Assembly: GCA_016928355.1 (NCBI GenBank)
Contig: JAFGKW010000056.1
Location: 1 to 64,000 of the forward strand
Direction of reading: 5' to 3'
Source of the DNA: Methanomicrobiaceae archaeon
GTDB taxonomy: Archaea > Halobacteriota > Methanomicrobia > Methanomicrobiales > Methanomicrobiaceae
DNA length: 64,000 bases
In this document: in pieces, positions 1 through 64,000 of the stretch
Layout of the letters: every line of letters begins with the position of its first letter
Numbering within the stretch: position 1 is the stretch's first letter
Program-made: the position numbers and the translations under genes
The notes under the pieces: generated by a model
What the model saw: only the letters and a program-made list of their open reading frames with translations
Databases searched by the model: none
What the model was told of the DNA's origin: nothing

Positions 1-35
1 TTCTCTTCGTTCTTCTGTTCGTTGATTTCTGTCAT
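1..35 (-). CDS. 5' end of an unidentified gene leaving the left edge
   Basis: Only the first eleven codons are visible. An ATG on the reverse strand at 33-35 is preceded by AGGAG about nine bases upstream (positions 44-49), a strong ribosome binding site, and the frame reads M-T-E-I-N-E-Q-K-N-E-E to the edge without a stop. The N-terminus is hydrophilic and Glu/Lys/Asn-rich. Product cannot be named from so little. It is divergent from the QueG-like gene at 239. Confidence 0.5.
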   Translation of the reverse strand, partial: MTEINEQKNEE

Positions 36-238
36 GTTTTTTTTCTCCTGTGCCCATTTCCAGGCACAAAAGAAGGATTGGGACAGTTGGGATATAAGGC
101 TGAAGAGTGCTATGTGGAATAATAAAATTCCAAAATTAAGATGGTTTTATTCGGAGCTGGCAGAATCAAAAATGATAAATCCTCCCCCCAAAAAAGCACC
201 CTAACTTTTTTTACTCACTTCAAACGAAAATATTCCCC

Positions 239-913
239 ATGAAAATCACCGAAGAAGCAATCCAAAAAGCCCTCGGACTCGGGGCAACAGTCGCGGGTTT
301 CGTTCCGGCAAAAAAGATGAACGGCTGCCTTTCGGAGATCGCCGGAGGACCACAGGGATTTTCAAAAGATAATGGAGCCTTCCTCATCCTGGGCCTCTAT
401 CATGACCCCGAAAAGCCGGAGATGGATTATTGGGAAGAGAAAAACAGCACCCCCGGCGACCGGACACTTCATAAGATTACGGATGAGATCAGCGGGTGGC
501 TGTCGGATATCCACGGGATTAGGGGCCACGACATCCCTTACCAGATCTATGACGGTGGAATATATCTCAAGGATGCCGCGGTTCTCGCCGGCCTTGGAAC
601 TATCGGAAAGAACAACCTTGTAATAGTTCCGGGTTTCGGCCCCCGGATGCGTTTTCGGGCATTATGGGCGGATCTGGAAGTCCCTGAACAGACCATCCGC
701 CAGGAGCCGCTCTTCTGTGAAAAGTGCAGCCGGTTATGCCATAAAAATTGCCCGATGGAGGCTTTTCCCGGCGGAACATACAATCGTGAGAGATGCCTGG
801 AGAGAATGAACCTGGACAAATCAGCAGCTGCGGATCTCTCTAAAAAAACCGGAAACAGCACCATAGTAGATCACTGCCGGACCTGTGAACTGGTCTGCCC
901 GATAGACAGGTAA
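239..913 (+). CDS. QueG-like 4Fe-4S protein (epoxyqueuosine reductase family, short form)
   Basis: A 224-residue protein of the epoxyqueuosine-reductase (QueG) family. Visible features: the family motif around residues 113-126 (AVLAGLGTIGKNNLVI) followed by FGPRMRFRALWADL, then two cysteine groups, C160-x2-C163-x3-C167-x3-C171-P and C213-x2-C216-x3-C220-P, as expected for two [4Fe-4S] clusters. QueG proper is usually well over 300 residues and reduces epoxyqueuosine in bacterial tRNA; archaea make archaeosine instead, so queuosine reduction is unlikely and a general electron-transfer or corrinoid-linked reductase role is an inference. The protein stops four residues after the last cysteine. 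It stands alone, with hairpin-rich DNA downstream. Confidence 0.75.
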   Translation: MKITEEAIQKALGLGATVAGFVPAKKMNGCLSEIAGGPQGFSKDNGAFLILGLYHDPEKPEMDYWEEKNSTPGDRTLHKITDEISGWLSDIHGIRGHDIPYQIYDGGIYLKDAAVLAGLGTIGKNNLVIVPGFGPRMRFRALWADLEVPEQTIRQEPLFCEKCSRLCHKNCPMEAFPGGTYNRERCLERMNLDKSAAADLSKKTGNSTIVDHCRTCELVCPIDR

Positions 914-951
914 GCTCTCCAGGAAGTTTGTCTGATCATAACAGGCCATAA

Positions 952-1050
952 GCCCCTTAGGGGCAGGACAATGCTTAATTCGCTATGCGAATTTACGCAA
1001 TGCCATAGCTCGGTCCGGACGCCGCCCGGTCGGGTGACCCCGGCCGGGAA
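952..1050. repeat. Hairpin-rich intergenic segment containing direct-repeat copy A
   Basis: Downstream of the QueG-like gene lie two perfect hairpins: GCCCC-TTA-GGGGC at 952-964 and AATTCGC-TAT-GCGAATT at 977-993. From about 990 the sequence matches a second copy at 1968-2017: both carry AATTTRCGCAAT, then CGGTCCGGAC, then a CC/CCC-rich stretch ending CCGGGAAA. Copy A has an extra GC-rich insertion (1028-1042). The pair is in direct orientation and brackets the AT-rich broken nuclease gene. Origin unknown; REP-like dispersed repeat or footprint of an insertion are both possible. Confidence 0.5.
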
Positions 1051-1061
1051 AGATTATATTA

Positions 1062-1364
1062 TCATCTAAACGACTGCTCTTTCCTTAAGATGACAACATC
1101 CGGAAAATGCTGCTTTATACCGGACTCCCAATCCTGATACCTGTCCTCTGACACCTTGACATTAAAAAGAACAACAATAAGAGAAGGATATTCCTGTAAA
1201 TACCTGTGGCATTTACCATAAATTGACTCAAGATCCTGCTTAGATGTCGGACCCTTGATTTCAATCGCTACATTATCAACAATAATATCAGGTCTCGAAT
1301 ACCCTTTTTGGACTTCAATATCAATAAAAGAATTCGGAAAATGTGATTTAAGCCATCCGGTCAA
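1062..1364 (-). pseudogene. C-terminal PD-(D/E)XK nuclease part, cut off by an in-frame stop
   Basis: This 100-residue stretch holds a restriction-endonuclease-like core: RPD-I-I-V then A-I-E-I-K, that is D-x8-E-x-K, followed by a helix and the strand SLIVVLFN. It has no ATG; the first usable codon is TTG at 1362-1364. It lies in exactly the same frame as the upstream gene at 1383-1910, separated only by TAA at 1383-1385. Reading through the stop gives a continuous sequence RHYNE*KFYQVELTGWLKSHFP, which looks like the natural start of this nuclease domain. The simplest reading is one gene of about 282 codons broken by a nonsense change (or a sequencing error). TAA is not a known recoding codon in methanogens. 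Confidence 0.65.
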
Positions 1365-1382
1365 TTCAACCTGATAAAATTT

Positions 1383-1910
1383 TTATTCATTATAATGTCT
1401 TAAAGGCTGAAATAAATTAATCGAATTAATCAGATTCTGAAATACTTCTTTTGAGTATGAAATATTCTCGAACATATCATTAATATCATTAAATTCTTCA
1501 CCCGGACCTTTCCGGTTTATTTCTTCTTTCTTTTTAAGATAATCCTCTTCTCTGGAAATCTCCATCTGCTTCTCTTCAGCTTCCAGGTCTCTTATATTAA
1601 TTTGATGACTTTTTGCATATTTCTTAATCTCATCAAGACTCAGTTTTCTTGCAGAATATTCAATCCAGTCAATTTTAGTGAGACGGACTTTAACAAAATT
1701 CCCGGTTTCAAAATTATATTTTTCATTATTTGGTTTTCCGATTTTGTAGTATTTGCAGATGTTCTGCAACATCTTTAAATCAAATCTTCTTAAAATTGAC
1801 TCCTTTAAATAAATATTATCCTTCTTTGTTTGCTTATTTAAAGAATAATTATTATGGATATTTTTCATTCCTTTGTTCATTTTTTTAAAGAAACCTTCTT
1901 TTTCTGCCAT
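1383..1910 (-). CDS. N-terminal part of split PD-(D/E)XK nuclease-like protein
   Basis: A 175-residue, Lys/Asn/Ile-rich protein without a family I can name. Residues 1-60 are basic, residues 95-140 are strongly charged and helical (DLEAEEKQMEISREEDYLKKKEE), compatible with a coiled coil linking to a C-terminal domain. The frame continues without shift through its TAA stop into the nuclease core at 1062-1382, so this is probably the N-terminal half of one broken gene. Base composition is clearly more AT-rich than the neighbours, and repeats flank the unit on both sides, both signs of horizontal origin. Whether a truncated protein is still made cannot be seen. Confidence 0.55.
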   Translation of the reverse strand: MAEKEGFFKKMNKGMKNIHNNYSLNKQTKKDNIYLKESILRRFDLKMLQNICKYYKIGKPNNEKYNFETGNFVKVRLTKIDWIEYSARKLSLDEIKKYAKSHQINIRDLEAEEKQMEISREEDYLKKKEEINRKGPGEEFNDINDMFENISYSKEVFQNLINSINLFQPLRHYNE

Positions 1911-1967
1911 ACCAGTTCAACCACATTTTGTAATATGATCAATATCATCATAAAATTTATTACAACA

Positions 1968-2017
1968 AAATTTGCGCAATCATGACAACCCGGTCCGGAC
2001 ACCACCCATCCGGGAAA
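1968..2017. repeat. Direct-repeat copy B flanking the broken nuclease gene
   Basis: Matches copy A at about 990-1050: shared blocks AATTTGCGCAAT, CGGTCCGGAC (1991-2000), ACCACCC and CCGGGAAA, in the same orientation. About 950 bp separates the two copies and nearly all of it is the broken nuclease gene. Confidence 0.5.
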
Positions 2018-2097
2018 ATGAAACAAAGAAAAAAATCAGGAGCAAAGAGGGACGTCCCGTCCATCCCTCCCGCAACCTATCATCTTGAAGAGGAGGA

Positions 2098-3360
2098 TCA
2101 AAGGGAGGGAGATTCCTCCCCCTCCTTCCTTTGCTCCAGCTCACTCTCAATTTTTTTGATTAAAACGGAAATATTACAGGCGTCTGTGACTCTTACCAGA
2201 ATTCCGGCAGATTCGAAAACGTATTCAGCGGATTTACCGGTTAGTTTCTGTTTGGAAAATACCAGGTCGGGCTTATGTTTCAACAAAAACTCTGCAGAAC
2301 GTATTCCTTTTTGTCTCTCCAGACCGACCGCCGGATTCTGTAATATTTCTTTTCGCAGAAATTTTGCTTCATCGAAATTAAAATCCAGAATTCCAAAATA
2401 TGGAGCTTCTCCAAAATGAAGACTTAAATCGCCTTCTCTGTTCTCAAGAGGTACAGCATAGCGAATGTAGCTTCTCTCCTTTGGTTCATAGTGTATGACA
2501 ACTCTTTCAACATTGGGGACAAGGTTGCGGATCTTTGATTCGATCCTTTCACTTGCAAGATGCGCTTTTGAAAGATCTGTTTTTTTCATGTTTACAATTG
2601 CTTCAACGAAGATATATCTCCCGGAATTTCTGGCATTTAGTTCTTTGGTACAGATTACAACCGGATCTGAATTAATTGCAGATTTTATCAGGTCCCTTGT
2701 TTTATAGTCGATAGATGCATCAAGAAGAGTTTTCATACTGTCTTTTAATATTTCCCATCCCGAATAAGCAATAAAACCTGCAACTATTATCGCTCCGATG
2801 CTGTCCACCGGAATTCCGAAGTACTGGGCAAAGAGTGCAAAAAATACAACCATTGTCGAGAGAACATCGACCTTATGCTGTTTCCCGTCTGCAATTAATC
2901 CCGGGGAATTGTATTTCTTCCCGATTTTAACTTCATATGTTCCAAGAAGATAAGGAACAGATACGAGTCCTGCAACTGCCAGCAGCACCCATCCGCTAAT
3001 TGTCAGGGCTGTACTGTCTTCATATATTGCTTTGATCAGGATCTCCCAGGCTGTTAAAAAGACAAGAAACGCAATAAATATTGAAACAAAATTCTCGATT
3101 TTATACAGGCCGTATGGAAATTTACTGCTCTTTAGGCATGAAAGCCATATTCCGGCAATCAGGGCAAGGGATGCAAAAATATCTATAAAAGAATTAATTG
3201 CATCTGCCTGCAGTGCAAGGCTGCCGGATACCCATGCAAGATAGAGTTTAACAATTACAAGAAAAGCATTAACAGCAAGTGAATAACAGGCAACTTTCCT
3301 GATAATGGAATCCTCTTTTTTCCTGTCGGGGATCAGATTCTTCTCGTCTTCTTCCTGCAT
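2098..3360 (-). CDS. Cation diffusion facilitator fused to NifX/NifB-like domain
   Basis: A 420-residue membrane transporter. Residues 20-210 form the six-helix CDF core, residues 215-295 the CDF cytoplasmic metallochaperone-like domain (ending VERVVIHYEP), and residues about 300-410 a third domain resembling the dinitrogenase iron-molybdenum cofactor family (IRYAVPLENREGDLSLHFGEA ... ILVRVTD), a fold that binds metal clusters. CDF proteins export divalent metals by proton antiport. The usual transport-site ligands are altered: TM2 reads N56-x3-D60 and TM5 reads Q161-x3-D165, where FieF has DxxxD and HxxxD. Metal specificity is therefore open. Single gene, reverse strand, with GC-rich repeat DNA just downstream. 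Confidence 0.82.
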   Translation of the reverse strand: MQEEDEKNLIPDRKKEDSIIRKVACYSLAVNAFLVIVKLYLAWVSGSLALQADAINSFIDIFASLALIAGIWLSCLKSSKFPYGLYKIENFVSIFIAFLVFLTAWEILIKAIYEDSTALTISGWVLLAVAGLVSVPYLLGTYEVKIGKKYNSPGLIADGKQHKVDVLSTMVVFFALFAQYFGIPVDSIGAIIVAGFIAYSGWEILKDSMKTLLDASIDYKTRDLIKSAINSDPVVICTKELNARNSGRYIFVEAIVNMKKTDLSKAHLASERIESKIRNLVPNVERVVIHYEPKERSYIRYAVPLENREGDLSLHFGEAPYFGILDFNFDEAKFLRKEILQNPAVGLERQKGIRSAEFLLKHKPDLVFSKQKLTGKSAEYVFESAGILVRVTDACNISVLIKKIESELEQRKEGEESPSL

Positions 3361-3428
3361 GTTTTCTTCCTTCTAATATATGTAAAAATTTCCCGGGTCA
3401 TTTCCTGGAATTTTTGATTTTTGATAAT

Positions 3429-4649
3429 CTAATCTTCTTTTGAAGCAGTAATCCTGAACAGCTTATCACCGGGCCGGACCACGAACGGGATCTTAATCCC
3501 GCAGCTCTGCCCCTTACCTACCGAATCTACCGCTTCGTGCTCGATCTGGATCTCTTCGACGATGCAGTAGTCCGCAGGCGTCGTCTTCCCGTAAATAAGG
3601 ATCTTATCGCCGGGCTTCAGGGTCCCGGCCCGGATGATGAACTCCGCAACCCCGATCTTTTTGTAATAATTTACAACGTCCCCGCAGTACTCCTTTTTCT
3701 CCTTCGAACCGGGCCCGTCGCTGATCCAGTCCTTCACGGATCCCCGGTAAAAGCCTTCGGAAAATCCCCTGTTGTAGGTCTTTTCCAGCTCTTCTTTGAG
3801 CCCTGCGGCAAGTTCCGGGGTGTAATCTCCCGCCACTATCGCATCGAGGGCCTTCCTGTAACAGGAGACGGTGTTCTTCACGTACTCCGGCGGCCTGATC
3901 CTCCCCTCGATCTTAAACGACGTTATTCCTGCATCGATCAATTCCGGGAGAAACTCTATTGAACAGAGATCCTTCGGGCTGAGAATATAATTGTGCCCGA
4001 GTATGTATTCGTTATCATCATCCTCGACATCCGTAATCCTGTACAGCCGCCGGCACGGCTGGAGGCACCTGCCGCGGTTTCCGGACATTCCGAATGTTGC
4101 TTCCGAGAGAAAACATCTTCCCGAGATGCTCACGCACATCGCACCGTGGATGAACGCCTCGATCTCGCAGTCGATTCCGTCCTCCTCCGCCCGCCTGCTG
4201 ATATCGGAGATGTCACTTAATGAACACTCTCTTGCAAGAATTATTCGCGAGACCCCGAGTTTAGAATAGAACGAAAACGCCTCGTAGTTCGAAACCCCCG
4301 CCTGTGTCGAAAGATGAACGGGAATGCCCGCTTTCTTTGCGAGATTCAGAACCGCCATATCCCAGCAGATAACTGCATCGACCCCGGCATCTTTTGCGGC
4401 TGAGACCACGCCTGAAAGCTTCTCCAGCTCATGGTTGTAGAAGATCGTATTCAGGGTAAGGTATCCCTTCCTCCCGCATTCATGCAGGCAGCGCATTACG
4501 ACCGGAAGTTCGCTGATCTCGAAATTGCCTGCCTTATCCCGCATATTCATATGCTTAATGCCGAAATAAACGGCATCGGCACCGTTTTTTATCGCGGTCT
4601 TCAGGCATGACCAGTCGCCGGCAGGTGCGAGCAGTTCGATATTCTTCAT
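3429..4649 (-). CDS. Peptidase U32 family protein (RlhA/TrhP-like hydroxylase family)
   Basis: A 406-residue U32 protein. It starts MKNIELLAPAGDW, has the TIM-barrel N-terminus, the U32 signature EAFIHGAMCVSISGRC (C172, C179) and the second cysteine pair RCLQPC (C195, C199) that in characterised members completes an iron-sulfur site; a C-terminal beta-barrel domain (GDKILIYGK ... PFVVRPGDKLFRI) follows. Studied relatives (RlhA, TrhP) hydroxylate RNA using prephenate-dependent chemistry rather than acting as proteases; the archaeal substrate is unknown. Length is normal for the short class. No operon partners; the gene is divergent from the membrane protein at 4781. Confidence 0.85.
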   Translation of the reverse strand: MKNIELLAPAGDWSCLKTAIKNGADAVYFGIKHMNMRDKAGNFEISELPVVMRCLHECGRKGYLTLNTIFYNHELEKLSGVVSAAKDAGVDAVICWDMAVLNLAKKAGIPVHLSTQAGVSNYEAFSFYSKLGVSRIILARECSLSDISDISRRAEEDGIDCEIEAFIHGAMCVSISGRCFLSEATFGMSGNRGRCLQPCRRLYRITDVEDDDNEYILGHNYILSPKDLCSIEFLPELIDAGITSFKIEGRIRPPEYVKNTVSCYRKALDAIVAGDYTPELAAGLKEELEKTYNRGFSEGFYRGSVKDWISDGPGSKEKKEYCGDVVNYYKKIGVAEFIIRAGTLKPGDKILIYGKTTPADYCIVEEIQIEHEAVDSVGKGQSCGIKIPFVVRPGDKLFRITASKED

Positions 4650-4780
4650 CTGTTTCAGGTATGTTGATCTCCCGGGGTGATAACATTATATTTCCAACCG
4701 AAACGCCTGCCGGCAGGAATATCGATTGATATTAATCATATCATCCGCATAATTACTGGTCAACAGGAGAAGAACCGAAA

Positions 4781-5680
4781 TTGCCACGACTTGAAGATTT
4801 CCTTGGGCCCCTGGACGAAGGAGTGTGGGAGGTCTCCGTTCCAAAAGAATCCGTCACAGAGTCCCCCGGGCCGGAATGGAAGAAGTCCGATTTAAACGTC
4901 CCCTCCCCCGGAACGATTGCGAGTTTCAGGAAAGGGCGCTTCCACGTCCACGAGACGGAGACGGAGTGGAAGGTGCATCTCGACAGGTACGACCCGGAAG
5001 AGCACCCGATAATGCACCTTCTCGACGACGCTCCCCTGCTTCTCATGATCGGGGATACGTTTGTAACTCTCATCTCAGGTATGAAGAGGGACGAGACCGC
5101 GGATACAAAAAAGATCCTTGAGACCCAGAACAGGGAGTGGCATCTCCAGGTACTTGCAGGAATCTTCCTCGCATTGATCGGGCTTGATATTGCCTTAGAT
5201 CCCCTGGCTGCATTCTCAGGCATAATCGGGTTCATAATACCAGTGATAATAATAATCCTGGGCCTGGCCGTTCTCTTTGGAAAGGCGGATCTCCAGGGAA
5301 AAGAGCCGTTTATAGAGGGGAAAATATTCAGGGGCCTCGTGATAATCGCCGCAGGAGTCTGTTCGTTTCATATACCCCCGGAATTATGGGTTCTCGTCCT
5401 TACACTCATCCTCTCGATCTGGATGTTTGCAAGTGCGATTCTTCTGTTGAAGCGTGTCCGAAAAGGAAGGAAAGCGGTTCCGGAAGGATTCGTGAGCAGA
5501 CTGGTAATCGGGGTGCTCTCTCTAGTAATTGTTGTATTGGCGTACCTGATGCCGGTATCCGTTATCGGGATATTCATCATCATAATGGGAGCCCTCATTA
5601 TCCTGATAGGAATCGTTCTGCTGGTAAACGGCCTGAGGCTCAGGGGGATTATGAAGGAAGCAGAGGCAGTTGAAGAATAA
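4781..5680 (+). CDS. Membrane protein, DUF308/HdeD-like C-terminus, unknown function
   Basis: A 299-residue protein. The first 120 residues are soluble and acidic (MPRLEDFLGPLDEGVWEVS...), followed by about six hydrophobic helices between residues 125 and 290 separated by short basic loops (RVRKGRKAV), a pattern like the repeated short helical pairs of DUF308/HdeD-like proteins; that assignment is tentative. The start is TTG at 4781, chosen because CAGGAGAAG lies about ten bases upstream and no ATG fits. It stands alone between two reverse-strand genes. Topology suggests a cytoplasmic N-terminal domain. Confidence 0.7.
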   Translation: MPRLEDFLGPLDEGVWEVSVPKESVTESPGPEWKKSDLNVPSPGTIASFRKGRFHVHETETEWKVHLDRYDPEEHPIMHLLDDAPLLLMIGDTFVTLISGMKRDETADTKKILETQNREWHLQVLAGIFLALIGLDIALDPLAAFSGIIGFIIPVIIIILGLAVLFGKADLQGKEPFIEGKIFRGLVIIAAGVCSFHIPPELWVLVLTLILSIWMFASAILLLKRVRKGRKAVPEGFVSRLVIGVLSLVIVVLAYLMPVSVIGIFIIIMGALIILIGIVLLVNGLRLRGIMKEAEAVEE

Positions 5681-5763
5681 TATAACCTTAAAATAAATTT
5701 TACATGAAAGTTTACTTGTAACTTATATGAAACAGCGCCTGAAACATCTCATTCATTCACTTT

Positions 5764-6567
5764 TTATGATATTTCACCGGTTTTAAGATGCTTTTTGGAC
5801 ATCTCCAGAAAAACGCGATCAAAAACTTCAGGCATCCCTTCTTCCACGACTTTGATACCCTCCGCAGTGATACCCCCTTCTGTCGATACCCTTGAGACAA
5901 GACTGCTGAAATCATAGTTCTTTTCGGACAACAGTTTTGCAGTCCCGATAAATGCCTCCCTTACAAGGAACTCTGCATCACTCTCCGAAAGACCGCCATT
6001 CCTGACCGCTGCCTGTGCATACTGCTGCATAATGGAGGCGAATATTGCAGGAGAACTGCTTGTCAGATCAGAGAGCAGTGAAATATTATCCTCTGTTGTC
6101 ACAAAAGGCCGGCTTATTGAGTCCAGCAGCGAGATTACCTCATCCCTTGTGCTTTGTGAAATCCCTTCGCCAAATGCAACAACGGAGACCCCGGACAGGC
6201 ATTCAGAAGTAACAGACGGGATGACTCTTACAACATCCGTTCCCGACCACTCAGATAATTTATTTATGGAAATATCAGATGCTACGGATACCAGGGTTTT
6301 ACTCTCACCAAGGCAGGCATTAATCTCCATGAGAACATCCTTTACTTCACCGGGTTTTACGCAGATAAATATCAAATCTGATTTTTCTGCAACATCCCGG
6401 TTGTTTTCACAGATCTCAACCCCGGATATTTTTACGAGGGCATTCATCTTCTCAGGAGTCCTGTTGTAAATACAGATATTATCTGGTGAAACTGCCTTTG
6501 ATTCAGTAAACTTCCTTGCAAGCATACCTCCCATGCTGCCGGTTCCGATTATTCCAACACGAGTCAT
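5764..6567 (-). CDS. proC: Pyrroline-5-carboxylate reductase family protein
   Basis: A 267-residue NAD(P)-dependent reductase. The N-terminus MTRVGIIGTGSMGGML is the Rossmann dinucleotide motif; IYNRTPEKM matches the cofactor-selecting segment; ICVKPGEVKDVL and LVSVASDI match ProC, and the C-terminal helical part (SSSPAIFASIMQQYAQAAVRN ... TEGGITAEGI) matches the P5CR dimerisation domain with its conserved G-G-x-T. ProC reduces 1-pyrroline-5-carboxylate to proline. It is downstream of the HDAC-like and hydantoinase-like genes on the same strand with a 66-bp gap, so a role on a related imine in that pathway is possible. Confidence 0.8.
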   Translation of the reverse strand: MTRVGIIGTGSMGGMLARKFTESKAVSPDNICIYNRTPEKMNALVKISGVEICENNRDVAEKSDLIFICVKPGEVKDVLMEINACLGESKTLVSVASDISINKLSEWSGTDVVRVIPSVTSECLSGVSVVAFGEGISQSTRDEVISLLDSISRPFVTTEDNISLLSDLTSSSPAIFASIMQQYAQAAVRNGGLSESDAEFLVREAFIGTAKLLSEKNYDFSSLVSRVSTEGGITAEGIKVVEEGMPEVFDRVFLEMSKKHLKTGEIS

Positions 6568-6633
6568 TCTTTCATTTTATATGAATCTTCAAAAGAAAAC
6601 TTTAACGGGATTAAAAGAAATTTCCAAACAAAA

Positions 6634-7710
6634 TCAGATAAAATTCCAATAATCTGAATGAACCTTCTTCAGTTTTGAAACCATTTTTTTTGTAATCTCA
6701 AGGGCCTTATCATTGACTTCATATCTGAGAAGCGGTTCATATGATGCCGGCTCCCTTATCCCGGAAAGATCAAGTCCTGCCAGAGAAGCGATAATCGCGA
6801 GATTGACATAAGGAAGTGCCCCCTCTACCCCATACCCTCCCTCGAGAACAGCAGTAAGCCTTCCGTTGCAGAGTTTATCGGAAAGTGCTACCGCCTCCGA
6901 CATCATATCGGCATAACCTCGTGCTGTGAGTGCAAGGGAGGTAAGTGGATCGGTAAAATGATTGTCCTGTCCCGCCGATATCGCAATAAAATCAGGCCTG
7001 AACTCTTCACCGGCCGGAATTATCACCTCCTCCATAAGGTACCTGTAAACATTGTCTGAACTTCCCGGAGGAACAGGCATATTTATGTTCAGGCCTTTTC
7101 CTTCCCCGTAACCTGCATCCTTTACAGGCCCGGTGCCGGGAAACAGGGAGCTCTGGTGTACCGAGGTATAGAGAACATCGGGATCCTCATAAAATATATC
7201 CTCGGTGCCGTTCCCGTGATGGGCATCCCAGTCAATTATCATTACCCTCTTATATCCCGAATTCTGGACGGCCCTGACCATAATAGCTACATTGTTCAGG
7301 TAGCAAAATCCTCCCCCGAAACTCCTTCCGGCATGATGACCGGGAGGTCTTACCAGTGCAAATGCATTACGAACCTCACGGGAGAACACAGCTTCGGCTG
7401 CGCATACGGCTCCACCTGCTGATAAAAGAGCTCCTTTAAGAAATCCCGGAGGGCCGTAGGTATTTATATCAATATCAGCTCCCTTCTTATCAATCCCGGT
7501 AAGGTAATTGAAATATACCTCGTTATGTGCAGCTAAAACCTCATCCTCTGTTGCCATCCGGGGTTCTATCTTTTTTATTCCCGGCTCTTCCCAGATCTCC
7601 TCTTCATCAAGAAGATCAAGGGTATAAGCAATTCTCTCTCTCCTTTCAGGATGTTTAGGTCTCTGTTCATGAAGGAGATAATCGGTGTGGTATACAATGC
7701 CGGTCCTCAT
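6634..7710 (-). CDS. Histone deacetylase-family amidohydrolase
   Basis: A 358-residue class II HDAC/acetylpolyamine amidohydrolase-type enzyme. Catalytic motifs are intact: RPPGHHA (H125, H126), IDWDAHHGNGT (D162 and H164 as zinc ligands), SAGQDNH (D249, third zinc ligand) and EGGYG (Y303, transition-state Tyr). Such enzymes remove acyl groups from lysine or polyamines; in archaea without classical histone acetylation the substrate may be a small amide. The start ATG overlaps the end of the hydantoinase-like gene by four bases, showing translational coupling and a probable shared pathway. Confidence 0.87.
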   Translation of the reverse strand: MRTGIVYHTDYLLHEQRPKHPERRERIAYTLDLLDEEEIWEEPGIKKIEPRMATEDEVLAAHNEVYFNYLTGIDKKGADIDINTYGPPGFLKGALLSAGGAVCAAEAVFSREVRNAFALVRPPGHHAGRSFGGGFCYLNNVAIMVRAVQNSGYKRVMIIDWDAHHGNGTEDIFYEDPDVLYTSVHQSSLFPGTGPVKDAGYGEGKGLNINMPVPPGSSDNVYRYLMEEVIIPAGEEFRPDFIAISAGQDNHFTDPLTSLALTARGYADMMSEAVALSDKLCNGRLTAVLEGGYGVEGALPYVNLAIIASLAGLDLSGIREPASYEPLLRYEVNDKALEITKKMVSKLKKVHSDYWNFI

Positions 7711-9161
7711 GGTGCCTCCGCTGAAATTCCCGGAAGTATGGATATACAGAGATCAACAATCCTTCCTGTTCCTGCCCTTTCCCGAACTACATCATATGCC
7801 CTGAAACTCTGAATCTCAATATCTTCACAATCTTCAGGAGGTGAACCCAGGCCAAGTGCGGTTTTTCTGAGTTCCGCCGCACAGAACTCAATGAGTTCTT
7901 CATCAGTTAATTTCCCTGGAGGCTGCCTTAATTCACCATTTATTGACAATTTTTTCTTCTCACTATCATAATGAACCTTCATTGACAAACTCACTCTCGA
8001 AACCGCAACACCGACTGCATTTGCCGATTCAGCATGCTCAGGGACAGATATTCTAATCCCTGTAATTGCAGATATTTCTGGCATCAATACTGGAGCAAGA
8101 TAACCGGTCCCGATTATCAGATTCGGAGAAAAGACAGAGATAGCCTTTGAAACCTCATCCAGATAACTGTTTAAGACAATCTCTGATATTTCCCTGTCAA
8201 TTACCCCTGATGACCTGAAATTCCCAATTTCGTACCCACAGACATTCAACGCATCTGTAAAGGTCCGGAACTTTCCTCCAAAAGCAAGCGACACTCCTTC
8301 CCTGAAAGGCAGAAGCCCGTCTTCGACAATCGAATCGCCTCCAAAAGGAAGAGATAAGGCACGAATCCCTTTAATATCAGTACGGCCGCCGCCAACATCT
8401 ACCATAGTCTTTTCAGGCAGACCGTTTTTCATTGGGATAAAATCCGTTGTTGTCCCACCGATATCCATCACCAGTGCATCGTCAATCCCGGTAAGATATT
8501 TCGCCCCAAGCACCACAGCCGCCTGGCTTGAACTGTAAAGCTCAGAAGGATTTTTGAATATCATATCAGGAGATGTCAGGCCCCCGTCACTCTTCATGAA
8601 GAAAAAATCCTGCTCCGGAATATATGAACCAATAATCTCCGCAATCCCAAGTGTAACCTCCTTTAATTGTGCATTGATGATAGTTGTCGCAATTCTCGAT
8701 GGAAAACCTATTTCACCAATAAAATGGCTAAGAGCAATCCTGTCGTCACAAAAATAGTCAAGAGCAACTTCGTGTACTCTCTCCTCTAAAACAGGATTTC
8801 TTGTAGAAAATTTTCCTGCAATTGCAAGGTATTCGGCGGAGGTCTCTCCAAAAATCTGCTTTATCTCATCAGGATCAATATCTTCTGCAACATCCCCCCT
8901 AATAGTAACTGCACCCTTCACCGCACCTTCACGTCTCAGGCCGGGTCCGGGAATCGTAATTATGCATATTTCCCCGGCAGACCTGACCATTAACCTGTTC
9001 AGCGGCTGAGAGGTACTGAATGCAATTTTGCCCCCTGAATGTATTTTTGAAAATGCGGATGAGATCCCCTTTTCATTGGATATCTTTTCAGTCTCAATAT
9101 TATTGTTCCTGATTACCGCAATATCAGTATTCGTGCCACCGATGTCAATACCTGTAAACAT
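7707..9161 (-). CDS. Hydantoinase/oxoprolinase family protein
   Basis: A 484-residue protein of the ATP-dependent hydantoinase A/oxoprolinase/acetone carboxylase beta superfamily. N-terminus FTGIDIGGTNTDIAV is the first phosphate loop; LVMDIGGTTTDFIPM near residue 230 is the second; the central part has GFPSRIATTIINAQLKEV. Members open cyclic amides using ATP. Length is shorter than bacterial HyuA (about 690), as in archaeal members that lack the C-terminal region. It is the first gene of a run with the HDAC-like (4-bp overlap) and ProC-like genes. Substrate unknown. Confidence 0.82.
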   Translation of the reverse strand: MFTGIDIGGTNTDIAVIRNNNIETEKISNEKGISSAFSKIHSGGKIAFSTSQPLNRLMVRSAGEICIITIPGPGLRREGAVKGAVTIRGDVAEDIDPDEIKQIFGETSAEYLAIAGKFSTRNPVLEERVHEVALDYFCDDRIALSHFIGEIGFPSRIATTIINAQLKEVTLGIAEIIGSYIPEQDFFFMKSDGGLTSPDMIFKNPSELYSSSQAAVVLGAKYLTGIDDALVMDIGGTTTDFIPMKNGLPEKTMVDVGGGRTDIKGIRALSLPFGGDSIVEDGLLPFREGVSLAFGGKFRTFTDALNVCGYEIGNFRSSGVIDREISEIVLNSYLDEVSKAISVFSPNLIIGTGYLAPVLMPEISAITGIRISVPEHAESANAVGVAVSRVSLSMKVHYDSEKKKLSINGELRQPPGKLTDEELIEFCAAELRKTALGLGSPPEDCEDIEIQSFRAYDVVRERAGTGRIVDLCISILPGISAEAP

Positions 9162-9213
9162 TACTATCTAATGATGGACATGTGAATTTATCAATACTTA
9201 CCATCTGCCACTG

Positions 9214-11151
9214 TCACCCAACATAATACGTGTGAATCCTGACCATTGGCTGAACACCTGCACCTTCAAGGTTCCCCTGGGCCCAGGAATACCGTTCCCG
9301 GATTCCTTCAGGCAATTCATTTAATGAGATCTCATTAAACCCATACCTCCTGTAGAAACCGGTCAGGTGGCTGACTGAGAACATATAGAGATCATCATTA
9401 TGGCAGGCCTCCGCAAGAGCACCGACAACAAGATGTGCATATCCCTTTTTACGAAAACCTTCAGGCGTATATACTCCGTCTACTTCATATCCGTCAATAT
9501 GACGCCTGCATCTTGCGACTGAAACTAATTCCTCTCCCAAAAAAACACCGAATATGCGATCAATTTCCGGATCACCCCTGGTATTATGGTAATCCACCCA
9601 GATATTATCTGCTTTATAAAATTCTTCTCCTTTAAGTTCACGAACAGCAGATACGGCTTCCCCCGAAAGTTTGTCTACGGATGAAATAGTTGAATCTGTG
9701 GATTCCTGTTCTAATTTGCTCCTATCTTTCTCATCCTCTTCTCCTTCATCTATTCTAAAACCCCCTGAAGGTACAATCAGTTCAAATCTTGCACCCTTTC
9801 CGGCAATACCCGTTTCACGAATTTCAATGCCGGTAATAGAGAGAATTTCATGCGACAGAAACAGGCCGTGCCCGTAACCCTCTTCACCACTCTGGTTAAA
9901 CAAAGTTTTTTTATCCGAATCAACGATTCCCGGCCCGTCATCCTCCACTATTATGTAGCATTTATCATCCCGGATATTATAGTTCACAATTATTCCGGTC
10001 ACTTCTCCCTTGAACTTGAGTGGATTTTCGAATAGATGGTAAAAGACAGTGGAAAGGTATGGATCAGCGAAAATTTCCAGTCTCTCTGTCCACGGGTGAA
10101 AATCAACCTTACCCATATCAAGTTTCCCGGCGGCTTTTTTCACTTCATCCTGTACAGATAACCATGCCGGAGATTTAGTACCGAGATCTCGGAAATCCCG
10201 TGAAATTTCAAGTCTCCTGTGTACATTTTTTATCACATCTTTTAATTTTTTTATGAAAATGTGAAAATCCGGTTCAGTAAACTTTCCTTCTTCGGTCTCG
10301 CGAATGAAACCGGAAATTACATTCAGATTGTTTGAAATGTCCGTCCTGATAATCCCTGTCAGTGTATTGAGCTTTCGGGTTGTATTTGAGAGTGCAGACT
10401 CCGTCATCACCATATCGGTCACATTCCTTATAGTCTCAATTGCTCCGTTTGTGTTTCCAAAAGGATCCTTTAATGCAGTGGCAGAAAAATGAAGATACAC
10501 TCCGCTTTGTCCTTTGAAATGGGGAATTAATAGATCAGCAATATAATTGTCAGATTCCTTTATCAGATTCGGGTATTTAGATTTTGTTGCAGGATCTTCA
10601 TTTAATGCCAGATCAATCAGAATCGGACGCCTCTTACCATAAAATGGGATTGCATATTCATAATTTCCTTTATTAAGAATTTCAGACTTTTTTATACCTG
10701 TCAAATCCTCAATTGCCTTATTCCAGGCAATAACAAATCCGTCCTTATTGATGGCAAAGGTTGCATCAGGCAGAAATTCGATAATTTCATTTAACTGCTG
10801 CTCCGATTTTCTTAATTTGAATGAAAGGAGAGATACAATTACTCCTATCAGAGTAAAGATCAATACCCTGGATATTGTTGAAACAATCAGGGTGATATCA
10901 GGTGGATAATATACAGAAGTAATTAGCAGACCATATATCATTGCAATAAAAATAAGGAACGGGTAGCAGCGTTTAGGATACCAGTACGCTGCCAGAATAA
11001 TTGGAAAATACATTAAATGCGCCAAAACAATTGTAATTCCCATCAATATTCCGGCAAGATTGATTCCAATAGTTAATATAGTTAATATCAACAGAATCAG
11101 AATACGTCTTCTTTGAAAGACAATATTTTTTAAAAAATTATTCTGTTTCAT
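9214..11151 (-). CDS. Membrane PAS protein with degenerate histidine kinase and C-terminal GNAT domain
   Basis: A 645-residue fusion. Residues 15-110 contain about four membrane helices; 120-250 a PAS domain (LPDATFAINKDGFVIAWNKA, then R-x-V-T-D at 242-246); 255-310 a dimerisation helix where the phospho-acceptor His is replaced by Thr (IIRTDISNNLNVISGF, T270); 355-462 a GHKL ATPase fold with N-box N376, G1 DDGPGI (404-409) and G2 GYGHGL (425-430); then an acidic linker and, from about 515, a GNAT acetyltransferase with the acetyl-CoA loop RKKGYA (567-572) and HLTGFYRRYGF. The ATP site looks intact, so it may sense and bind ATP without autophosphorylating in the normal way, gating the acetyltransferase. 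No response regulator is adjacent. Single gene, reverse strand. Confidence 0.8.
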   Translation of the reverse strand: MKQNNFLKNIVFQRRRILILLILTILTIGINLAGILMGITIVLAHLMYFPIILAAYWYPKRCYPFLIFIAMIYGLLITSVYYPPDITLIVSTISRVLIFTLIGVIVSLLSFKLRKSEQQLNEIIEFLPDATFAINKDGFVIAWNKAIEDLTGIKKSEILNKGNYEYAIPFYGKRRPILIDLALNEDPATKSKYPNLIKESDNYIADLLIPHFKGQSGVYLHFSATALKDPFGNTNGAIETIRNVTDMVMTESALSNTTRKLNTLTGIIRTDISNNLNVISGFIRETEEGKFTEPDFHIFIKKLKDVIKNVHRRLEISRDFRDLGTKSPAWLSVQDEVKKAAGKLDMGKVDFHPWTERLEIFADPYLSTVFYHLFENPLKFKGEVTGIIVNYNIRDDKCYIIVEDDGPGIVDSDKKTLFNQSGEEGYGHGLFLSHEILSITGIEIRETGIAGKGARFELIVPSGGFRIDEGEEDEKDRSKLEQESTDSTISSVDKLSGEAVSAVRELKGEEFYKADNIWVDYHNTRGDPEIDRIFGVFLGEELVSVARCRRHIDGYEVDGVYTPEGFRKKGYAHLVVGALAEACHNDDLYMFSVSHLTGFYRRYGFNEISLNELPEGIRERYSWAQGNLEGAGVQPMVRIHTYYVG

Positions 11152-11308
11152 GTTTTGGATCAGTCTCTCTATATGACTGTAATTTGAAAAACATTCCTGT
11201 TGTACAAGTCAGTATCACGAATAAGCCTAAACCTGACAGATAAAACGGACATATTCTGGTAAATCCACTCCCCAAAAAATACAAATCAATAGATTTTCTA
11301 TATTAAAT

Positions 11309-11908
11309 ATGAAAATACTCGGCATAAGCGGAAGTCCAAGGAAGAATGGAAATACAGATACAATACTAAAAGAGATCCTAAGAGGTGCCGGGGAATCTGA
11401 CATCCCTAATATAGAAACAGAAGCATTATTTCTCAGGGATTATGTTATCAGTCCCTGTACCGGTTGCGAATTATGCCGGAAGGATCTTACGTGCTCCCGC
11501 TTCAACGACGGAATGAATCTTATATATCCGAAGATAGAGGAAGCCGAAATACTGGTACTCGGTTCACCGGTATACAACTACAATGTAACCAGCCAGATGA
11601 AATCGTTCATCGACCGGCTGTATCCCTATTACATCTTCTCAGATGGCCGTCCAGGGAGTTATGGTTCAAGGCTAGCCGGCAAAGGGAAAAAGGCTCTGGT
11701 TTTTTCAGTCTGCGAACAGACCGATCCGGAAGAGACAGGATTCGCAACAGAGGCCATGGCCAGACCTCTTAAGGCGCTGGGTTACCATATCTGTCGATCC
11801 TTTCCAATATGCGGCTTTTTTGATAAAGGAGCTGTTCTTAAAGATAAAAATATCCTCCATAAGGTATACTCCCTTGGAATGGAACTTGCCGGATGCAGCG
11901 ACAAATGA
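11309..11908 (+). CDS. Iron-sulfur flavoprotein (Isf) family reductase
   Basis: A 199-residue flavodoxin-fold protein. MKILGISGSPRKNGNT is the FMN phosphate loop; C50-x2-C53-x2-C56-x5-C62 (CTGCELCRKDLTC) is exactly the compact [4Fe-4S] motif of methanogen Isf; LGSPVYNYNVTSQMKSFIDR is the family's FMN/dimer segment. Isf proteins take electrons from ferredoxin and pass them to oxygen, peroxide or other acceptors, and are common in anaerobic archaea. Single gene; it begins about 157 bp from the divergent PAS-kinase fusion gene, with a T/A-rich promoter region between. Confidence 0.87.
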   Translation: MKILGISGSPRKNGNTDTILKEILRGAGESDIPNIETEALFLRDYVISPCTGCELCRKDLTCSRFNDGMNLIYPKIEEAEILVLGSPVYNYNVTSQMKSFIDRLYPYYIFSDGRPGSYGSRLAGKGKKALVFSVCEQTDPEETGFATEAMARPLKALGYHICRSFPICGFFDKGAVLKDKNILHKVYSLGMELAGCSDK

Positions 11909-12076
11909 AATGTGTTTCGATCAGATTCCAGAAATGGTAACAATAATTAAGAATATTATGATAATTATTTAACAATAGTTACAGACAGTATCAATTTTTT
12001 TCATAAATAACGGCAAATTCTCTTTATTTTGGATATATTTAAGTAACCTGTGATCTCATTGTCTTTGTGGCTTAAA

Positions 12077-12712
12077 ATGCAGAACGTCGCCGAAATGTCA
12101 CTGGAAAATTCTTCCTCAGATATAGGAATTGAGAAGAAAAGAAAGGAAATTATTCAGAAACTTATCAGTTACCTGAAAAGCGATGAGCTTACATTCAGGT
12201 GGAAATCAGCAGAGATGCTGGGGGATATGCATGCCGCAGAGGCCGTTGAACCATTAATAGAAGCCCTTTCTGATGAATATGTTGATGTAAGCTGGATCGC
12301 TGCAAAATCACTTGGAAAAATCGGCGACAAGAGGGCAACCCTCCCCCTGATAAGATGCCTTGGAAGTGATAAACAGTGGCTGAGAAAAGGTGCTGCAATT
12401 GGCCTTGGCATGCTTGGTGATAAAAGAGCGGTTAAACCTTTGATAATGCTCCTTGAAGATAAAAAGGAGAAAGTCAGAATTGCAGTAATAAAAGCACTTG
12501 AAGAGATCGGAGATGAACGTGCTGTTTTACCTGTTATCAAAAGACTTACGGACAAGAGTAAAAAGGTGAAAATTGAGGCAGTTAATACACTTATAGGCTT
12601 TGGAGGAGAAGAAGCGCTCAACGCCATAAAAGAGCACGCCGGCGATCCGGACATTAAAAATAAAATTGAAGAAGCAATAAAAATTCTGGAAAAAGTTAAT
12701 AGCAATTCATAA
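12077..12712 (+). CDS. HEAT-repeat (PBS lyase-like) protein
   Basis: About 211 residues from the ATG at 12077. Five to six tandem helical repeats of about 31 residues are visible, each with the pattern A-V-x-P-L-I-x-x-L-x-D ... V-R-x-x-A-x-x-x-L-G-x-I-G-D-x-R (for example DKRAVKPLIMLLEDKKEKVR and DERAVLPVIKRLTDKSKKVK). Such EZ/PBS-type HEAT arrays bind proteins and are abundant in Methanomicrobiales; no enzymatic motif is seen. An in-frame GTG at 12050 and ATG at 12095 are alternative starts; a TATA-like ATATATTTAAG at 12033-12043 puts transcription start near 12065, favouring 12077 or 12095. Confidence 0.8.
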   Translation: MQNVAEMSLENSSSDIGIEKKRKEIIQKLISYLKSDELTFRWKSAEMLGDMHAAEAVEPLIEALSDEYVDVSWIAAKSLGKIGDKRATLPLIRCLGSDKQWLRKGAAIGLGMLGDKRAVKPLIMLLEDKKEKVRIAVIKALEEIGDERAVLPVIKRLTDKSKKVKIEAVNTLIGFGGEEALNAIKEHAGDPDIKNKIEEAIKILEKVNSNS

Positions 12713-12777
12713 TCTTCTGCAAGAAAAGAAATTTATCCGGATCTTTTTGGGATCATATTCCAGCACATTATTCGACA

Positions 12778-12791
12778 GATATTTATATAGC
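12778..12791 (+). promoter_or_regulatory. TATA box for the glutamate synthase gene
   Basis: The run GATATTTATATAG lies about 35 bases before the ATG at 12822, at the distance expected for an archaeal TATA box followed by a short leader that carries the GGGAGGT ribosome binding site at 12811-12817. Confidence 0.5.
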
Positions 12792-12821
12792 TATTCTAAT
12801 ATCAATCGCTGGGAGGTATTT

Positions 12822-14309
12822 ATGTCCTTTTATCGATGCAACATATGTAATGTTTTCGAATATGATACTGAAAGAGGCGACTCCGTCACCGATATTCATC
12901 CTCATACAAATCCCTTTGAATTTCCTGATGACTGGAGATGCCCAATATGTCATTCAGACAGGAGTCATTTAATAGAGATTACAGTTCACAAACACCCTTC
13001 TTTGACTAAACAGGAATTTACCTGTCCGGTCTGCGGGGCAAAAAGTGAGATCAGTCTTACGGAAATTGTGAAAACAGAAAGAACAGGTTATCTTGAAAAA
13101 TGGGAAAGAGAATCTGATGATACCGAGATAACAATGCATATAATCCATAAAATATCTGCATCAGGAAAGCCGGTTATCGAACCGATGAGAACCAAAAAAA
13201 ATGTTCCTTCATGGGATGAGATATTAATTGCAGGGGCACAGCTTGCAAAAATCCCGAAAAATAGTGCTGATCCGGTAAATACAAGAACAATTATTGGTCC
13301 GAATGCAAAAATTCCACTTATTATTGAAACTCCGCTATATATTACACATATGTCGTTTGGAGCTTTATCAAGGGAGATGAAGATTGCACTTGCAAAGGGA
13401 AGTTCAGCCGTAAAAACCGCTATCGGCTCGGGAGAGGGAGGAATTCTTGAAGAAGAAAGAAATGAGGCATATAGATACATTTTTGAATATGTTCCTAATC
13501 GTTACAGTGTAACAAGGGAAAACATGCAATCTGCCGATGCGATTGAAATAAAGATAGGCCAGTCCTCAAAACCTGGAATGGGTGGGGAAATCCCGGCTGA
13601 AAAAGCGACAAAAGAGATTGCATCAATCAGAGGTTTTCCTGAAGGAACAGACATTATTAGTCCTGCATCCTTTGAAGATATCAGGAACAGCGAAGATCTT
13701 AAGAAAAAAGTAAACTGGCTCCGCCAGGAATCGGGTGGAAAGCCTATAGGAATAAAATTAGCTGCAGGGAATATCGAAGCTGATATGGAGGTTGCTGTAT
13801 ATGCAAATCCCGATTTCATTACGATCGACGGAAGACCGGGCGGAACGGGAGCCGGAGATATAATAATTAAGGACGCGACATCTATCCCTACAATCTACGC
13901 ACTTCACAGGGCCCGGAGATATCTTGATGAAAACGGTAGAAAGGATATTTCTCTTGTAATAACCGGAGGACTTAGGCTCGCCTCCGATTTCACCAAAGCA
14001 ATCGCTATGGGTGCAGATGCAGTTGCAATAGGGACAGCTGCACTTATGGCAGCCGCATGCCAGCAGTACAGGATGTGCAATACGGGAAAATGTCCTGTTG
14101 GAGTTACAACCCAGAATCCGAATCTCAGAAAACGACTGAAAACAGATATTTCAGCAAAAAAGCTCGAAAATTTTTTACAAGTCTCAACAGAAGAATTAAA
14201 AGATTTTGCACGGCTTACAGGACATAGTTCTGTTCATGAACTATCAACGAATGATCTCTTCACTACCAGTTCGGAGATATCGGATTATACTTCAATAAGA
14301 CACGTATAA
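12822..14309 (+). CDS. Archaeal glutamate synthase (GltS FMN domain) with N-terminal rubredoxin-like domain
   Basis: 495 residues from the ATG at 12822, chosen because GGGAGGT precedes it; the frame opens 25 codons earlier but without a ribosome site. Residues 1-45 are rubredoxin-like (C6-x2-C9 and C40-P-x-C43, with the FEFPDDWRCPIC segment); a second CPVCG at about 70 starts another zinc-ribbon-like half. The rest is the GltB FMN/2-oxoglutarate synthase domain, including FGALSREMKIALAKGSSAV, IDGRPGGTGAGD and the [3Fe-4S] triplet C413-x5-C419-x4-C424. It makes glutamate from 2-oxoglutarate and ammonia delivered by separate subunits; the amidotransferase domain is absent here. The fused rubredoxin probably feeds electrons. 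Single gene, convergent with the nusA-like gene. Confidence 0.85.
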   Translation: MSFYRCNICNVFEYDTERGDSVTDIHPHTNPFEFPDDWRCPICHSDRSHLIEITVHKHPSLTKQEFTCPVCGAKSEISLTEIVKTERTGYLEKWERESDDTEITMHIIHKISASGKPVIEPMRTKKNVPSWDEILIAGAQLAKIPKNSADPVNTRTIIGPNAKIPLIIETPLYITHMSFGALSREMKIALAKGSSAVKTAIGSGEGGILEEERNEAYRYIFEYVPNRYSVTRENMQSADAIEIKIGQSSKPGMGGEIPAEKATKEIASIRGFPEGTDIISPASFEDIRNSEDLKKKVNWLRQESGGKPIGIKLAAGNIEADMEVAVYANPDFITIDGRPGGTGAGDIIIKDATSIPTIYALHRARRYLDENGRKDISLVITGGLRLASDFTKAIAMGADAVAIGTAALMAAACQQYRMCNTGKCPVGVTTQNPNLRKRLKTDISAKKLENFLQVSTEELKDFARLTGHSSVHELSTNDLFTTSSEISDYTSIRHV

Positions 14310-14322
14310 AAAAAAAGGCTTT

Positions 14323-14802
14323 TCAGGCCTGATCATCATCCTCTTCTTCATCAGAGGCTGTAATGATCTGGACACTGGATATATCATGCTGTCTTTCTGC
14401 AAGCTTGTTCGCCTTGAAGATATTTTTACCGCCTTTTCCAATGGCAATACCCATATCCTCCTCTTCCACATCGATAAGAGCTTCGAACTCCCCTTCCTCG
14501 TTTTCACTGATATCAACAGATATTACCCTTGCAGGAAGGAAACAGTTCTTAATAAACTGAACAGGATCATTTGAAAATTCGACTACCTCAATCTTCTTTC
14601 CCAGCTCATCTGAAGCTTTCTTGATGCTGACGCCGCTTTTACCTATTGCACGGCCCATATCACCAGGATTAATTACGAAGATCAGGCGTTCATTCTTTTC
14701 ATCAATAACACAGTCACGGCTTCCCGCACCTGTAATATCCTCAAAGCTTTTCATCAACTGAAGTGATCTTTCATTAAGAACAATCTCTGACATAATTATC
14801 AT
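14323..14802 (-). CDS. nusA: NusA-like transcription elongation factor (two KH domains)
   Basis: A 159-residue archaeal NusA homologue made of two KH domains, each with its GxxG loop: MGRAIGKSGVSIKKAS near residue 50 and MGIAIGKGGKNIFKAN near residue 117. It lacks the S1 and N-terminal polymerase-binding domains of bacterial NusA, as is normal for archaea. The acidic tail DEEEDDDQA ends the protein. It is the last gene of the RNA polymerase operon and its start overlaps the L30e stop by four bases. It binds RNA and probably acts with the polymerase during elongation or termination. Confidence 0.93.
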   Translation of the reverse strand: MIIMSEIVLNERSLQLMKSFEDITGAGSRDCVIDEKNERLIFVINPGDMGRAIGKSGVSIKKASDELGKKIEVVEFSNDPVQFIKNCFLPARVISVDISENEEGEFEALIDVEEEDMGIAIGKGGKNIFKANKLAERQHDISSVQIITASDEEEDDDQA

Positions 14803-15086
14803 TCCTTTATTAATGTAAGGATGTCAGACTCGCCTGCATCCTCAATCGAAAGAGCACTTACCATAAACGGGTTACCGCATGCCTTACCAAGCTGCATACT
14901 TGAATCAGAAGATTTGTATACGAAAATATCCTTTTCTGTAAGATAATTTACGAACTCCTCAGGACAGTTGGATGCAACAACAACCATCTTTGATCTTCCG
15001 CTGTCTATTGAATTTTTAGTTTCATTTTGGCCGAAAATTACATTTCCGGATTTAATTGCGCGTCTGAGCGATGTTTCAAAATCCAT
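14799..15086 (-). CDS. rpl30e: Ribosomal protein L30e
   Basis: A 95-residue L7Ae/L30e-fold protein: SLRRAIKSGNVIFGQNETKN, then KMVVVASNCPEEFVNYL and a C-terminal ILTLIKE. This RNA-binding large-subunit protein is encoded between A'' and NusA in most euryarchaeal RNA polymerase operons, and the same order holds here. It overlaps nusA by four bases. Length is typical. Confidence 0.92.
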   Translation of the reverse strand: MDFETSLRRAIKSGNVIFGQNETKNSIDSGRSKMVVVASNCPEEFVNYLTEKDIFVYKSSDSSMQLGKACGNPFMVSALSIEDAGESDILTLIKE

Positions 15087-15141
15087 TTGATTTCACCTGA
15101 ATTTAATAAATTTTTTCTTAATTATTATTACCATCATAAAT

Positions 15142-18953
<3,812 letters not shown>

Positions 18954-18965
18954 ATTTTTTACCCC

Positions 18966-20795
18966 CTATACCTGGTCCTCCAGGTGAAGCCTGGGCGCAA
19001 TACCCATACTCTTCATCTCGTCGAGGAGCAGTTTGAATGCATAACTCATCTCGACCGAGTAGATATCGGTTTCGTTGCCGCATGCAAGGCAGCGTGTGAC
19101 ATTGCGGTTGTGATCGAGGAAAGCGATCATTCCGCACTTGGCGCAGACATACTGGTTGACTTTATCAGATTCATCTAAAAGACGTTCCTTTAAAGCCATT
19201 GCAGCACCATGGCCGATTAACACATCACGCTCCATCTCTCCAAATCTCAGACCTCCTTCACGGGCACGACCCTCTGTCGGCTGGCGTGTAAGTACCTGAA
19301 CAGGTCCGCGTGAACGTGCGTGCATCTTTGAAGATACCATGTGGTAGAGCTTCTGGTAATAGATAACTCCTACGTAGATATCCGCCTTGAACTGCCTTCC
19401 TGTGATACCATCATACATTACCTCACGGCCGTTATGGGCAAATCCAAGTGCCTGAAGAGAATCCCTGAGGTTCTCCTCTTCCTCGCCGGAGAAAGCTGTT
19501 GCCTCGATCCTTCTTCCCTCAAGGGAGGCAACCTTTCCTCCAATCATTTCGAGCATGTGCCCGACTGTCATACGTGAAGGGATTGCATGAGGGTTGATAA
19601 CAAGATCAGGTGCGATTCCCGATTCTGTAAAGGGCATGTTCTCCTGCGGGATGATGAGGCCGACAACACCTTTCTGACCGTGTCTTGATGCAAACTTGTC
19701 ACCAACTTCAGGTACACGAAGATCACGTGTCCTGACCTTTACAAGACGTGAAGAGTTCTCACCTTCGGTTATTATTACAGTATCGACGATTCCGCGTTCG
19801 TTGCTCCTCATTGTAACGGATGTATCGCGGCGCTTTTCGACTGCAATCAGCTCTCCGCTCGGTTCCTCAAGGAAACGCGGGGGGGAAGTCTTTCCAATGA
19901 GGACATCTTTTTCATGGACAACTGTCTCGGGGTTGATTACACCGTCAGAATCAAGACTCTGGTATGATTCGGTACCATGTGCACCTGAGACTTCCTCATC
20001 GGGCACCTCTATCTTGTCGATCTGTCCGCCGGGGTAGCGTCTCTCTTCCCCGTCATATGTCCTGAAGAAGTGCGACCTGCCGACTCCACGCTCAATTGAG
20101 GCCTTATTGAAGATCAATGCATCCTCAATATTGAAACCTTCATATGAGAGAACAGCAACGACAAGGTTCTGTCCTGCGGCACGGTCATCGGACCCGATAA
20201 CCTTTGAGGTCTGGGTATGAACAATCGGTTTCTGGACATAATGTAAAAGATGACCTCTTGTATCCGGCCTCAGTTTCATATTTGAAGCCCCGAATCCAAG
20301 TGCCTGTTTAATCATACCTGCACCCATCGTAACACGGGGAGATGCATTGTGTTCCGGGAAGGGAACATGTGCAGCACCGATTCCAAGAATAAGAGATGCA
20401 TCTATTTCCATATGAGTATGCTCGGGAGTGAGATCCTCTTCCCTTATTGCGATAAAAAGATCCTCTTCCTCTTCCGCGTCAATGAACTCAATCAGTCCAT
20501 CAGTTATAAGATCATTAAACTCAATTTCAGAAGAATCAAGCCTTCTTATATCCTCATTGGTAATGAGCGGTCTTCCATTCTCCACAACAACGAGAGGCCG
20601 CCGTGCACGCCCTCTGTCGGTATGAACAATGATATCCCCGTTAAATTCCTTGTGTGATATATTGATTTCAGTGGATATTTCCCCGCGCCTGCGCATCTTA
20701 CGGACATCACGGACCAGAGCAACAGGGTCCTCACAAAGTCCGATAAGAGCCCCGTCTATAAATACCCTTGATTTTTTAATGATGTTTGCGCTCAT
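18966..20795 (-). CDS. rpoB1: DNA-directed RNA polymerase subunit B'
   Basis: A 609-residue C-terminal half of the second-largest subunit. Diagnostic stretches: [56 protein letters not shown], and the C-terminal zinc ribbon [13 protein letters not shown]...RCLACG. In methanogens the B subunit is split in two, as here. The start ATG overlaps the B'' stop by four bases, implying coupled translation. Confidence 0.97.
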
Positions 20796-22360
20796 AACAA
20801 CTCCTGGTTTAATTCTTCTACACCGAGATTATACAGCACTCTCATAACCACCTGTTCATCCTTTACACCCTTGGAAATTTCCACCATCTGGGCAAAGTTC
20901 TTTACAAGACCACAATTTGGACCTTCAGGAGTCTCTGAAGGACATATCCTGCCCCATTGTGTAGGATGAAGATCACGTGCCTCGAAATGCGGCTGTGAAC
21001 GGGAGAGAGGAGATATTACACGTCTCAGATGTGATATTACAGCCATATGGTCCACGCGATCGAGAAGTTGTGATACACCAGTCCTTCCACCAACCCAGTT
21101 TCCTGTTGCAAGAGGATGTAGAAGGCGTTCTGTAAGGACATCTGCACGCACAGCCGTGCTTATTGAAAGATCACGATGCCTCATACTCGCACGTTCGAGC
21201 TGATACTTTACATCTCTTGTAAGCCTGTTGAGAGAGATACGGAAGAGATCCTCCATAAGGTCTCCTGCAAGTTTCAGGCGCTTGTTGGAATAATGATCCT
21301 TATCATCGATCTTTCTCTTTTCCAGGACAAGATCAAAGCATGCCTCTGCCATTCTTCCAAGGAAATGAGCCTTTGCAAGCCTGACTGTATGCACATGTGC
21401 GGAATAACCGGGGTCTTCCTCCTTAATTCCGGCAGGCATTAGTTCATTGAGATGTGGGAGAAGATAATTGTCAAGAACAAACTCTGCGCGCTTTTTCTGG
21501 TAATCGCGCGTCTGATTGGGTGCAAGCTTCTTTCCGACATACATAACACCCTCTTCAACAGTATCACATTCGCCTTCTTCGAGATTCTGAAGCATAAACG
21601 TCAGAATATCCTCATCTGTTGAAACTGCATTGACGATGTCATGATCACTGGTCAGTCCCAGCGCCCTCATAAGGTCTACGAATTTAAGGTGACCGGCAAC
21701 TGACGGGAAGGAGACTTCGAGAAGATTCCTCTTGTTACGCTCGACAATTACCAGTGCGCGATAACCTCGATACTGGGAGAATACCTTTGCGACATAGATC
21801 TTTTCATTGTATCGCTCAGTCGACTCTGTCATAATCTTGTTTGATGCAAGATCCTCAAGGGTCATCAAAACGCGTTCAGAACCGTTTACAATGAAATATC
21901 CACCTGGATCGTGGGAGTCCTCCCCCTGCTCGATTCTCTCTTCATCAGACATCCCGGCGAGATTGCAGACTTGTGAGCCAACCATTACAGGAAGTTGACC
22001 GATTGTTGTTGTAACAGGATCATGGCGTACATCACCCTGAACAAGGATCATGTCGAGCATAATCGGAGCTGCGTAAGTCAGGTTCCTAAGTCTTGCCTCA
22101 CTTGGGAAAAGACTTGACTGGGAACCATCTGCCTCACGAACAACCGGTTTTTCAACCCTTATATTCCCTAATTCCACCCATACAGGATCATTGTCCTTGC
22201 CCCTCTGGGCAATATCGGTTTCAATAACCCTCTGTTCATCAACCACTTTCTGAAGATTAAATTCAAGAAAGTGGTTATATGAATCAAGCTGATGTCTTGC
22301 GACATGTTCTCTTGAAAAGTAAGATTTTGATAATGTCTTTCTATCTAACAAAAAGACCAC
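20792..22360 (-). CDS. rpoB2: DNA-directed RNA polymerase subunit B''
   Basis: A 522-residue N-terminal half of the second-largest subunit. It contains [20 protein letters not shown] (lobe), [19 protein letters not shown] and, near the end, [28 protein letters not shown], the fork-loop region. Together with B' it is the equivalent of RpoB. It starts twelve bases after the rpoH stop. The B''/B' split supports a methanogen or haloarchaeal relative. Confidence 0.97.
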
Positions 22361-22372
22361 CCGGATAGTGAT

Positions 22373-22624
22373 TTATTTTTTAGGTCTTTTAACGACCTGA
22401 CGATACGCTTCAGCACGCCCCGCAGTCTGACTGTTGCGAACAATTCTGATTACATCATTGATCTTTGCGCCAATTTCCTTTACCGACGGATCATCGTGGT
22501 AAACTTTTGGAAGCTGGTCGCGGGTGATCTTGTAGGAGGTCAGTAAATCATCGACTTCCTCCACACTCATAATCTGATGGTCTGGGACCATCATATGCCC
22601 TATAACAGAAAATTTGGTGCTCAT
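22373..22624 (-). CDS. rpoH: DNA-directed RNA polymerase subunit H
   Basis: An 83-residue small subunit equivalent to the C-terminal domain of eukaryotic Rpb5: [19 protein letters not shown], then [22 protein letters not shown] and [21 protein letters not shown]. It is the first gene of the operon, as usual. A tRNA-Lys gene lies about 90 bp upstream on the same strand. I see no convincing TATA box in the gap, so expression could start beyond the tRNA or from a weak promoter. Confidence 0.95.
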
Positions 22625-22714
22625 CTTCTTTTGCCCCTGCCAAATCTATCAATTGTTTTCAGATGTATCACCGCTAAAAAAACATGTACTCAGCACACGA
22701 GATTATCGTGTCAA

Positions 22715-22788
22715 CGGGCCCGGAGGGATTTGAACCCCCGACCACCTGGTTAAAAGCCAGGCGCTCTGCCTAACTGAGCTACAGGCCC
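22715..22788 (-). tRNA. tRNA-Lys (anticodon UUU)
   Basis: On the reverse strand a full cloverleaf folds: acceptor GGGCCTG pairing with CGGGCCC, D arm with GCTCAGTTAGGCAGAGC, anticodon stem CTGGC/ACCAGG region with loop CTTTTAA giving anticodon TTT, and T arm GGGGG-TTCAAAT-CCCTC. The discriminator is G and CCA is not encoded. No intron. It is transcribed toward rpoH. Confidence 0.93.
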
Positions 22789-22992
22789 ATCAGTATCTCT
22801 AATCAGCATTATTACAACGCATTGAATACACTTAAACTTATCCCATACATAAAAACCAGATAAACAATATCATCCGGTTATCCCAATTATTCCGCGCAAG
22901 AAAAGAATCAGACAATAAAACCTAAAAAAGGTAAAAGATGACCGTTTTCGTAAAAAAAATACAATCTGGAAAAATATCTGACTATGCAGACT

Positions 22993-23613
22993 TTAGGGAA
23001 TAAATGACTTTTTGATCTGTTTTAGCCTTTCTTCCTGGAGATTAATGGACATTTCCATACTCTTTATTGCCTGCGCGATATTCTCGCCCACCTTAAATTC
23101 ATCATTGCTGATATTGTAAGTGGATTCAAGAATCTTTAATAGGCGGCGTGAAACATCCACACTTTTACTGAGACGTTCATATTCTTCGATGATCTTATCT
23201 TCAATCCCTGCTTCCTTTGCCTCTTCAATCTTCTGGGAGATCTCATCTTTTCTTTTGAGGATGTACTCAATCGCTTCATATAACTGGCGATGAGTGGTCG
23301 GCTTCATAACATAATCTTCGATATATGCCCCGTATTCCTGCGCTTCCTCGGGAGTGAGTTGTTTTGCAGTAAGCATCATCACGGGAATTTCCCTTGTATT
23401 GTTATTCGATTTTATATTTTCAAGAGTCTCCCACCCATCCATCGGCTCCATCATTATATCAAGGAGGATCAGATCAGGCTTCAGATCTTTAAGGATCTCA
23501 AGACACTCCGGTCCGCTATAGGCCGCCGTAGGCCTGTATCCCCCACGCTCCAGCATTGCGACAAAAACATCAACAATCATCGGGCTGTCATCAACCACAA
23601 GAATATCATACAT
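22993..23613 (-). CDS. Response regulator receiver protein with C-terminal coiled coil
   Basis: A 206-residue protein. Residues 1-122 are a CheY-like receiver with D8, D9, phospho-acceptor D52 (LILLDIMMEPMDGW), T82 (MMLTAK) and K104 (VMKP). Residues 125-205 are helical and charged (KDEISQKIEEAKEAGIEDK...) with no DNA-binding domain, so output is probably protein-protein. It begins one base after the roadblock-domain gene and forms an operon with it. A kinase partner is not adjacent. Confidence 0.88.
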   Translation of the reverse strand: MYDILVVDDSPMIVDVFVAMLERGGYRPTAAYSGPECLEILKDLKPDLILLDIMMEPMDGWETLENIKSNNNTREIPVMMLTAKQLTPEEAQEYGAYIEDYVMKPTTHRQLYEAIEYILKRKDEISQKIEEAKEAGIEDKIIEEYERLSKSVDVSRRLLKILESTYNISNDEFKVGENIAQAIKSMEMSINLQEERLKQIKKSFIP

Positions 23614-23614
23614 G

Positions 23615-24001
23615 TCAGAGATCCTCCCCTATTCTATCAGATATTAAGGCAAGTTTGTTTTTGAATGAAGATATATCTACGGATTGATTAATAACTGTGG
23701 CGATTATATTTCTTTTGCCGGCCCTCTTGATTACCATTAATCCATCATTTTCCATCGTTTCAATCACAATAAAATCAGGGCGGCTCATATGAAATGTTCC
23801 ACAGGCCGCTTCGGATGAGGCAAATATAGTCGCCCCAGTAATTCCAAGAAAAGGGGAAGGAAAATCAGTATTATTTGATTTCCCAATAATTTTCCCGTCA
23901 GTAGAAACTATCACACTTGCAACCACGCCGCCAAGCGATTGTATTTCATCTATATATCCTCTGATTTTAGCCTTCAAAGGGTTTTCTTCAGTCATCTCCA
24001 A
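23615..24001 (-). CDS. Roadblock/LC7 domain protein
   Basis: A 128-residue single-domain protein: helix, then GGVVASVIVSTDGKIIGKSN, a central helix GITGATIFASSEAACGTF, then DFIVIETMENDGLMVIKRAG and a final helix. This matches the roadblock/LC7 fold (MglB-like), which in bacteria and archaea works with small GTPases or in polarity control. It is the first gene of a two-gene operon with the response regulator. Confidence 0.75.
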   Translation of the reverse strand: MEMTEENPLKAKIRGYIDEIQSLGGVVASVIVSTDGKIIGKSNNTDFPSPFLGITGATIFASSEAACGTFHMSRPDFIVIETMENDGLMVIKRAGKRNIIATVINQSVDISSFKNKLALISDRIGEDL

Positions 24002-24177
24002 AATACCTCAGCAACAATATAATGATTGTTAATAATTATCTTTAATGTATTTATCAGATACTAAAATTTCATTCGGTTCGATAATAAACAGATTCATTTC
24101 ATATTTTCATTTTCCCCGATAACATCATTTTAGAGATGAAGATTAGCATTATATATGAAATTTACCTCGTTTTATGA

Positions 24178-24190
24178 ATCTATATATATT
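24178..24190 (+). promoter_or_regulatory. TATA box upstream of the gene at 24217
   Basis: TCTATATATATTC lies about 30 bases before the ATG at 24217, the spacing of an archaeal TATA box for a leaderless or nearly leaderless transcript. No ribosome binding site is visible before the ATG, which fits. Confidence 0.5.
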
Positions 24191-24216
24191 CAAAACATAA
24201 ATTCTAGAATATACTT

Positions 24217-24708
24217 ATGAAACTTCCAGAAGGCAGGGAAAGAGCGACTATTTACAATACTAAATATTCATTTATCCTTCACAATATCAAAAAATTTGGT
24301 TTTACCGGAAGGTGTTGTGCAACAGTTTCAGAAATAAAATTTATTACGGTCTATCAGGATGGCATTTGCACGATGGCAGATTATCCCCCGTATAAAGCAA
24401 AAAATGCATATGAAAAAACACTTGATCTCATCAATAAAAAAGGAGATTTCATGCTTTATGAATACCTGCCGGAAGAAATCATTCTTGCTGAGAACAACAA
24501 TCCAGAATATCACATCAGTTTTGACTCTGAAGTGACTGACATTAAAAAGAGGGCAAATCCCTTTGAAAAGGTCCTGACAGATCTGAAAAGTGATGATATC
24601 ATAAATATGAAAGCCGAGATACACAATGAAATCGAAGACTTCCTAATAAAAACCGATATGAATCATCTTATCAAGGAAAATAAGATAAAAGACGTTTTAG
24701 TTGAATAA
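24217..24708 (+). CDS. Hypothetical protein, 163 residues
   Basis: I do not recognise the family with confidence. The N-terminal half has alternating strands and helices (TGRCCATVSEIKFITVYQDG, then ICTMADYPPYKAKNAYEKTL) and the C-terminal half is a charged helical region. The layout resembles small archaeal proteins that sit beside signalling or roadblock genes, and this one lies between the roadblock/response-regulator pair and minD. No membrane segment, no signal peptide, no catalytic motif. Two adjacent Cys near residue 33. Confidence 0.6.
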   Translation: MKLPEGRERATIYNTKYSFILHNIKKFGFTGRCCATVSEIKFITVYQDGICTMADYPPYKAKNAYEKTLDLINKKGDFMLYEYLPEEIILAENNNPEYHISFDSEVTDIKKRANPFEKVLTDLKSDDIINMKAEIHNEIEDFLIKTDMNHLIKENKIKDVLVE

Positions 24709-24796
24709 TTTTTTATATTAAACGAACGCTCAATCAAATAAAATATATAAAGTAAAAAAAATATCAAAAATAGAAGAAAATTTATTCTGCAGTATT

Positions 24797-25588
24797 ATGG
24801 TTACTACTTACACGATAGCATCGGGAAAGGGCGGTACGGGGAAGACCACATTATCCGTAAATCTCGGGACCGCCCTTGCAGCACTTGGTAAAGAGACATT
24901 CATCATGGATGCAGACATGGGTATGGCCAATATGGGAATCATCCTGGGCCTTGAAAATGTACCTGTTACACTCCATGAGGTTCTCGCAGGAAAGGCAAAG
25001 GTCTCAGAAGCCATATATGAAGGTCCTGAAGGTGTAAAGGTCGTACCGAGCGGTATATCATTACAGGGGTTTCAGAATGCCGAACCTGAAAGACTGCGGG
25101 ATGTGATGAAAGAGATTATCAATCACTGCGAGATTCTGATTATGGACGCACCTGCAGGAATAAGCCGGGACGGTGTAGTCCCCCTTGCAATTGCCGACGA
25201 GGTGATACTGGTGATTAATCCTGAACTCTCATCGATGATAGATGCACTGAAAACAAAGATACTGACCGAACTTATTGGAGGAAAAGTAAAAGGATTCATA
25301 TTAAACCGTGCTACTTTCGAAAATACGGATGTAAGCGTAAAAAAGATCCAGGAGGTTCTTGATCTCGAAATTCTGGGACTGATACCTGAGGATCCGAATG
25401 TCAGAAGATCTGCTGCGTATCGTCAGCCGATCATAATCAGGTATCCGGATTCTCCTGCATCAGTTGAGATTAAGAAAATAGCGGCTCAAATTGCGGGTGT
25501 TGAATTTGAGAAAGGAAAAGAGGTTCGAAAAAATGATGATAAGTTTTTGGACAAACTAGCCCGTTCATTAACAAAAGGAGGGGATTGA
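24797..25588 (+). CDS. minD: MinD/ParA-family ATPase
   Basis: A 263-residue P-loop ATPase with the deviant Walker A KGGTGKTT (signature Lys at 11, catalytic Lys at 16), switch motifs FIMDADMGMANMG and ILIMDAPAGI, and RATFENTDVSVKKIQEV. This is the archaeal MinD class, which positions cell-surface or chemosensory structures by ATP-dependent dimerisation at the membrane. The C-terminus (KFLDKLARSLTKGGD) is an amphipathic helix that may target the membrane. The next gene, a 67-residue membrane protein, starts four bases after the stop. Confidence 0.88.
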   Translation: MVTTYTIASGKGGTGKTTLSVNLGTALAALGKETFIMDADMGMANMGIILGLENVPVTLHEVLAGKAKVSEAIYEGPEGVKVVPSGISLQGFQNAEPERLRDVMKEIINHCEILIMDAPAGISRDGVVPLAIADEVILVINPELSSMIDALKTKILTELIGGKVKGFILNRATFENTDVSVKKIQEVLDLEILGLIPEDPNVRRSAAYRQPIIIRYPDSPASVEIKKIAAQIAGVEFEKGKEVRKNDDKFLDKLARSLTKGGD

Positions 25589-25591
25589 TCA

Positions 25592-25795
25592 ATGGAGTTA
25601 AATTTTGATTCACTTTTAATTGTTCTTTTTGGAATTGTAATTGTATTCCTGCTTTTTCTGCTTTATTTAATGCAAAGGAGAATTTCTCAGTTGCTAAATG
25701 AAGTGGATGATCTGAATAATACAATGAATGTAACCTGTGTGGAGATTGAAGAACTCACTAAAAATGTGAATGATTTCAAGAAAAATAAATTTTAA
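25592..25795 (+). CDS. Small single-pass membrane protein downstream of minD
   Basis: A 67-residue protein: one hydrophobic helix at about residues 8-27 (LIVLFGIVIVFLLFLLYLM) followed by a heptad-like helix (RRISQLLNEVDDLNNTMN...IEELTKNVNDF). Its ATG is preceded by GGAGGGGATTG overlapping the end of minD, so the two are cotranslated. It could be a membrane anchor or partner for MinD; no named family is recognised. Confidence 0.65.
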   Translation: MELNFDSLLIVLFGIVIVFLLFLLYLMQRRISQLLNEVDDLNNTMNVTCVEIEELTKNVNDFKKNKF

Positions 25796-25867
25796 TTCTT
25801 TTATCGCTTCAGTTAAAAAAGATAAGTTAAATAAAGGATTTCATCCAATATGTAATGTCAAACATTA

Positions 25868-25942
25868 GGGGCCATAGGGTAGCCTGGACCATCCTAGGAG
25901 ACTGGGGGTCTTCTGACCTGCGTTCGAATCGCAGTGGCCCCA
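25868..25942 (+). tRNA. tRNA-Pro (anticodon GGG)
   Basis: Acceptor GGGGCCA pairs with TGGCCCC; anticodon stem GGAGA/TCTTC encloses loop CTGGGGG, giving anticodon GGG; T arm CTGCG-TTCGAAT-CGCAG is perfect; discriminator A, CCA not encoded. The D stem has one mismatch. An AT-rich TATA-like GTTAAATAAA lies about 35 bases upstream. Confidence 0.92.
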
Positions 25943-26008
25943 TTCTTTTTTAAGTAAATTCAATTGTAAAACAGTAAATACAACGTATCAAAAATTAAAG
26001 GAATAAAA

Positions 26009-26875
26009 ATGCTGATTACAAAAAGATGCTCCGAATGCCTGATGAGCAGGATAGAATATGAATGCAGACTTGTAACTGATGATGAAAAAACCATTGAAAG
26101 AGCAGTTAAAGAGTGCAGACAAATGCTTGAAGATACAAAAGATCTTTCAAGGCCTGCACCCGAGATCTCAAGTGGTCTCCACAGGCATGCCTGTGAAGTA
26201 ATAGGAAATTCCAACCCTTATGAAGAAATCAGGATATTAAATAATAAAGACGCTCTTGAACTTGAAGTGAAGGTTAAAGATCAATTAAAATGTCTTCATG
26301 ATTATTGTCTTGCAGCTTCTATCGGGAACACACTCGATTACGGATCCCTTGAACATGAGGTTACTGAGGACCTGCAAAACTTTTTCCGAAGTGAATTTTC
26401 TAAAGGCTTCACTGTAGAAGATATCGGCGATTTCGAGCATCTTTGCAATAATGTTGTATATTTGTGTGATAATTCCGGAGAAATTGTCTTTGACAGGCTT
26501 CTGATTAATTTCCTAAAGGAGAGAGGGGCAAGAGTCGTGGTAGTCGTAAAGAAAAAACCAATAATAAACGATGCAACCATGGAGGATGCCGTAGAACTCG
26601 GGCTGGAGAGTATAGCAGACAGGTTACTGACTAACACTGAAAACCAGGCTGAACTTGGACTTAACATATCAATAATGCCTGATGAACTCAGGGAAGAGAT
26701 TGACATGGCGGATCTGATAATATCAAAGGGAATGGCAAATTATGAATCATTGAGTGAGTATAAAAGGTCACATAAACTCCCACCTGTCGCTTTTCTGATG
26801 ATGGTCAAATGTGAACCCATTGCTGAGGATATTGGAATTCCTAAAGGTTCAAGGATTGCTTACCTTATGAAATAA
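26009..26875 (+). CDS. DUF89 (ARMT1-like) damage-control phosphatase family protein
   Basis: A 288-residue protein of the DUF89 family. It has the N-terminal C7-x2-C10 pair typical of archaeal members, the metal-binding signature VVYLCDNSGEIVFD near residue 153, KKKPIINDATMEDA, and ISKGMANYESLSE near residue 240. Characterised relatives are metal-dependent phosphatases that remove damaged sugar-phosphates. Single gene just after tRNA-Pro. Confidence 0.85.
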   Translation: MLITKRCSECLMSRIEYECRLVTDDEKTIERAVKECRQMLEDTKDLSRPAPEISSGLHRHACEVIGNSNPYEEIRILNNKDALELEVKVKDQLKCLHDYCLAASIGNTLDYGSLEHEVTEDLQNFFRSEFSKGFTVEDIGDFEHLCNNVVYLCDNSGEIVFDRLLINFLKERGARVVVVVKKKPIINDATMEDAVELGLESIADRLLTNTENQAELGLNISIMPDELREEIDMADLIISKGMANYESLSEYKRSHKLPPVAFLMMVKCEPIAEDIGIPKGSRIAYLMK

Positions 26876-26925
26876 AAACCAGATGAAACGATAGTTAATA
26901 TATCGGTATAATGCATTATTCTTTA

Positions 26926-27384
26926 ATGATGGTGGATATTGGTATCATAGGATGGACCATTATATCGATTGGCCTGATATTGTTATTAATTGAGGCATAT
27001 AATCCAGGTTTTTTCCTTGCAGTCCCGGGAACTACATTGATAATACTCGGCATCATAGCCCTTGTTTTTCCGGCAATATTCGAATCGCAGATGATTATTA
27101 TTATCGGAATAATCATGGTTGTTATCTCAACAGGCATATCCATATGGATATATAGTCGTCTTACGCCGGAAGGAAGCATTCCACTGACAATGAGTAAGGA
27201 TTCGCTTGAGGGTAAAACAGGTCTCGTAAGGGAGACGGTGAACCCGGATTCAATCTCAGGAAAAGTCTTAATCGACAATGTAGAATGGAGTGCAAAAAGC
27301 GAGGATCGAATTATTCAAAAAGGAAAGAAAATCCGTGTTACATCCTCCGAAGGAGTACACGTGACTGTAACAGAGGAAGATTAA
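26926..27384 (+). CDS. NfeD-like membrane protein
   Basis: About 152 residues. Two or three helices between residues 5 and 80 (IGWTIISIGLILLLIEAY, PGTTLIILGIIALVFP) followed by an OB-fold NfeD domain (LEGKTGLVRETVNPDSISGKV ... WSAKSEDRI). NfeD partners SPFH proteins in membrane domain organisation; here the SPFH gene begins directly after the stop. ATGs occur at 26911, 26926 and 26929; a TATA-like TTAATATATC at 26895-26904 favours a leaderless start at 26926/26929. Confidence 0.85.
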   Translation: MMVDIGIIGWTIISIGLILLLIEAYNPGFFLAVPGTTLIILGIIALVFPAIFESQMIIIIGIIMVVISTGISIWIYSRLTPEGSIPLTMSKDSLEGKTGLVRETVNPDSISGKVLIDNVEWSAKSEDRIIQKGKKIRVTSSEGVHVTVTEED

Positions 27385-28467
27385 ATGTTAGATAATATTT
27401 TATTCGTTGTAATTTTTACACTTATTATAATCCTGATTGCAGCAAAAGGTGTTGTTATTGTGCAGCCTTATGAACAGGCGCTGCAGATAAGGCTGGGGCA
27501 GTATATCGGTCGGCTGAATCCAGGATTCAGGTGGGTCATTCCGTTTATCACCGAAATTATAAAGGTCGATTTAAGGACACAGGTTATGGATGTTCCCCAG
27601 CAGGAAGTCATTACAAAGGACAACTCGCCGACAAATGTCGATGCAATTGTATATGTCAGAGTAGTCGACCCGGAAAAATCCTTTTTCGAGGTTTCAAATT
27701 ATAAGATGGCCACAGTTGCTCTTGCCCAAACCAGCCTTAGGGGGATCATTGGAGATCTTGAACTTGATGAAATCCTGTACAACAGGGAACTGATCAATAA
27801 CAGACTCCGGGATTCTCTTGACAGGGAAACGGACCAGTGGGGAGTCAAGGTCGAAAGAGTGGAGATCAGGGAAGTTGATCCTGTTGGGGCGGTCAAACAG
27901 GCAATGACAGAACAGACTGCAGCGGAAAGAGAGCGGAGAGCTGCAATATTAAGGGCTGACGGAGAGAAAAAGGCTGCCATTCTTAGCGCCGAGGGAATGA
28001 GGCAGTCAATGATTCTGGAAGCTGAAGGTGAGCGGCAGAGTAAAATACTCAGGGCAGAAGGAGAGAGAAAATCAAAAATCCTTGAAGCCCAGGGTCAGGC
28101 ACAGGGTCTGAGAATCCTTGCCCTAGGATCACGTCCGCTGGATAAGAAAGCTGTTACCGTTCTTTCACTGGATGCACTTAAACAGATGGCAGACGGACAG
28201 GCTACAAAGATAATATTCCCCTTTGAAATCTCAAGCCTGATTAAGCAAAGCGCGAAATTCCTGGGTGCTGAGGAAGAGGAATTTAGTGATGAAATATGGA
28301 AGGATTATGGGCTTGATGAATCCATCCTGGGTAAGCCACCATCTGACGAAGAAGTTGAGGATGCAACAGAATTTGTAAAAACAATAGAGAGTACGATAAA
28401 AGAGATCCGTACATCATCAACTCCCGGGATTGAAAAATCTGAAGATGTCCTGGGACCAGAAAACTGA
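27385..28467 (+). CDS. SPFH/band 7 domain protein (stomatin-like)
   Basis: A 360-residue protein. One N-terminal membrane helix (residues 3-23), the SPFH domain (QALQIRLGQYIGRLNPGFRW ... VDLRTQVMDVPQQEVITKDN ... VVDPEKSFFEVSNY), and a long Ala/Glu-rich coiled coil with repeated R-A-E-G-E-R-x-S-K-I-L units at about 180-235, then an acidic tail. Stomatin-like proteins form membrane-bound rings with NfeD partners, and the stop of the nfeD-like gene is immediately adjacent, so the two form one operon. Confidence 0.92.
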   Translation: MLDNILFVVIFTLIIILIAAKGVVIVQPYEQALQIRLGQYIGRLNPGFRWVIPFITEIIKVDLRTQVMDVPQQEVITKDNSPTNVDAIVYVRVVDPEKSFFEVSNYKMATVALAQTSLRGIIGDLELDEILYNRELINNRLRDSLDRETDQWGVKVERVEIREVDPVGAVKQAMTEQTAAERERRAAILRADGEKKAAILSAEGMRQSMILEAEGERQSKILRAEGERKSKILEAQGQAQGLRILALGSRPLDKKAVTVLSLDALKQMADGQATKIIFPFEISSLIKQSAKFLGAEEEEFSDEIWKDYGLDESILGKPPSDEEVEDATEFVKTIESTIKEIRTSSTPGIEKSEDVLGPEN

Positions 28468-28477
28468 GAGAAAAATA

Positions 28478-28517
28478 ATTTTTTTAACTAACAGTTTTTT
28501 TAAAACAAATTTTTTTC
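28478..28517 (+). terminator. T-rich terminator after the NfeD/SPFH operon
   Basis: Three runs of seven to eight T residues (AATTTTTTTAAC, CAGTTTTTTTAAA, AATTTTTTTCATC) follow the SPFH stop within 50 bases. Archaeal polymerase terminates at such T tracts without a hairpin. Confidence 0.5.
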
Positions 28518-28600
28518 ATCTCTTTTAATTCTCAATGTTCGCTGTACCCCAGATGCGGAAAATGAATGAAATCAAATCAATAATATCAGGAATAAAAAAA

Positions 28601-29938
28601 TTAAAATGATAACGATATCCCTGCATCAGCCAGAACACCGATAACTATCGTTCCGAGCAATGCGAAGAGAACCAGGAATATAACAATTCCTGAAAGAATC
28701 TTTCCAAGACCCGGCCGTCCAATCTTCTCGGCAAATCTGTCGGCACCTTCCCGGAGAATATAGCCACCGTCAAGTGGAACAAGCGGAAGTGCATTGAATG
28801 TTCCAAGAACAAAGTTCCACCAGAATACCCAGTAGACGATCTGTAGTACCTGCCAGTAGCCGGGGAAGGGTTCATTCCATGCAATGTTATACGGCCTGTC
28901 AATGAGAAGGAAACCGAGACCTGATGTATCATCATTCATAAACACATTAATCGGAATATAACTCAGGAACATCGGACCTAGTGGATTCAGTGTATATGCA
29001 GTGAAATAATCCTTAATATTCTGATTATTGTAATATGAAATGCCCATGAATTCTGATTCTTTTGCACCCTCTATATCCGGCCATTTTGAGAGCGTAATAT
29101 TATGGACAGATTCCCTGCCATCATTAAGTATAGACAGTGCAACGATATCGCCGGGTTTAGAATTATTCAGGATTCTGCTCACCTCCATAGATGAAGATAC
29201 AGCCTCTCCGTTTATTCCCAGAATTATTGAATCGGGAGGAACTGATGCATTATAGGCAGGATACCCGGTATGAACACCATAGATATAGGCTGAATCTGAC
29301 GGAGTCAGCATTCCCACAAGCCCTGCAAGCAGGATCATACAGATGAGAGATACAGCCAGATTGTTTGCAATCCCGGCACCAAACATCCTGATCTTGGGCA
29401 TACCTTTAGACCTTTCAACATCTTCTTCATCCGGTTCAACGAAAGCTCCAAGAGGAATGACAAAAAAGATCAGACCCGCACTTTTAACCCTCATATCCTC
29501 AACACGGGCAAGTATTCCGTGGCCTAACTCATGGATCGCCATTGCAAAGACAAGTCCGAGTATCACGGCAAAAGTAAGAGGGATAAAATCATTGACTCCC
29601 GGGATTGCAAGGAGATTGGAAGCCCTGAATATCTCGGTATTCGGCGGAGTCTCCTTAAGGAAAAAAAGAAATGAAAAGATCATCAGTACTGAAAAAAATA
29701 CAGATACCACTACCACCAGAATTGCACCGAGGGTCCCATAGATCCTGAAAAATCCGGAAAATTTTTTAAAATAATCAAGAAAACGAACGTTTTCCGTCTT
29801 CAATGCAAGAACAGGTCCAAAAAAAGTGACATGCCTCTCCCATAAATTATTGGATTTGATATACGATATTATCGCAAGATATAGTGCCACCAGAAATAAT
29901 ATTATAAAAATCCATTTTATTGTTATCAGACTGCTCAT
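28601..29938 (-). CDS. Site-2 protease family membrane metalloprotease with PDZ domain
   Basis: A 445-residue M50-family protease. Zinc site H136-E137-x2-H140 (HELGH) in a membrane helix and the second motif L-D390-G-G near the C-terminus. A PDZ-like domain (residues about 235-300, PDSIILGINGEAV) sits between. At least six hydrophobic segments. These enzymes cut proteins within the membrane to release regulators. Single gene, convergent with the SPFH gene, which is also a membrane quality-control type protein. Confidence 0.88.
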   Translation of the reverse strand: MSSLITIKWIFIILFLVALYLAIISYIKSNNLWERHVTFFGPVLALKTENVRFLDYFKKFSGFFRIYGTLGAILVVVVSVFFSVLMIFSFLFFLKETPPNTEIFRASNLLAIPGVNDFIPLTFAVILGLVFAMAIHELGHGILARVEDMRVKSAGLIFFVIPLGAFVEPDEEDVERSKGMPKIRMFGAGIANNLAVSLICMILLAGLVGMLTPSDSAYIYGVHTGYPAYNASVPPDSIILGINGEAVSSSMEVSRILNNSKPGDIVALSILNDGRESVHNITLSKWPDIEGAKESEFMGISYYNNQNIKDYFTAYTLNPLGPMFLSYIPINVFMNDDTSGLGFLLIDRPYNIAWNEPFPGYWQVLQIVYWVFWWNFVLGTFNALPLVPLDGGYILREGADRFAEKIGRPGLGKILSGIVIFLVLFALLGTIVIGVLADAGISLSF

Positions 29939-30044
29939 CTTCCTATAGTTTTTCTAAATAAATATTGAAGTAGTTTGGCTAAAACATATCTGAAATATGC
30001 TCTTTGGATGACTTTTAATAGTATCCGGTACGGACAGGCCACTG

Positions 30045-30683
30045 TCAAAATTCAAGCAGACTCCTCTGACTGCTCTCTGACATCATATTTGAAACAGTCT
30101 TCCAGCTCACCCGGGCAATAGAAGGAGGTTTCCCGTTATCATCAATATATTTCTTTAAAAAAGAAATGGTCATGGGATCAGACGGGTAACCGCTGCCGAT
30201 GTCTCCCCATTCCTCTTTAAGAGAATCTATCATCCTGTCACGTGTAACCTTTGCAACAATACTCGCCGCACTGACAACAGGGTAGAGATCATCAGCCTTA
30301 TGCCTTGATACGACCCTGATATCATTCTTAAGAAGTCCTGATATGGTTACAGCGTACCTCCCTTCATTAACATCACATGCATCAACATAGGCCGTCTCCG
30401 GCATAAGGTCCATGATTGCACGGGCATGAGATCGTGCCACAATGTCATTCATTGTTATGGAACTACGAAGTTCGTCGATCATAGCCGCCGATAAAATTAC
30501 AGTAGTTGTTTTAAATTCAGATACAATCTCCTCATAATATTTTTCACGACGGTTGTTAGAGAGGGTCTTGGAATCGGCAAATCCCTTCTCCTTAAATTCC
30601 TCCATGTTATTCCCGGCAACTCCACCGATTACCATCGGACCCAGTACTGATCCTTTTCCTGCCTCATCTATCCCACAAATCAC
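30045..30683 (-). CDS. rnhB: Ribonuclease HII
   Basis: A 212-residue enzyme that cuts the RNA strand of RNA-DNA hybrids and excises single ribonucleotides. It starts MICGIDEAGKGSVLGPMVIG with catalytic D6 and E7, the third acidic residue lies in AYVDACDVN (about 101-104), and SAASIVAKVTRDRM near residue 150 carries the fourth. Length is standard for archaeal RNase HII. Divergent from the TrkA-type gene with a 60-bp gap. Confidence 0.95.
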   Translation of the reverse strand: MICGIDEAGKGSVLGPMVIGGVAGNNMEEFKEKGFADSKTLSNNRREKYYEEIVSEFKTTTVILSAAMIDELRSSITMNDIVARSHARAIMDLMPETAYVDACDVNEGRYAVTISGLLKNDIRVVSRHKADDLYPVVSAASIVAKVTRDRMIDSLKEEWGDIGSGYPSDPMTISFLKKYIDDNGKPPSIARVSWKTVSNMMSESSQRSLLEF

Positions 30684-30743
30684 TTGGAAATATATTCGAT
30701 TTCATAGATTATATCTATGGTTATGGAGAATATGTGAATTAAG

Positions 30744-31409
30744 ATGTATATCATAATTATCGGCCTTGGAGGAATTGGGAAAAACCTTGTCGCAACTGCA
30801 GCGGAACATGGCGACAGTGTAGTTGTAATTGACAAAGATGAAGAAAGATGCAACGAAATCCTTGAACACTACGACATTCTGGTAATAACAGGAAATTCTA
30901 CAAACAGATCTATTCTTGAAGATGCGGGAATAGACCGTGCCGATGCGGTTGTTACAACCACAAGCGACGATGCTGTTAACCTGATGACATGCTGGCTTGC
31001 CAAAAGGTTCAATGTAAAAAGTCTGGTATCCATCGTAAACGATATAGAGCATTCAGAACTTTTTAAGGAGGTAGGTGTTATCATAAGCGAAAACCCGGAC
31101 GAACTGGTGGCAAAAAGACTATATTACTGGTCAGAAAACCCGGATATGCAGCAACTTGCATCAATACCCGGAGGAACGATCTTTGAGATAACTGTAGACA
31201 GGACTGCACCTTTCGTAGATCATGAAATAAAAGAGCTTGAAGTAAAGGATTTTGTTTTTATTGCAATCAAACGAAAAGGAAAAGGACTGATAATTCCAAG
31301 CGGAACGATAAAAATTCAACCTGATGATATCATCATGGTATTTACAAAGAAGGATACCGAAGAGCATTGCATGAAGACTCTTAATAAACAATTAAAAGCG
31401 CCGAAATAA
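30744..31409 (+). CDS. trkA: TrkA-type potassium transport regulatory protein
   Basis: A 221-residue RCK protein: N-terminal Rossmann domain (MYIIIIGLGGIGKNLV, then VIDKDEERC as the NAD-binding acidic end, ITGNSTNRSILEDAG) and a C-terminal RCK_C domain (EIKELEVKDFVFIAIKRKG ... LIIPSGTIKIQPDDIIMVF). TrkA binds NAD and nucleotides and gates a TrkH/KtrB potassium transporter, which is not in the window. Single-domain-pair form, as usual in archaea. Confidence 0.9.
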   Translation: MYIIIIGLGGIGKNLVATAAEHGDSVVVIDKDEERCNEILEHYDILVITGNSTNRSILEDAGIDRADAVVTTTSDDAVNLMTCWLAKRFNVKSLVSIVNDIEHSELFKEVGVIISENPDELVAKRLYYWSENPDMQQLASIPGGTIFEITVDRTAPFVDHEIKELEVKDFVFIAIKRKGKGLIIPSGTIKIQPDDIIMVFTKKDTEEHCMKTLNKQLKAPK

Positions 31410-31442
31410 ACTATAAATTAAAATATTTTTTTGAGAAAAAAA

Positions 31443-32642
31443 TTAATCAAAATATTTCTTTACACCTGCAAGATCTTTTAATATCTTGGGATTAAGCTTT
31501 ATTAATTCCTTTATCAGTGAAAGGGTGGAGAACTCCTTCATTGCAAGATTATTGACCGAATTCAGGATTGCATTCAGCTGTTTATCCTCAAGTTTTACAA
31601 ATATCTCCTTTATCTGATAATTGCGATCGAGGGCCTTACCCATTCTTGAGCCACGCCATGTTTCATCATAGATCATGAGTGCTTTTTTACTGCAGTCTTC
31701 CTTTCCTATACATTCCACTGCCACTTCTGCTGCAAGCTTTCCCGTATACATGGCGTTGTATATACCGCCGCCGGTTATCGGATCACTGAGTCTTGCCGCA
31801 TCACCGACAATTATCAGGCCGTCTCCCACCGTACATTCAAGGGGCTGGCATACAGAGACACCTCCAATGATTAACTCGATGGTCTTCCCTTCGGGGAAAT
31901 TCTCCTGAACATATTTGTCAAGATAATCCTTTGCTCTCTTGCCGTCTTTTGACTGGGTACCTGAGATACCTATACCGACATTTGCCGACCTTTCACCCTT
32001 CGGGAATATCCAGATATATCCCTCAGGCGCCACATCTCTACCCACATAGAATACGGTTACACCGGGCTCTATGTCAATATCGGTCATCAGATACTGTGCA
32101 CATGTCTCAAGCTCCCTGAGCGGAACTGTCGTATCGATACCACAATAGCGGGAAAATTTGGATTCAACTCCATCTGCTGCAATAACTATCTTTGCGCGAA
32201 CCTCCTGCTGCTTTCCGGCATATTCTATTATGGCACCCTTTACAACGCCATCCTCCACAATGGCATCGACTGCACGGGTTCTTACATAACATTCGGCACC
32301 TGCATCAACGGCCTGCCAAATCAGATCACGGTCAAAGAATTTCCGGTCGAGAACATATCCCACTTCATTTCCGGCCATTGCAGGATCGAGATAAAATGAT
32401 GAGCCATCCGGAGCGATGAGTTTTGCCCTTTCAATTTTGGCAGAAATCCATTTAGGATCGACCTCATCAAAAAATTCACCGATCAAATCTTCACCTATTC
32501 CTTCAGCGCACCTTACGGGCACTCCTATTGCCGGCCTTTTTTCAACAATACATGCTGAAAGACCGGCCTCTGCAGCTGTTTTTGCTGCTAGTGCGCCACC
32601 AGGCCCTCCTCCAATAATCAGGATATCATACTCACTCTTCAT
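31443..32642 (-). CDS. Geranylgeranyl reductase family flavoprotein
   Basis: About 399 residues from the ATG at 32640-32642; an earlier GTG-type start would lie inside the ferredoxin gene. FAD motif [16 protein letters not shown], then [25 protein letters not shown] and [19 protein letters not shown] are diagnostic. These enzymes saturate the geranylgeranyl chains of archaeal membrane lipids, taking electrons from a ferredoxin. The start overlaps the upstream ferredoxin gene by eleven bases, so the likely electron donor is co-expressed. Confidence 0.92.
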
Positions 32643-32811
32643 CCGACACCTCCAGAGCACCAAGAGGGCAGACCCTTACACAGATCCTGCAGTTTTTACA
32701 TTTTTCCGCATCGACTTCAAGATAAGCGTCAACAAGTTCAAGTGCTGCTTCAGGGCAAACTGATACGCAGGCTCCGCAGTATCCGCAAATCTCCCTACGA
32801 ATTACGATCAT
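32632..32811 (-). CDS. 2[4Fe-4S] ferredoxin, partner of geranylgeranyl reductase
   Basis: A 59-residue ferredoxin from ATG 32811 (a GTG five codons upstream at 32826 is an alternative). Two classic motifs: [12 protein letters not shown] and [12 protein letters not shown], separated by a short linker. It overlaps the geranylgeranyl reductase start by eleven bases. By analogy with methanosarcinal lipid reduction, it probably donates electrons to that enzyme. Confidence 0.93.
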
Positions 32812-32870
32812 TCTTATATTATACACCTGATAATGCCTTTAACTTTTACCAATTGATTGAATTACACAGC

Positions 32871-32880
32871 ATGATATAAA
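32871..32880 (+). promoter_or_regulatory. Candidate TATA box of the cbi operon
   Basis: ATGATATAAATC at about 32871-32882 lies 62 bases before the cbiT ATG, which would give a leader of about 35-40 bases. A second AT-rich ATATTATATTA (32929-32939) is too close to the start to serve. No riboswitch-like structure is evident. Confidence 0.35.
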
Positions 32881-32943
32881 TCGGAAAACGGTTCAGACGA
32901 ACAGCCATTAATTTAACACAGCCGGACCAATATTATATTATCT

Positions 32944-33474
32944 ATGGAACTGAAAGGCGGACCTACGCAGGACGAGATAATGGCAGTATCTCTGCTTAAA
33001 CTCCGGATAAAAAAGGGGGATGTCATGGCCGATATAGGATGCGGCACTGCTAAGATCTCAATTGAAGCCTCAGAAAAATGCAGCAGTATATACGCAATAG
33101 ACAGAAGGGCAGAGGCGGTGGAATACGCAAAACGGGAGATCGAGAGTGCAGGAAAGGAGAACATAATCCTCATACACGGGGAGGCTTCATCGGTTCTTGA
33201 CGAAATAGGAACAGATGCATTTGACTGTGCCTTTGTCGGTGGTTCGGGAGAGATCGAACTCGTTCTTGAAAAATTAAAAAACATGGTGTCGGGCAGAGTA
33301 GTAGTAAATGCCGTACTACTCAATACAGTATCAAGAACTGTAAACAAGATGAAGGAACTCGGAATATTCAGAGAAGTTATCCATATTCAGGTATCGCGCT
33401 CATATGAACTTGTTGGAGATATTATGTTCAAACCTGTAAATCCTGTATACATCATTGTAGGAGAGGTGGAATAG
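32944..33474 (+). CDS. cbiT: Cobalt-precorrin-6B C15-methyltransferase (decarboxylating)
   Basis: A 176-residue SAM-dependent methyltransferase of the class I fold: GPTQDEIMAVSLLKLRIKKG, SAM loop MADIGCGTAKISIEAS, acidic IYAIDRRAEAVEY, and CAFVGGSGEIELVLEKLK. CbiT methylates C15 and removes the acetate carboxyl at C12 in the anaerobic cobalamin pathway; CbiE, which methylates C5 of the same intermediate, is the last gene of this operon. It is the first of eight genes read in one direction with no gaps. Confidence 0.93.
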   Translation: MELKGGPTQDEIMAVSLLKLRIKKGDVMADIGCGTAKISIEASEKCSSIYAIDRRAEAVEYAKREIESAGKENIILIHGEASSVLDEIGTDAFDCAFVGGSGEIELVLEKLKNMVSGRVVVNAVLLNTVSRTVNKMKELGIFREVIHIQVSRSYELVGDIMFKPVNPVYIIVGEVE

Positions 33475-34083
33475 ATGCTCGTTGCAGTTGGAATAGGGCC
33501 GGGAGACCCGGAACTACTTACGGTAAAGGCTGTCAGGCTCATCAGGGAAGCGGATCAGGTTTTTGTTCCAGGAAACGTTGCAAAGGAGATAATATCGCCA
33601 TACAGAGAAGACCCGGAAGTCCTCTCCTTTCCCATGACAGATGATGAGGATTATATTAAAAAATGCATTGAAGATAATGCTGATAAGATCGCCCCTGTAG
33701 CAAAAGACGGGCTGGCTGTATTCTGCATCCTCGGTGATCCGAACTTCTACGGAACCTTCGGGAGACTCTGTGAAATACTTGATAAAAAGCACCCGGAGAT
33801 CGAATATGGTTCTGTTCCCGGGGTGAGTTCAATCACGGCCTTTGCTTCAGCTGCCGGAATCTCCTTAAACGGGGGAATAGAGATATCAGACGGATCAGAA
33901 AACAACTGTAAAATACTTCTCAAAGTGAGAAAACCCAAACAAAAGGCCGAAGAATTGAAAAGAGAAGGTTACCGGAATTTTATTCTGGCTGAAAAGATGT
34001 ACATGGAAGATCAGAAGATCTACCAAAACGGGGACCTTCCGGAAGAAAGCGCATATTTCAGCATATTGTTTGCCGGGAAGTGA
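33475..34083 (+). CDS. cbiL: Cobalt-precorrin-2 C20-methyltransferase
   Basis: A 202-residue tetrapyrrole methylase: LVAVGIGPGDPELLTVKAV, VFCILGDPNFYGTFGRL and YGSVPGVSSITAFASAAG. The D-P-x-F-Y-G-T form of the second motif separates CbiL from its paralogues. It adds the C20 methyl of the corrin ring using SAM. The ATG directly follows the cbiT stop. It is slightly shorter than many CbiL proteins (about 220-240 residues). Confidence 0.92.
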   Translation: MLVAVGIGPGDPELLTVKAVRLIREADQVFVPGNVAKEIISPYREDPEVLSFPMTDDEDYIKKCIEDNADKIAPVAKDGLAVFCILGDPNFYGTFGRLCEILDKKHPEIEYGSVPGVSSITAFASAAGISLNGGIEISDGSENNCKILLKVRKPKQKAEELKREGYRNFILAEKMYMEDQKIYQNGDLPEESAYFSILFAGK

Positions 34084-34805
34084 AAGGAATGTCAAAGGTA
34101 TTTATTGTAGGTGCGGGGTGCGGCGATCCCGGCCTGATAACGGTTAAAGGAAAAGAACTACTGGATAATGCCGATCTGCTTATTTATGCAGGATCTCTTG
34201 TCAACTCTAAACTCGTGGATGAATGTCCTGCCCCTGAAAAGTATGACAGCTGGGGGATGAAACTTGAAGTTATGACAGACATCATGATCAGGGCGGCAAA
34301 AGAAGGGAAGAATGTAGTAAGGCTGCATTCCGGGGACCCGGCGCTTTATGGTGCCATTATCGAGCAGGTTGAAATCCTGAAGAAGGCTGGAATCGAGACA
34401 GAAAGAGTCCCGGGGGTCTCTTCCATGTTTGGAGCGGCTGCATCCCTGGGAATCCAGTACACTCTGAAGGGAGTCTCGGAATCGGTTATAATTACTCGTC
34501 CTGCCGGAAAGACGCTTGACTACGACCAGATAGCAGAAATGTCAAGACTCGGCCAGACAATGGTAATATTCCTGGGTACAGAACATATGGAAACTATCTT
34601 TAATAAGGTTGAATGTCCCCCCGAAACTCCTGCAGCTGTTATATATCATGCAACATGGCCTGACGAGAAGATCGTCAGGGGAACAGTGGCGGATATCGCA
34701 CAAAAAGCAAGGGAAGCCGGAATCGAGAAGACCGCCCTCATTATAATCGGAGAGGTTGTAAACGCGTCCGGACCGGAATATATAAACTCTCACCTCTACG
34801 GATGA
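34080..34805 (+). CDS. cbiF: Cobalt-precorrin-4 C11-methyltransferase
   Basis: A 241-residue tetrapyrrole methylase: VFIVGAGCGDPGLITVKG, LLIYAGSLVNSKLVDECP, VVRLHSGDPALYGAIIEQ and RVPGVSSMFGAAA, all CbiF/CobM hallmarks. The frame begins with GTG at 34080 overlapping the cbiL stop; an ATG at 34089 is an alternative start. It ends in an ATGA overlap with cbiG, whose product opens the ring lactone on the CbiF product. Confidence 0.94.
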   Translation: MKGMSKVFIVGAGCGDPGLITVKGKELLDNADLLIYAGSLVNSKLVDECPAPEKYDSWGMKLEVMTDIMIRAAKEGKNVVRLHSGDPALYGAIIEQVEILKKAGIETERVPGVSSMFGAAASLGIQYTLKGVSESVIITRPAGKTLDYDQIAEMSRLGQTMVIFLGTEHMETIFNKVECPPETPAAVIYHATWPDEKIVRGTVADIAQKAREAGIEKTALIIIGEVVNASGPEYINSHLYG

Positions 34806-35677
34806 AGGACACTGTAGTAATATCACTGGAGAGATTCGCACCTGATGCGAAAAAACTGGCAGCAGGATTGAATGCCGATTTTGAGCTATATTCAAAGGAG
34901 GTCTTCGCAGATGTTTTTTGTAACTATCAAAGAGTAATTGCGGTCATGTCAGCGGGAATAGCAGTCCGATCTGCCGCCCGGCACCTGAAAGACAAATGGA
35001 CCGACCCCTGTCTGGTTGTGGTAAGCCCTGACTTCAGGTACTCCATCCCCGTTACCGGCGGCCACCACGGGGGAAACGACCTTGCAAGGGATCTTGAAAA
35101 ATTCGGAATCCTTCCCGTCATTACAACTGCAACAGAGACAAAATGGCTTCCTTCTGTTGAAGGAATCGCAAAGGAAAGGGATCTTGAGATAATTAACAAG
35201 GACTCAACAAGGGCGGTCAATTCTTCGATACTTGACGGTGAAGTGGCAGTTCACATCATAGAATCCCCTGCAATCGCAATTGTTCCTCCGGGTGTATCGG
35301 TCATGCTGAAAAGAGGTGAATATATTGTAGGCATAGGGTGCAGGAAAGGAATATCAAAGGAGGATGTTCTTACTGCACTTGATTCTGCTTTTGCGGAGGC
35401 AGGCATCCAAAAAAAGGATGTTCTTGCATATGCAACCGCAGAACTGAAAAAGAATGAGAAGGGCCTGAGAGAGGCAATAGATGAGCTCAACGGGAATCTG
35501 ATCTTTCCGGATGACGATATGATTAAAGAACAAATTCCATTGTCACCATCCAGAGCTCTTGATAAACTGGGCCTACCCGGAGTCGCAGAACCTGCGGCTC
35601 TTGCACTGTCGAAGAAAAAAGATATAATCATGGAAAAACGAAAATACGGAGGAGTAACAATTGCAATCATCAGGTAG
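34802..35677 (+). CDS. cbiG: Cobalt-precorrin-5A hydrolase
   Basis: A 291-residue protein with the three CbiG parts: N-terminal domain (VVISLERFAPDAKKLAAGL), middle domain (RVIAVMSAGIAVRSAARHLKD ... VTGGHHGGNDLARDLE) and C-terminal domain (YIVGIGCRKGISKEDVLTAL ... PGVAEPAALALS). It opens the delta-lactone and releases C20 as acetaldehyde, a step specific to the anaerobic route. Starts in an ATGA overlap with cbiF. Confidence 0.95.
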   Translation: MKDTVVISLERFAPDAKKLAAGLNADFELYSKEVFADVFCNYQRVIAVMSAGIAVRSAARHLKDKWTDPCLVVVSPDFRYSIPVTGGHHGGNDLARDLEKFGILPVITTATETKWLPSVEGIAKERDLEIINKDSTRAVNSSILDGEVAVHIIESPAIAIVPPGVSVMLKRGEYIVGIGCRKGISKEDVLTALDSAFAEAGIQKKDVLAYATAELKKNEKGLREAIDELNGNLIFPDDDMIKEQIPLSPSRALDKLGLPGVAEPAALALSKKKDIIMEKRKYGGVTIAIIR

Positions 35678-36437
35678 ATTGGGTAAATTATTTATTGTAG
35701 GTACAGGGCCGGGAAAGAATATTCAGCTTACAGGAAGAGCTGTAGAAGCCATAACTGAATCCGAAATAATAATTGGGAATGATTTTTATCTGAACCAGAT
35801 TCCCGAATACATTGAAGGAAAGGAAGTGATCAGGAGTTCAATGGGAAAGGAGGTTGAAAGGGCGAAGAGATGTGTTGAGCTTGCGAAGGAGAAGAAGGTG
35901 TGCATGGTCAGTGGAGGAGATCCGGGGGTTTACGGGATGGCAGGCATAGTGCTTGAGGTAATCGACCATGAAAACTCGTGTATTGATTATGAAATTGTCC
36001 CTGGTGTGACAGCAGCCACTGCTGCAGCTTCAATTGCCGGATCCCCTCTTTCAGGAGATTATGTAACCATATCGCTTTCAGATCTTCTGACCCCTCTTGA
36101 AATTATTGAAATGAGGCTCAACCACGCATTTCAGATGGGGATTCCCGTAGCCCTGTATAATCCTAAAAGCAGGGGGAGACCTGACAACCTGTCGCTTGCA
36201 CTTTCGATCGCAATGAAACATAAAAATAATGATACACCGGTTGCAGTTGTAAAAAATGCATACAGGGAAGAACAGGATATGAAATTCTTCACACTCAAAT
36301 CGTTGTTTGATGATGACAACTTCGTAGATATGAGTTCAATAGTTATTATCGGCGGTGAAGAAACCAGAATAGCAAAGGTATGTGGAAAAGAGATACTGAT
36401 TACTCCGAGGGGTTATGACAGGAAATACATATATTGA
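35661..36437 (+). CDS. cbiH: Cobalt-factor III / precorrin-3 C17-methyltransferase
   Basis: A 258-residue methylase: LFIVGTGPGKNIQLTGRA, IIGNDFYLNQIPEYI, VCMVSGGDPGVYGMAGIV, PGVTAATAAASIAGSPLSGD, and the C-terminal FVDMSSIVIIGGEETRI typical of CbiH. It methylates C17 and contracts the ring. Start is TTG at 35661, supported by GGAGGAG at 35649-35655; it overlaps the cbiG end by 17 bases. Length lacks the extra C-terminal domain found in some bacterial CbiH60 proteins. Confidence 0.93.
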   Translation: MQSSGRLGKLFIVGTGPGKNIQLTGRAVEAITESEIIIGNDFYLNQIPEYIEGKEVIRSSMGKEVERAKRCVELAKEKKVCMVSGGDPGVYGMAGIVLEVIDHENSCIDYEIVPGVTAATAAASIAGSPLSGDYVTISLSDLLTPLEIIEMRLNHAFQMGIPVALYNPKSRGRPDNLSLALSIAMKHKNNDTPVAVVKNAYREEQDMKFFTLKSLFDDDNFVDMSSIVIIGGEETRIAKVCGKEILITPRGYDRKYIY

Positions 36438-37050
36438 TCCAGGTGCGGACACGAAGGAAGGTTACCTCATCTCTTCTACCAGCAGGGGGCTTGCACGGAT
36501 GGTTGTGGGAGACGAAACTCCTGAAGACAGGATACGCCAGCGCTGCGCAATTTCGGTTGGCGACTTCATAATGGCAGATCTTATGGCCTTTAATAATAAT
36601 CCTGTAGAAGCCGGCCTGAAAGCCCTCTCGGCAGGAGCTCCGGTAATCACCGATATCAGAATGGTGCAGACAGGAATCAGGAAGAAAGAGCATAAATCTG
36701 AGGTTCTCTGTGCACTTGATTACGAAATTGAAATATCTAAAGATAAAGAAATAACAAGAAGTTCTGCAGGTTTTATCGCATTAAAAGACAGGATTGAAGG
36801 TTCAATCATTGTGATCGGCAACGCTCCCTCTGCCCTCCTTGTTGTATGTGACCTGATCGATAAAGGGGTGAAGCCCGCACTCGTTATTGGAACCCCGGTT
36901 GGCTTTGTCAACGCAAAGGAATCCAAGGATTTGCTCCGTACAAAGAATGTTGCGTCCATCTCCAATGTAGGGACACGGGGTGGAACACCCCCTGCAGTAG
37001 CCTCTATGAACGAGATAATCACGATGTATATCGAGAATCAGCGGAATTAA
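36415..37050 (+). CDS. cbiC: Cobalt-precorrin-8 methylmutase
   Basis: A 211-residue CbiC/CobH protein: RGLARMVVGDETPEDRIRQR, ALSAGAPVITDIRMVQTGI, IVIGNAPSALLVVCDLI, IGTPVGFVNAKESKDLL and NVGTRGGTPPAVASM. It moves the C11 methyl to C12, giving cobyrinate. The catalytic His of CobH-type enzymes is commonly in an R-H motif; here the equivalent region reads VGDETPEDRIRQRCA, without an obvious H, which I could not resolve by eye. It overlaps cbiH by 23 bases. Confidence 0.92.
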   Translation: MTGNTYIDPGADTKEGYLISSTSRGLARMVVGDETPEDRIRQRCAISVGDFIMADLMAFNNNPVEAGLKALSAGAPVITDIRMVQTGIRKKEHKSEVLCALDYEIEISKDKEITRSSAGFIALKDRIEGSIIVIGNAPSALLVVCDLIDKGVKPALVIGTPVGFVNAKESKDLLRTKNVASISNVGTRGGTPPAVASMNEIITMYIENQRN

Positions 37051-38061
37051 ATGAAGATAGTAGATCCGGTAACAGACTTTGAATACCCGGAAGACTGGGT
37101 CAGCCTCTGTGATGATGAAGAAGCCCTGGAACTTGTTGTAAGTGGTCTTGCAATACTGACCTCTAAAGGAGAGATCCTTAGAAGAGGCTTTACTACAGGA
37201 ACTACTGCCGCTGCTGCATGCAAAGCAGCTGTATTATCATTAAAAAAACCGGTATCATCTGTAGAGATCAGGCTCTCATGCGGCCTGAGGTTTGAGGTTC
37301 GCGCTGAAGGAAAAGACGGCGGAGGTTCGGCCGCTAAATATTCCGGCGATTACCGCAATGACATAACTGCCGGCCTCCTGTTCTATGCAGAAGCATCTGA
37401 AAATGAAACAGGGATTGCTTTCTGTCCTGAGGAAGGTATCGGCCGTTTCGAAAGAGACACACCAAGGTACAGAAACGGCGATTTTGCGATAAGTCCTCCT
37501 GCAATGTATATGATACTTGGTGCAATTACTGAGGCAGCTGAAGAATTGAAACTGAAAGGAGTGACTGTAAGCCTCGGTATCCCGAAAGGAAGAGAGATCG
37601 GCGAAAAGACTCTCAATCCGAAGATTGGGGTTATTGGGGGAGTCTCCGTTCTTGGATCGACCGGACTTGTCGAACCATGGGACGATCATCTATCGGAAGA
37701 CGTATTTGAAAGGATAAAGAATTCAGAGAGACCCGTCCTTACAACTGGAAGGGTTGGCCTGAGGTTTTCAAGAATGCTCTTCCCTGACAGAGAGGTCATT
37801 CTGGTGGGCAAATTCATGGGAAGAGCAATAGAAGCAGCCGGAGGAGAGGCTGTTCTCTGCGGACTTCCGGCCCTTATCCTCAAGTTTATAAATCCACAAA
37901 TACTTGAAGGAACAGGATACCGGACTGTTGAAGAGCTGACAATGTCTGGAGAATGGATCTCAGTGCTTGAAAAAAGTCTTAAGGAATACAAAGAAAAAAT
38001 GCCTAAAATGAGAGTGGTAATCATCGGGCGTGATGGCGAAATTATCGGAGATTCAGAATGA
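37051..38061 (+). CDS. cbiD: Cobalt-precorrin-5B C1-methyltransferase
   Basis: A 336-residue CbiD: LRRGFTTGTTAAAACKAAV at the N-terminus, the mid segment INPxP-like IGVIGGVSVLGSTGLVEPW and VILVGKFMGRAIEAAG. CbiD adds the C1 methyl in the anaerobic pathway and is unrelated to the tetrapyrrole methylase fold. The ATG directly follows the cbiC TAA. Confidence 0.95.
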   Translation: MKIVDPVTDFEYPEDWVSLCDDEEALELVVSGLAILTSKGEILRRGFTTGTTAAAACKAAVLSLKKPVSSVEIRLSCGLRFEVRAEGKDGGGSAAKYSGDYRNDITAGLLFYAEASENETGIAFCPEEGIGRFERDTPRYRNGDFAISPPAMYMILGAITEAAEELKLKGVTVSLGIPKGREIGEKTLNPKIGVIGGVSVLGSTGLVEPWDDHLSEDVFERIKNSERPVLTTGRVGLRFSRMLFPDREVILVGKFMGRAIEAAGGEAVLCGLPALILKFINPQILEGTGYRTVEELTMSGEWISVLEKSLKEYKEKMPKMRVVIIGRDGEIIGDSE

Positions 38062-38639
38062 ATATCGTTGGTGTCGGGTGCGGGCCTGGAATGCTCACGG
38101 AAGATGCAATCTCTGCGATTGAAAACGCAGATATAATCTACGGGTCCGAACGGGCTATAGAGCTTGCATCGGCTCATATCAGAAAGGACTGTGATGCAAG
38201 GATAATTACGGATTACAAGGCTCTCCGTACCCTTCCCGACAATGCAGTCATTCTTTCGACAGGAGACCCGATGCTCGCCGGTCTCGGATACCTTGAAGGA
38301 GAGATTATCTCCGGTATTTCCTCATACCAGTATGCATGCGCAAAACTCAAAATCCCGATGATAAAAACAGCAATTGTCAACGCTCATGCAAAGGACCATG
38401 AAAAAGCCCTGGAAGATATCTCTTTTGAGATCTCAAGGGAGAAGATCGTCTTTGTCATTGCAGACCCGGAATTTGACATCCTAAGACTTGCAAAGAGCCT
38501 TCCTGCCGAATCACAGGACTGTAAAATAGCAGCCTGCGAACGACTCGGATACCCTGACGAAAGGATAGCCATCGGCGATTTAAACGAACCCCCGGTTGCC
38601 GAGTCAGGGTTGTTTGTTCTCTTTGTCGGGATGTTTTAG
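38058..38639 (+). CDS. cbiE: Cobalt-precorrin-7 C5-methyltransferase
   Basis: A 193-residue tetrapyrrole methylase: MNIVGVGCGPGMLTEDAIS, ADIIYGSERAIELA, VILSTGDPMLAGLG, and a C-terminal IVFVIADPEFD. It lacks the fused CbiT part present in bacterial CobL; CbiT is encoded separately at the head of the same operon. Starts in an ATGA overlap with cbiD and ends the operon, followed by a T tract. Confidence 0.92.
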   Translation: MNIVGVGCGPGMLTEDAISAIENADIIYGSERAIELASAHIRKDCDARIITDYKALRTLPDNAVILSTGDPMLAGLGYLEGEIISGISSYQYACAKLKIPMIKTAIVNAHAKDHEKALEDISFEISREKIVFVIADPEFDILRLAKSLPAESQDCKIAACERLGYPDERIAIGDLNEPPVAESGLFVLFVGMF

Positions 38640-38650
38640 GGTTTTTTTTC
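38640..38650 (+). terminator. T tract terminating the cbi operon
   Basis: GGGTTTTTTTTCG follows the cbiE stop by one base; an eight-T run at the end of a long archaeal operon is a likely terminator. A second T run (CATTTTTCG) follows. Confidence 0.5.
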
Positions 38651-38769
38651 GAATGCCCATTTTTCGATTTTGAGGCTTTTTATGGGCCTAAGTCGCCTTC
38701 GGGATGGACAAGCACCACTCCTGCTCCTTTTTCTTTGTTTTTTTATCTCAATCTCTAAAACTTCATTCT

Positions 38770-38847
38770 CCCCGACCGGGGCTATCCGGGAGGATAGCGT
38801 CCAGGCCGGGTTATCATCTTTACACCGGTTTGCCTGCAAACCGGTGT
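38770..38847. other. Three strong hairpins between convergent cbiE and cbiO
   Basis: Within the 272-bp gap there are three perfect inverted repeats: CCCCG-AC-CGGGG (38770-38781), GCTATCC-GGGA-GGATAGC (38781-38798) and an 11-bp stem ACACCGGTTTG with loop CCTG (38822-38847). The gap is GC-rich relative to other spacers and codes for no convincing protein. It may be a structured RNA, a bidirectional transcription block or a repeat element; it shares the 10-mer CCCGACCGGG, in inverted orientation, with the repeat at 1024-1033. Confidence 0.45.
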
Positions 38848-38911
38848 CCGGGTCGCCCCGTCAGGAGTTTACACCCACCATAGAGATCAATTAGAGAAAA
38901 AAGAAAAAATA

Positions 38912-40090
38912 TCAAAACATTACCACAAAATCATCGTGAGAGACGACATTGACGAACTTTCCGCTTTCGTCCCTGAATTCGTCAACCCGGTCGGTTACTC
39001 TCTTCACCATACCACCGGTCGTAATTATCAGGGAGTTTCTGCCGGAGATAGCCTTCAGCAGGCATTTGTCGATCACACCGTATGTGAAGTTCAGGTCGAC
39101 TCCGTCATTCTCAGCCCTTTTCTTGGCATAAGAGCCCATGGCACCAACGAAGTCGATCCGGTCGCCTTCCAGATATTTTTTCAGGGATTCATCACCTAGA
39201 CGATCGGCATCGATTAGGTAGATCGATCCACATTCCTCACAGCAGTTCACCCCGGGGTTTATCTTATTCTCGATCATATGAACAAAATCAAGAACCGATT
39301 TAGGGAGTTTTTCCGATTCGGGCATACCCATCTCAAAGAGCGAATCATAGAGCTCGAGAAGAACGGGCTTTGATAATTTTGCATCCCGCAGCACCTTCCC
39401 GTCGGAAAATGCTCCGGCCGGTCTGCTGCATGTGATGATCTTTCCATTGTTCATCAGGATGACCCGGTCGGCCCACGGATATGCAAGCTCTACATCATGT
39501 GTAGATATTATCACGGTCTTTCCTTCCTGATTAAGCTCATCAAGAAGCTCCATGATACTCTCGGAACTTGCAGGATCAAGAGCGCTTGTCGGCTCGTCAA
39601 AGACAAGTACAGCAGGATTCATGGCAAGAATTCCTGCTATTGCGACTTTCTTCTTCTCGCCACCGGAGAGATGATGAGGAGGTCTGCGTTCAAACCCTGA
39701 AAGCCCGACATACATCAGGCCTTCCGAAACCGACCTACTGACCTCGTCCTCACTATAATCCAAATTGACAGGGCCAAAAGCAACATCCTGAAAGACCGTC
39801 GGAGCAATAATCTGGTGATCCGGATTCTGGAATACAAAACCAACCCTCTTCCGAAGTTCCCTCAGGGCATCGCGACTGTATGAAACGGGTTTTTCCCTGT
39901 ATACAACACTTCCCTTATCAGGCTTCAGCATACCGTTAAACATCAGGAGGAGGGTCGATTTCCCTGCACCGTTCGATCCGACGAGCGCAATCTTTTCACC
40001 CTCGTATATCTCCAGGTTTATCCCCTTAATGGCCTTCTGTCCACTGGGATAGCTGTATTCAATATTATTCAACCGGATTATCGGATTCAC
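38912..40090 (-). CDS. cbiO: Cobalt ECF transporter ATPase CbiO with extra C-terminal domain
   Basis: A 392-residue ABC ATPase. Walker A GSNGAGKSTLLL, Q-loop VGFVFQNPDHQIIAPTV, signature LSGGEKKKVAIAG, Walker B VLVFDEPTSALD and the switch ISTHDVE are intact. It energises cobalt uptake with CbiM, CbiN and CbiQ. CbiO is usually about 270-290 residues; here about 115 more follow, with a CC-x2-C group (VNCCEECGSIYLID) and a segment FVGAMGSYAKKRA ... SLIITTGGMVKRVTD of unknown role. The start overlaps the cbiQ stop by four bases. Confidence 0.92.
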   Translation of the reverse strand: MNPIIRLNNIEYSYPSGQKAIKGINLEIYEGEKIALVGSNGAGKSTLLLMFNGMLKPDKGSVVYREKPVSYSRDALRELRKRVGFVFQNPDHQIIAPTVFQDVAFGPVNLDYSEDEVSRSVSEGLMYVGLSGFERRPPHHLSGGEKKKVAIAGILAMNPAVLVFDEPTSALDPASSESIMELLDELNQEGKTVIISTHDVELAYPWADRVILMNNGKIITCSRPAGAFSDGKVLRDAKLSKPVLLELYDSLFEMGMPESEKLPKSVLDFVHMIENKINPGVNCCEECGSIYLIDADRLGDESLKKYLEGDRIDFVGAMGSYAKKRAENDGVDLNFTYGVIDKCLLKAISGRNSLIITTGGMVKRVTDRVDEFRDESGKFVNVVSHDDFVVMF

Positions 40091-40890
40091 TGGATTATTC
40101 CTCCATAAAGATCAATATCCCCGGTAAAAAACATGACACCCAGGAAGACTATCAGGTATAGAACCGATAAGATCAGGGGAGAACCGAAAACCGCTTTCTG
40201 TTCTCCAAGCATTGCAAATTTTCCGTTATAGCATCTCGCATCCATGGCACCGATCAGCCTCTCGCCTGATTCCCACGAATTGATGAAGAGCGCCCCGGAC
40301 ATCATCCCGAAGGATTCAATCGATCCCTTCTTCCTTCCGTATCCAAGCCGCATCAGCTGTGCGGTATAGATCATCTCAGCCTCCTCGATGAGGATGAAGA
40401 TATACCTGTATACAATCATCGCAAGTTCGATTATGAAATCCGGAATCCTGCATTTTTTTGCCAGTGTAAACGTCTCTGTCGCAGGAGTCGTCAGGGAGAT
40501 AAAAAACAGCGAACACATACCACCAAAGACGCGAGAGAATATCAAAACTCCCTCATTGATGCTGCCTTTCGTAACGGTCAGGGTCAAAAGCCCGAAGAGA
40601 TCCAATGAAAATATTACATCGCCGCTATTCCTGATAAAGATTATAACAAGAACACTGAATATGGCAAATCCAAGAGGAATCAGCAGTAGTTTCAGGTAAA
40701 ATCTCGGATTAATACCACCAAGAACAATAGTTATAAGACTTATCGACAGAGCTATTGCAAGTGGAGTCAGAAAACCGTCGGAAGATATGCAGATCAGTAT
40801 ACAGCCAAGACCAAGTATCAGTTTAACTGCAGGATTTACATCCCTTATTTTGCTCTCCTGCGCAATATCTTCCAGCAATTCGTAATACAT
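40087..40890 (-). CDS. cbiQ: Cobalt ECF transporter membrane subunit CbiQ
   Basis: A 267-residue membrane protein with about six helices. NPAVKLILGLGCILI at the N-terminus and the coupling motifs IPDFIIELAMIVYRYIF and, later, SWESGERLIGAMDARCYNG (the A-R-G-like ATPase contact) are characteristic. It links CbiM/CbiN to the CbiO ATPase. Its ATG follows the cbiN stop by 22 bases and its stop overlaps cbiO by four. Confidence 0.93.
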   Translation of the reverse strand: MYYELLEDIAQESKIRDVNPAVKLILGLGCILICISSDGFLTPLAIALSISLITIVLGGINPRFYLKLLLIPLGFAIFSVLVIIFIRNSGDVIFSLDLFGLLTLTVTKGSINEGVLIFSRVFGGMCSLFFISLTTPATETFTLAKKCRIPDFIIELAMIVYRYIFILIEEAEMIYTAQLMRLGYGRKKGSIESFGMMSGALFINSWESGERLIGAMDARCYNGKFAMLGEQKAVFGSPLILSVLYLIVFLGVMFFTGDIDLYGGIIQ

Positions 40891-40912
40891 CAGTTCACAG
40901 TTCTAAAAATAG

Positions 40913-41224
40913 TTAATTTGTATTCTTTTTAATTTTTCTCTCCGTGTACCAGGATCCAAATATCCATCCGATCAAAAGACCTCCTATTGTAGCCTGAAGT
41001 GCAAAGAGACAGGATTCAATTTCGCCTGATGGAGGAGTGAATGTATAATCAGAGTTGTCGATCCATGGCTCATAGCCGAGCTCTTCAACCATCTCTGAAC
41101 CTATACCGTCTGTTCCTCCCCAGCCTTCAACTCCGGAAGCCTGAACCATGGCGTCCGTATACAGGAATATCCCGATAAATATGATAATTGCGATTACAGT
41201 AATTATCTCGTACAGATATTTCAT
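40913..41224 (-). CDS. cbiN: Cobalt transport accessory protein CbiN
   Basis: A 103-residue protein with two membrane helices (residues 5-25 and 78-95) flanking an extracellular loop containing SGVEGWGGTDGIGSEMVEEL and the aromatic PWIDNSDYTFTPPSGEIESCLFAL, the expected CbiN pattern. CbiN assists cobalt loading of CbiM. It overlaps the cbiM stop by four bases. Confidence 0.92.
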   Translation of the reverse strand: MKYLYEIITVIAIIIFIGIFLYTDAMVQASGVEGWGGTDGIGSEMVEELGYEPWIDNSDYTFTPPSGEIESCLFALQATIGGLLIGWIFGSWYTERKIKKNTN

Positions 41225-41919
41225 TCCTCAATTCCTCCTTTGACCTTCTCCATCTTTTCTTCTGTCATAACTTTCATCTTCAGCAGAAGTTCAGGTTTGA
41301 GCATAATTATATATTTGAATATCACGACAAATACAAGACCTTCAACTATAGCAAGCGGGATCTGCGTTATTGCAAAAACACCAAGGAAAGCTGCAAATGA
41401 TGGTAGGAAGCCTCCGGCGGTTGCAGGGAATGCAAGTGCCAGTTCAAGTGCGGTTACGCAATACGTTACAAGGTCGCATAAAAATGCAGCAATGAACACA
41501 ATTGCAAAGAAATTTACATTCAGTTTATCAAGACCCTTATACGCGTAGTAACCAACGAAAGGACCGACTATTGCCATCGAGAACATATTGGCACCAAGTG
41601 TTGTAAGGCCACCATGTGCAAGAAAAAGCGACTGGAATAAAAGAACGATAAAACCAAGTACTGCAGTAATCCAAGGTCCGAATGTAATAGCCGATAATGC
41701 TGTTCCTGTCGGATGTGAGCAGCTCCCGGTAACAGACGGCAGTTTAAGGGCCGAAAGAACGAATATGAAACCCCCTGCGACTCCAAGAAGCGGAAGAACC
41801 TCACGGTTCTCATCCATAATTTTCTTCAGTTTGTAAAAACCATATATAAGGCACGGCAGTGCCAGAATCCACCATATCTGCCACCAGGGGCTGGGCAGAA
41901 AACCTTCCATAATATGCAT
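41221..41919 (-). CDS. cbiM: Cobalt ECF transporter substrate-binding subunit CbiM
   Basis: A 232-residue membrane protein. The N-terminal MHIMEGFLPSPWW supplies the metal ligands (start Met, H2) that define CbiM; later helices contain GSCSHPTGTALSAITFGPW and AHGGLTTLGANMFSMAIVGPF. Family members transport cobalt or, as NikM, nickel; the adjacent corrin genes argue for cobalt. First gene of cbiMNQO, all overlapping or nearly so. Confidence 0.95.
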   Translation of the reverse strand: MHIMEGFLPSPWWQIWWILALPCLIYGFYKLKKIMDENREVLPLLGVAGGFIFVLSALKLPSVTGSCSHPTGTALSAITFGPWITAVLGFIVLLFQSLFLAHGGLTTLGANMFSMAIVGPFVGYYAYKGLDKLNVNFFAIVFIAAFLCDLVTYCVTALELALAFPATAGGFLPSFAAFLGVFAITQIPLAIVEGLVFVVIFKYIIMLKPELLLKMKVMTEEKMEKVKGGIEE

Positions 41920-41952
41920 TTTTTATACCTCCACAAATTAAAATGACTAAAC

Positions 41953-41995
41953 CCAAATGTTTTGGATTTAACAAAATAATTTTAGAGTTATAACT
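41953..41995. promoter_or_regulatory. Palindromes between divergent cbiM and cbiA
   Basis: The 170-bp AT-rich gap contains CCAAA-TGT-TTTGG (41953-41965) and the perfect 10-bp palindrome AGTTATAACT (41986-41995), either of which could be an operator for a metal- or corrinoid-responsive regulator acting on both directions. The AGTTATAACT unit could also serve as TATA for cbiM, about 67 bases from its start. No cobalamin riboswitch features (no long conserved B12 box) were recognised. Confidence 0.35.
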
Positions 41996-42089
41996 ATTTA
42001 TTTTTAATTTTTTTATAAGTCGTCGAGTAACAGAAAAATTGCTTAAAAAAACGCAAAATAATAATACTTGCCGGCAATAACTGATCTTA

Positions 42090-43424
42090 ATGATTCCCGC
42101 AATAATTGTCGCAGGTACCCACAGCGGATGCGGAAAAACCACTATCTCAGGAGCCCTGATGGCTGCTCTTGTAAAAAGAGGACTCACCGTCCAGCCATTT
42201 AAAGTGGGACCGGATTTCATTGATCCAACCCACCATACAGCAATATGCGGGAGGTACTCAAGAAATCTAGACCCGTACATGATGGGGAAAGAAGGATTAA
42301 TAGACACATTCTCAAGAGCCTGCAAAGGAGCTGACATTGCAGTTATTGAAGGTGTCATGGGCCTTTATGACGGACTTGACGGGGGAGATACAGGAAGCAC
42401 AGCTCATGTCTCAAAAATACTGGGGATACCCGTGGTACTTATTGCTGATGCAAAAGGAAGTTCAAGAAGCATCAACGCGGTTGTGAAGGGATTTGAATCA
42501 TTTGACAGGGAAGTCAATATTACCGGTGTTATATTCAACAGGATCGGAAGCGAAAGACACAGAAGGATGATCGAATGCTCTATTGTTAAAAAGGCATACG
42601 GATGGATACCGTACGAAAAAGATAAAACAGTTGAAAGCCGTCATCTTGGAATTCAGATGGCATACGAAACCAGCACAATCTCTGAATTCGCAGGAGTCCT
42701 GGAGGATAATTGTAATATTGATGCAATTCTGGATGATGCCGGGAGCAGTATCAATAACAAGGATTCAGTGTTAATAGAGAAAGTTAAAGAAAAAAAAATA
42801 AAAATTGGTATTGCTCATGATATGGCATTCAATTTCTATTATTCAGATAATCTGGATATATTAAGGAGATATGGTGCGGAACTGGTCTTTTTCAGCCCCA
42901 TTGCCGACAGAATGCCCAAAGTGGATGCCCTTTATCTCGGCGGGGGTTATCCCGAACTTTTCGGAGAGCAGCTTGAAAGATCAAAATGCAGGGATGATAT
43001 CAAAAGGGCTGCAGATTCCGGACTGCCTGTTTATGCAGAATGCGGTGGACTCACATACCTTACCGAAAGAATAGAGATCGACAATATAAAATCTGAAATG
43101 TGCGGGCTTATTCCGGCAGAGACCATAAAGATGGACAGATTTCAGGCCCTGGGTTATATAGATGCCGAATGCACTGCAGGAGGGTGCATAATACCGAGAA
43201 ATACATGCTTCAGAGGGCATGAATTTCACTATACAAAACTCACAGGACTGGGAGATGTTAAATTTGCATTAAAACTGAGAAGAGGGAATGGAATTGAAAA
43301 TGGAAAAGACGGGATCTATGTCAAAAATATATTAGCAGGATATACTCATGCCTATTTTACTGAAAATTTCGCAAAAGGTTTTATCGATAATGTACTCCTT
43401 AAAAAAAGGGCTTCTACCATCTAA
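42090..43424 (+). CDS. cbiA: Cobyrinate a,c-diamide synthase (CbiA; CfbB paralogue possible)
   Basis: A 444-residue glutamine amidotransferase. N-terminal P-loop VAGTHSGCGKTTISGAL, VGPDFIDPTHH and IEGVMGLYDGLDG; C-terminal class I glutaminase with nucleophile C318 in VYAECGGLTYL and H-E-F-H near 387-390, plus LAGYTHAYF. It amidates the a and c acetate side chains of cobyrinate using ATP and glutamine. The close paralogue CfbB does the same on Ni-sirohydrochlorin for coenzyme F430; sequence alone does not separate them here, but the position beside cbiMNQO and the cbi operon favours CbiA. Confidence 0.88.
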   Translation: MIPAIIVAGTHSGCGKTTISGALMAALVKRGLTVQPFKVGPDFIDPTHHTAICGRYSRNLDPYMMGKEGLIDTFSRACKGADIAVIEGVMGLYDGLDGGDTGSTAHVSKILGIPVVLIADAKGSSRSINAVVKGFESFDREVNITGVIFNRIGSERHRRMIECSIVKKAYGWIPYEKDKTVESRHLGIQMAYETSTISEFAGVLEDNCNIDAILDDAGSSINNKDSVLIEKVKEKKIKIGIAHDMAFNFYYSDNLDILRRYGAELVFFSPIADRMPKVDALYLGGGYPELFGEQLERSKCRDDIKRAADSGLPVYAECGGLTYLTERIEIDNIKSEMCGLIPAETIKMDRFQALGYIDAECTAGGCIIPRNTCFRGHEFHYTKLTGLGDVKFALKLRRGNGIENGKDGIYVKNILAGYTHAYFTENFAKGFIDNVLLKKRASTI

Positions 43425-43461
43425 TATATAAACCTGAAAAGGGCAAAATTAAGCAGGAAAT

Positions 43462-43647
43462 ATGATCTCGAAAAAGATCCTTGAAAACAGTGAGACATTC
43501 TCACTAATAATCCAACTGACGGATATTGCCACTGCAGCACATGAGCGGGGCGACTCTGAAACAAGGGACAAGGCACTTGAAGAGATAAAAGAGATCAGAA
43601 GGCAGCTCCTTGGCCAGAAAGTCGAAAGCACTCATGATAAAGAATGA
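43462..43647 (+). CDS. Small conserved-looking hypothetical protein, 61 residues
   Basis: A 61-residue mostly helical protein (MISKKILENSETFSLIIQL..., ending QKVESTHDKE) with GCAGGAAAT as a ribosome site just before the ATG. No cysteines or membrane segment. I cannot name the family; it resembles short helical proteins frequent in methanogens. It follows cbiA by 37 bases and may be cotranscribed. Confidence 0.5.
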   Translation: MISKKILENSETFSLIIQLTDIATAAHERGDSETRDKALEEIKEIRRQLLGQKVESTHDKE

Positions 43648-43685
43648 AAATCATCCTTTTTAGAAAAAAATAATTGTATTTCTGA

Positions 43686-44807
43686 TTAAAGATCGAAGCT
43701 CCCATAACTCCCACCGCCTCCGGGATGAAGCGTAATCTTTCCTTTTCTGAATTTAATTATCGCTTCAGCTATTCTTACATCCACATATGATAGTTCCTCA
43801 TATGGGAGATCGATTAAAATCGAAATCTCGTTACCCAGCGTATTGATAAATGACCAGTATAAATCCATACATTTCTTTGTACATGGTGATGATGTGCCCA
43901 GAATCTTCTGGATTATCTCTCCAAGAGGGACTATATGACAATATGGAGGCCTCTCTTCAGACCGCAGACCCTCTTTACTGTGACCCAGGGTCCTGTCACG
44001 CACACCCATCTTGATGCTGCCCCCGTCATGAGGACACTTCCATGAGAAATTTTCCGCCTCTGATAATGAATACTGAGTATAGCACCGAGTACATGCGGTC
44101 CGGTTATACTTCCCTTCTTCGGGGAAAAAACCCGCATTCAACAAAATCTTTCCTCCCACAACCGCTTCAAGGACAGACTTTACGCTCAGGTCCTTAATGT
44201 CAATCCTGTTGAACTCCCGCCCGAGTTTATGAAGTTGCGGGCTGTGGGCATCTGAATTTGAGAGGAAAGATATACCTGAAAGCTCCGGAATATTCTCTCC
44301 ATATGAAGTATCCGCACTCAGACCCAGTTCAAGAAAGTCAACACGCTCATCTCCATAGCAGTCGTGGAGTGAATCAAACCTGCCATAAAGACCGGTCCAT
44401 GGAGTGAATGCATGGGCAGGACCGATATATGCTCCTGCATTATGAACTATCTCTGCAATCCCTTCGCCACTGAGATTTACATGAGGGCGGCCGTCCTTAT
44501 CTATATTCTTACTGAAGGGCCTGAGTTGATCAGCAATAATCTCCGCCTGCTCAAAATTTTTCATTAGAATCAGGTGGTGAACCCTTCCTTCAGCCTGGAC
44601 TTCAGCCGTTGGAATCACAGTTACATCCTGGTCTTCCCGAATATATTCAGTCCACATCTTCCTCCACACCGGGTGGAGTGCATCACCGGAACCAAGGACT
44701 TCCAGTCCTTTTATCACGCAGGAATTCAGAAGATTTTCAGGAGTTGTATTTTTTGATGAAGCCATCGAGAAAAGAGAGTGAATATGTAAATCCGCATTGC
44801 AGATCAT
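43686..44807 (-). CDS. endQ: Endonuclease Q-type PHP nuclease
   Basis: A 373-residue protein of the archaeal EndoQ family. PHP metal motifs: NADLHIHSLFSMA at the start, then GSGDALHP, PAHAFTPWTG and SNSDAHSPQLH; a zinc module CTRCYTQYSLSE...WKCPHDGG follows near residues 238-265. EndoQ nicks DNA 5' of deaminated bases, abasic sites and similar lesions. Length is slightly shorter than the Thermococcus protein (about 424). It follows the PAC2 gene with a four-base gap and may be cotranscribed with the translation cluster. Confidence 0.88.
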   Translation of the reverse strand: MICNADLHIHSLFSMASSKNTTPENLLNSCVIKGLEVLGSGDALHPVWRKMWTEYIREDQDVTVIPTAEVQAEGRVHHLILMKNFEQAEIIADQLRPFSKNIDKDGRPHVNLSGEGIAEIVHNAGAYIGPAHAFTPWTGLYGRFDSLHDCYGDERVDFLELGLSADTSYGENIPELSGISFLSNSDAHSPQLHKLGREFNRIDIKDLSVKSVLEAVVGGKILLNAGFFPEEGKYNRTACTRCYTQYSLSEAENFSWKCPHDGGSIKMGVRDRTLGHSKEGLRSEERPPYCHIVPLGEIIQKILGTSSPCTKKCMDLYWSFINTLGNEISILIDLPYEELSYVDVRIAEAIIKFRKGKITLHPGGGGSYGSFDL

Positions 44808-44811
44808 AATA

Positions 44812-45567
44812 TCACCCGATATAGCTCAATTCCTCTTCAGTCTTTGATTGGTCCAGGGATTTCAGCCTTTCCAAAAAGACCTCCATCTCAACGGCTCTTT
44901 CCTGAAGTTTCGTAGAATCAACATCTATACCGATCATCTTCGATAATACTTCAAGAAGGCTGTTGGAACTTTTGGGATCGACGATATAGCCGGAAGTCTC
45001 TCCCATAAGACATATACCTTCAATTCCACGTTTTGCACCAAGACCAAGGAGAAGTCCGGAAGCCCCTATAATGCCTCCGCCAGGTTCATCCTGGGCAAAG
45101 ACTGCTCCCGCACCTGTAACCTCATCCTTAAGTTTTTCATCATTCACGGCAGCCAGTACACGGATATCCTGGATTAGATGGCCAACACCGTATCCCCCAA
45201 GAGTATAGATTCTCTTTACACCCATTTTCTCAGCTATGTCAAGGTAGGTGTCAGCAAGAATGTAATGCCCTTCTGCGGATCCACTCTGAAAGTCGCCGAT
45301 GAGAAACATTATGCTTCTTTCACCGTCACAGTATCTGTAGATCTCGTTTTTAGGCAGATGTGCCACTCCGGTTTCGTCAATGAGGACCTGGGGAGGGAAA
45401 AAAATGGATCTGATCTCCGCAATCTTCTCTGCACCCAGCTCTTCCATAATATGTTCAGCTGCAAGTTTTCCAACCTGACCTACACCGGGAAGCCCTTCTA
45501 TCATTATTTCACAGGAAAAGTCATCAGAATCTTTTCCAAAAAAGTCTATTGAGATCTCTTCAATCAT
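44812..45567 (-). CDS. PAC2-family (proteasome assembly chaperone-like) protein
   Basis: A 251-residue protein: MIEGLPGVGQVGKLAAEHI, RSIFFPPQVLIDETGVAHLP, RIYTLGGYGVGHL and GASGLLLGLGAKRGIEGICLMGETSGY. Archaeal PAC2 proteins are related to eukaryotic proteasome assembly chaperones; many sit in the L44e-S27e-aIF2-alpha-Nop10 operon, as here. A charged C-terminal helix ends it. The ATG overlaps the nop10 end by eight bases and is preceded by AGGAGGGAGATG. Confidence 0.9.
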   Translation of the reverse strand: MIEEISIDFFGKDSDDFSCEIMIEGLPGVGQVGKLAAEHIMEELGAEKIAEIRSIFFPPQVLIDETGVAHLPKNEIYRYCDGERSIMFLIGDFQSGSAEGHYILADTYLDIAEKMGVKRIYTLGGYGVGHLIQDIRVLAAVNDEKLKDEVTGAGAVFAQDEPGGGIIGASGLLLGLGAKRGIEGICLMGETSGYIVDPKSSNSLLEVLSKMIGIDVDSTKLQERAVEMEVFLERLKSLDQSKTEEELSYIG

Positions 45568-45715
45568 TTTTCATCTCCCTCCTGTATCTCCCATAACTGT
45601 CCTGCGGAGAGTACCGGGGAGGGTGAGAATTACAGGTACTGTTTCCACAGACAGGGCAAATAGATAAGAGTGTATAACGCCCGTCATCAGGGCATTTTCT
45701 GATTTTTTTGGTCAT
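45560..45715 (-). CDS. nop10: H/ACA ribonucleoprotein component Nop10
   Basis: A 51-residue gene translated here directly from the reverse strand: it begins MTKKIRKCPDDGRYTLLSIC and has the zinc pair C8...C20-P-V-C23 and the segment SHPPRYSPQDSYGRYRR that is diagnostic for Nop10. Nop10 joins Cbf5, L7Ae and Gar1 in the RNA-guided pseudouridylation particle. The start codon shares one base with the aIF2-alpha stop (TGATG) and its end overlaps PAC2 by eight bases, so it sits inside a fully coupled operon. Confidence 0.95.
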   Translation of the reverse strand: MTKKIRKCPDDGRYTLLSICPVCGNSTCNSHPPRYSPQDSYGRYRREMKND

Positions 45716-46500
45716 CAGTTCTTTCCGGATTTTTGTTTCCGGACAAATTCACCATAGCCGTCAGCTCTCTCCACAACCCCTATGGCAGCAGTGGCAACTT
45801 TGTTGATGGCCTTTTCAGCAGACTTATAGTCGGGAGCTGTTACCTTGACCCTGTATTTGGGCGCACCGACATAGAAGAGTTCAATTTCAACGTCATCAAC
45901 CTTGGGTTGTGCACTCCTGAGAGCTCTGCGGATAACATTTACCCCGTCAGGTTTATTGGAAGTCAGAATTAATGTGCCTGAAATTGTTACTTTTGAAAGT
46001 TTTACATTTTCATTTGCAATGGACACCAATGAATCCGATACCTTTTTTTCCAAGCCCAGTTTCTTTAGTGTCACTTCCTCATCAGTCAGAATATCTTCAA
46101 AGACGGGAAAGAGAGCCCCATATTCTCTATAGAAGATCTTTTCGATCTCATCCCCTGGAAAACCGCTAGCTTCGGATATGAATTCGATCCATTTCCTTGC
46201 TTTCTGCTCGTTCTTCCATTCATTGATCTTTTCTTTCCGCTGATGATCATTGACATCCTTTAAAGAGAGATCAATATGCCCACGGCTGGTATTAACATGA
46301 AGAACCTTACAGACAACCTTCTGTCCTTCCCTTACAAAATCACGGATATGCTTAATCCAGCCACGCGCAACTTCTGCTATAGGGATAAGACCTTCGCGGT
46401 TATTGTACTCATCCAGAGTGACAAATGCAACAAAATCCTTTACGTTTGTCACTGTGCATACTACAAGTTCCCCTTCGTCCGGCCACTCTCTCTCGTACAT
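45715..46500 (-). CDS. eif2a: Translation initiation factor aIF2 subunit alpha
   Basis: A 261-residue protein with an N-terminal S1 domain (EGELVVCTVTNVKDFVAFV ... EGLIPIAEVARGWIKHIRD), a helical middle domain and a C-terminal alpha-beta domain (GVNVIRRALRSAQPKVDDVEIELFYVGAPKYRV, in part). It binds initiator tRNA together with aIF2-beta/gamma. Operon position between S27e and Nop10 is the usual archaeal one. Confidence 0.96.
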   Translation of the reverse strand: MYEREWPDEGELVVCTVTNVKDFVAFVTLDEYNNREGLIPIAEVARGWIKHIRDFVREGQKVVCKVLHVNTSRGHIDLSLKDVNDHQRKEKINEWKNEQKARKWIEFISEASGFPGDEIEKIFYREYGALFPVFEDILTDEEVTLKKLGLEKKVSDSLVSIANENVKLSKVTISGTLILTSNKPDGVNVIRRALRSAQPKVDDVEIELFYVGAPKYRVKVTAPDYKSAEKAINKVATAAIGVVERADGYGEFVRKQKSGKN

Positions 46501-46508
46501 ATGAATTA

Positions 46509-46697
46509 TTACTCGTTAGCAGCAATAATGTCTGCCTTGATTTCCGCATTGCCGCCGCTTGGTTCAGCCAGAACCTTGCCGCAGACAACACAGTTGACTA
46601 CAGTGCTGGCTCTCTGGAAAATAACCTGCTCGTTCTCACAATCCGGACACTTTACTGTATAAAACTTCGTCCTGTTTTCTCTGTTTACTCTGACCAT
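46509..46697 (-). CDS. rps27e: Ribosomal protein S27e
   Basis: A 62-residue zinc-ribbon protein: VKCPDCENEQVIFQRAS, then VVNCVVCGKVLAEPSGG. Small-subunit protein at the 3' end of 16S rRNA. Follows L44e by five bases and precedes aIF2-alpha by eight. Confidence 0.96.
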   Translation of the reverse strand: MVRVNRENRTKFYTVKCPDCENEQVIFQRASTVVNCVVCGKVLAEPSGGNAEIKADIIAANE

Positions 46698-46702
46698 TTA
46701 AT

Positions 46703-46981
46703 TCACTCCGTAAGTTCAAATTTACCTGCTTTAACACCGGATCTAAGGTGAGCCTTGCCGCACTTTGAGCACCTGTATCTTACATTGATCCTCTTTGTCG
46801 GTTTATCCCCACCAGGAACCTTGGAGAACTTCCCCATGTTGCCTACCTTACTTCTGCGTGCTTTCTGTCGATCGATCCAATGCAGGTGAAGATCACGGCC
46901 TTTCTTTACTTTCTCGACCTCGTGAACTTCGTGTGTTCTGCAATACGGACAATATGTCTTGAACTTCGTTGGCATTTTCAT
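46703..46981 (-). CDS. rpl44e: Ribosomal protein L44e
   Basis: A 92-residue protein: [20 protein letters not shown], then [17 protein letters not shown] and a C-terminal [15 protein letters not shown] zinc site. Large-subunit E-site protein. First gene of the L44e-S27e-aIF2-alpha-Nop10-PAC2 operon; its promoter appears to lie at 47091-47103 in the end of the gins gene. Confidence 0.96.
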
Positions 46982-47077
46982 AAAATCTCAAGCCCCTTAT
47001 ACTGGAATATTCATCCGGATCACAAAGACCCGGCGATCCCGGAAATCAGGTAATGATTTACCGATTAAATCTCATTA

Positions 47078-47737
47078 TTATTTGCCAACCCTTATATTTA
47101 AGGCTATGTTGCGACTGAATAAAACTGACGCATTTTTTTCCGGCAGCATAACAATATCTTCTCTCGAGAGCGTATAGATCCTTCCGTCAAGCCCCATAAA
47201 TGAATCGATATCCTCAGAAAGATATACAGGCTTATATTCCGGTGATTCATCCTCTGAATCGGATACATTCTCTGGAAAATGTTCATTTTCTGCAGGCATT
47301 CTCTCTTCAGCCAGGGAAGGGGGAGATAACTCCTCAGCAGTTATTGGAATAGAAACAGTCTGCATTTCGGACTCTATCATGAGGTTTCTGCATTTTTTTA
47401 CGGATTTTAAGATATCCTCATACATCTCCCTCTCTGCCGGAAGCATTCTTTTCATCTCCTCTTTCGCCGTTTTTCCGCCCTGAACCGTCACCAGAGCAAG
47501 TTTGATAATTTTGTTAAGGCGGAGAGAGGAGATGTCCTGAAGAGTTGAAACGACACTCTCTATCTCGTCTATCAGTTCGCTCCCGCGCCGGGTCATGAAA
47601 TGATCAATCGATTTTGCCTCGGAATAAAGATCCTGGAGATACTTTGCTGAGTCTGTAAAGGTCTCAGAACTGATCTCTGCGAGCCTGCCGCTTTCTCTTT
47701 CTTCAAGGATAATTAATCGAAGATAATCCAGATCCAT
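47078..47737 (-). CDS. gins51: GINS complex subunit (Gins51-like)
   Basis: About 219 residues from the ATG at 47735-47737; the longer frame would extend into priS. The N-terminal helical domain (MDLDYLRLIILEERESGRLAEI, in part) and the conserved RLNKIIKLAL segment match the archaeal GINS A domain; a long acidic linker leads to a C-terminal beta domain (FMGLDGRIYTLSREDIVMLP ... NIALNIRVGK). GINS activates the MCM helicase. It starts three bases after the priS stop, the usual archaeal pairing. Confidence 0.85.
   Translation of the reverse strand: MDLDYLRLIILEERESGRLAEISSETFTDSAKYLQDLYSEAKSIDHFMTRRGSELIDEIESVVSTLQDISSLRLNKIIKLALVTVQGGKTAKEEMKRMLPAEREMYEDILKSVKKCRNLMIESEMQTVSIPITAEELSPPSLAEERMPAENEHFPENVSDSEDESPEYKPVYLSEDIDSFMGLDGRIYTLSREDIVMLPEKNASVLFSRNIALNIRVGK
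47091..47103 (-). promoter_or_regulatory. TATA box of the L44e operon
   Basis: On the reverse strand CCTTAAATATAAG, a near-consensus archaeal TATA element, is located within the last codons of the gins gene. Transcription would start near 47065, leaving a leader of about 85 bases before L44e. Confidence 0.45.
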
Positions 47738-47739
47738 AC

Positions 47740-48870
47740 CTATCTCACACTGCCAGCATACCTTGCCGCACCTCTTGCGCAAAGAAAAACTGCAAGGGCT
47801 TCCGGTACATTATTTATTCCTTTTTCAAGCGAATATTTGTTTCCAAGAACAGGCATCGTCAGGCTGAATGCCAGATCAATCCTTACAGGTGATTCCCCGA
47901 ACACAACTGCATCGACAAGCGGATCAAAGTTGTCAAGATCACGGACCGTAAGGGGCACGACTCTGAATCCGCTGCCGCCGTGAAGTGATCCTGGCATCCT
48001 GATCAGTCTCTTAATATCGGTCGTTACAGGTTCATCGGTCAGTGCAGCCCTCTCCCGGATCTTATCAATAAGGGGACCTCCATCCTGCTCCAGAACCTTC
48101 TTAAGAGTCCCTGTCACCGGTACATCCTTTTTTGTACTTTTAACCTTTCTGGAAGTCTCCTTCAATGAATCGACAAAAGACCCGGCTGAAGGATCTCCCA
48201 CACCCCTTATTGAACCCACCGCCTTAACGGCAGATTCACGGTCTGTTTTCATAAGTTCGTCAAAATATTCGGAAACGGCAGATCTGTATCTTGCAGACCA
48301 GCCTGAATCGCGACCTTTGCCAAGCATAAATTCAGGATCTATCCCTATACCACAGACATAATCAACAAGTTCACGTCTCTCCGTACTGCCCCACTGCCGG
48401 GTTTCGAGGTTCCGAACGTGTATATGATATCCACGACCCCCGGAGAAAACTATGCTGACATCCCGGTCAATAAACCCAAGCTCCCCGGTCAGCATATCCA
48501 GCAATTTATAGGTCTCCTCCTTTACCCGTTCAAGCATTACGTCATATGCACCCCTCATGATGTGATCCGCATCAAGATCAAATATCAGATCCGCACCCAA
48601 CCACACCTTCTCCGGCATTGTAGAAGCTGAAGGGAGTTTGTAATAGGCTGTTGAGTGGTAGGCATGCCTTGGGACCATGGAGCGCATATAGGTCTCAACC
48701 TCATTTTTCGAGCTGAAACCTATGTGCCTTTTCATACGCACCTCGCCCGAGGGGTCAAAAAAAATAAAGCCCCACTCACGCTGCTCAACTGCAGGAGGCA
48801 TCATGAAAGTGGCGGTCATGTAATACTCCTCAAACCGTTTTTTCATGTACTCGAAGGTTGCAGCATCCAT
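47740..48870 (-). CDS. priS: DNA primase small (catalytic) subunit PriS
   Basis: A 376-residue AEP-fold primase. Catalytic DLDAD (D98, D100) in LIFDLDADH, SGGRGYHIHV near residue 150, and the third acidic residue in VTTDIKRLIRMPGSLHGGSGF around 295. It makes primers for replication with PriL, which is not in the window. It overlaps the elp3 stop by one base and precedes gins. Confidence 0.95.
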   Translation of the reverse strand: MDAATFEYMKKRFEEYYMTATFMMPPAVEQREWGFIFFDPSGEVRMKRHIGFSSKNEVETYMRSMVPRHAYHSTAYYKLPSASTMPEKVWLGADLIFDLDADHIMRGAYDVMLERVKEETYKLLDMLTGELGFIDRDVSIVFSGGRGYHIHVRNLETRQWGSTERRELVDYVCGIGIDPEFMLGKGRDSGWSARYRSAVSEYFDELMKTDRESAVKAVGSIRGVGDPSAGSFVDSLKETSRKVKSTKKDVPVTGTLKKVLEQDGGPLIDKIRERAALTDEPVTTDIKRLIRMPGSLHGGSGFRVVPLTVRDLDNFDPLVDAVVFGESPVRIDLAFSLTMPVLGNKYSLEKGINNVPEALAVFLCARGAARYAGSVR

Positions 48871-50516
48871 TATAATTCCTTAACCATATATGGACCGTCT
48901 CTATGGTATCCCTTTTTCCTGTAATAAGGTCTGACACCTATTCCGCTCATGATCCCAACACTCCCGTATCCTGATTCTCCGGCAATTCTTTCAGCTTCTT
49001 TCAAAAGACTGTCTCCAAAATTTCTGTGCTGCCATTCCCCCGGACCGGCTCTTTCAGATATCGGAACAACCGAACCGTAGACATGCAGTTCCCTCACAAG
49101 AGCCGAGTCGGAGATTTCATCCCGCCAGGGATCATAAGGGAATCTCAGGCGTATAAAACCAATTAGAGACTCTCCAGAAATATATCTGATGAAAAATTCA
49201 TCACCACCACAGCATTTGTAATGGATTACATCAATTTCAGGAGGCTCACGGATGACATTTCTTCCGGCCTCACTACACCTGATGCACCTGCATCTGCCCC
49301 CCGAACTCTCAAGCCTTTCCTTTGCCAGCTGACGGAAATTGCTGAAATGCGACCCACGCACTATAAGTTTTGCAGGGATGTCCCTCTGGATCCTCTGGAG
49401 CCTGACATAAGGTGGAAGACGGGATTTTCCATAGGCCACAAGATCTATAAGCTCATCTTCATCATAGACATCATATTCGCCTGACATCCAAAGCTCTTCG
49501 ATCTCCGAACCGGGTGTAACAAGAGTGGGATAGATCTTCAAAAAATCAGGACAGAATCTTTCATCTGAAAAAAGAAGATCAAACATCCGCTTATCGTCTT
49601 CAACCGTCGCCGACGGCAGATTGGGCATGACATGAAAACCGACCTTCAGGCCCGCATCCCTGAGAAGACGGTTCGCCTCTTCTGTTGCCTCAACACCATG
49701 CCCGCGCCTGTTAAATTCCAGAATTGTATTGTCAAGCTGCTGAACTCCAAGTTCAACTTTTGTTACACCAAGCCTGAGCATATCATCAATGTGTTCTCTC
49801 CCGCACCAGTCGGGCCTTGTTTCAAATGTAGCAGCAATGCATCTGACCTTTGCTGTTTCATTTTGCAGAGATAATTGTTCGAAATTATAGATATCGCCTG
49901 GATCTCCACCGCCGTACTCATTCATCGCCCGTATACAGGATCTCATAAACCAGTCCCTGTATTCAGGATCACGTGCCGTTATGGTTCCGCCCATAACAAT
50001 GAGCTCGGCTTTGTCGACATGATGACCGAGTTCCTCAAACTGCCTAAGCCTTGCCTGAACCTGGGCGTACGGATCATATTCATGCTGCCGGGCACGTAAT
50101 GCTGCAGGCTCTTCACCTGTATAGCTCTGTGGGGAACCAAAAGGATGCTCGGGACCGCCGGGACAAGGAAGACATTTCCCATGAGGACATGGATGCGGGG
50201 AAGTCATTACAGCCACAGGTGCAACCCCGGAAATGGTTCTCGCAGGCTTAACCTGAAGAAATCCCCTGAGCCTCTCTCTCTCATCTTCTTTAGCTAATGC
50301 AAAGATCTCCGAATTTCTGGGCATCCGCTCAAGAGAATATTTTCGGCATACAGACGCCTTGATCTTCTGGACATCTGACGGATCTCCGGCTTCAGATAGA
50401 ATCCGGGATATTATCTCCTTTAAAAATAAATTAGAGTCTTCGGATTGCTTAGTGTTCAACGGCAACCTCTTCGGTACCAGTTCCCGGAGCATATCCAACA
50501 GACTGGATCTGCCCAT
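48870..50516 (-). CDS. elp3: Elp3: tRNA U34 radical SAM/acetyltransferase
   Basis: A 548-residue enzyme. Radical SAM cluster C110-x4-C115-x2-C118 (HPCPHGKCLPCPGG), then YDPYAQVQARLRQFEELGH, GGTITARDPEYRDWFM, VELGVQQLDNTILEFNRRGH; zinc-type CRCIRCSEAGR near 405; C-terminal GNAT domain with LLKEAERIAGESGYGSVGI and PYYRKKGYHRDGPYM. It installs the cm5U34 precursor on tRNA. The ATG at 50516 lies 68 bases inside UPF0058; a TTG near 50460, with GAGGT upstream, is an alternative that nearly removes the overlap. Confidence 0.95.
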   Translation of the reverse strand: MGRSSLLDMLRELVPKRLPLNTKQSEDSNLFLKEIISRILSEAGDPSDVQKIKASVCRKYSLERMPRNSEIFALAKEDERERLRGFLQVKPARTISGVAPVAVMTSPHPCPHGKCLPCPGGPEHPFGSPQSYTGEEPAALRARQHEYDPYAQVQARLRQFEELGHHVDKAELIVMGGTITARDPEYRDWFMRSCIRAMNEYGGGDPGDIYNFEQLSLQNETAKVRCIAATFETRPDWCGREHIDDMLRLGVTKVELGVQQLDNTILEFNRRGHGVEATEEANRLLRDAGLKVGFHVMPNLPSATVEDDKRMFDLLFSDERFCPDFLKIYPTLVTPGSEIEELWMSGEYDVYDEDELIDLVAYGKSRLPPYVRLQRIQRDIPAKLIVRGSHFSNFRQLAKERLESSGGRCRCIRCSEAGRNVIREPPEIDVIHYKCCGGDEFFIRYISGESLIGFIRLRFPYDPWRDEISDSALVRELHVYGSVVPISERAGPGEWQHRNFGDSLLKEAERIAGESGYGSVGIMSGIGVRPYYRKKGYHRDGPYMVKEL

Positions 50517-50715
50517 CCTGAATATATCCTACCAGTTCTCTTCCAAGCGTCAGAATTGCCTCTTTATGGCAGACTTTATTCTTGTGAATATGAACAGGAG
50601 AGATGTTTAACTCATTATAATGACTCGTAAGCACATCTTCGTTTTTAATCGATTCATAGTACTTCTTTACATGCACCAGAAGCATGTGTAAATGTAATAA
50701 TTCTTCCTTCTGCAC
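50449..50715 (-). CDS. UPF0058 family protein
   Basis: An 88-residue helical protein: MQKEELLHLHMLLVHVKKYY, then ISPVHIHKNKVCHKEAILTLG. This short family is widespread in euryarchaea; function is unknown. It is first in a run with elp3, priS and gins51. A TATA-like AATTATATC lies about 40 bases upstream on the reverse strand. Confidence 0.88.
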   Translation of the reverse strand: MQKEELLHLHMLLVHVKKYYESIKNEDVLTSHYNELNISPVHIHKNKVCHKEAILTLGRELVGYIQDGQIQSVGYAPGTGTEEVAVEH

Positions 50716-51168
50716 TAGATCACCAATCCTTAAAAATTACTTCAGCCAAAACAAGATATAATTTATTGATGATCTTTATATCTGACTTCCTGAAGCCTGT
50801 TCAAACAGGGACTGGTTTAAGAACCGGGGATATTCACATTAAGACCAAAAAGAACTACAAACCCCGGTTTAGACATATAATACAGGAGTATTTCAATGCC
50901 TGCCGATATATGCGCCCCAATAAGTCTATAAATGACAGATTTCAGGACATTGGATGTAAGTCGGGATCAAATCAGGGCAAATATAAAAAAAAGAGCTGTA
51001 TTTAGAGAATATATAACAAAATCCAGGATTTTCAGGAGATTATCAGGATAATTCACGAGAATATATATCCCGAAATTAAGGGAAATAAAAATATTCATTG
51101 ACTGGCTGAGAACAGAGAATTATTGTAAAATGAATTTTAGGGTTGATACAACCGGAATTTTTATGATT
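50716..51168. other. 453-bp gap with tandem hairpins, no convincing gene
   Basis: No ORF with recognisable features. Near the left end two perfect stems follow each other: CCTGTT-CA-AACAGG (50796-50809) and CTGGTT-TAAG-AACCGG (50812-50827), with TATA-like elements at about 50752-50783. The rest is AT-rich. A small RNA on the forward strand is possible but unproven. The forward 79-codon frame at 50766 has an implausible basic composition and no ribosome site. Confidence 0.3.
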
Positions 51169-51624
51169 TCAGGCTTGTTTTGGAGTGAGTTCGACATTTT
51201 TCAGGTTTTTCCCTCTCTCACATGACTCTTTTTCTGAATTGATTATCCGGGTAACAATATATTTGCCGTTTTCGACAAGACCCTCGGGGAAACATCGATC
51301 ATAATTTGGGCACCCTATCTCGGGGCATAGAAAATCCATTGTGATCTCTGAGTTCAAAATTGCTCTTTTTGCATCAATTAAGACAATAACGGGCGAATCA
51401 ATAACTTCTACAGCACAAACACCGTTATGATGAATATTGCATGGATGCACAGCGCTGTTTCTTATCCCAACTATCCTGTAACTTTTTTTGGGAGTCAGGT
51501 TGTTGCAGACTTTATGCATCCTGCAACCTTCACATTCCTCAAGCTCACCCCTGTAAACAAATTCAAGTCCATCTATCGCGAGGTCACTTCCAATAAGAGT
51601 AATTTTCACCGTTTCTCCATCCAT
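51169..51624 (-). CDS. UPF0179 family cysteine-rich protein
   Basis: About 151 residues from ATG 51622-51624, chosen because it avoids overlap with egsA. Cys-rich: EECEGCRMHKVC, VHPCNIHHNGVC, FLCPEIGCPNYDRC and SCERG, the UPF0179 pattern, probably binding a metal or iron-sulfur cluster. Known only from archaea, function unknown. Five bases after the egsA stop, so one operon. Confidence 0.88.
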   Translation of the reverse strand: MDGETVKITLIGSDLAIDGLEFVYRGELEECEGCRMHKVCNNLTPKKSYRIVGIRNSAVHPCNIHHNGVCAVEVIDSPVIVLIDAKRAILNSEITMDFLCPEIGCPNYDRCFPEGLVENGKYIVTRIINSEKESCERGKNLKNVELTPKQA

Positions 51625-51628
51625 ATAA

Positions 51629-52711
51629 TCACTCCCTGTAAAGCATGGATACAAGTTTTTCAGCGCAATCCCTCTCTATGCCGGCATCAAGAATTGTGAA
51701 TCTTTCCGGTCTGATCTTTCTTGCCATAAGCAGAGCTTCAACTGCAGTATCATCATCAATTCCAATCTTTGCAGGTGTCACGGGTGCTCCGATAGCACTG
51801 AGGGAATCCCTGATGCCACGCCAGTCCCCGCCATGCATGTACATTGTCATAATCGAACCAATACCACACTGCTCTCCGTGGAGTCCTCTCCCGGGTGCAA
51901 GAATATCAAGTGCGTGGCTGAATTTATGCTCACCGCCACTTGCCGGGCGTGATGATCCTGCTATGCTCATGGCAACTCCTGAAGAGACCAGTGCCTTGAT
52001 TACAATCCAGGCAGCTTCTTCGGAACCGGGTTTTATGAGTCCTGCATTTTCAAGAAGAATATCCGCCGTCATTGCAGACAACGCTGCGGCATACTCGCTG
52101 ATCGCCTCTCCCCTGAGCCTGTGTGACAGTTCCCAGTCAAGTATCGCTGTCCTGTTTGAGATTATATCAGCACAACCTGATGCAAGCAGCCTGAAAGGTG
52201 CCTTTGCAATAATCCCCGTATCGGCAATTACAGCAGAAGGGGGATGCGCATCCAGTGATACTGCTCCCTTCTCGGTAGGAACAGAAGCCCTCGATGATGC
52301 AATGCCGTCATGAGAAGCAGCTGTCGGTACGCTGATAAAATGGAGACCAAGATTATATGATACCACTTTTGCCATATCTATGGCCTTCCCTCCACCGACA
52401 CCGATTATGAAGTCATGTCCTTTGGCAATCTCCTCGGCTTCATTTATTGTTTCAAGCGAGATCGTTTCGGATGTGAAGACTTCCGCACCCCCGCCGCCTG
52501 TGCCGACAAGATCCAGAACACGGTCTCCCGCCGCCTTCATGGTATGCCTTCCGGATATTATCAGCGCAGACCTGCCAATCCGCAAATCCCTGCATACATC
52601 CGGCAGCTGTTCTATCGCATCATGCCCGATGATAATATCCCTTGGCATCTGAAGCCATTTTGATTTGTCAAATTGAAGGTTTTTGAGTACTTTTATACTA
52701 TCTGCGCTCAT
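51629..52711 (-). CDS. egsA: sn-Glycerol-1-phosphate dehydrogenase
   Basis: A 360-residue enzyme that makes the archaeal lipid backbone from dihydroxyacetone phosphate. WLQMPRDIIIGHDAIEQL at the N-terminus, FIIGVGGGKAIDMAKVVSYN (NAD-binding), VPTAASHDGIASSRAS, and zinc-site residues in SGCADIISN, GGEHKFSHALD and GLHGEQCGIG. Length and motifs are normal. Its start is only 14 bases from the divergent DUF63 gene, so promoters overlap the coding ends. Confidence 0.95.
   Translation of the reverse strand: MSADSIKVLKNLQFDKSKWLQMPRDIIIGHDAIEQLPDVCRDLRIGRSALIISGRHTMKAAGDRVLDLVGTGGGGAEVFTSETISLETINEAEEIAKGHDFIIGVGGGKAIDMAKVVSYNLGLHFISVPTAASHDGIASSRASVPTEKGAVSLDAHPPSAVIADTGIIAKAPFRLLASGCADIISNRTAILDWELSHRLRGEAISEYAAALSAMTADILLENAGLIKPGSEEAAWIVIKALVSSGVAMSIAGSSRPASGGEHKFSHALDILAPGRGLHGEQCGIGSIMTMYMHGGDWRGIRDSLSAIGAPVTPAKIGIDDDTAVEALLMARKIRPERFTILDAGIERDCAEKLVSMLYRE
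52691..52698 (+). promoter_or_regulatory. TATA box of the DUF63 gene inside egsA
   Basis: TTTTATAC on the forward strand, about 30 bases before the ATG at 52726, lies within the 5' coding end of egsA. It would drive a leaderless transcript; no ribosome site precedes the ATG. Confidence 0.4.
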
Positions 52712-52725
52712 TATTTTATCAATAA

Positions 52726-53571
52726 ATGATTGGGGATTTTATATACAAATATTACGTTGATCCAATCGTCAACGGTGGGGCCTATACAATTGTTGATACG
52801 CTCACGTATGCCCTCATATTGATTATATCAGTCTATCTGGTTTACAAATGGCTGAATAAAGCAGGAATCGCTATTAATCAGGAGTTTATTCTGGCAATTA
52901 TTCCTTATGTGGTTCTGGGAGGATTTCTGCGTGTAGTCGAGGATACAGGAATAATACCTTATCCATACTACGTTCTCTTAATCACACCGCTGATATTTTT
53001 CTCGATTTTTTTCTATGCAATATTTGTACTTGTAATTTCCAGATTCCTTGAACAGAAGAAATTTATAAAAAATTATCACAAAGGTTTTGCAGCCGGCGGC
53101 ATAATTGCATGCGCGATCACTCTTGTACCACTGGTCTGGTACGGAATAGTATATACACAGATCAATCTTTTCGTAATGTTTGCCATACTTGGAGTCGCCT
53201 GTGTTTCAGCTCTTTCGGTCTGGGCATTCATCAAATATGCCCTCAGATGGGATTATGTTGACGATATCCTGTACAAACTGCTCATCTTCGGCCATATGCT
53301 GGATGCAAGCGCAACAAGTTTTGGCATAGACCTGCATGAAATGGCATATGTCGAGCAGCATGTGGTAGGATCCGCACTCATAGAAGCCACAGGCACTGCA
53401 TTCTCAATGTTCGGACTGAAACTGGTAGTTGTGATACCTGCCATATACATCCTCCAGATTTACAGACAGGAGGGCAATAAGGAACTATTCCACCTGATAA
53501 TTCTTGCAATGATAATGGTGGGACTTGCTCCGGGAATCAGGGATATGGTGAGGATGATACTCTATGTTTAA
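52726..53571 (+). CDS. DUF63 family membrane protein
   Basis: A 281-residue protein with about seven hydrophobic helices. DPIVNGGAYTIVDTLTYALI near the start, ILAIIPYVVLGGFLRVVEDTG and LLIFGHMLDASATSFGIDLH are hallmark DUF63 segments, with conserved Asp, His and Arg in membranes suggesting a catalytic or ion role. Function unknown. Overlaps the SpoIIM-like gene by eight bases. Confidence 0.9.
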   Translation: MIGDFIYKYYVDPIVNGGAYTIVDTLTYALILIISVYLVYKWLNKAGIAINQEFILAIIPYVVLGGFLRVVEDTGIIPYPYYVLLITPLIFFSIFFYAIFVLVISRFLEQKKFIKNYHKGFAAGGIIACAITLVPLVWYGIVYTQINLFVMFAILGVACVSALSVWAFIKYALRWDYVDDILYKLLIFGHMLDASATSFGIDLHEMAYVEQHVVGSALIEATGTAFSMFGLKLVVVIPAIYILQIYRQEGNKELFHLIILAMIMVGLAPGIRDMVRMILYV

Positions 53572-54139
53572 TAAAAAACTCTCATACAGCATCTCTCTGT
53601 CACTTATTCTCTTTTTGATTTTTTTTTCAATAGGAGCATTTACGATCAACCAGAATTCAGAAAGCGCTGAAATTCTTCTGCAAACCCTAAATGAGGATCT
53701 CTTCAATTTTATAAATGAACAGAGCCCGCCTTTTATGGCACTAACCCTTTTTATCAATAATTTTGAGGCATCACTTCTGCTTTTTGCCGGCGGTGCAACG
53801 TTTGGCGTTCTCACCCTGCTGGTCCTTCTGGCAAACGGAGTTATAATCGGATTTGTCGTAGAATATGCTATTGAATTACAGGGAACGGCAGCAGTCGCCG
53901 CAGGAATAATCCCTCACGGGATATTTGAGATCCCGGCATTTATTATCTCATCGGGACTCGGGTTTCTCCTCGCCGAATCGTTATGGCTCGAATACAAAGG
54001 TAAGGATGATGCTGCTGAGTACGCAATGAAACTATCAAAGATCTACCTTATGACCGTTGTCCCCCTCCTCGCCGCTGCGGCGATTATAGAGGCTTTTATT
54101 ACGCCGCAAATCATAAATATAGTAGTTCAGGGAGTCTGA
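53564..54139 (+). CDS. SpoIIM/DUF95-like membrane protein
   Basis: A 191-residue membrane protein with about five helices; FINNFEASLLLFAGGATFGV, LLANGVIIGFVVEYAI and IPHGIFEIPAFIISSGLGFLL match the stage II sporulation protein M family, which in archaea is often next to DUF63. Role in archaea is unknown. Its ATG overlaps DUF63; proS starts four bases after its stop. Confidence 0.9.
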   Translation: MFNKKLSYSISLSLILFLIFFSIGAFTINQNSESAEILLQTLNEDLFNFINEQSPPFMALTLFINNFEASLLLFAGGATFGVLTLLVLLANGVIIGFVVEYAIELQGTAAVAAGIIPHGIFEIPAFIISSGLGFLLAESLWLEYKGKDDAAEYAMKLSKIYLMTVVPLLAAAAIIEAFITPQIINIVVQGV

Positions 54140-54142
54140 TAA

Positions 54143-55576
54143 ATGTCTGAAGACAGCGGTTCATTGCCCTCAAAAAATAATTTTAGCGAATGGTATAACG
54201 AAATACTCTGGCGTGCCGAAATAATGGATGTCAGGTACCCCGTAAAGGGTCTTTACGTCTGGTATCCGCACGGGTTTGCAATCCGAAAGGCTACATACGG
54301 CATCCTCAGGGAACTTCTCGACAGGGACCATGAAGAGACTCTCTTTCCGCTTTTAATACCGGAGCACGAGTTCATGAAGGAGGCGGAGCATATCAAGGGA
54401 TTCGAGGAGGAGGTCTACTGGGTTACACACGGCGGTCTCTCCAAACTCGACGTCCCGCTGGCGCTCCGCCCGACGAGCGAGACCGCGATTTACCCGATGT
54501 ATGCACTATGGGTCAGGTCGCATGCAGATCTTCCCCTGAAATATTACCAGATCGTCAACACGTTCAGGTACGAGACGAAGCATACAAGACCGCTTATCCG
54601 GCTTCGCGAGATAACCTCCTTCAAGGAGGCCCACACCGTCCATGCGACATGGGAGGATGCAAATAACCAGGTGGAAGAGGCCGCTGTATTATATCGCGAG
54701 TTCTACGACCGGCTCTGTGTTCCGATCGTCATGTCGAAGAGGCCGGACTGGGACAAGTTCCCCGGTGCGGATTTCACGCTTGCGGCCGATGTCATTATGC
54801 CGGACGGAAGGACGCTCCAGGCAGGAACGATCCATCACCTTGGCGATAATTTCGCAAAGACCTTTGATATCACATACGAGGACGAGAACGGCGGGCAGCA
54901 GCTTGCGTTCCAGACATGCTACGGGATCTCGGAGAGGTGCATTGCGGCATTAATCTCGGTTCATGGCGATGATAAGGGACTTGTTCTTCCGCCCGCTCTC
55001 GCCCCGGTCCAGATAGTAATCGTCCCGATCATCATGAAGAAGATGGCCGAAGAGGTCGCACAGGCTGCAAAGGATATCGAGGCCGAGATGAAGACCGCAG
55101 GTTACAGAGTCAAAATCGACGACAGACCGCTTCGCCCGGGTGCAAAATACTATCATTGGGAGATGAGAGGCGTTCCGCTCAGGCTGGAGATCGGACCGAG
55201 GGATATCGAGAACGGCGTTGTTATGGCTGTAAACAGACTCGGGGAGAAGACGACGCTCCCGCGTGAGAACCTTGCAGACGGAGTCAGCTCGCTTCTCGAC
55301 GCCTTTAAGGACCAGCTGATGGCTTCGGCGGTCGGGAAGGTCAAAGAGAAGATACATATCGTCAATTCTCTCGACGAGGCGAAAGAGGCCGTCGAGACAG
55401 GAATCGCCGTCGTCCAGTGGTGCGGTTGCGAGGAATGTGCGGACGAGATCGAGAAGGTTCTCGACGTCAGCCTACTCGGCGACGACATCAGGTCGGAATA
55501 TATTGAGAAGGCCGAAGGAAAGTGCATCGTCTGCGGCAGGCCCGGGAAACAGGCTGTTGTTGGAAGAAGTTACTGA
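54143..55576 (+). CDS. proS: Prolyl-tRNA synthetase (archaeal/eukaryotic type)
   Basis: A 477-residue class II synthetase. [20 protein letters not shown] at the start, [20 protein letters not shown] (motif 2 region) and RFTRPLIR-type [20 protein letters not shown], anticodon-binding domain [10 protein letters not shown], and the C-terminal zinc domain [10 protein letters not shown]...CIVCGRPG ending in Tyr, typical of the archaeal form. Third gene of the DUF63-SpoIIM-proS run. A T-rich run follows the stop. Confidence 0.97.
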
Positions 55577-55591
55577 TTTTTTTGCTTTTTT
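55577..55591 (+). terminator. T-rich terminator after proS
   Basis: GATTTTTTTGCTTTTTTTTAG immediately after the proS stop (two runs of seven and eight T) is a typical archaeal termination signal. Confidence 0.5.
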
Positions 55592-55643
55592 TTAGAGCAC
55601 GTCCTTGGTAAGGATGCGGTTGGGGGTTTGGATCTCGGCCGGA
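55592..55643 (+). pseudogene. Decayed 3' part of a tRNA-Thr-like gene
   Basis: TAGAGCACGTCCTTGGTAAGG reads like the 3' half of the D arm followed by an anticodon arm: stem CGTCC/GGATG with loop TTGGTAA, anticodon GGT (Thr). The T arm is degraded (GGGGGTTTGGATCTCGG) and the acceptor end CCGGAC is followed by no 5' half. A tRNA 3' remnant directly after proS fits an old attachment site for an integrating element. Confidence 0.45.
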
Positions 55644-55788
55644 CTGTTGTTTTTTGTATTTCTTAGCTCTATATTCTGATGTTTTTTAAAAATTGATTTA
55701 TGGTGTGAGCTGAGAACGGAAGCGAGATGGTTTCCAGGAAAAAGACCAGACGGAAGAAATAAACCGAATAGTTAACAAACTCTGAAAA

Positions 55789-56172
55789 ATGGGAGATTCA
55801 AAAGATCCAGATTCACAGGAAAATCTCAAATGGATTATGTACCATCTTGTAGCCTTAGATTATAGTCATGAAAAATATTCAAAAAAAATCAATGAATTGA
55901 CCGAACAAAAAAAGCTAAAAGATGCGAACTCTTCTGAACTAAGATCAATAATTCAGGAAATAAAGAAAATCAGTAGTTGGTATCAGGATTCTCTCCAAAC
56001 ACATCAAACCAAAGCAATCAATCATATCCCTGAAGGTAAAAGGAAAAAATGGGAGAAAGAATTTCGTGATAAAGAAAATAAATCGTGTTTTAATCTCTAT
56101 GTCGAAGATCAAAAACCTGATTTTGATCTCTCAATAAATGCATTCAAAAAAGGAAGCGAACTAAAAAAATAA
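55789..56172 (+). CDS. AT-rich orphan protein, 127 residues
   Basis: A hydrophilic, largely helical protein rich in Lys, Glu, Ser and Asn (MGDSKDPDSQENLKWIMYHL ... SSWYQDSLQTHQTKAINHI). No cysteine cluster, membrane segment or known motif. Base composition is much more AT-rich than proS before it. It lies between two tRNA remnants, so it is probably cargo of an integrated element. I do not recognise the family. Confidence 0.55.
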   Translation: MGDSKDPDSQENLKWIMYHLVALDYSHEKYSKKINELTEQKKLKDANSSELRSIIQEIKKISSWYQDSLQTHQTKAINHIPEGKRKKWEKEFRDKENKSCFNLYVEDQKPDFDLSINAFKKGSELKK

Positions 56173-56190
56173 TTGATTCATCAATGCATT

Positions 56191-56259
56191 TAGCCAAAGT
56201 GATAGGATCTTAAGATCCTGTCTTGTAAGAGTTCGAAGGTTCGAAACCTGCCGGTCTCA
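56191..56259 (+). pseudogene. Decayed tRNA-Leu(UAA)-like remnant
   Basis: TAGCCAA, then the arm AGGATCTTAAGATCCT, a Leu-type long variable arm (GTCTTGTAAGAG), the T arm GAAGG-TTCGAAA-CCTGC and CGGTCTCA as acceptor 3' end. The anticodon loop would be TCTTAAGA, one base too long, around TAA. The 5' acceptor strand and most of the D arm are missing. It resembles a tRNA 3' end left as an attachment site by an integrase; no intact tRNA-Leu is in the window. Confidence 0.6.
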
Positions 56260-56335
56260 TTTTTGTTTTAGTTTGTAGCATCATATTATAATGAATTGTC
56301 AATAACTGTTGGATGAAAGAAAGGAATCTGATAAC

Positions 56336-58444
56336 ATGGCCAATGACGAATCCTCATCAAAACCATTTTTTGATGAATTTATTGAAGGAAGTAAAATAAA
56401 TTGTTCAAAAGCATTGAATGATATTGAAGAGAAGCTAAAGAGACTAAACAAATTAGAAATCATCTCTAGATTATCGATTCTTACTAAGACCGAAATTGGA
56501 AAGTATTACATAGCAGATCATAGTATTTTTGATTTACCTTGCCTAAATTTTGTAATTGGTCTTGCATTGAAAAATGAATTCTGTAGTGACGTAAAACCTT
56601 CCAATGAAGATATTGATTTAATTCTAAAGGATTTGCAATTATATTTTTTACACTTTCTTCCGTCAATGATGCCAACATCTGGCAATAAAGAAAATATTGA
56701 CGATGTAATCTTCCATGCTCAAATGCATGCATTAATCAAGCAACTAAATCCTGAAAAGTATCCATTCCAAATGAAGGAATTACTTCTTGAAACATTTGGA
56801 AAGTTTGAAGAATATTTCTCTAAAAATTTTGGTTTCACGATCACCGATGTTATTATATTCAGTGAAAAAATAATCCAACAATATGAAAATTTGATAATTC
56901 AGAGAATAAGTAAAATAAATCATGCAAATACAGAACCTGGGATTGATTTTTTTTCAAAAACAGGAGATCTGTTAGCGATTGATCCTGAAGATTTTTGTAA
57001 ATCCAACTGTTGTGATATAATTAAATTTAAAAGGTATCTTGATGTTTTTTCATGTCACTTTGGTGAAGGGTCACCCACATACAACTCACCTCTTGATGAG
57101 AATATCTTCCTTAAAAAACCAATATTATGTTATAATGGACGATATTTTGCACCAATTCCCCAGGATTTATTCCAAAATTTACCCTTAATATTTGAAGGAA
57201 TATTAGAGGAAGAAAAACGTAAGAATTCAAAAGTTTGGCAAAAATATCAGGGAATTAAAGCTAAGTTTACTGAGAAAAAAGTAACAGAATATCTTGGGCG
57301 AGTTTTTGAAAAAGAAAAGGTTCATGAAAATTTATTTTATCCTATTGGGGAGGATAAGACTGCAGAAGTTGATCACATTATCCCATATTCCAATTATATC
57401 ATAATCGCCGAATCAAAGTCTGGAAACTTTACAATTACTCCAAAAAAAGAGGGTATTAATAGAATTTCTACAAACCTTAAAAAATTAGTCTGTGAGGCGC
57501 ACAATCAAGGATTAAGGGCTAAAGAATATATAAAAACCACGATTCCTGCGACATTTACAAATTCAAGAGGGAAAAAAATATTGGAAATTGAATATAAAGA
57601 AGATATTACCAGGTTTATTCTTATAAATGTGACATTAGAACCTTTGTTAAGTTTTTCAAGTAGCCTTAAAAATATCGAATCACTGGGACTTTTTTCTCAA
57701 TCTGAACTCCCATGGTCAGTTAATTTATTTGAATTAGATATCCTTACAAGGTGTATCGATTCACCTGCTGTTTTCCTTCATTACATAGAGAGACGACTAA
57801 GTACGCAAGAGACAGGTTTGTTTGCGGCATTTGATGAATTATCTTTCCTAGGTTTATATTTAGACAGGGGGAATTTCAACATTTATTTAGATGATGGTTC
57901 GATACCAACACAAATTCACTTAGATACTGAATTTTTAGAAGCTTTCGATGAACATTATTTACATGGAGGTGAACTTCCAAAATTAACGATTGAAAAAGAA
58001 ATTAGCGATATTATTCACGAATTAGAACAATTGCATCCTGAAAGATTCATAAATATTACAAATACAATTTTAGATTTAAGCCATGAAACGAGGAAGAGTC
58101 TGATTGAATATATAAATAAGATAATCTTCCTATCGACTACAGATGGGAAAAGGCATGATTTTTCTTTAATGACAGAAGTAAAAAAAACCGGAATTACTGT
58201 TTTTGCGCAAATAGGGACCGAAAATCTATATGATCATTTATCCTCATTTTGTTTGTTAAAAAAATATCAGTCGAAAGCCGACTGCTGGATTGGTCTTGGT
58301 ATTGACGTTTTAGATACAAAAAGATTCATCAATACCTATCTTTTTTATGATGAGAAATGGAAACGCGATAAAAGAATGGATAAAACAATAAAATTTAGTC
58401 TTGAAAAAGGGATTATTAAGGCGAAACCAGATTTTCAAAATTAA
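56336..58444 (+). CDS. Large AT-rich protein with PD-(D/E)XK nuclease-like core
   Basis: About 702 residues from ATG 56336; a TTG nine codons upstream is an alternative but a TATA-like ATATTATAATG at 56283-56293 puts transcription start near the TTG, favouring the ATG. Residues 1-300 are helical with no known domain. A nuclease core follows at about 310-410: EKKVTEYLGRVFEKEKVHEN, D346 in AEVDHIIPY, then E359-S-K361 in IIIAESKSG, a D-x12-E-x-K spacing as in NERD/PD-(D/E)XK enzymes. The C-terminal 280 residues are unassigned. AT-rich, next to a tRNA remnant, no partner genes: a single-gene defence or element-borne nuclease is a plausible inference only. Confidence 0.7.
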   Translation: MANDESSSKPFFDEFIEGSKINCSKALNDIEEKLKRLNKLEIISRLSILTKTEIGKYYIADHSIFDLPCLNFVIGLALKNEFCSDVKPSNEDIDLILKDLQLYFLHFLPSMMPTSGNKENIDDVIFHAQMHALIKQLNPEKYPFQMKELLLETFGKFEEYFSKNFGFTITDVIIFSEKIIQQYENLIIQRISKINHANTEPGIDFFSKTGDLLAIDPEDFCKSNCCDIIKFKRYLDVFSCHFGEGSPTYNSPLDENIFLKKPILCYNGRYFAPIPQDLFQNLPLIFEGILEEEKRKNSKVWQKYQGIKAKFTEKKVTEYLGRVFEKEKVHENLFYPIGEDKTAEVDHIIPYSNYIIIAESKSGNFTITPKKEGINRISTNLKKLVCEAHNQGLRAKEYIKTTIPATFTNSRGKKILEIEYKEDITRFILINVTLEPLLSFSSSLKNIESLGLFSQSELPWSVNLFELDILTRCIDSPAVFLHYIERRLSTQETGLFAAFDELSFLGLYLDRGNFNIYLDDGSIPTQIHLDTEFLEAFDEHYLHGGELPKLTIEKEISDIIHELEQLHPERFINITNTILDLSHETRKSLIEYINKIIFLSTTDGKRHDFSLMTEVKKTGITVFAQIGTENLYDHLSSFCLLKKYQSKADCWIGLGIDVLDTKRFINTYLFYDEKWKRDKRMDKTIKFSLEKGIIKAKPDFQN

Positions 58445-58517
58445 TAGATCTTTTATTAATGTGGCTCATTCCTTTCCGTGAATGCTACAAAATATTCATT
58501 TAAACAGATTTCAATAA

Positions 58518-58817
58518 TCACGAGGACCTGTATCCAAATATCTTATCATACTCCTTATGATCCATCCAGTCGATCAGCAGGGTTATCCGGCCTTCATCAT
58601 CTGATGCTATCCAGTATATCAGTCTCCATGATCTGTTGAGATCATACTTCCAGAGATTGTCCGGTTTGAAAACCTTATTGTATCTCTTTGGGATCAGGCG
58701 TTTTGGGATCTGAATCCCGGAAAAAGGATCTTTTTCTATATTATCAATCGCTTTATTCAGAGCCTTTAAAATGCGTTTGTCTTCCGAATACAAGGATGGT
58801 GCCTGATAAGACAACAA
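58518..58817 (-). pseudogene. N-terminally truncated RelE/ParE-type toxin
   Basis: A 99-codon frame whose body matches a RelE-like family with the segment RLIPKRYNKV...DNLWKYDLNRSWRLIYWIA and ending IDWMDHKEYDKIFGY. Such toxins cut mRNA on ribosomes. Family members normally carry some 20-30 more residues before DKRILKALNKAID; here the start lies inside a truncated MFS gene instead, so the N-terminus is replaced by an unrelated MLSYQAPSLYSE. No antitoxin gene is beside it. Probably inactive or a fusion remnant. Confidence 0.65.
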
Positions 58818-58986
58818 GATAGATTACCAGCGCCCAGGATACCGTACTAAGGTTCGAATCGAAATATCTTGCAATTGTCGGAAGCGATACATTGAGAAGG
58901 CTGATGTTGAACGATCCGATGAAGACTCCGATGCCGACTGTGAAAATTATCCATTTTACCGGCAGATGCGGACTGCTATCCTCCAT
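58753..58986 (-). pseudogene. Truncated MFS transporter (first two helices only)
   Basis: Seventy-seven codons covering the start and first two helices of a DHA2-type MFS drug exporter: WIIFTVGIGVFIGSFNISLL, NVSLPTIARYFD and STVSWALVIYLVVLSGTILV, then VFGR, where family members continue with a conserved D-x-x-G-R/K loop. After FGR the frame turns into QTHFKGSE and stops, because from about 58790 the DNA belongs to the RelE-like gene. A full MFS protein has 12-14 helices, so more than 80 percent is missing. Confidence 0.7.
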
Positions 58987-59038
58987 ATTATCATATTAAA
59001 AAGGGGGGGTTATAAAATATTTGAATTGATCCGGACAA

Positions 59039-59575
59039 TTACTGCTGTCCAGGGGCCATTCCCGGCTGAAGAGGCGTATATACTCTTGTTCCAAGCTCTT
59101 TGTCCAGCATGAAAAGCATCTGTTTGCCGCCGCCCTCTTCTATCATCCTGAGCTTATCCACGATCTCTCCTGCATCCTCTTCCTCCTCGATCTGCTCGTC
59201 GACGAACCACTGGAGCATGTTATGAGTCGCATGGTCCTTCAGGTCGATTGAGAGATCGACGAGATTGTTGATCATGGAGGTTACTTTTTGTTCGTGCTCA
59301 AGGGAAACCTGAAAAGCGTCAAGCGGGGATGCCCATTCCGACGGCGGGGCGTCTATCGGGTGCAGTATGACCCTCCCGCCTCTTGATATGACATACCGAA
59401 ATATCTTCATTGCATGATCTTTTTCTTCCTGGGCCTGGATAAATTCCCAGTTTGCAAATCCCTTAAGGCCGGCGGACTCGTACCATGACGACATCGAAAG
59501 GTAGAGGTATGAAGAATATAGTTCCCACTTGATCTGTTCGTTCAGTGCAGCTTCCATTCTCTTGTCAATTGTCAT
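59039..59575 (-). CDS. ftn: Ferritin
   Basis: 178 residues from the ATG at 59573-59575, chosen because AGGAGGAG lies just upstream; a longer frame to 59626 lacks a ribosome site. MTIDKRMEAALNEQIKWELY, SYLYLSMSSWYESAGLKGFA and the di-iron residues in QAQEEKDHAMKIF and EQKVTSMINNLVDL match bacterial-type ferritins, which oxidise and store iron in a 24-mer. A strong TATA-like TTTTATATAATTATAAG lies about 40 bases upstream. Single gene. Confidence 0.94.
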   Translation of the reverse strand: MTIDKRMEAALNEQIKWELYSSYLYLSMSSWYESAGLKGFANWEFIQAQEEKDHAMKIFRYVISRGGRVILHPIDAPPSEWASPLDAFQVSLEHEQKVTSMINNLVDLSIDLKDHATHNMLQWFVDEQIEEEEDAGEIVDKLRMIEEGGGKQMLFMLDKELGTRVYTPLQPGMAPGQQ

Positions 59576-59605
59576 TTTTTTCTCCTCCTGACATTCGAGA
59601 ATAAA

Positions 59606-59621
59606 CTTATAATTATATAAA
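59606..59621 (-). promoter_or_regulatory. TATA box of the ferritin gene
   Basis: On the reverse strand TTTATATAATTATAAG lies 31-46 bases before the ATG, giving a short leader that carries the AGGAGGAG ribosome site. Confidence 0.5.
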
Positions 59622-59642
59622 ATCACCTGTCATCTCAGGAAT

Positions 59643-60476
59643 CTATAGACCAAAATATTCAATAACAGCCTTCCTGCGACTTTTTAAATCAGTAGTTTCA
59701 TACTCGAACCTCTCTTCAAATATCTGGCGAATTTCTTCATATATAATTCCGGCAGGAATATCGGAATCGCTGTTATAATCCCATTCCCCGGCAAGGATAA
59801 AAGCCTCATTAATATCCCCGGAATCACCCTGATATTCATAGATATGCCTATCATAAAATGATGATTTGTCATAAAAACTTGCACAGACCTGAAGCACTTC
59901 TATCAGGGCAAATCCCTTGTGGGACATTCCGGACCATATCAGTTTCTGGAGCTGATCCATTCTTCCGGTATATCCTCTTGCAAGAAAGGTCGCACCTGAA
60001 CATAAAAGAAGTTTCAACGGGTTGAAAGGCTTCTCCTTTCCATCTCCGGGATTTGTTTTTCCATGATAACTGTCAGGAGAGGTTGGAGTATATTGTCCCA
60101 TAGTAAGTCCATATACACGGTTATCATGGACTATAACGGTTATATCGACATTTCTTTTTGCAGCAAAGAGGAGGTGTTCAAGCCCCTCTGCATATGAATC
60201 GCCGTCACCTACACAGCAGATCACTTTAAGATCAGGATTTGCAATTTTGATTCCCGTGGCAAACGGGATGGCACGCCCGTGAAGAGAATATACAGTATTT
60301 ATATTCAGGTAGTCAGCAATCTTTCCATGGCAGCCGATTCCTGCTACAAGTACAATCTCATCTTTTTTTGAACCGTTTTTCTCATATTCCTCGATTATTC
60401 TCCTTATAGAATGAAGGATCGCAAAATTTCCGCAACCCTCACACCATGTATTTGGGGCATCTGTAATATAAGACAA
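59643..60476 (-). CDS. korB: 2-Oxoacid:ferredoxin oxidoreductase beta subunit
   Basis: A 277-residue thiamine-diphosphate subunit: TWCEGCGNFAILHSIRR, GIGCHGKIADYLNINTVYSL, HGRAIPFATGIKIAN, the TPP motif VGDGDSYAEGLEHLLFAAK through VIVHDNRVYGLTMGQYTPTS. It decarboxylates a 2-oxoacid (probably 2-oxoglutarate) and reduces ferredoxin with the alpha subunit. In Methanomicrobiales this reaction runs in the reductive direction for biosynthesis. It follows korA directly. The two-subunit layout differs from four-subunit Kor. Confidence 0.9.
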   Translation of the reverse strand: MSYITDAPNTWCEGCGNFAILHSIRRIIEEYEKNGSKKDEIVLVAGIGCHGKIADYLNINTVYSLHGRAIPFATGIKIANPDLKVICCVGDGDSYAEGLEHLLFAAKRNVDITVIVHDNRVYGLTMGQYTPTSPDSYHGKTNPGDGKEKPFNPLKLLLCSGATFLARGYTGRMDQLQKLIWSGMSHKGFALIEVLQVCASFYDKSSFYDRHIYEYQGDSGDINEAFILAGEWDYNSDSDIPAGIIYEEIRQIFEERFEYETTDLKSRRKAVIEYFGL

Positions 60477-62141
60477 TTAAATCACCTCCATTAAACGTTT
60501 TTCAAGAGTTTCCAGGCTAATCTGCCTCCCGCTGTAATTGAGAATCCTGTTATCTGAGAAAAAACCATAACTTTTCATCAGTTCTGAAAGCTGTCCCGTG
60601 GAATTATCCTCGACAACAATAATTTTAGAAGATTCTGAAATTGCAGTTTCAAACTGTTTTTCCGGGAAAGGGTGCAGAACAATCGGCTGAACGGATCGTA
60701 TTTTTAATCTCGAGCACAATTCACTGCAAAGGGGTCCATTGGACCCCCAGGATACCACCGTGGTTCCGGAATTTGAATTTCCTGACCTTAAAACACATTT
60801 TTCACCTTCCATATCTCTTTTAATTATTGATGCTTTCCTTATCCTCTTCTCAGCCAGTTTCTCAAGAATTCGAGGATTTTCGGTAGAGATTCCCGATTCA
60901 TCATGTGTTTTCCCGTTAATCTTTACCGGCCCGGAATTCCCATTGAAAAATCCCAGTGGCGATATCCCGTCCCCAGTAAACCGGTATCTCAGATAAGGCC
61001 CTTCATCAACTTCCTTGTAACCATAATCATAATCCTCGTTTATGACAGTTTCAGGACTTAGACTGTATAGAGAGTCATTCAGCGTAACATCAGTCAGTAT
61101 TATTACCGGGACCTGATACTTCCATGCAAGTCCGGGAGCCTTTGCCGACCACATAAATGCCTGTTCAGCATTTCCAGGAGATATTACAATCCTTGGGAAT
61201 TCACCATGTCCTGCACTTATTGCATATGGGAGATCACTCTGTGCAGTATATGTCGGAGCCCCGGTAGAGGGGGACTGCCTCTGTGAATTAATTATTACTA
61301 TTGGAATTTCTGCAAGACCTGAATAGGAAATACCCTCATTCATGAGACAGAACCCACCGCCAGATGTCCCTACAGCAGCTCTGCACCCGCAGCATGCCAT
61401 CCCCTCAGCCATCAGAATTGCAGCAATCTCTCCTTCAGGCTGGAAAACCTTAAGGTTAAATTCATCCTTTTTTGATGATAAAAAATGAAGTATGCCTGAA
61501 GCAGGAGACATCGGGTAGGCAATATATCCTTCAATCCCGCCATAACAAAGACCGAGCCCGAGTGACTCACTACCAGTAATTAACTTAGCCCTGTTTTCTC
61601 CTGCTCGTATAAGCTGAAATTTTACCTCGGAAATATCATATCCTTTTCTGGCAATATCCAGATTAAGAGCGCTTCTCACTGGAAATTTATCAAGAAGGAT
61701 TTGTTCTACATCCGACCATTCCAGACCTGCAGTTTTACAGAAAGCACCAATAAGGCATGAATTGATCATTATAGGAACTCCTCCCGCACTATCTACGATA
61801 GATACAGCAGGGATTCCTATACCTTCTGCATTTTTAACTTTATCAGAATTGAATATAACAACTGTATGAGGAGATAATTCAGCCTCGTGCAATTTAATAG
61901 TATTTTTGTCGAGAGCAAGAACAATATCCGGTTTTCGTTTTATTCCACCCACCGGATGCTCAGAAGCCCTGATTATGGAATAATTATGACCGCCTTTTAT
62001 CAGGGATGGATGATCAAATATCATGAAAATATAATAACCCATTTCAGACAGAATTTCTGCAATTACCTGCCCGGCCCTGTTTATTCCTTCACCTGCTTTC
62101 CCTCCGATTAAAATTTCTATCTCAGATCCTTTTTCTCCCAT
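60477..62141 (-). CDS. korA: 2-Oxoacid:ferredoxin oxidoreductase alpha subunit (gamma-alpha fusion)
   Basis: A 554-residue protein. Residues 1-185 are the gamma domain (LIGGKAGEGINRAGQVIAE ... SLIKGGHNYSIIRAS), 195-470 the alpha/pyrimidine-binding domain (YPMSPASGILHFLSS, QPEGEIAAILMAEGMACCG, VGTSGGGFCLMNEGISYSGL) and the rest the C-terminal domain (VVSWGSNGPLCSELCSRL). Fusion of gamma to alpha is usual in two-subunit enzymes. The beta gene starts directly after this stop. No ferredoxin gene adjoins. Confidence 0.92.
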   Translation of the reverse strand: MGEKGSEIEILIGGKAGEGINRAGQVIAEILSEMGYYIFMIFDHPSLIKGGHNYSIIRASEHPVGGIKRKPDIVLALDKNTIKLHEAELSPHTVVIFNSDKVKNAEGIGIPAVSIVDSAGGVPIMINSCLIGAFCKTAGLEWSDVEQILLDKFPVRSALNLDIARKGYDISEVKFQLIRAGENRAKLITGSESLGLGLCYGGIEGYIAYPMSPASGILHFLSSKKDEFNLKVFQPEGEIAAILMAEGMACCGCRAAVGTSGGGFCLMNEGISYSGLAEIPIVIINSQRQSPSTGAPTYTAQSDLPYAISAGHGEFPRIVISPGNAEQAFMWSAKAPGLAWKYQVPVIILTDVTLNDSLYSLSPETVINEDYDYGYKEVDEGPYLRYRFTGDGISPLGFFNGNSGPVKINGKTHDESGISTENPRILEKLAEKRIRKASIIKRDMEGEKCVLRSGNSNSGTTVVSWGSNGPLCSELCSRLKIRSVQPIVLHPFPEKQFETAISESSKIIVVEDNSTGQLSELMKSYGFFSDNRILNYSGRQISLETLEKRLMEVI

Positions 62142-62189
62142 GAAAACTGGAAAGGAAAGGAGTGAATAAAATCCTTTCTGTCAAAGTAA

Positions 62190-62933
62190 TCATTTTGTTA
62201 CAACGGGGCATGCATCGGCATCGAAAGGGTTTATTCTCATCTGGAGGGAGAACAGATACGGAAAATTCTCATAAAGATATTCCATATAGTCAATCCAGCT
62301 TACCACAATCCGTCCATAAACACGATTTATATCACCATTAAGATGTATGATATCACTCTCTGGAAGTGTATTGAAATCATCTCTGTAACCAAGTTCTTCA
62401 GCAAGATGGAAAACAGAGCGGAGAAGTTCAGTGAACGATTCATTTTCAAGAAGTACCGGGTTTTCTAAAAGACGAAGCAAAAAATCCCTTTTTACTGTAA
62501 GATATCTTTCGAGACTTATAAGACCATCCGGAGAGATTTCAGCAGAATAATCAAAACTTTCAGCTTTCTTCTTCGCCTCTGAAAAAGTTTTTAAATTCCA
62601 TTCATTGGTAATATTAAGATTATCTGATATTCTCCCGCATTCGGGATCACATCCTGTAAACAATGATATAAGCTCATTACCTGCTTCAGAAAAGAAAGTG
62701 CCTATCACCATATTCATTTTTCTTAATTTTTCTCTCTGGGAACGGATAGTTAACAACCTGTTTATTACAAGAGTGACTAAAAGGACATTTATCGGGAGAA
62801 AACCCAGAGAATTGAAAACATAATTCAGGGTATCTCCGGGATTTTTTAAAAAGATAAATTTTAGGGAATATATTACAACTGTTGTCAGTATAAGAATAAC
62901 TCCAAGCTTCACTTCCCAGTTAAGCCATTTCAT
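62190..62933 (-). CDS. Two-helix membrane protein, unknown function
   Basis: A 247-residue protein: two hydrophobic helices in the first 65 residues (KLGVILILTTVVIYSLKFI and SLGFLPINVLLVTLVINRLL), a short basic segment RSQREKLRKMN, then a soluble helical domain with SAEISPDGLISLERYLTVKR and ENPVLLENESFTELL. I recall similar proteins in methanogens but cannot name a family or function. Single gene behind korAB on the same strand. Confidence 0.7.
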   Translation of the reverse strand: MKWLNWEVKLGVILILTTVVIYSLKFIFLKNPGDTLNYVFNSLGFLPINVLLVTLVINRLLTIRSQREKLRKMNMVIGTFFSEAGNELISLFTGCDPECGRISDNLNITNEWNLKTFSEAKKKAESFDYSAEISPDGLISLERYLTVKRDFLLRLLENPVLLENESFTELLRSVFHLAEELGYRDDFNTLPESDIIHLNGDINRVYGRIVVSWIDYMEYLYENFPYLFSLQMRINPFDADACPVVTK

Positions 62934-63023
62934 GATTCAATACTATTATTTAGTATAATTATAATTCTATTCTTTTTTTTATCAAAGCAAAAAAATAAAA
63001 TAGCTTATACTCTAAGAAATGCT

Positions 63024-63482
63024 ATGAATAAAATCACTTTATCGATTGTATTTTTAATAATTGTATCTCTTACTCTTACAGCAGGGTGTTCCGACTACGG
63101 CAGCCCCTCATCTCCTGCTGAAGGAACAGCCACCACAGCTCCGACGTCTTCACAGCAATCAGGATTCTCACTCGTTCCTACTCCTAACGATAAGATGCCT
63201 TCCGGTCATGAGGTCGGAGCCAAAGCATTCAAGGATCCAATCAATGCTGTGTTAAATGTTGAATTTACCGGCGGAGCAGGATTATATATGGTTGATTCTG
63301 TAGTTTCGACAGTTTACCTCTCAGACGGACGTATTGTAACAGAGAGCATTGAACCACAGATGGGAGGAGATGTTGAAATTCAGGGCACAAAGGGAGAAGA
63401 CAGGGTTACAGTAACAGTAAATATGGTCGATGGCCAGTCATACAAAATATTTGATGAAATAGTGACATACAGAGATAAATAA
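63024..63482 (+). CDS. Secreted lipoprotein, unknown function
   Basis: A 152-residue exported protein. Signal peptide MNKITLSIVFLIIVSLTLTA with the lipobox T-A-G-C22, a Ser/Thr/Pro-rich linker (residues 25-50), then a beta-rich domain (NAVLNVEFTGGAGLYMVDSV, STVYLSDGRIVTESI, DRVTVTVNMVDGQSYKIFDE) common in methanogen surface lipoproteins. Anchored outside the cytoplasmic membrane. Ligand unknown. Alone, divergent from the membrane protein at 62190. Confidence 0.82.
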   Translation: MNKITLSIVFLIIVSLTLTAGCSDYGSPSSPAEGTATTAPTSSQQSGFSLVPTPNDKMPSGHEVGAKAFKDPINAVLNVEFTGGAGLYMVDSVVSTVYLSDGRIVTESIEPQMGGDVEIQGTKGEDRVTVTVNMVDGQSYKIFDEIVTYRDK

Positions 63483-63485
63483 TCA

Positions 63486-64000
63486 TCACTTTTTTACTTT
63501 CCATTTTAACAGGACGCCTTCATCAATCATCTCCATATCTGCAAGTTCAAGTTTAATGAAATCCTGCTCTTTAATAAAACCAGTACCATCTGCAGGTGTA
63601 GGAGCTGATGAGCCTCCAATTATAATATTTCCTATACAGGTATAATATTCATTGACAAGATTATTTTCAAATAGAGACCATATAAGACTCCCGCCTCCTT
63701 CGACCATCAAAGATCTTATTCCTCTGGCCGAAAGTTCTTCCAAAAGAAGCTTGAGATCCACTCTTCCTGTACCGGCTATAATAAGATCAGCATATTTCCC
63801 CAGTTCCTTCAACTTTTCCGGATCTGCCGATTCGGACACTGCAATTATCCTTTTCCCGGGACCTTTATGTAATATCTCTGCATTGCAGGGAGTCCTTGCA
63901 TTGCTGTCTACAATTATCCGGACAGGATTTTCATCTCTTCCTCCTGAAAGACGATTTTTCTTTAATTCAGGAGACTTTACAGTAAGAGAGGGGTCATCTG
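63486..64000 (-). CDS. RibD C-terminal domain reductase (riboflavin pathway), 5' end beyond the window
   Basis: The reading frame is open to the right edge. Reading it directly gives, before the internal GTG at 63839, DDPSLTVKSPELKKN...VRIIVDSNART, then ...DLIIAGTGRVDLKLLLEELS and RSLMVEGGGSLIWSLFEN. This is the dihydrofolate-reductase-like RibD C domain, as in archaeal 2,5-diamino-6-ribosylamino-4-pyrimidinone 5'-phosphate reductase, which uses NADPH in riboflavin/F420 biosynthesis. About 170 codons are visible of an expected 220. It converges with the lipoprotein gene, with a three-base gap. Confidence 0.87.
   Translation of the reverse strand, partial: DDPSLTVKSPELKKNRLSGGRDENPVRIIVDSNARTPCNAEILHKGPGKRIIAVSESADPEKLKELGKYADLIIAGTGRVDLKLLLEELSARGIRSLMVEGGGSLIWSLFENNLVNEYYTCIGNIIIGGSSAPTPADGTGFIKEQDFIKLELADMEMIDEGVLLKWKVKK

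Follow-up and report, generated by a model that had tools for sequence, protein, structure and literature searches.

The gene at positions 56336–58444 of the window (the whole 64,000-nucleotide stretch analyzed here, from a methanogen draft genome of 1.93 Mb that is 84% complete) probably encodes, at a likelihood that we put near 0.7, a nuclease that acts alone against viruses or plasmids and belongs to an undescribed, horizontally mobile family with an Upx-like fold. A defence role is also proposed for the 702-residue archaeal protein itself. The features of the locus are as follows.

55594–58778 (no strand): inserted or variable block running from proS to a truncated MFS gene, delimited by synteny with genomes G386 and G310.
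55789–56172 (+): open reading frame of 127 residues, with no convincing family match.
About 56187–56262 (+): tRNA-Leu-like fragment, diverged and 5'-truncated, recognized by its score against shuffled sequences.
56336–58444 (+): the family gene (702-residue protein), from the open reading frame, the alignment and model, the Upx match and conservation.
57272–57508 (+): putative catalytic region with E313, E344-x-D346, E359-x-K361 and Q391, from homologue conservation and the NERD and Can2 matches.
58518–58782 (-): YoeB/RelE-like toxin gene without its 5' end, from a Pfam YoeB match, intact relatives and the junction.
58783–58986 (-): remnant of an MFS transporter (residues 8–77 of 473), from comparison with an intact MFS gene.

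The reading frame on the forward strand was uninterrupted to 58444 from either a TTG at 56309 or an ATG at 56336, and the 702-residue reading from the ATG was preferred because a Shine-Dalgarno-like aaaggaa precedes it. The first-pass annotation had described the gene as AT-rich and unlike its surroundings, and the composition bore this out: its GC content was 30.5%, whereas that of the flanking proS was 54% and that of the ferritin gene on the other side 47%. The encoded protein comprised a helical N-terminal region (residues 22 to about 300), a PD-(D/E)XK core (about 298–433), a helical linker and a C-terminal alpha/beta domain (about 555–690).

The same annotation had proposed a nuclease-like core from D346, E359 and K361 in a D-x12-E-x-K spacing. 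The residues were found as claimed. The spacing by itself turned out to be weak evidence, since 31% of shuffled versions of the 702-residue protein contain the motif; the core is nevertheless genuine, as shown by its conservation across homologues, together with the NERD match and the order of elements in the model. D346, K361 and Q391 were unchanged in all 50 aligned homologues, E313 was kept in 49 of the 50, and the position of E344 was occupied by E or D in the same proportion (49/50). At the E359 position, 14 homologues had E and 36 had Q, an exchange familiar at this type of position from the PD-(D/E)XK superfamily. Two further residues, R487 and E501, located in the helical linker after the core, were also invariant among the homologues. 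A Can2 profile matched the 702-residue protein with an E value of 9e-5, and the Pfam NERD model (PF08378) matched residues 319–379 of the TTG frame with an E value of 7e-4, its score of 20.5 bits being below the Pfam gathering cutoff of 22.1.

An AlphaFold2 model was built from a 48-row alignment of the family (A5), and it reached a pLDDT of 83.5 and a pTM of 0.86 for the 702-residue protein. It contained, in order, an all-helical N-terminal region, the PD-(D/E)XK domain, a helical stretch and the alpha/beta C-terminal domain. The elements of the predicted core were a helix (298–324), three strands (330–338, 341–351 with D346, and 354–361 with E359 and K361), a second helix (374–401) and a last strand (405–408). 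This is the alpha-beta-beta-beta-alpha-beta arrangement by which the PD-(D/E)XK fold is recognized, in which neighboring strands bear D and (E/Q)-x-K, as found in the model, in the conservation pattern and in the PDB matches. These results showed that the protein contains a PD-(D/E)XK nuclease core, the fold being a predicted one.

By the first-pass annotation, a non-nuclease fold would have spoken against the proposal; the predicted fold was that of a nuclease, and its best match among solved structures was a defence protein, Upx (PDB 9wuf, cryo-EM; Foldseek E 7e-6, prob 1.0). The VIA-align superposition placed model residues 22–568 on Upx residues 32–729 over 410 residues with a Z of 13.8, a value near the level that helical proteins reach by a common arrangement. 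This match spanned two domains in order and stood above all others, the next structural family being the nicking enzyme N.BspD6I (Z 10.9, about 177 residues). When the family profile (A5) was compared with PDB sequences at E<=10, no Upx chain was listed, and in the BFVD viral structures no match to the model was found below E 0.04. The resemblance to the Upx fold, as predicted, indicates how the family protein may work. The earlier view that the core lies inside two unassigned regions of about 300 residues each was thereby reduced to its C-terminal part, as residues 22–568 aligned with Upx and only about 130 residues at the C-terminus are left unassigned. Folded alone, the C-terminal domain gave a pLDDT of 81 and weak MPN/JAMM-like, EMC and phosphopentomutase matches with Z up to 5.5; Foldseek with this domain alone gave no match below 0.01.

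Family members were mostly 700–740 residues long and annotated as 'SEC-C metal-binding' or 'NERD', and some were wrongly annotated as SecA or prepilin peptidase. The 702-residue protein showed the traits of the family, namely a length of about 700 residues, the E..ExD..(E/Q)xK..Q core, R487, E501 and the C-terminal domain, and it aligned to a Vibrio member over residues 84–695 of the TTG frame. A SEC-C zinc motif was present at the C-terminus of 81 of the 92 bacterial and viral-contig members and absent from the archaeal protein, which, judging from these alignments, either lost the SEC-C tail or never had one. Two Methanosarcina-like members carried SEC-C and lacked the alpha/beta domain. The C-terminal end of the family is therefore modular.

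The family was widely, if patchily, distributed. Two sequence searches retrieved 30 and 35 plasmid records, GTDB contigs held 210 family loci (80 of them retrieved), and a member was found in 13 IMG/VR contigs; annotated phage records gave no family match. The GTDB and IMG/VR loci came from alignment A3, the mixed alignment A2 being too diverse for patterns, and pattern scans of both collections from the single protein detected no close relative. Within the phylum, 392 archaeal genomes yielded 12 with any match and seven with a near-complete one; the other sampled genomes of the source's own archaeal family had no family match. The gene was found in nine of 5426 E. coli genomes. In the tree, the 702-residue protein lay on a long branch (1.6), nearest to proteins of genomes G348, G061 and G339, and its identity to relatives was 20–30%. 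The tree intermixed bacterial phyla, and an E. coli copy was near-identical to a Providencia copy; both observations show horizontal movement.

The family gene stands alone, the strand, distance and size of its neighbors varying in nearly every locus. On the Gordonia plasmid pGKT2 (L078, 5535–20897), a relative was located within an apparent operon with helicase, DUF1156 and DUF499 genes, an exception to the stand-alone rule. On Agrobacterium and Rhizobium plasmids (L070, 4642–12160; L071, 5003–12142), the family gene adjoined a helicase gene and a phospholipase-D-like gene, an arrangement that is possibly a multi-gene variant.

A survey of the neighborhoods of homologues, also proposed by the first-pass annotation, showed that plasmids, satellites and variable islands, and not housekeeping contexts, harbor the relatives. 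In E. coli GD33 (protein WP_228172888.1) and A20, the family gene was the sole cargo between psu and int of a P4-like satellite beside ssrA; this slot of P4 has been shown to be an antiviral hotspot and a reservoir of anti-phage systems (Rousset et al., 2022; PMC9122126). Seven further E. coli genomes held another copy (protein WP_049590371.1), and the two examined had it within an element at guaA that also contained a HigA-PIN pair, a YecA-family protein and two DUF262 proteins. The YecA-family neighbor in this element (L194, 19806–26006; L195, 16807–23007) was of about 779 residues. In archaeal relatives, a type III restriction enzyme, AbiEi and PbeA were found within about 10 kb. Known defence genes (PADLOC, E<=1e-60) were matched by about nine of 145 sampled genes located no more than two genes away from the family member (Drt4/6, HamB, PifA, SduA, AbiEi, QatD and methyltransferases) and by none of 135 control genes taken from arbitrary places in 20 of these genomes, for which the best match was 2e-31 (Fisher p 0.002). 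As the control was random chromosome and not accessory DNA, this enrichment shows an island context and not defence proper, and it could partly reflect accessory DNA in general. Literature searches that combined SEC-C or NERD with phage defence turned up neither a paper on the family nor an experiment on any member.

In the window itself, homology to relatives ended at 55594, past proS, and returned at 58779, inside the MFS gene. The gene order in the same-genus genome G386 was proS, a pyruvoyl-dependent arginine decarboxylase gene (pdaD), an intact MFS transporter gene and the ferritin gene. In the window, pdaD and most of the MFS gene have been removed by an insertion or replacement (55594–58778), and pdaD did not turn up anywhere else in the source genome, at its 84% completeness. 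Both flanks of the insert were syntenic, so an assembly chimera is unlikely. The insert contained the 127-residue open reading frame, the tRNA-Leu-like fragment, the nuclease gene and the YoeB-like toxin gene. The first of these had a weak DNA match in a more distant genome (G172); none of nine close relatives had a matching protein. At the same spot in G310, the genome of a sister species of the genus (L027, 5032–6888), a 618-residue OLD/PARIS-type ATPase (PADLOC AriA E 8e-80, Old 4e-31) was encoded with an antitoxin-like small open reading frame. Because G310 holds a different gene there, the end of proS was regarded as a variable site at which defence-like genes have been acquired at least twice, and it looks like an archaeal defence-gene hotspot.

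The first-pass annotation had also pointed to a truncated tRNA-Leu beside the gene, as is typical of integrating elements. The fragment at 56187–56262 scored 41–45 to tRNA-Leu TAA/CAG, against at most 24 in shuffles, and by this comparison it is a genuine relative of tRNA-Leu, so that part of the claim held. ARAGORN and Rfam recognized no tRNA gene at this position, and a piece 82% identical to it was located in G310 about 125 nucleotides downstream of tRNA-Leu(CAG). The fragment differed widely from the tRNA-Leu genes with which it was compared. Given this divergence, the lack of any integrase among the open reading frames of 55594–58778 and an insertion site at the end of proS and not at a tRNA gene, the idea of a recent attachment site was rejected; the fragment is old and diverged, not a fresh duplication, and the integrating-element context found no support. 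It may be the trace of an earlier element and does not indicate a current one. Elsewhere in the window, ARAGORN called a tRNA-Pro(GGG) at 25868–25942 for which the Rfam tRNA model was silent at its gathering score; the call may be spurious, or the gene degenerate.

The nearby RelE-like toxin proved to be YoeB-like (Pfam E 8.5e-6), but not intact. Its open reading frame (58518–58817, reverse strand) was fused at about 58776–58783 to the truncated MFS gene, the toxin and the MFS gene being cut at the same point, and it was without the first 24 or so residues of its intact relatives, which have 112–113 residues (L032/L033). No antitoxin open reading frame was found beside it in the window. The toxin gene is probably a pseudogene.

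The truncation of these adjoining genes raises the question of whether, in a family that may otherwise be defensive, this particular copy is a non-functional remnant within a decaying island. The missing SEC-C tail and the identity of only 20–30% to relatives agree with such decay, but 702 codons have remained uninterrupted at 30% GC behind a Shine-Dalgarno sequence, every catalytic residue is kept, and a full-length fold was predicted with confidence; we consider a remnant quite unlikely. Unlikely as well, in our estimate, is a nuclease that serves the maintenance or competition of mobile elements, by excluding a rival plasmid or satellite or by controlling replication, instead of a host antivirus system. 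The family does occur on plasmids, satellites and islands, with integrase, relaxase or partition genes near several copies. However, no partner from one element type was conserved, with neighbors that vary nearly everywhere, and the family also occurs in chromosomal islands alongside other defence genes. A cellular enzyme for DNA or RNA processing (repair, recombination) with no part in conflict is a very unlikely explanation: NERD and PD-(D/E)XK domains are found in repair nucleases too, but this family is patchy, with no match in 380 of the 392 genomes of the phylum or in the other sampled genomes of the source's archaeal family, and it is correspondingly rare in E. coli.

The stand-alone defence nuclease is the reading that we prefer, and the decaying island, the deep divergence and the missing SEC-C tail were counted against it. 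The initial proposal of a single large defence protein with a buried nuclease core was consistent with the non-housekeeping contexts and the Upx-like predicted nuclease, and its integrating-element part was not supported. In the mechanism that we envisage, the helical N-terminal region, acting with the C-terminal domain as a regulator or sensor, would keep the PD-(D/E)XK nuclease switched off, or direct it to the nucleic acid of an invader or to some structure made by a phage, and the SEC-C zinc tail would join the C-terminal domain in this task in most relatives. On a trigger, a metal-dependent D346/E359/K361 center, with E313 and Q391, would cut DNA, which could be that of the invader or the cell's own (abortive infection). 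The analysis shows the open reading frame, the predicted nuclease fold, the conserved catalytic residues, the mobility and single-gene organization of the family and the defence-hotspot context of relatives; we infer DNA cutting, defence, a trigger and, for the archaeal copy, activity without SEC-C. A broader proposal, to which we give even odds, sees in the family a hitherto undescribed immune system of one gene, extending from P4 satellites of enterobacteria to methanogenic archaea, in which a compact Upx-like nuclease is combined with swappable C-terminal parts (the alpha/beta domain, the SEC-C zinc tail or neither) that sense different signals of infection.

A family that spans hundreds of species and has so far been labeled 'SEC-C metal-binding', 'NERD domain' or wrongly would in this way receive a testable function. 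It is an orphan family now tied to Upx, for which a solved structure exists, and the P4 satellites supply test cases in E. coli.

None of the PADLOC models matched the 702-residue protein. For other family members, PADLOC matches to PDC-S12 and to E1-E2/E2 were confined to the SEC-C tail (residues about 614–724) and therefore do not name the family, and a CARF-PDDEXK identity was set aside because its matches were weak and limited to the core. The NERD proteins of the Mokosh type I, Nhi-like and TALON systems are similar in that the core was recognized just under the Pfam cutoff and some relatives carry a 'nuclease-related domain' annotation, but the kinase domain, helicase domain or fixed partner described for those systems is absent here (PMC10952713, PMC12458937). 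The CRISPR ancillary nucleases Can2, Card1 and Cdn1 and the Shedu protein SduA share the PD-(D/E)XK core with Z of 6.4–7.0, which is in the common-fold range, and no CARF sensor domain was matched in our protein. N.BspD6I/FokI-type nucleases resemble it as nucleases with a helical surround, at the Z given above; they differ in that neither a DNA-recognition domain match nor a methyltransferase partner was found here.

The closest known system is Upx, reportedly described in 2020 by Gao and colleagues as a single-protein anti-phage system. It has been reported from defence islands (PMC12629846, PMC12824646). Both are single large proteins in which the helical N-terminal region and the PD-(D/E)XK core superpose. 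Nevertheless, Upx has 1212 residues against 702 here, its C-terminal 480 or so residues are without a counterpart, the identity between the two proteins is 8%, and our protein has a C-terminal alpha/beta domain of its own, to which most relatives add the SEC-C tail. Because our protein lacks this large part of Upx and no sequence relation was shown, it was not assigned to Upx.
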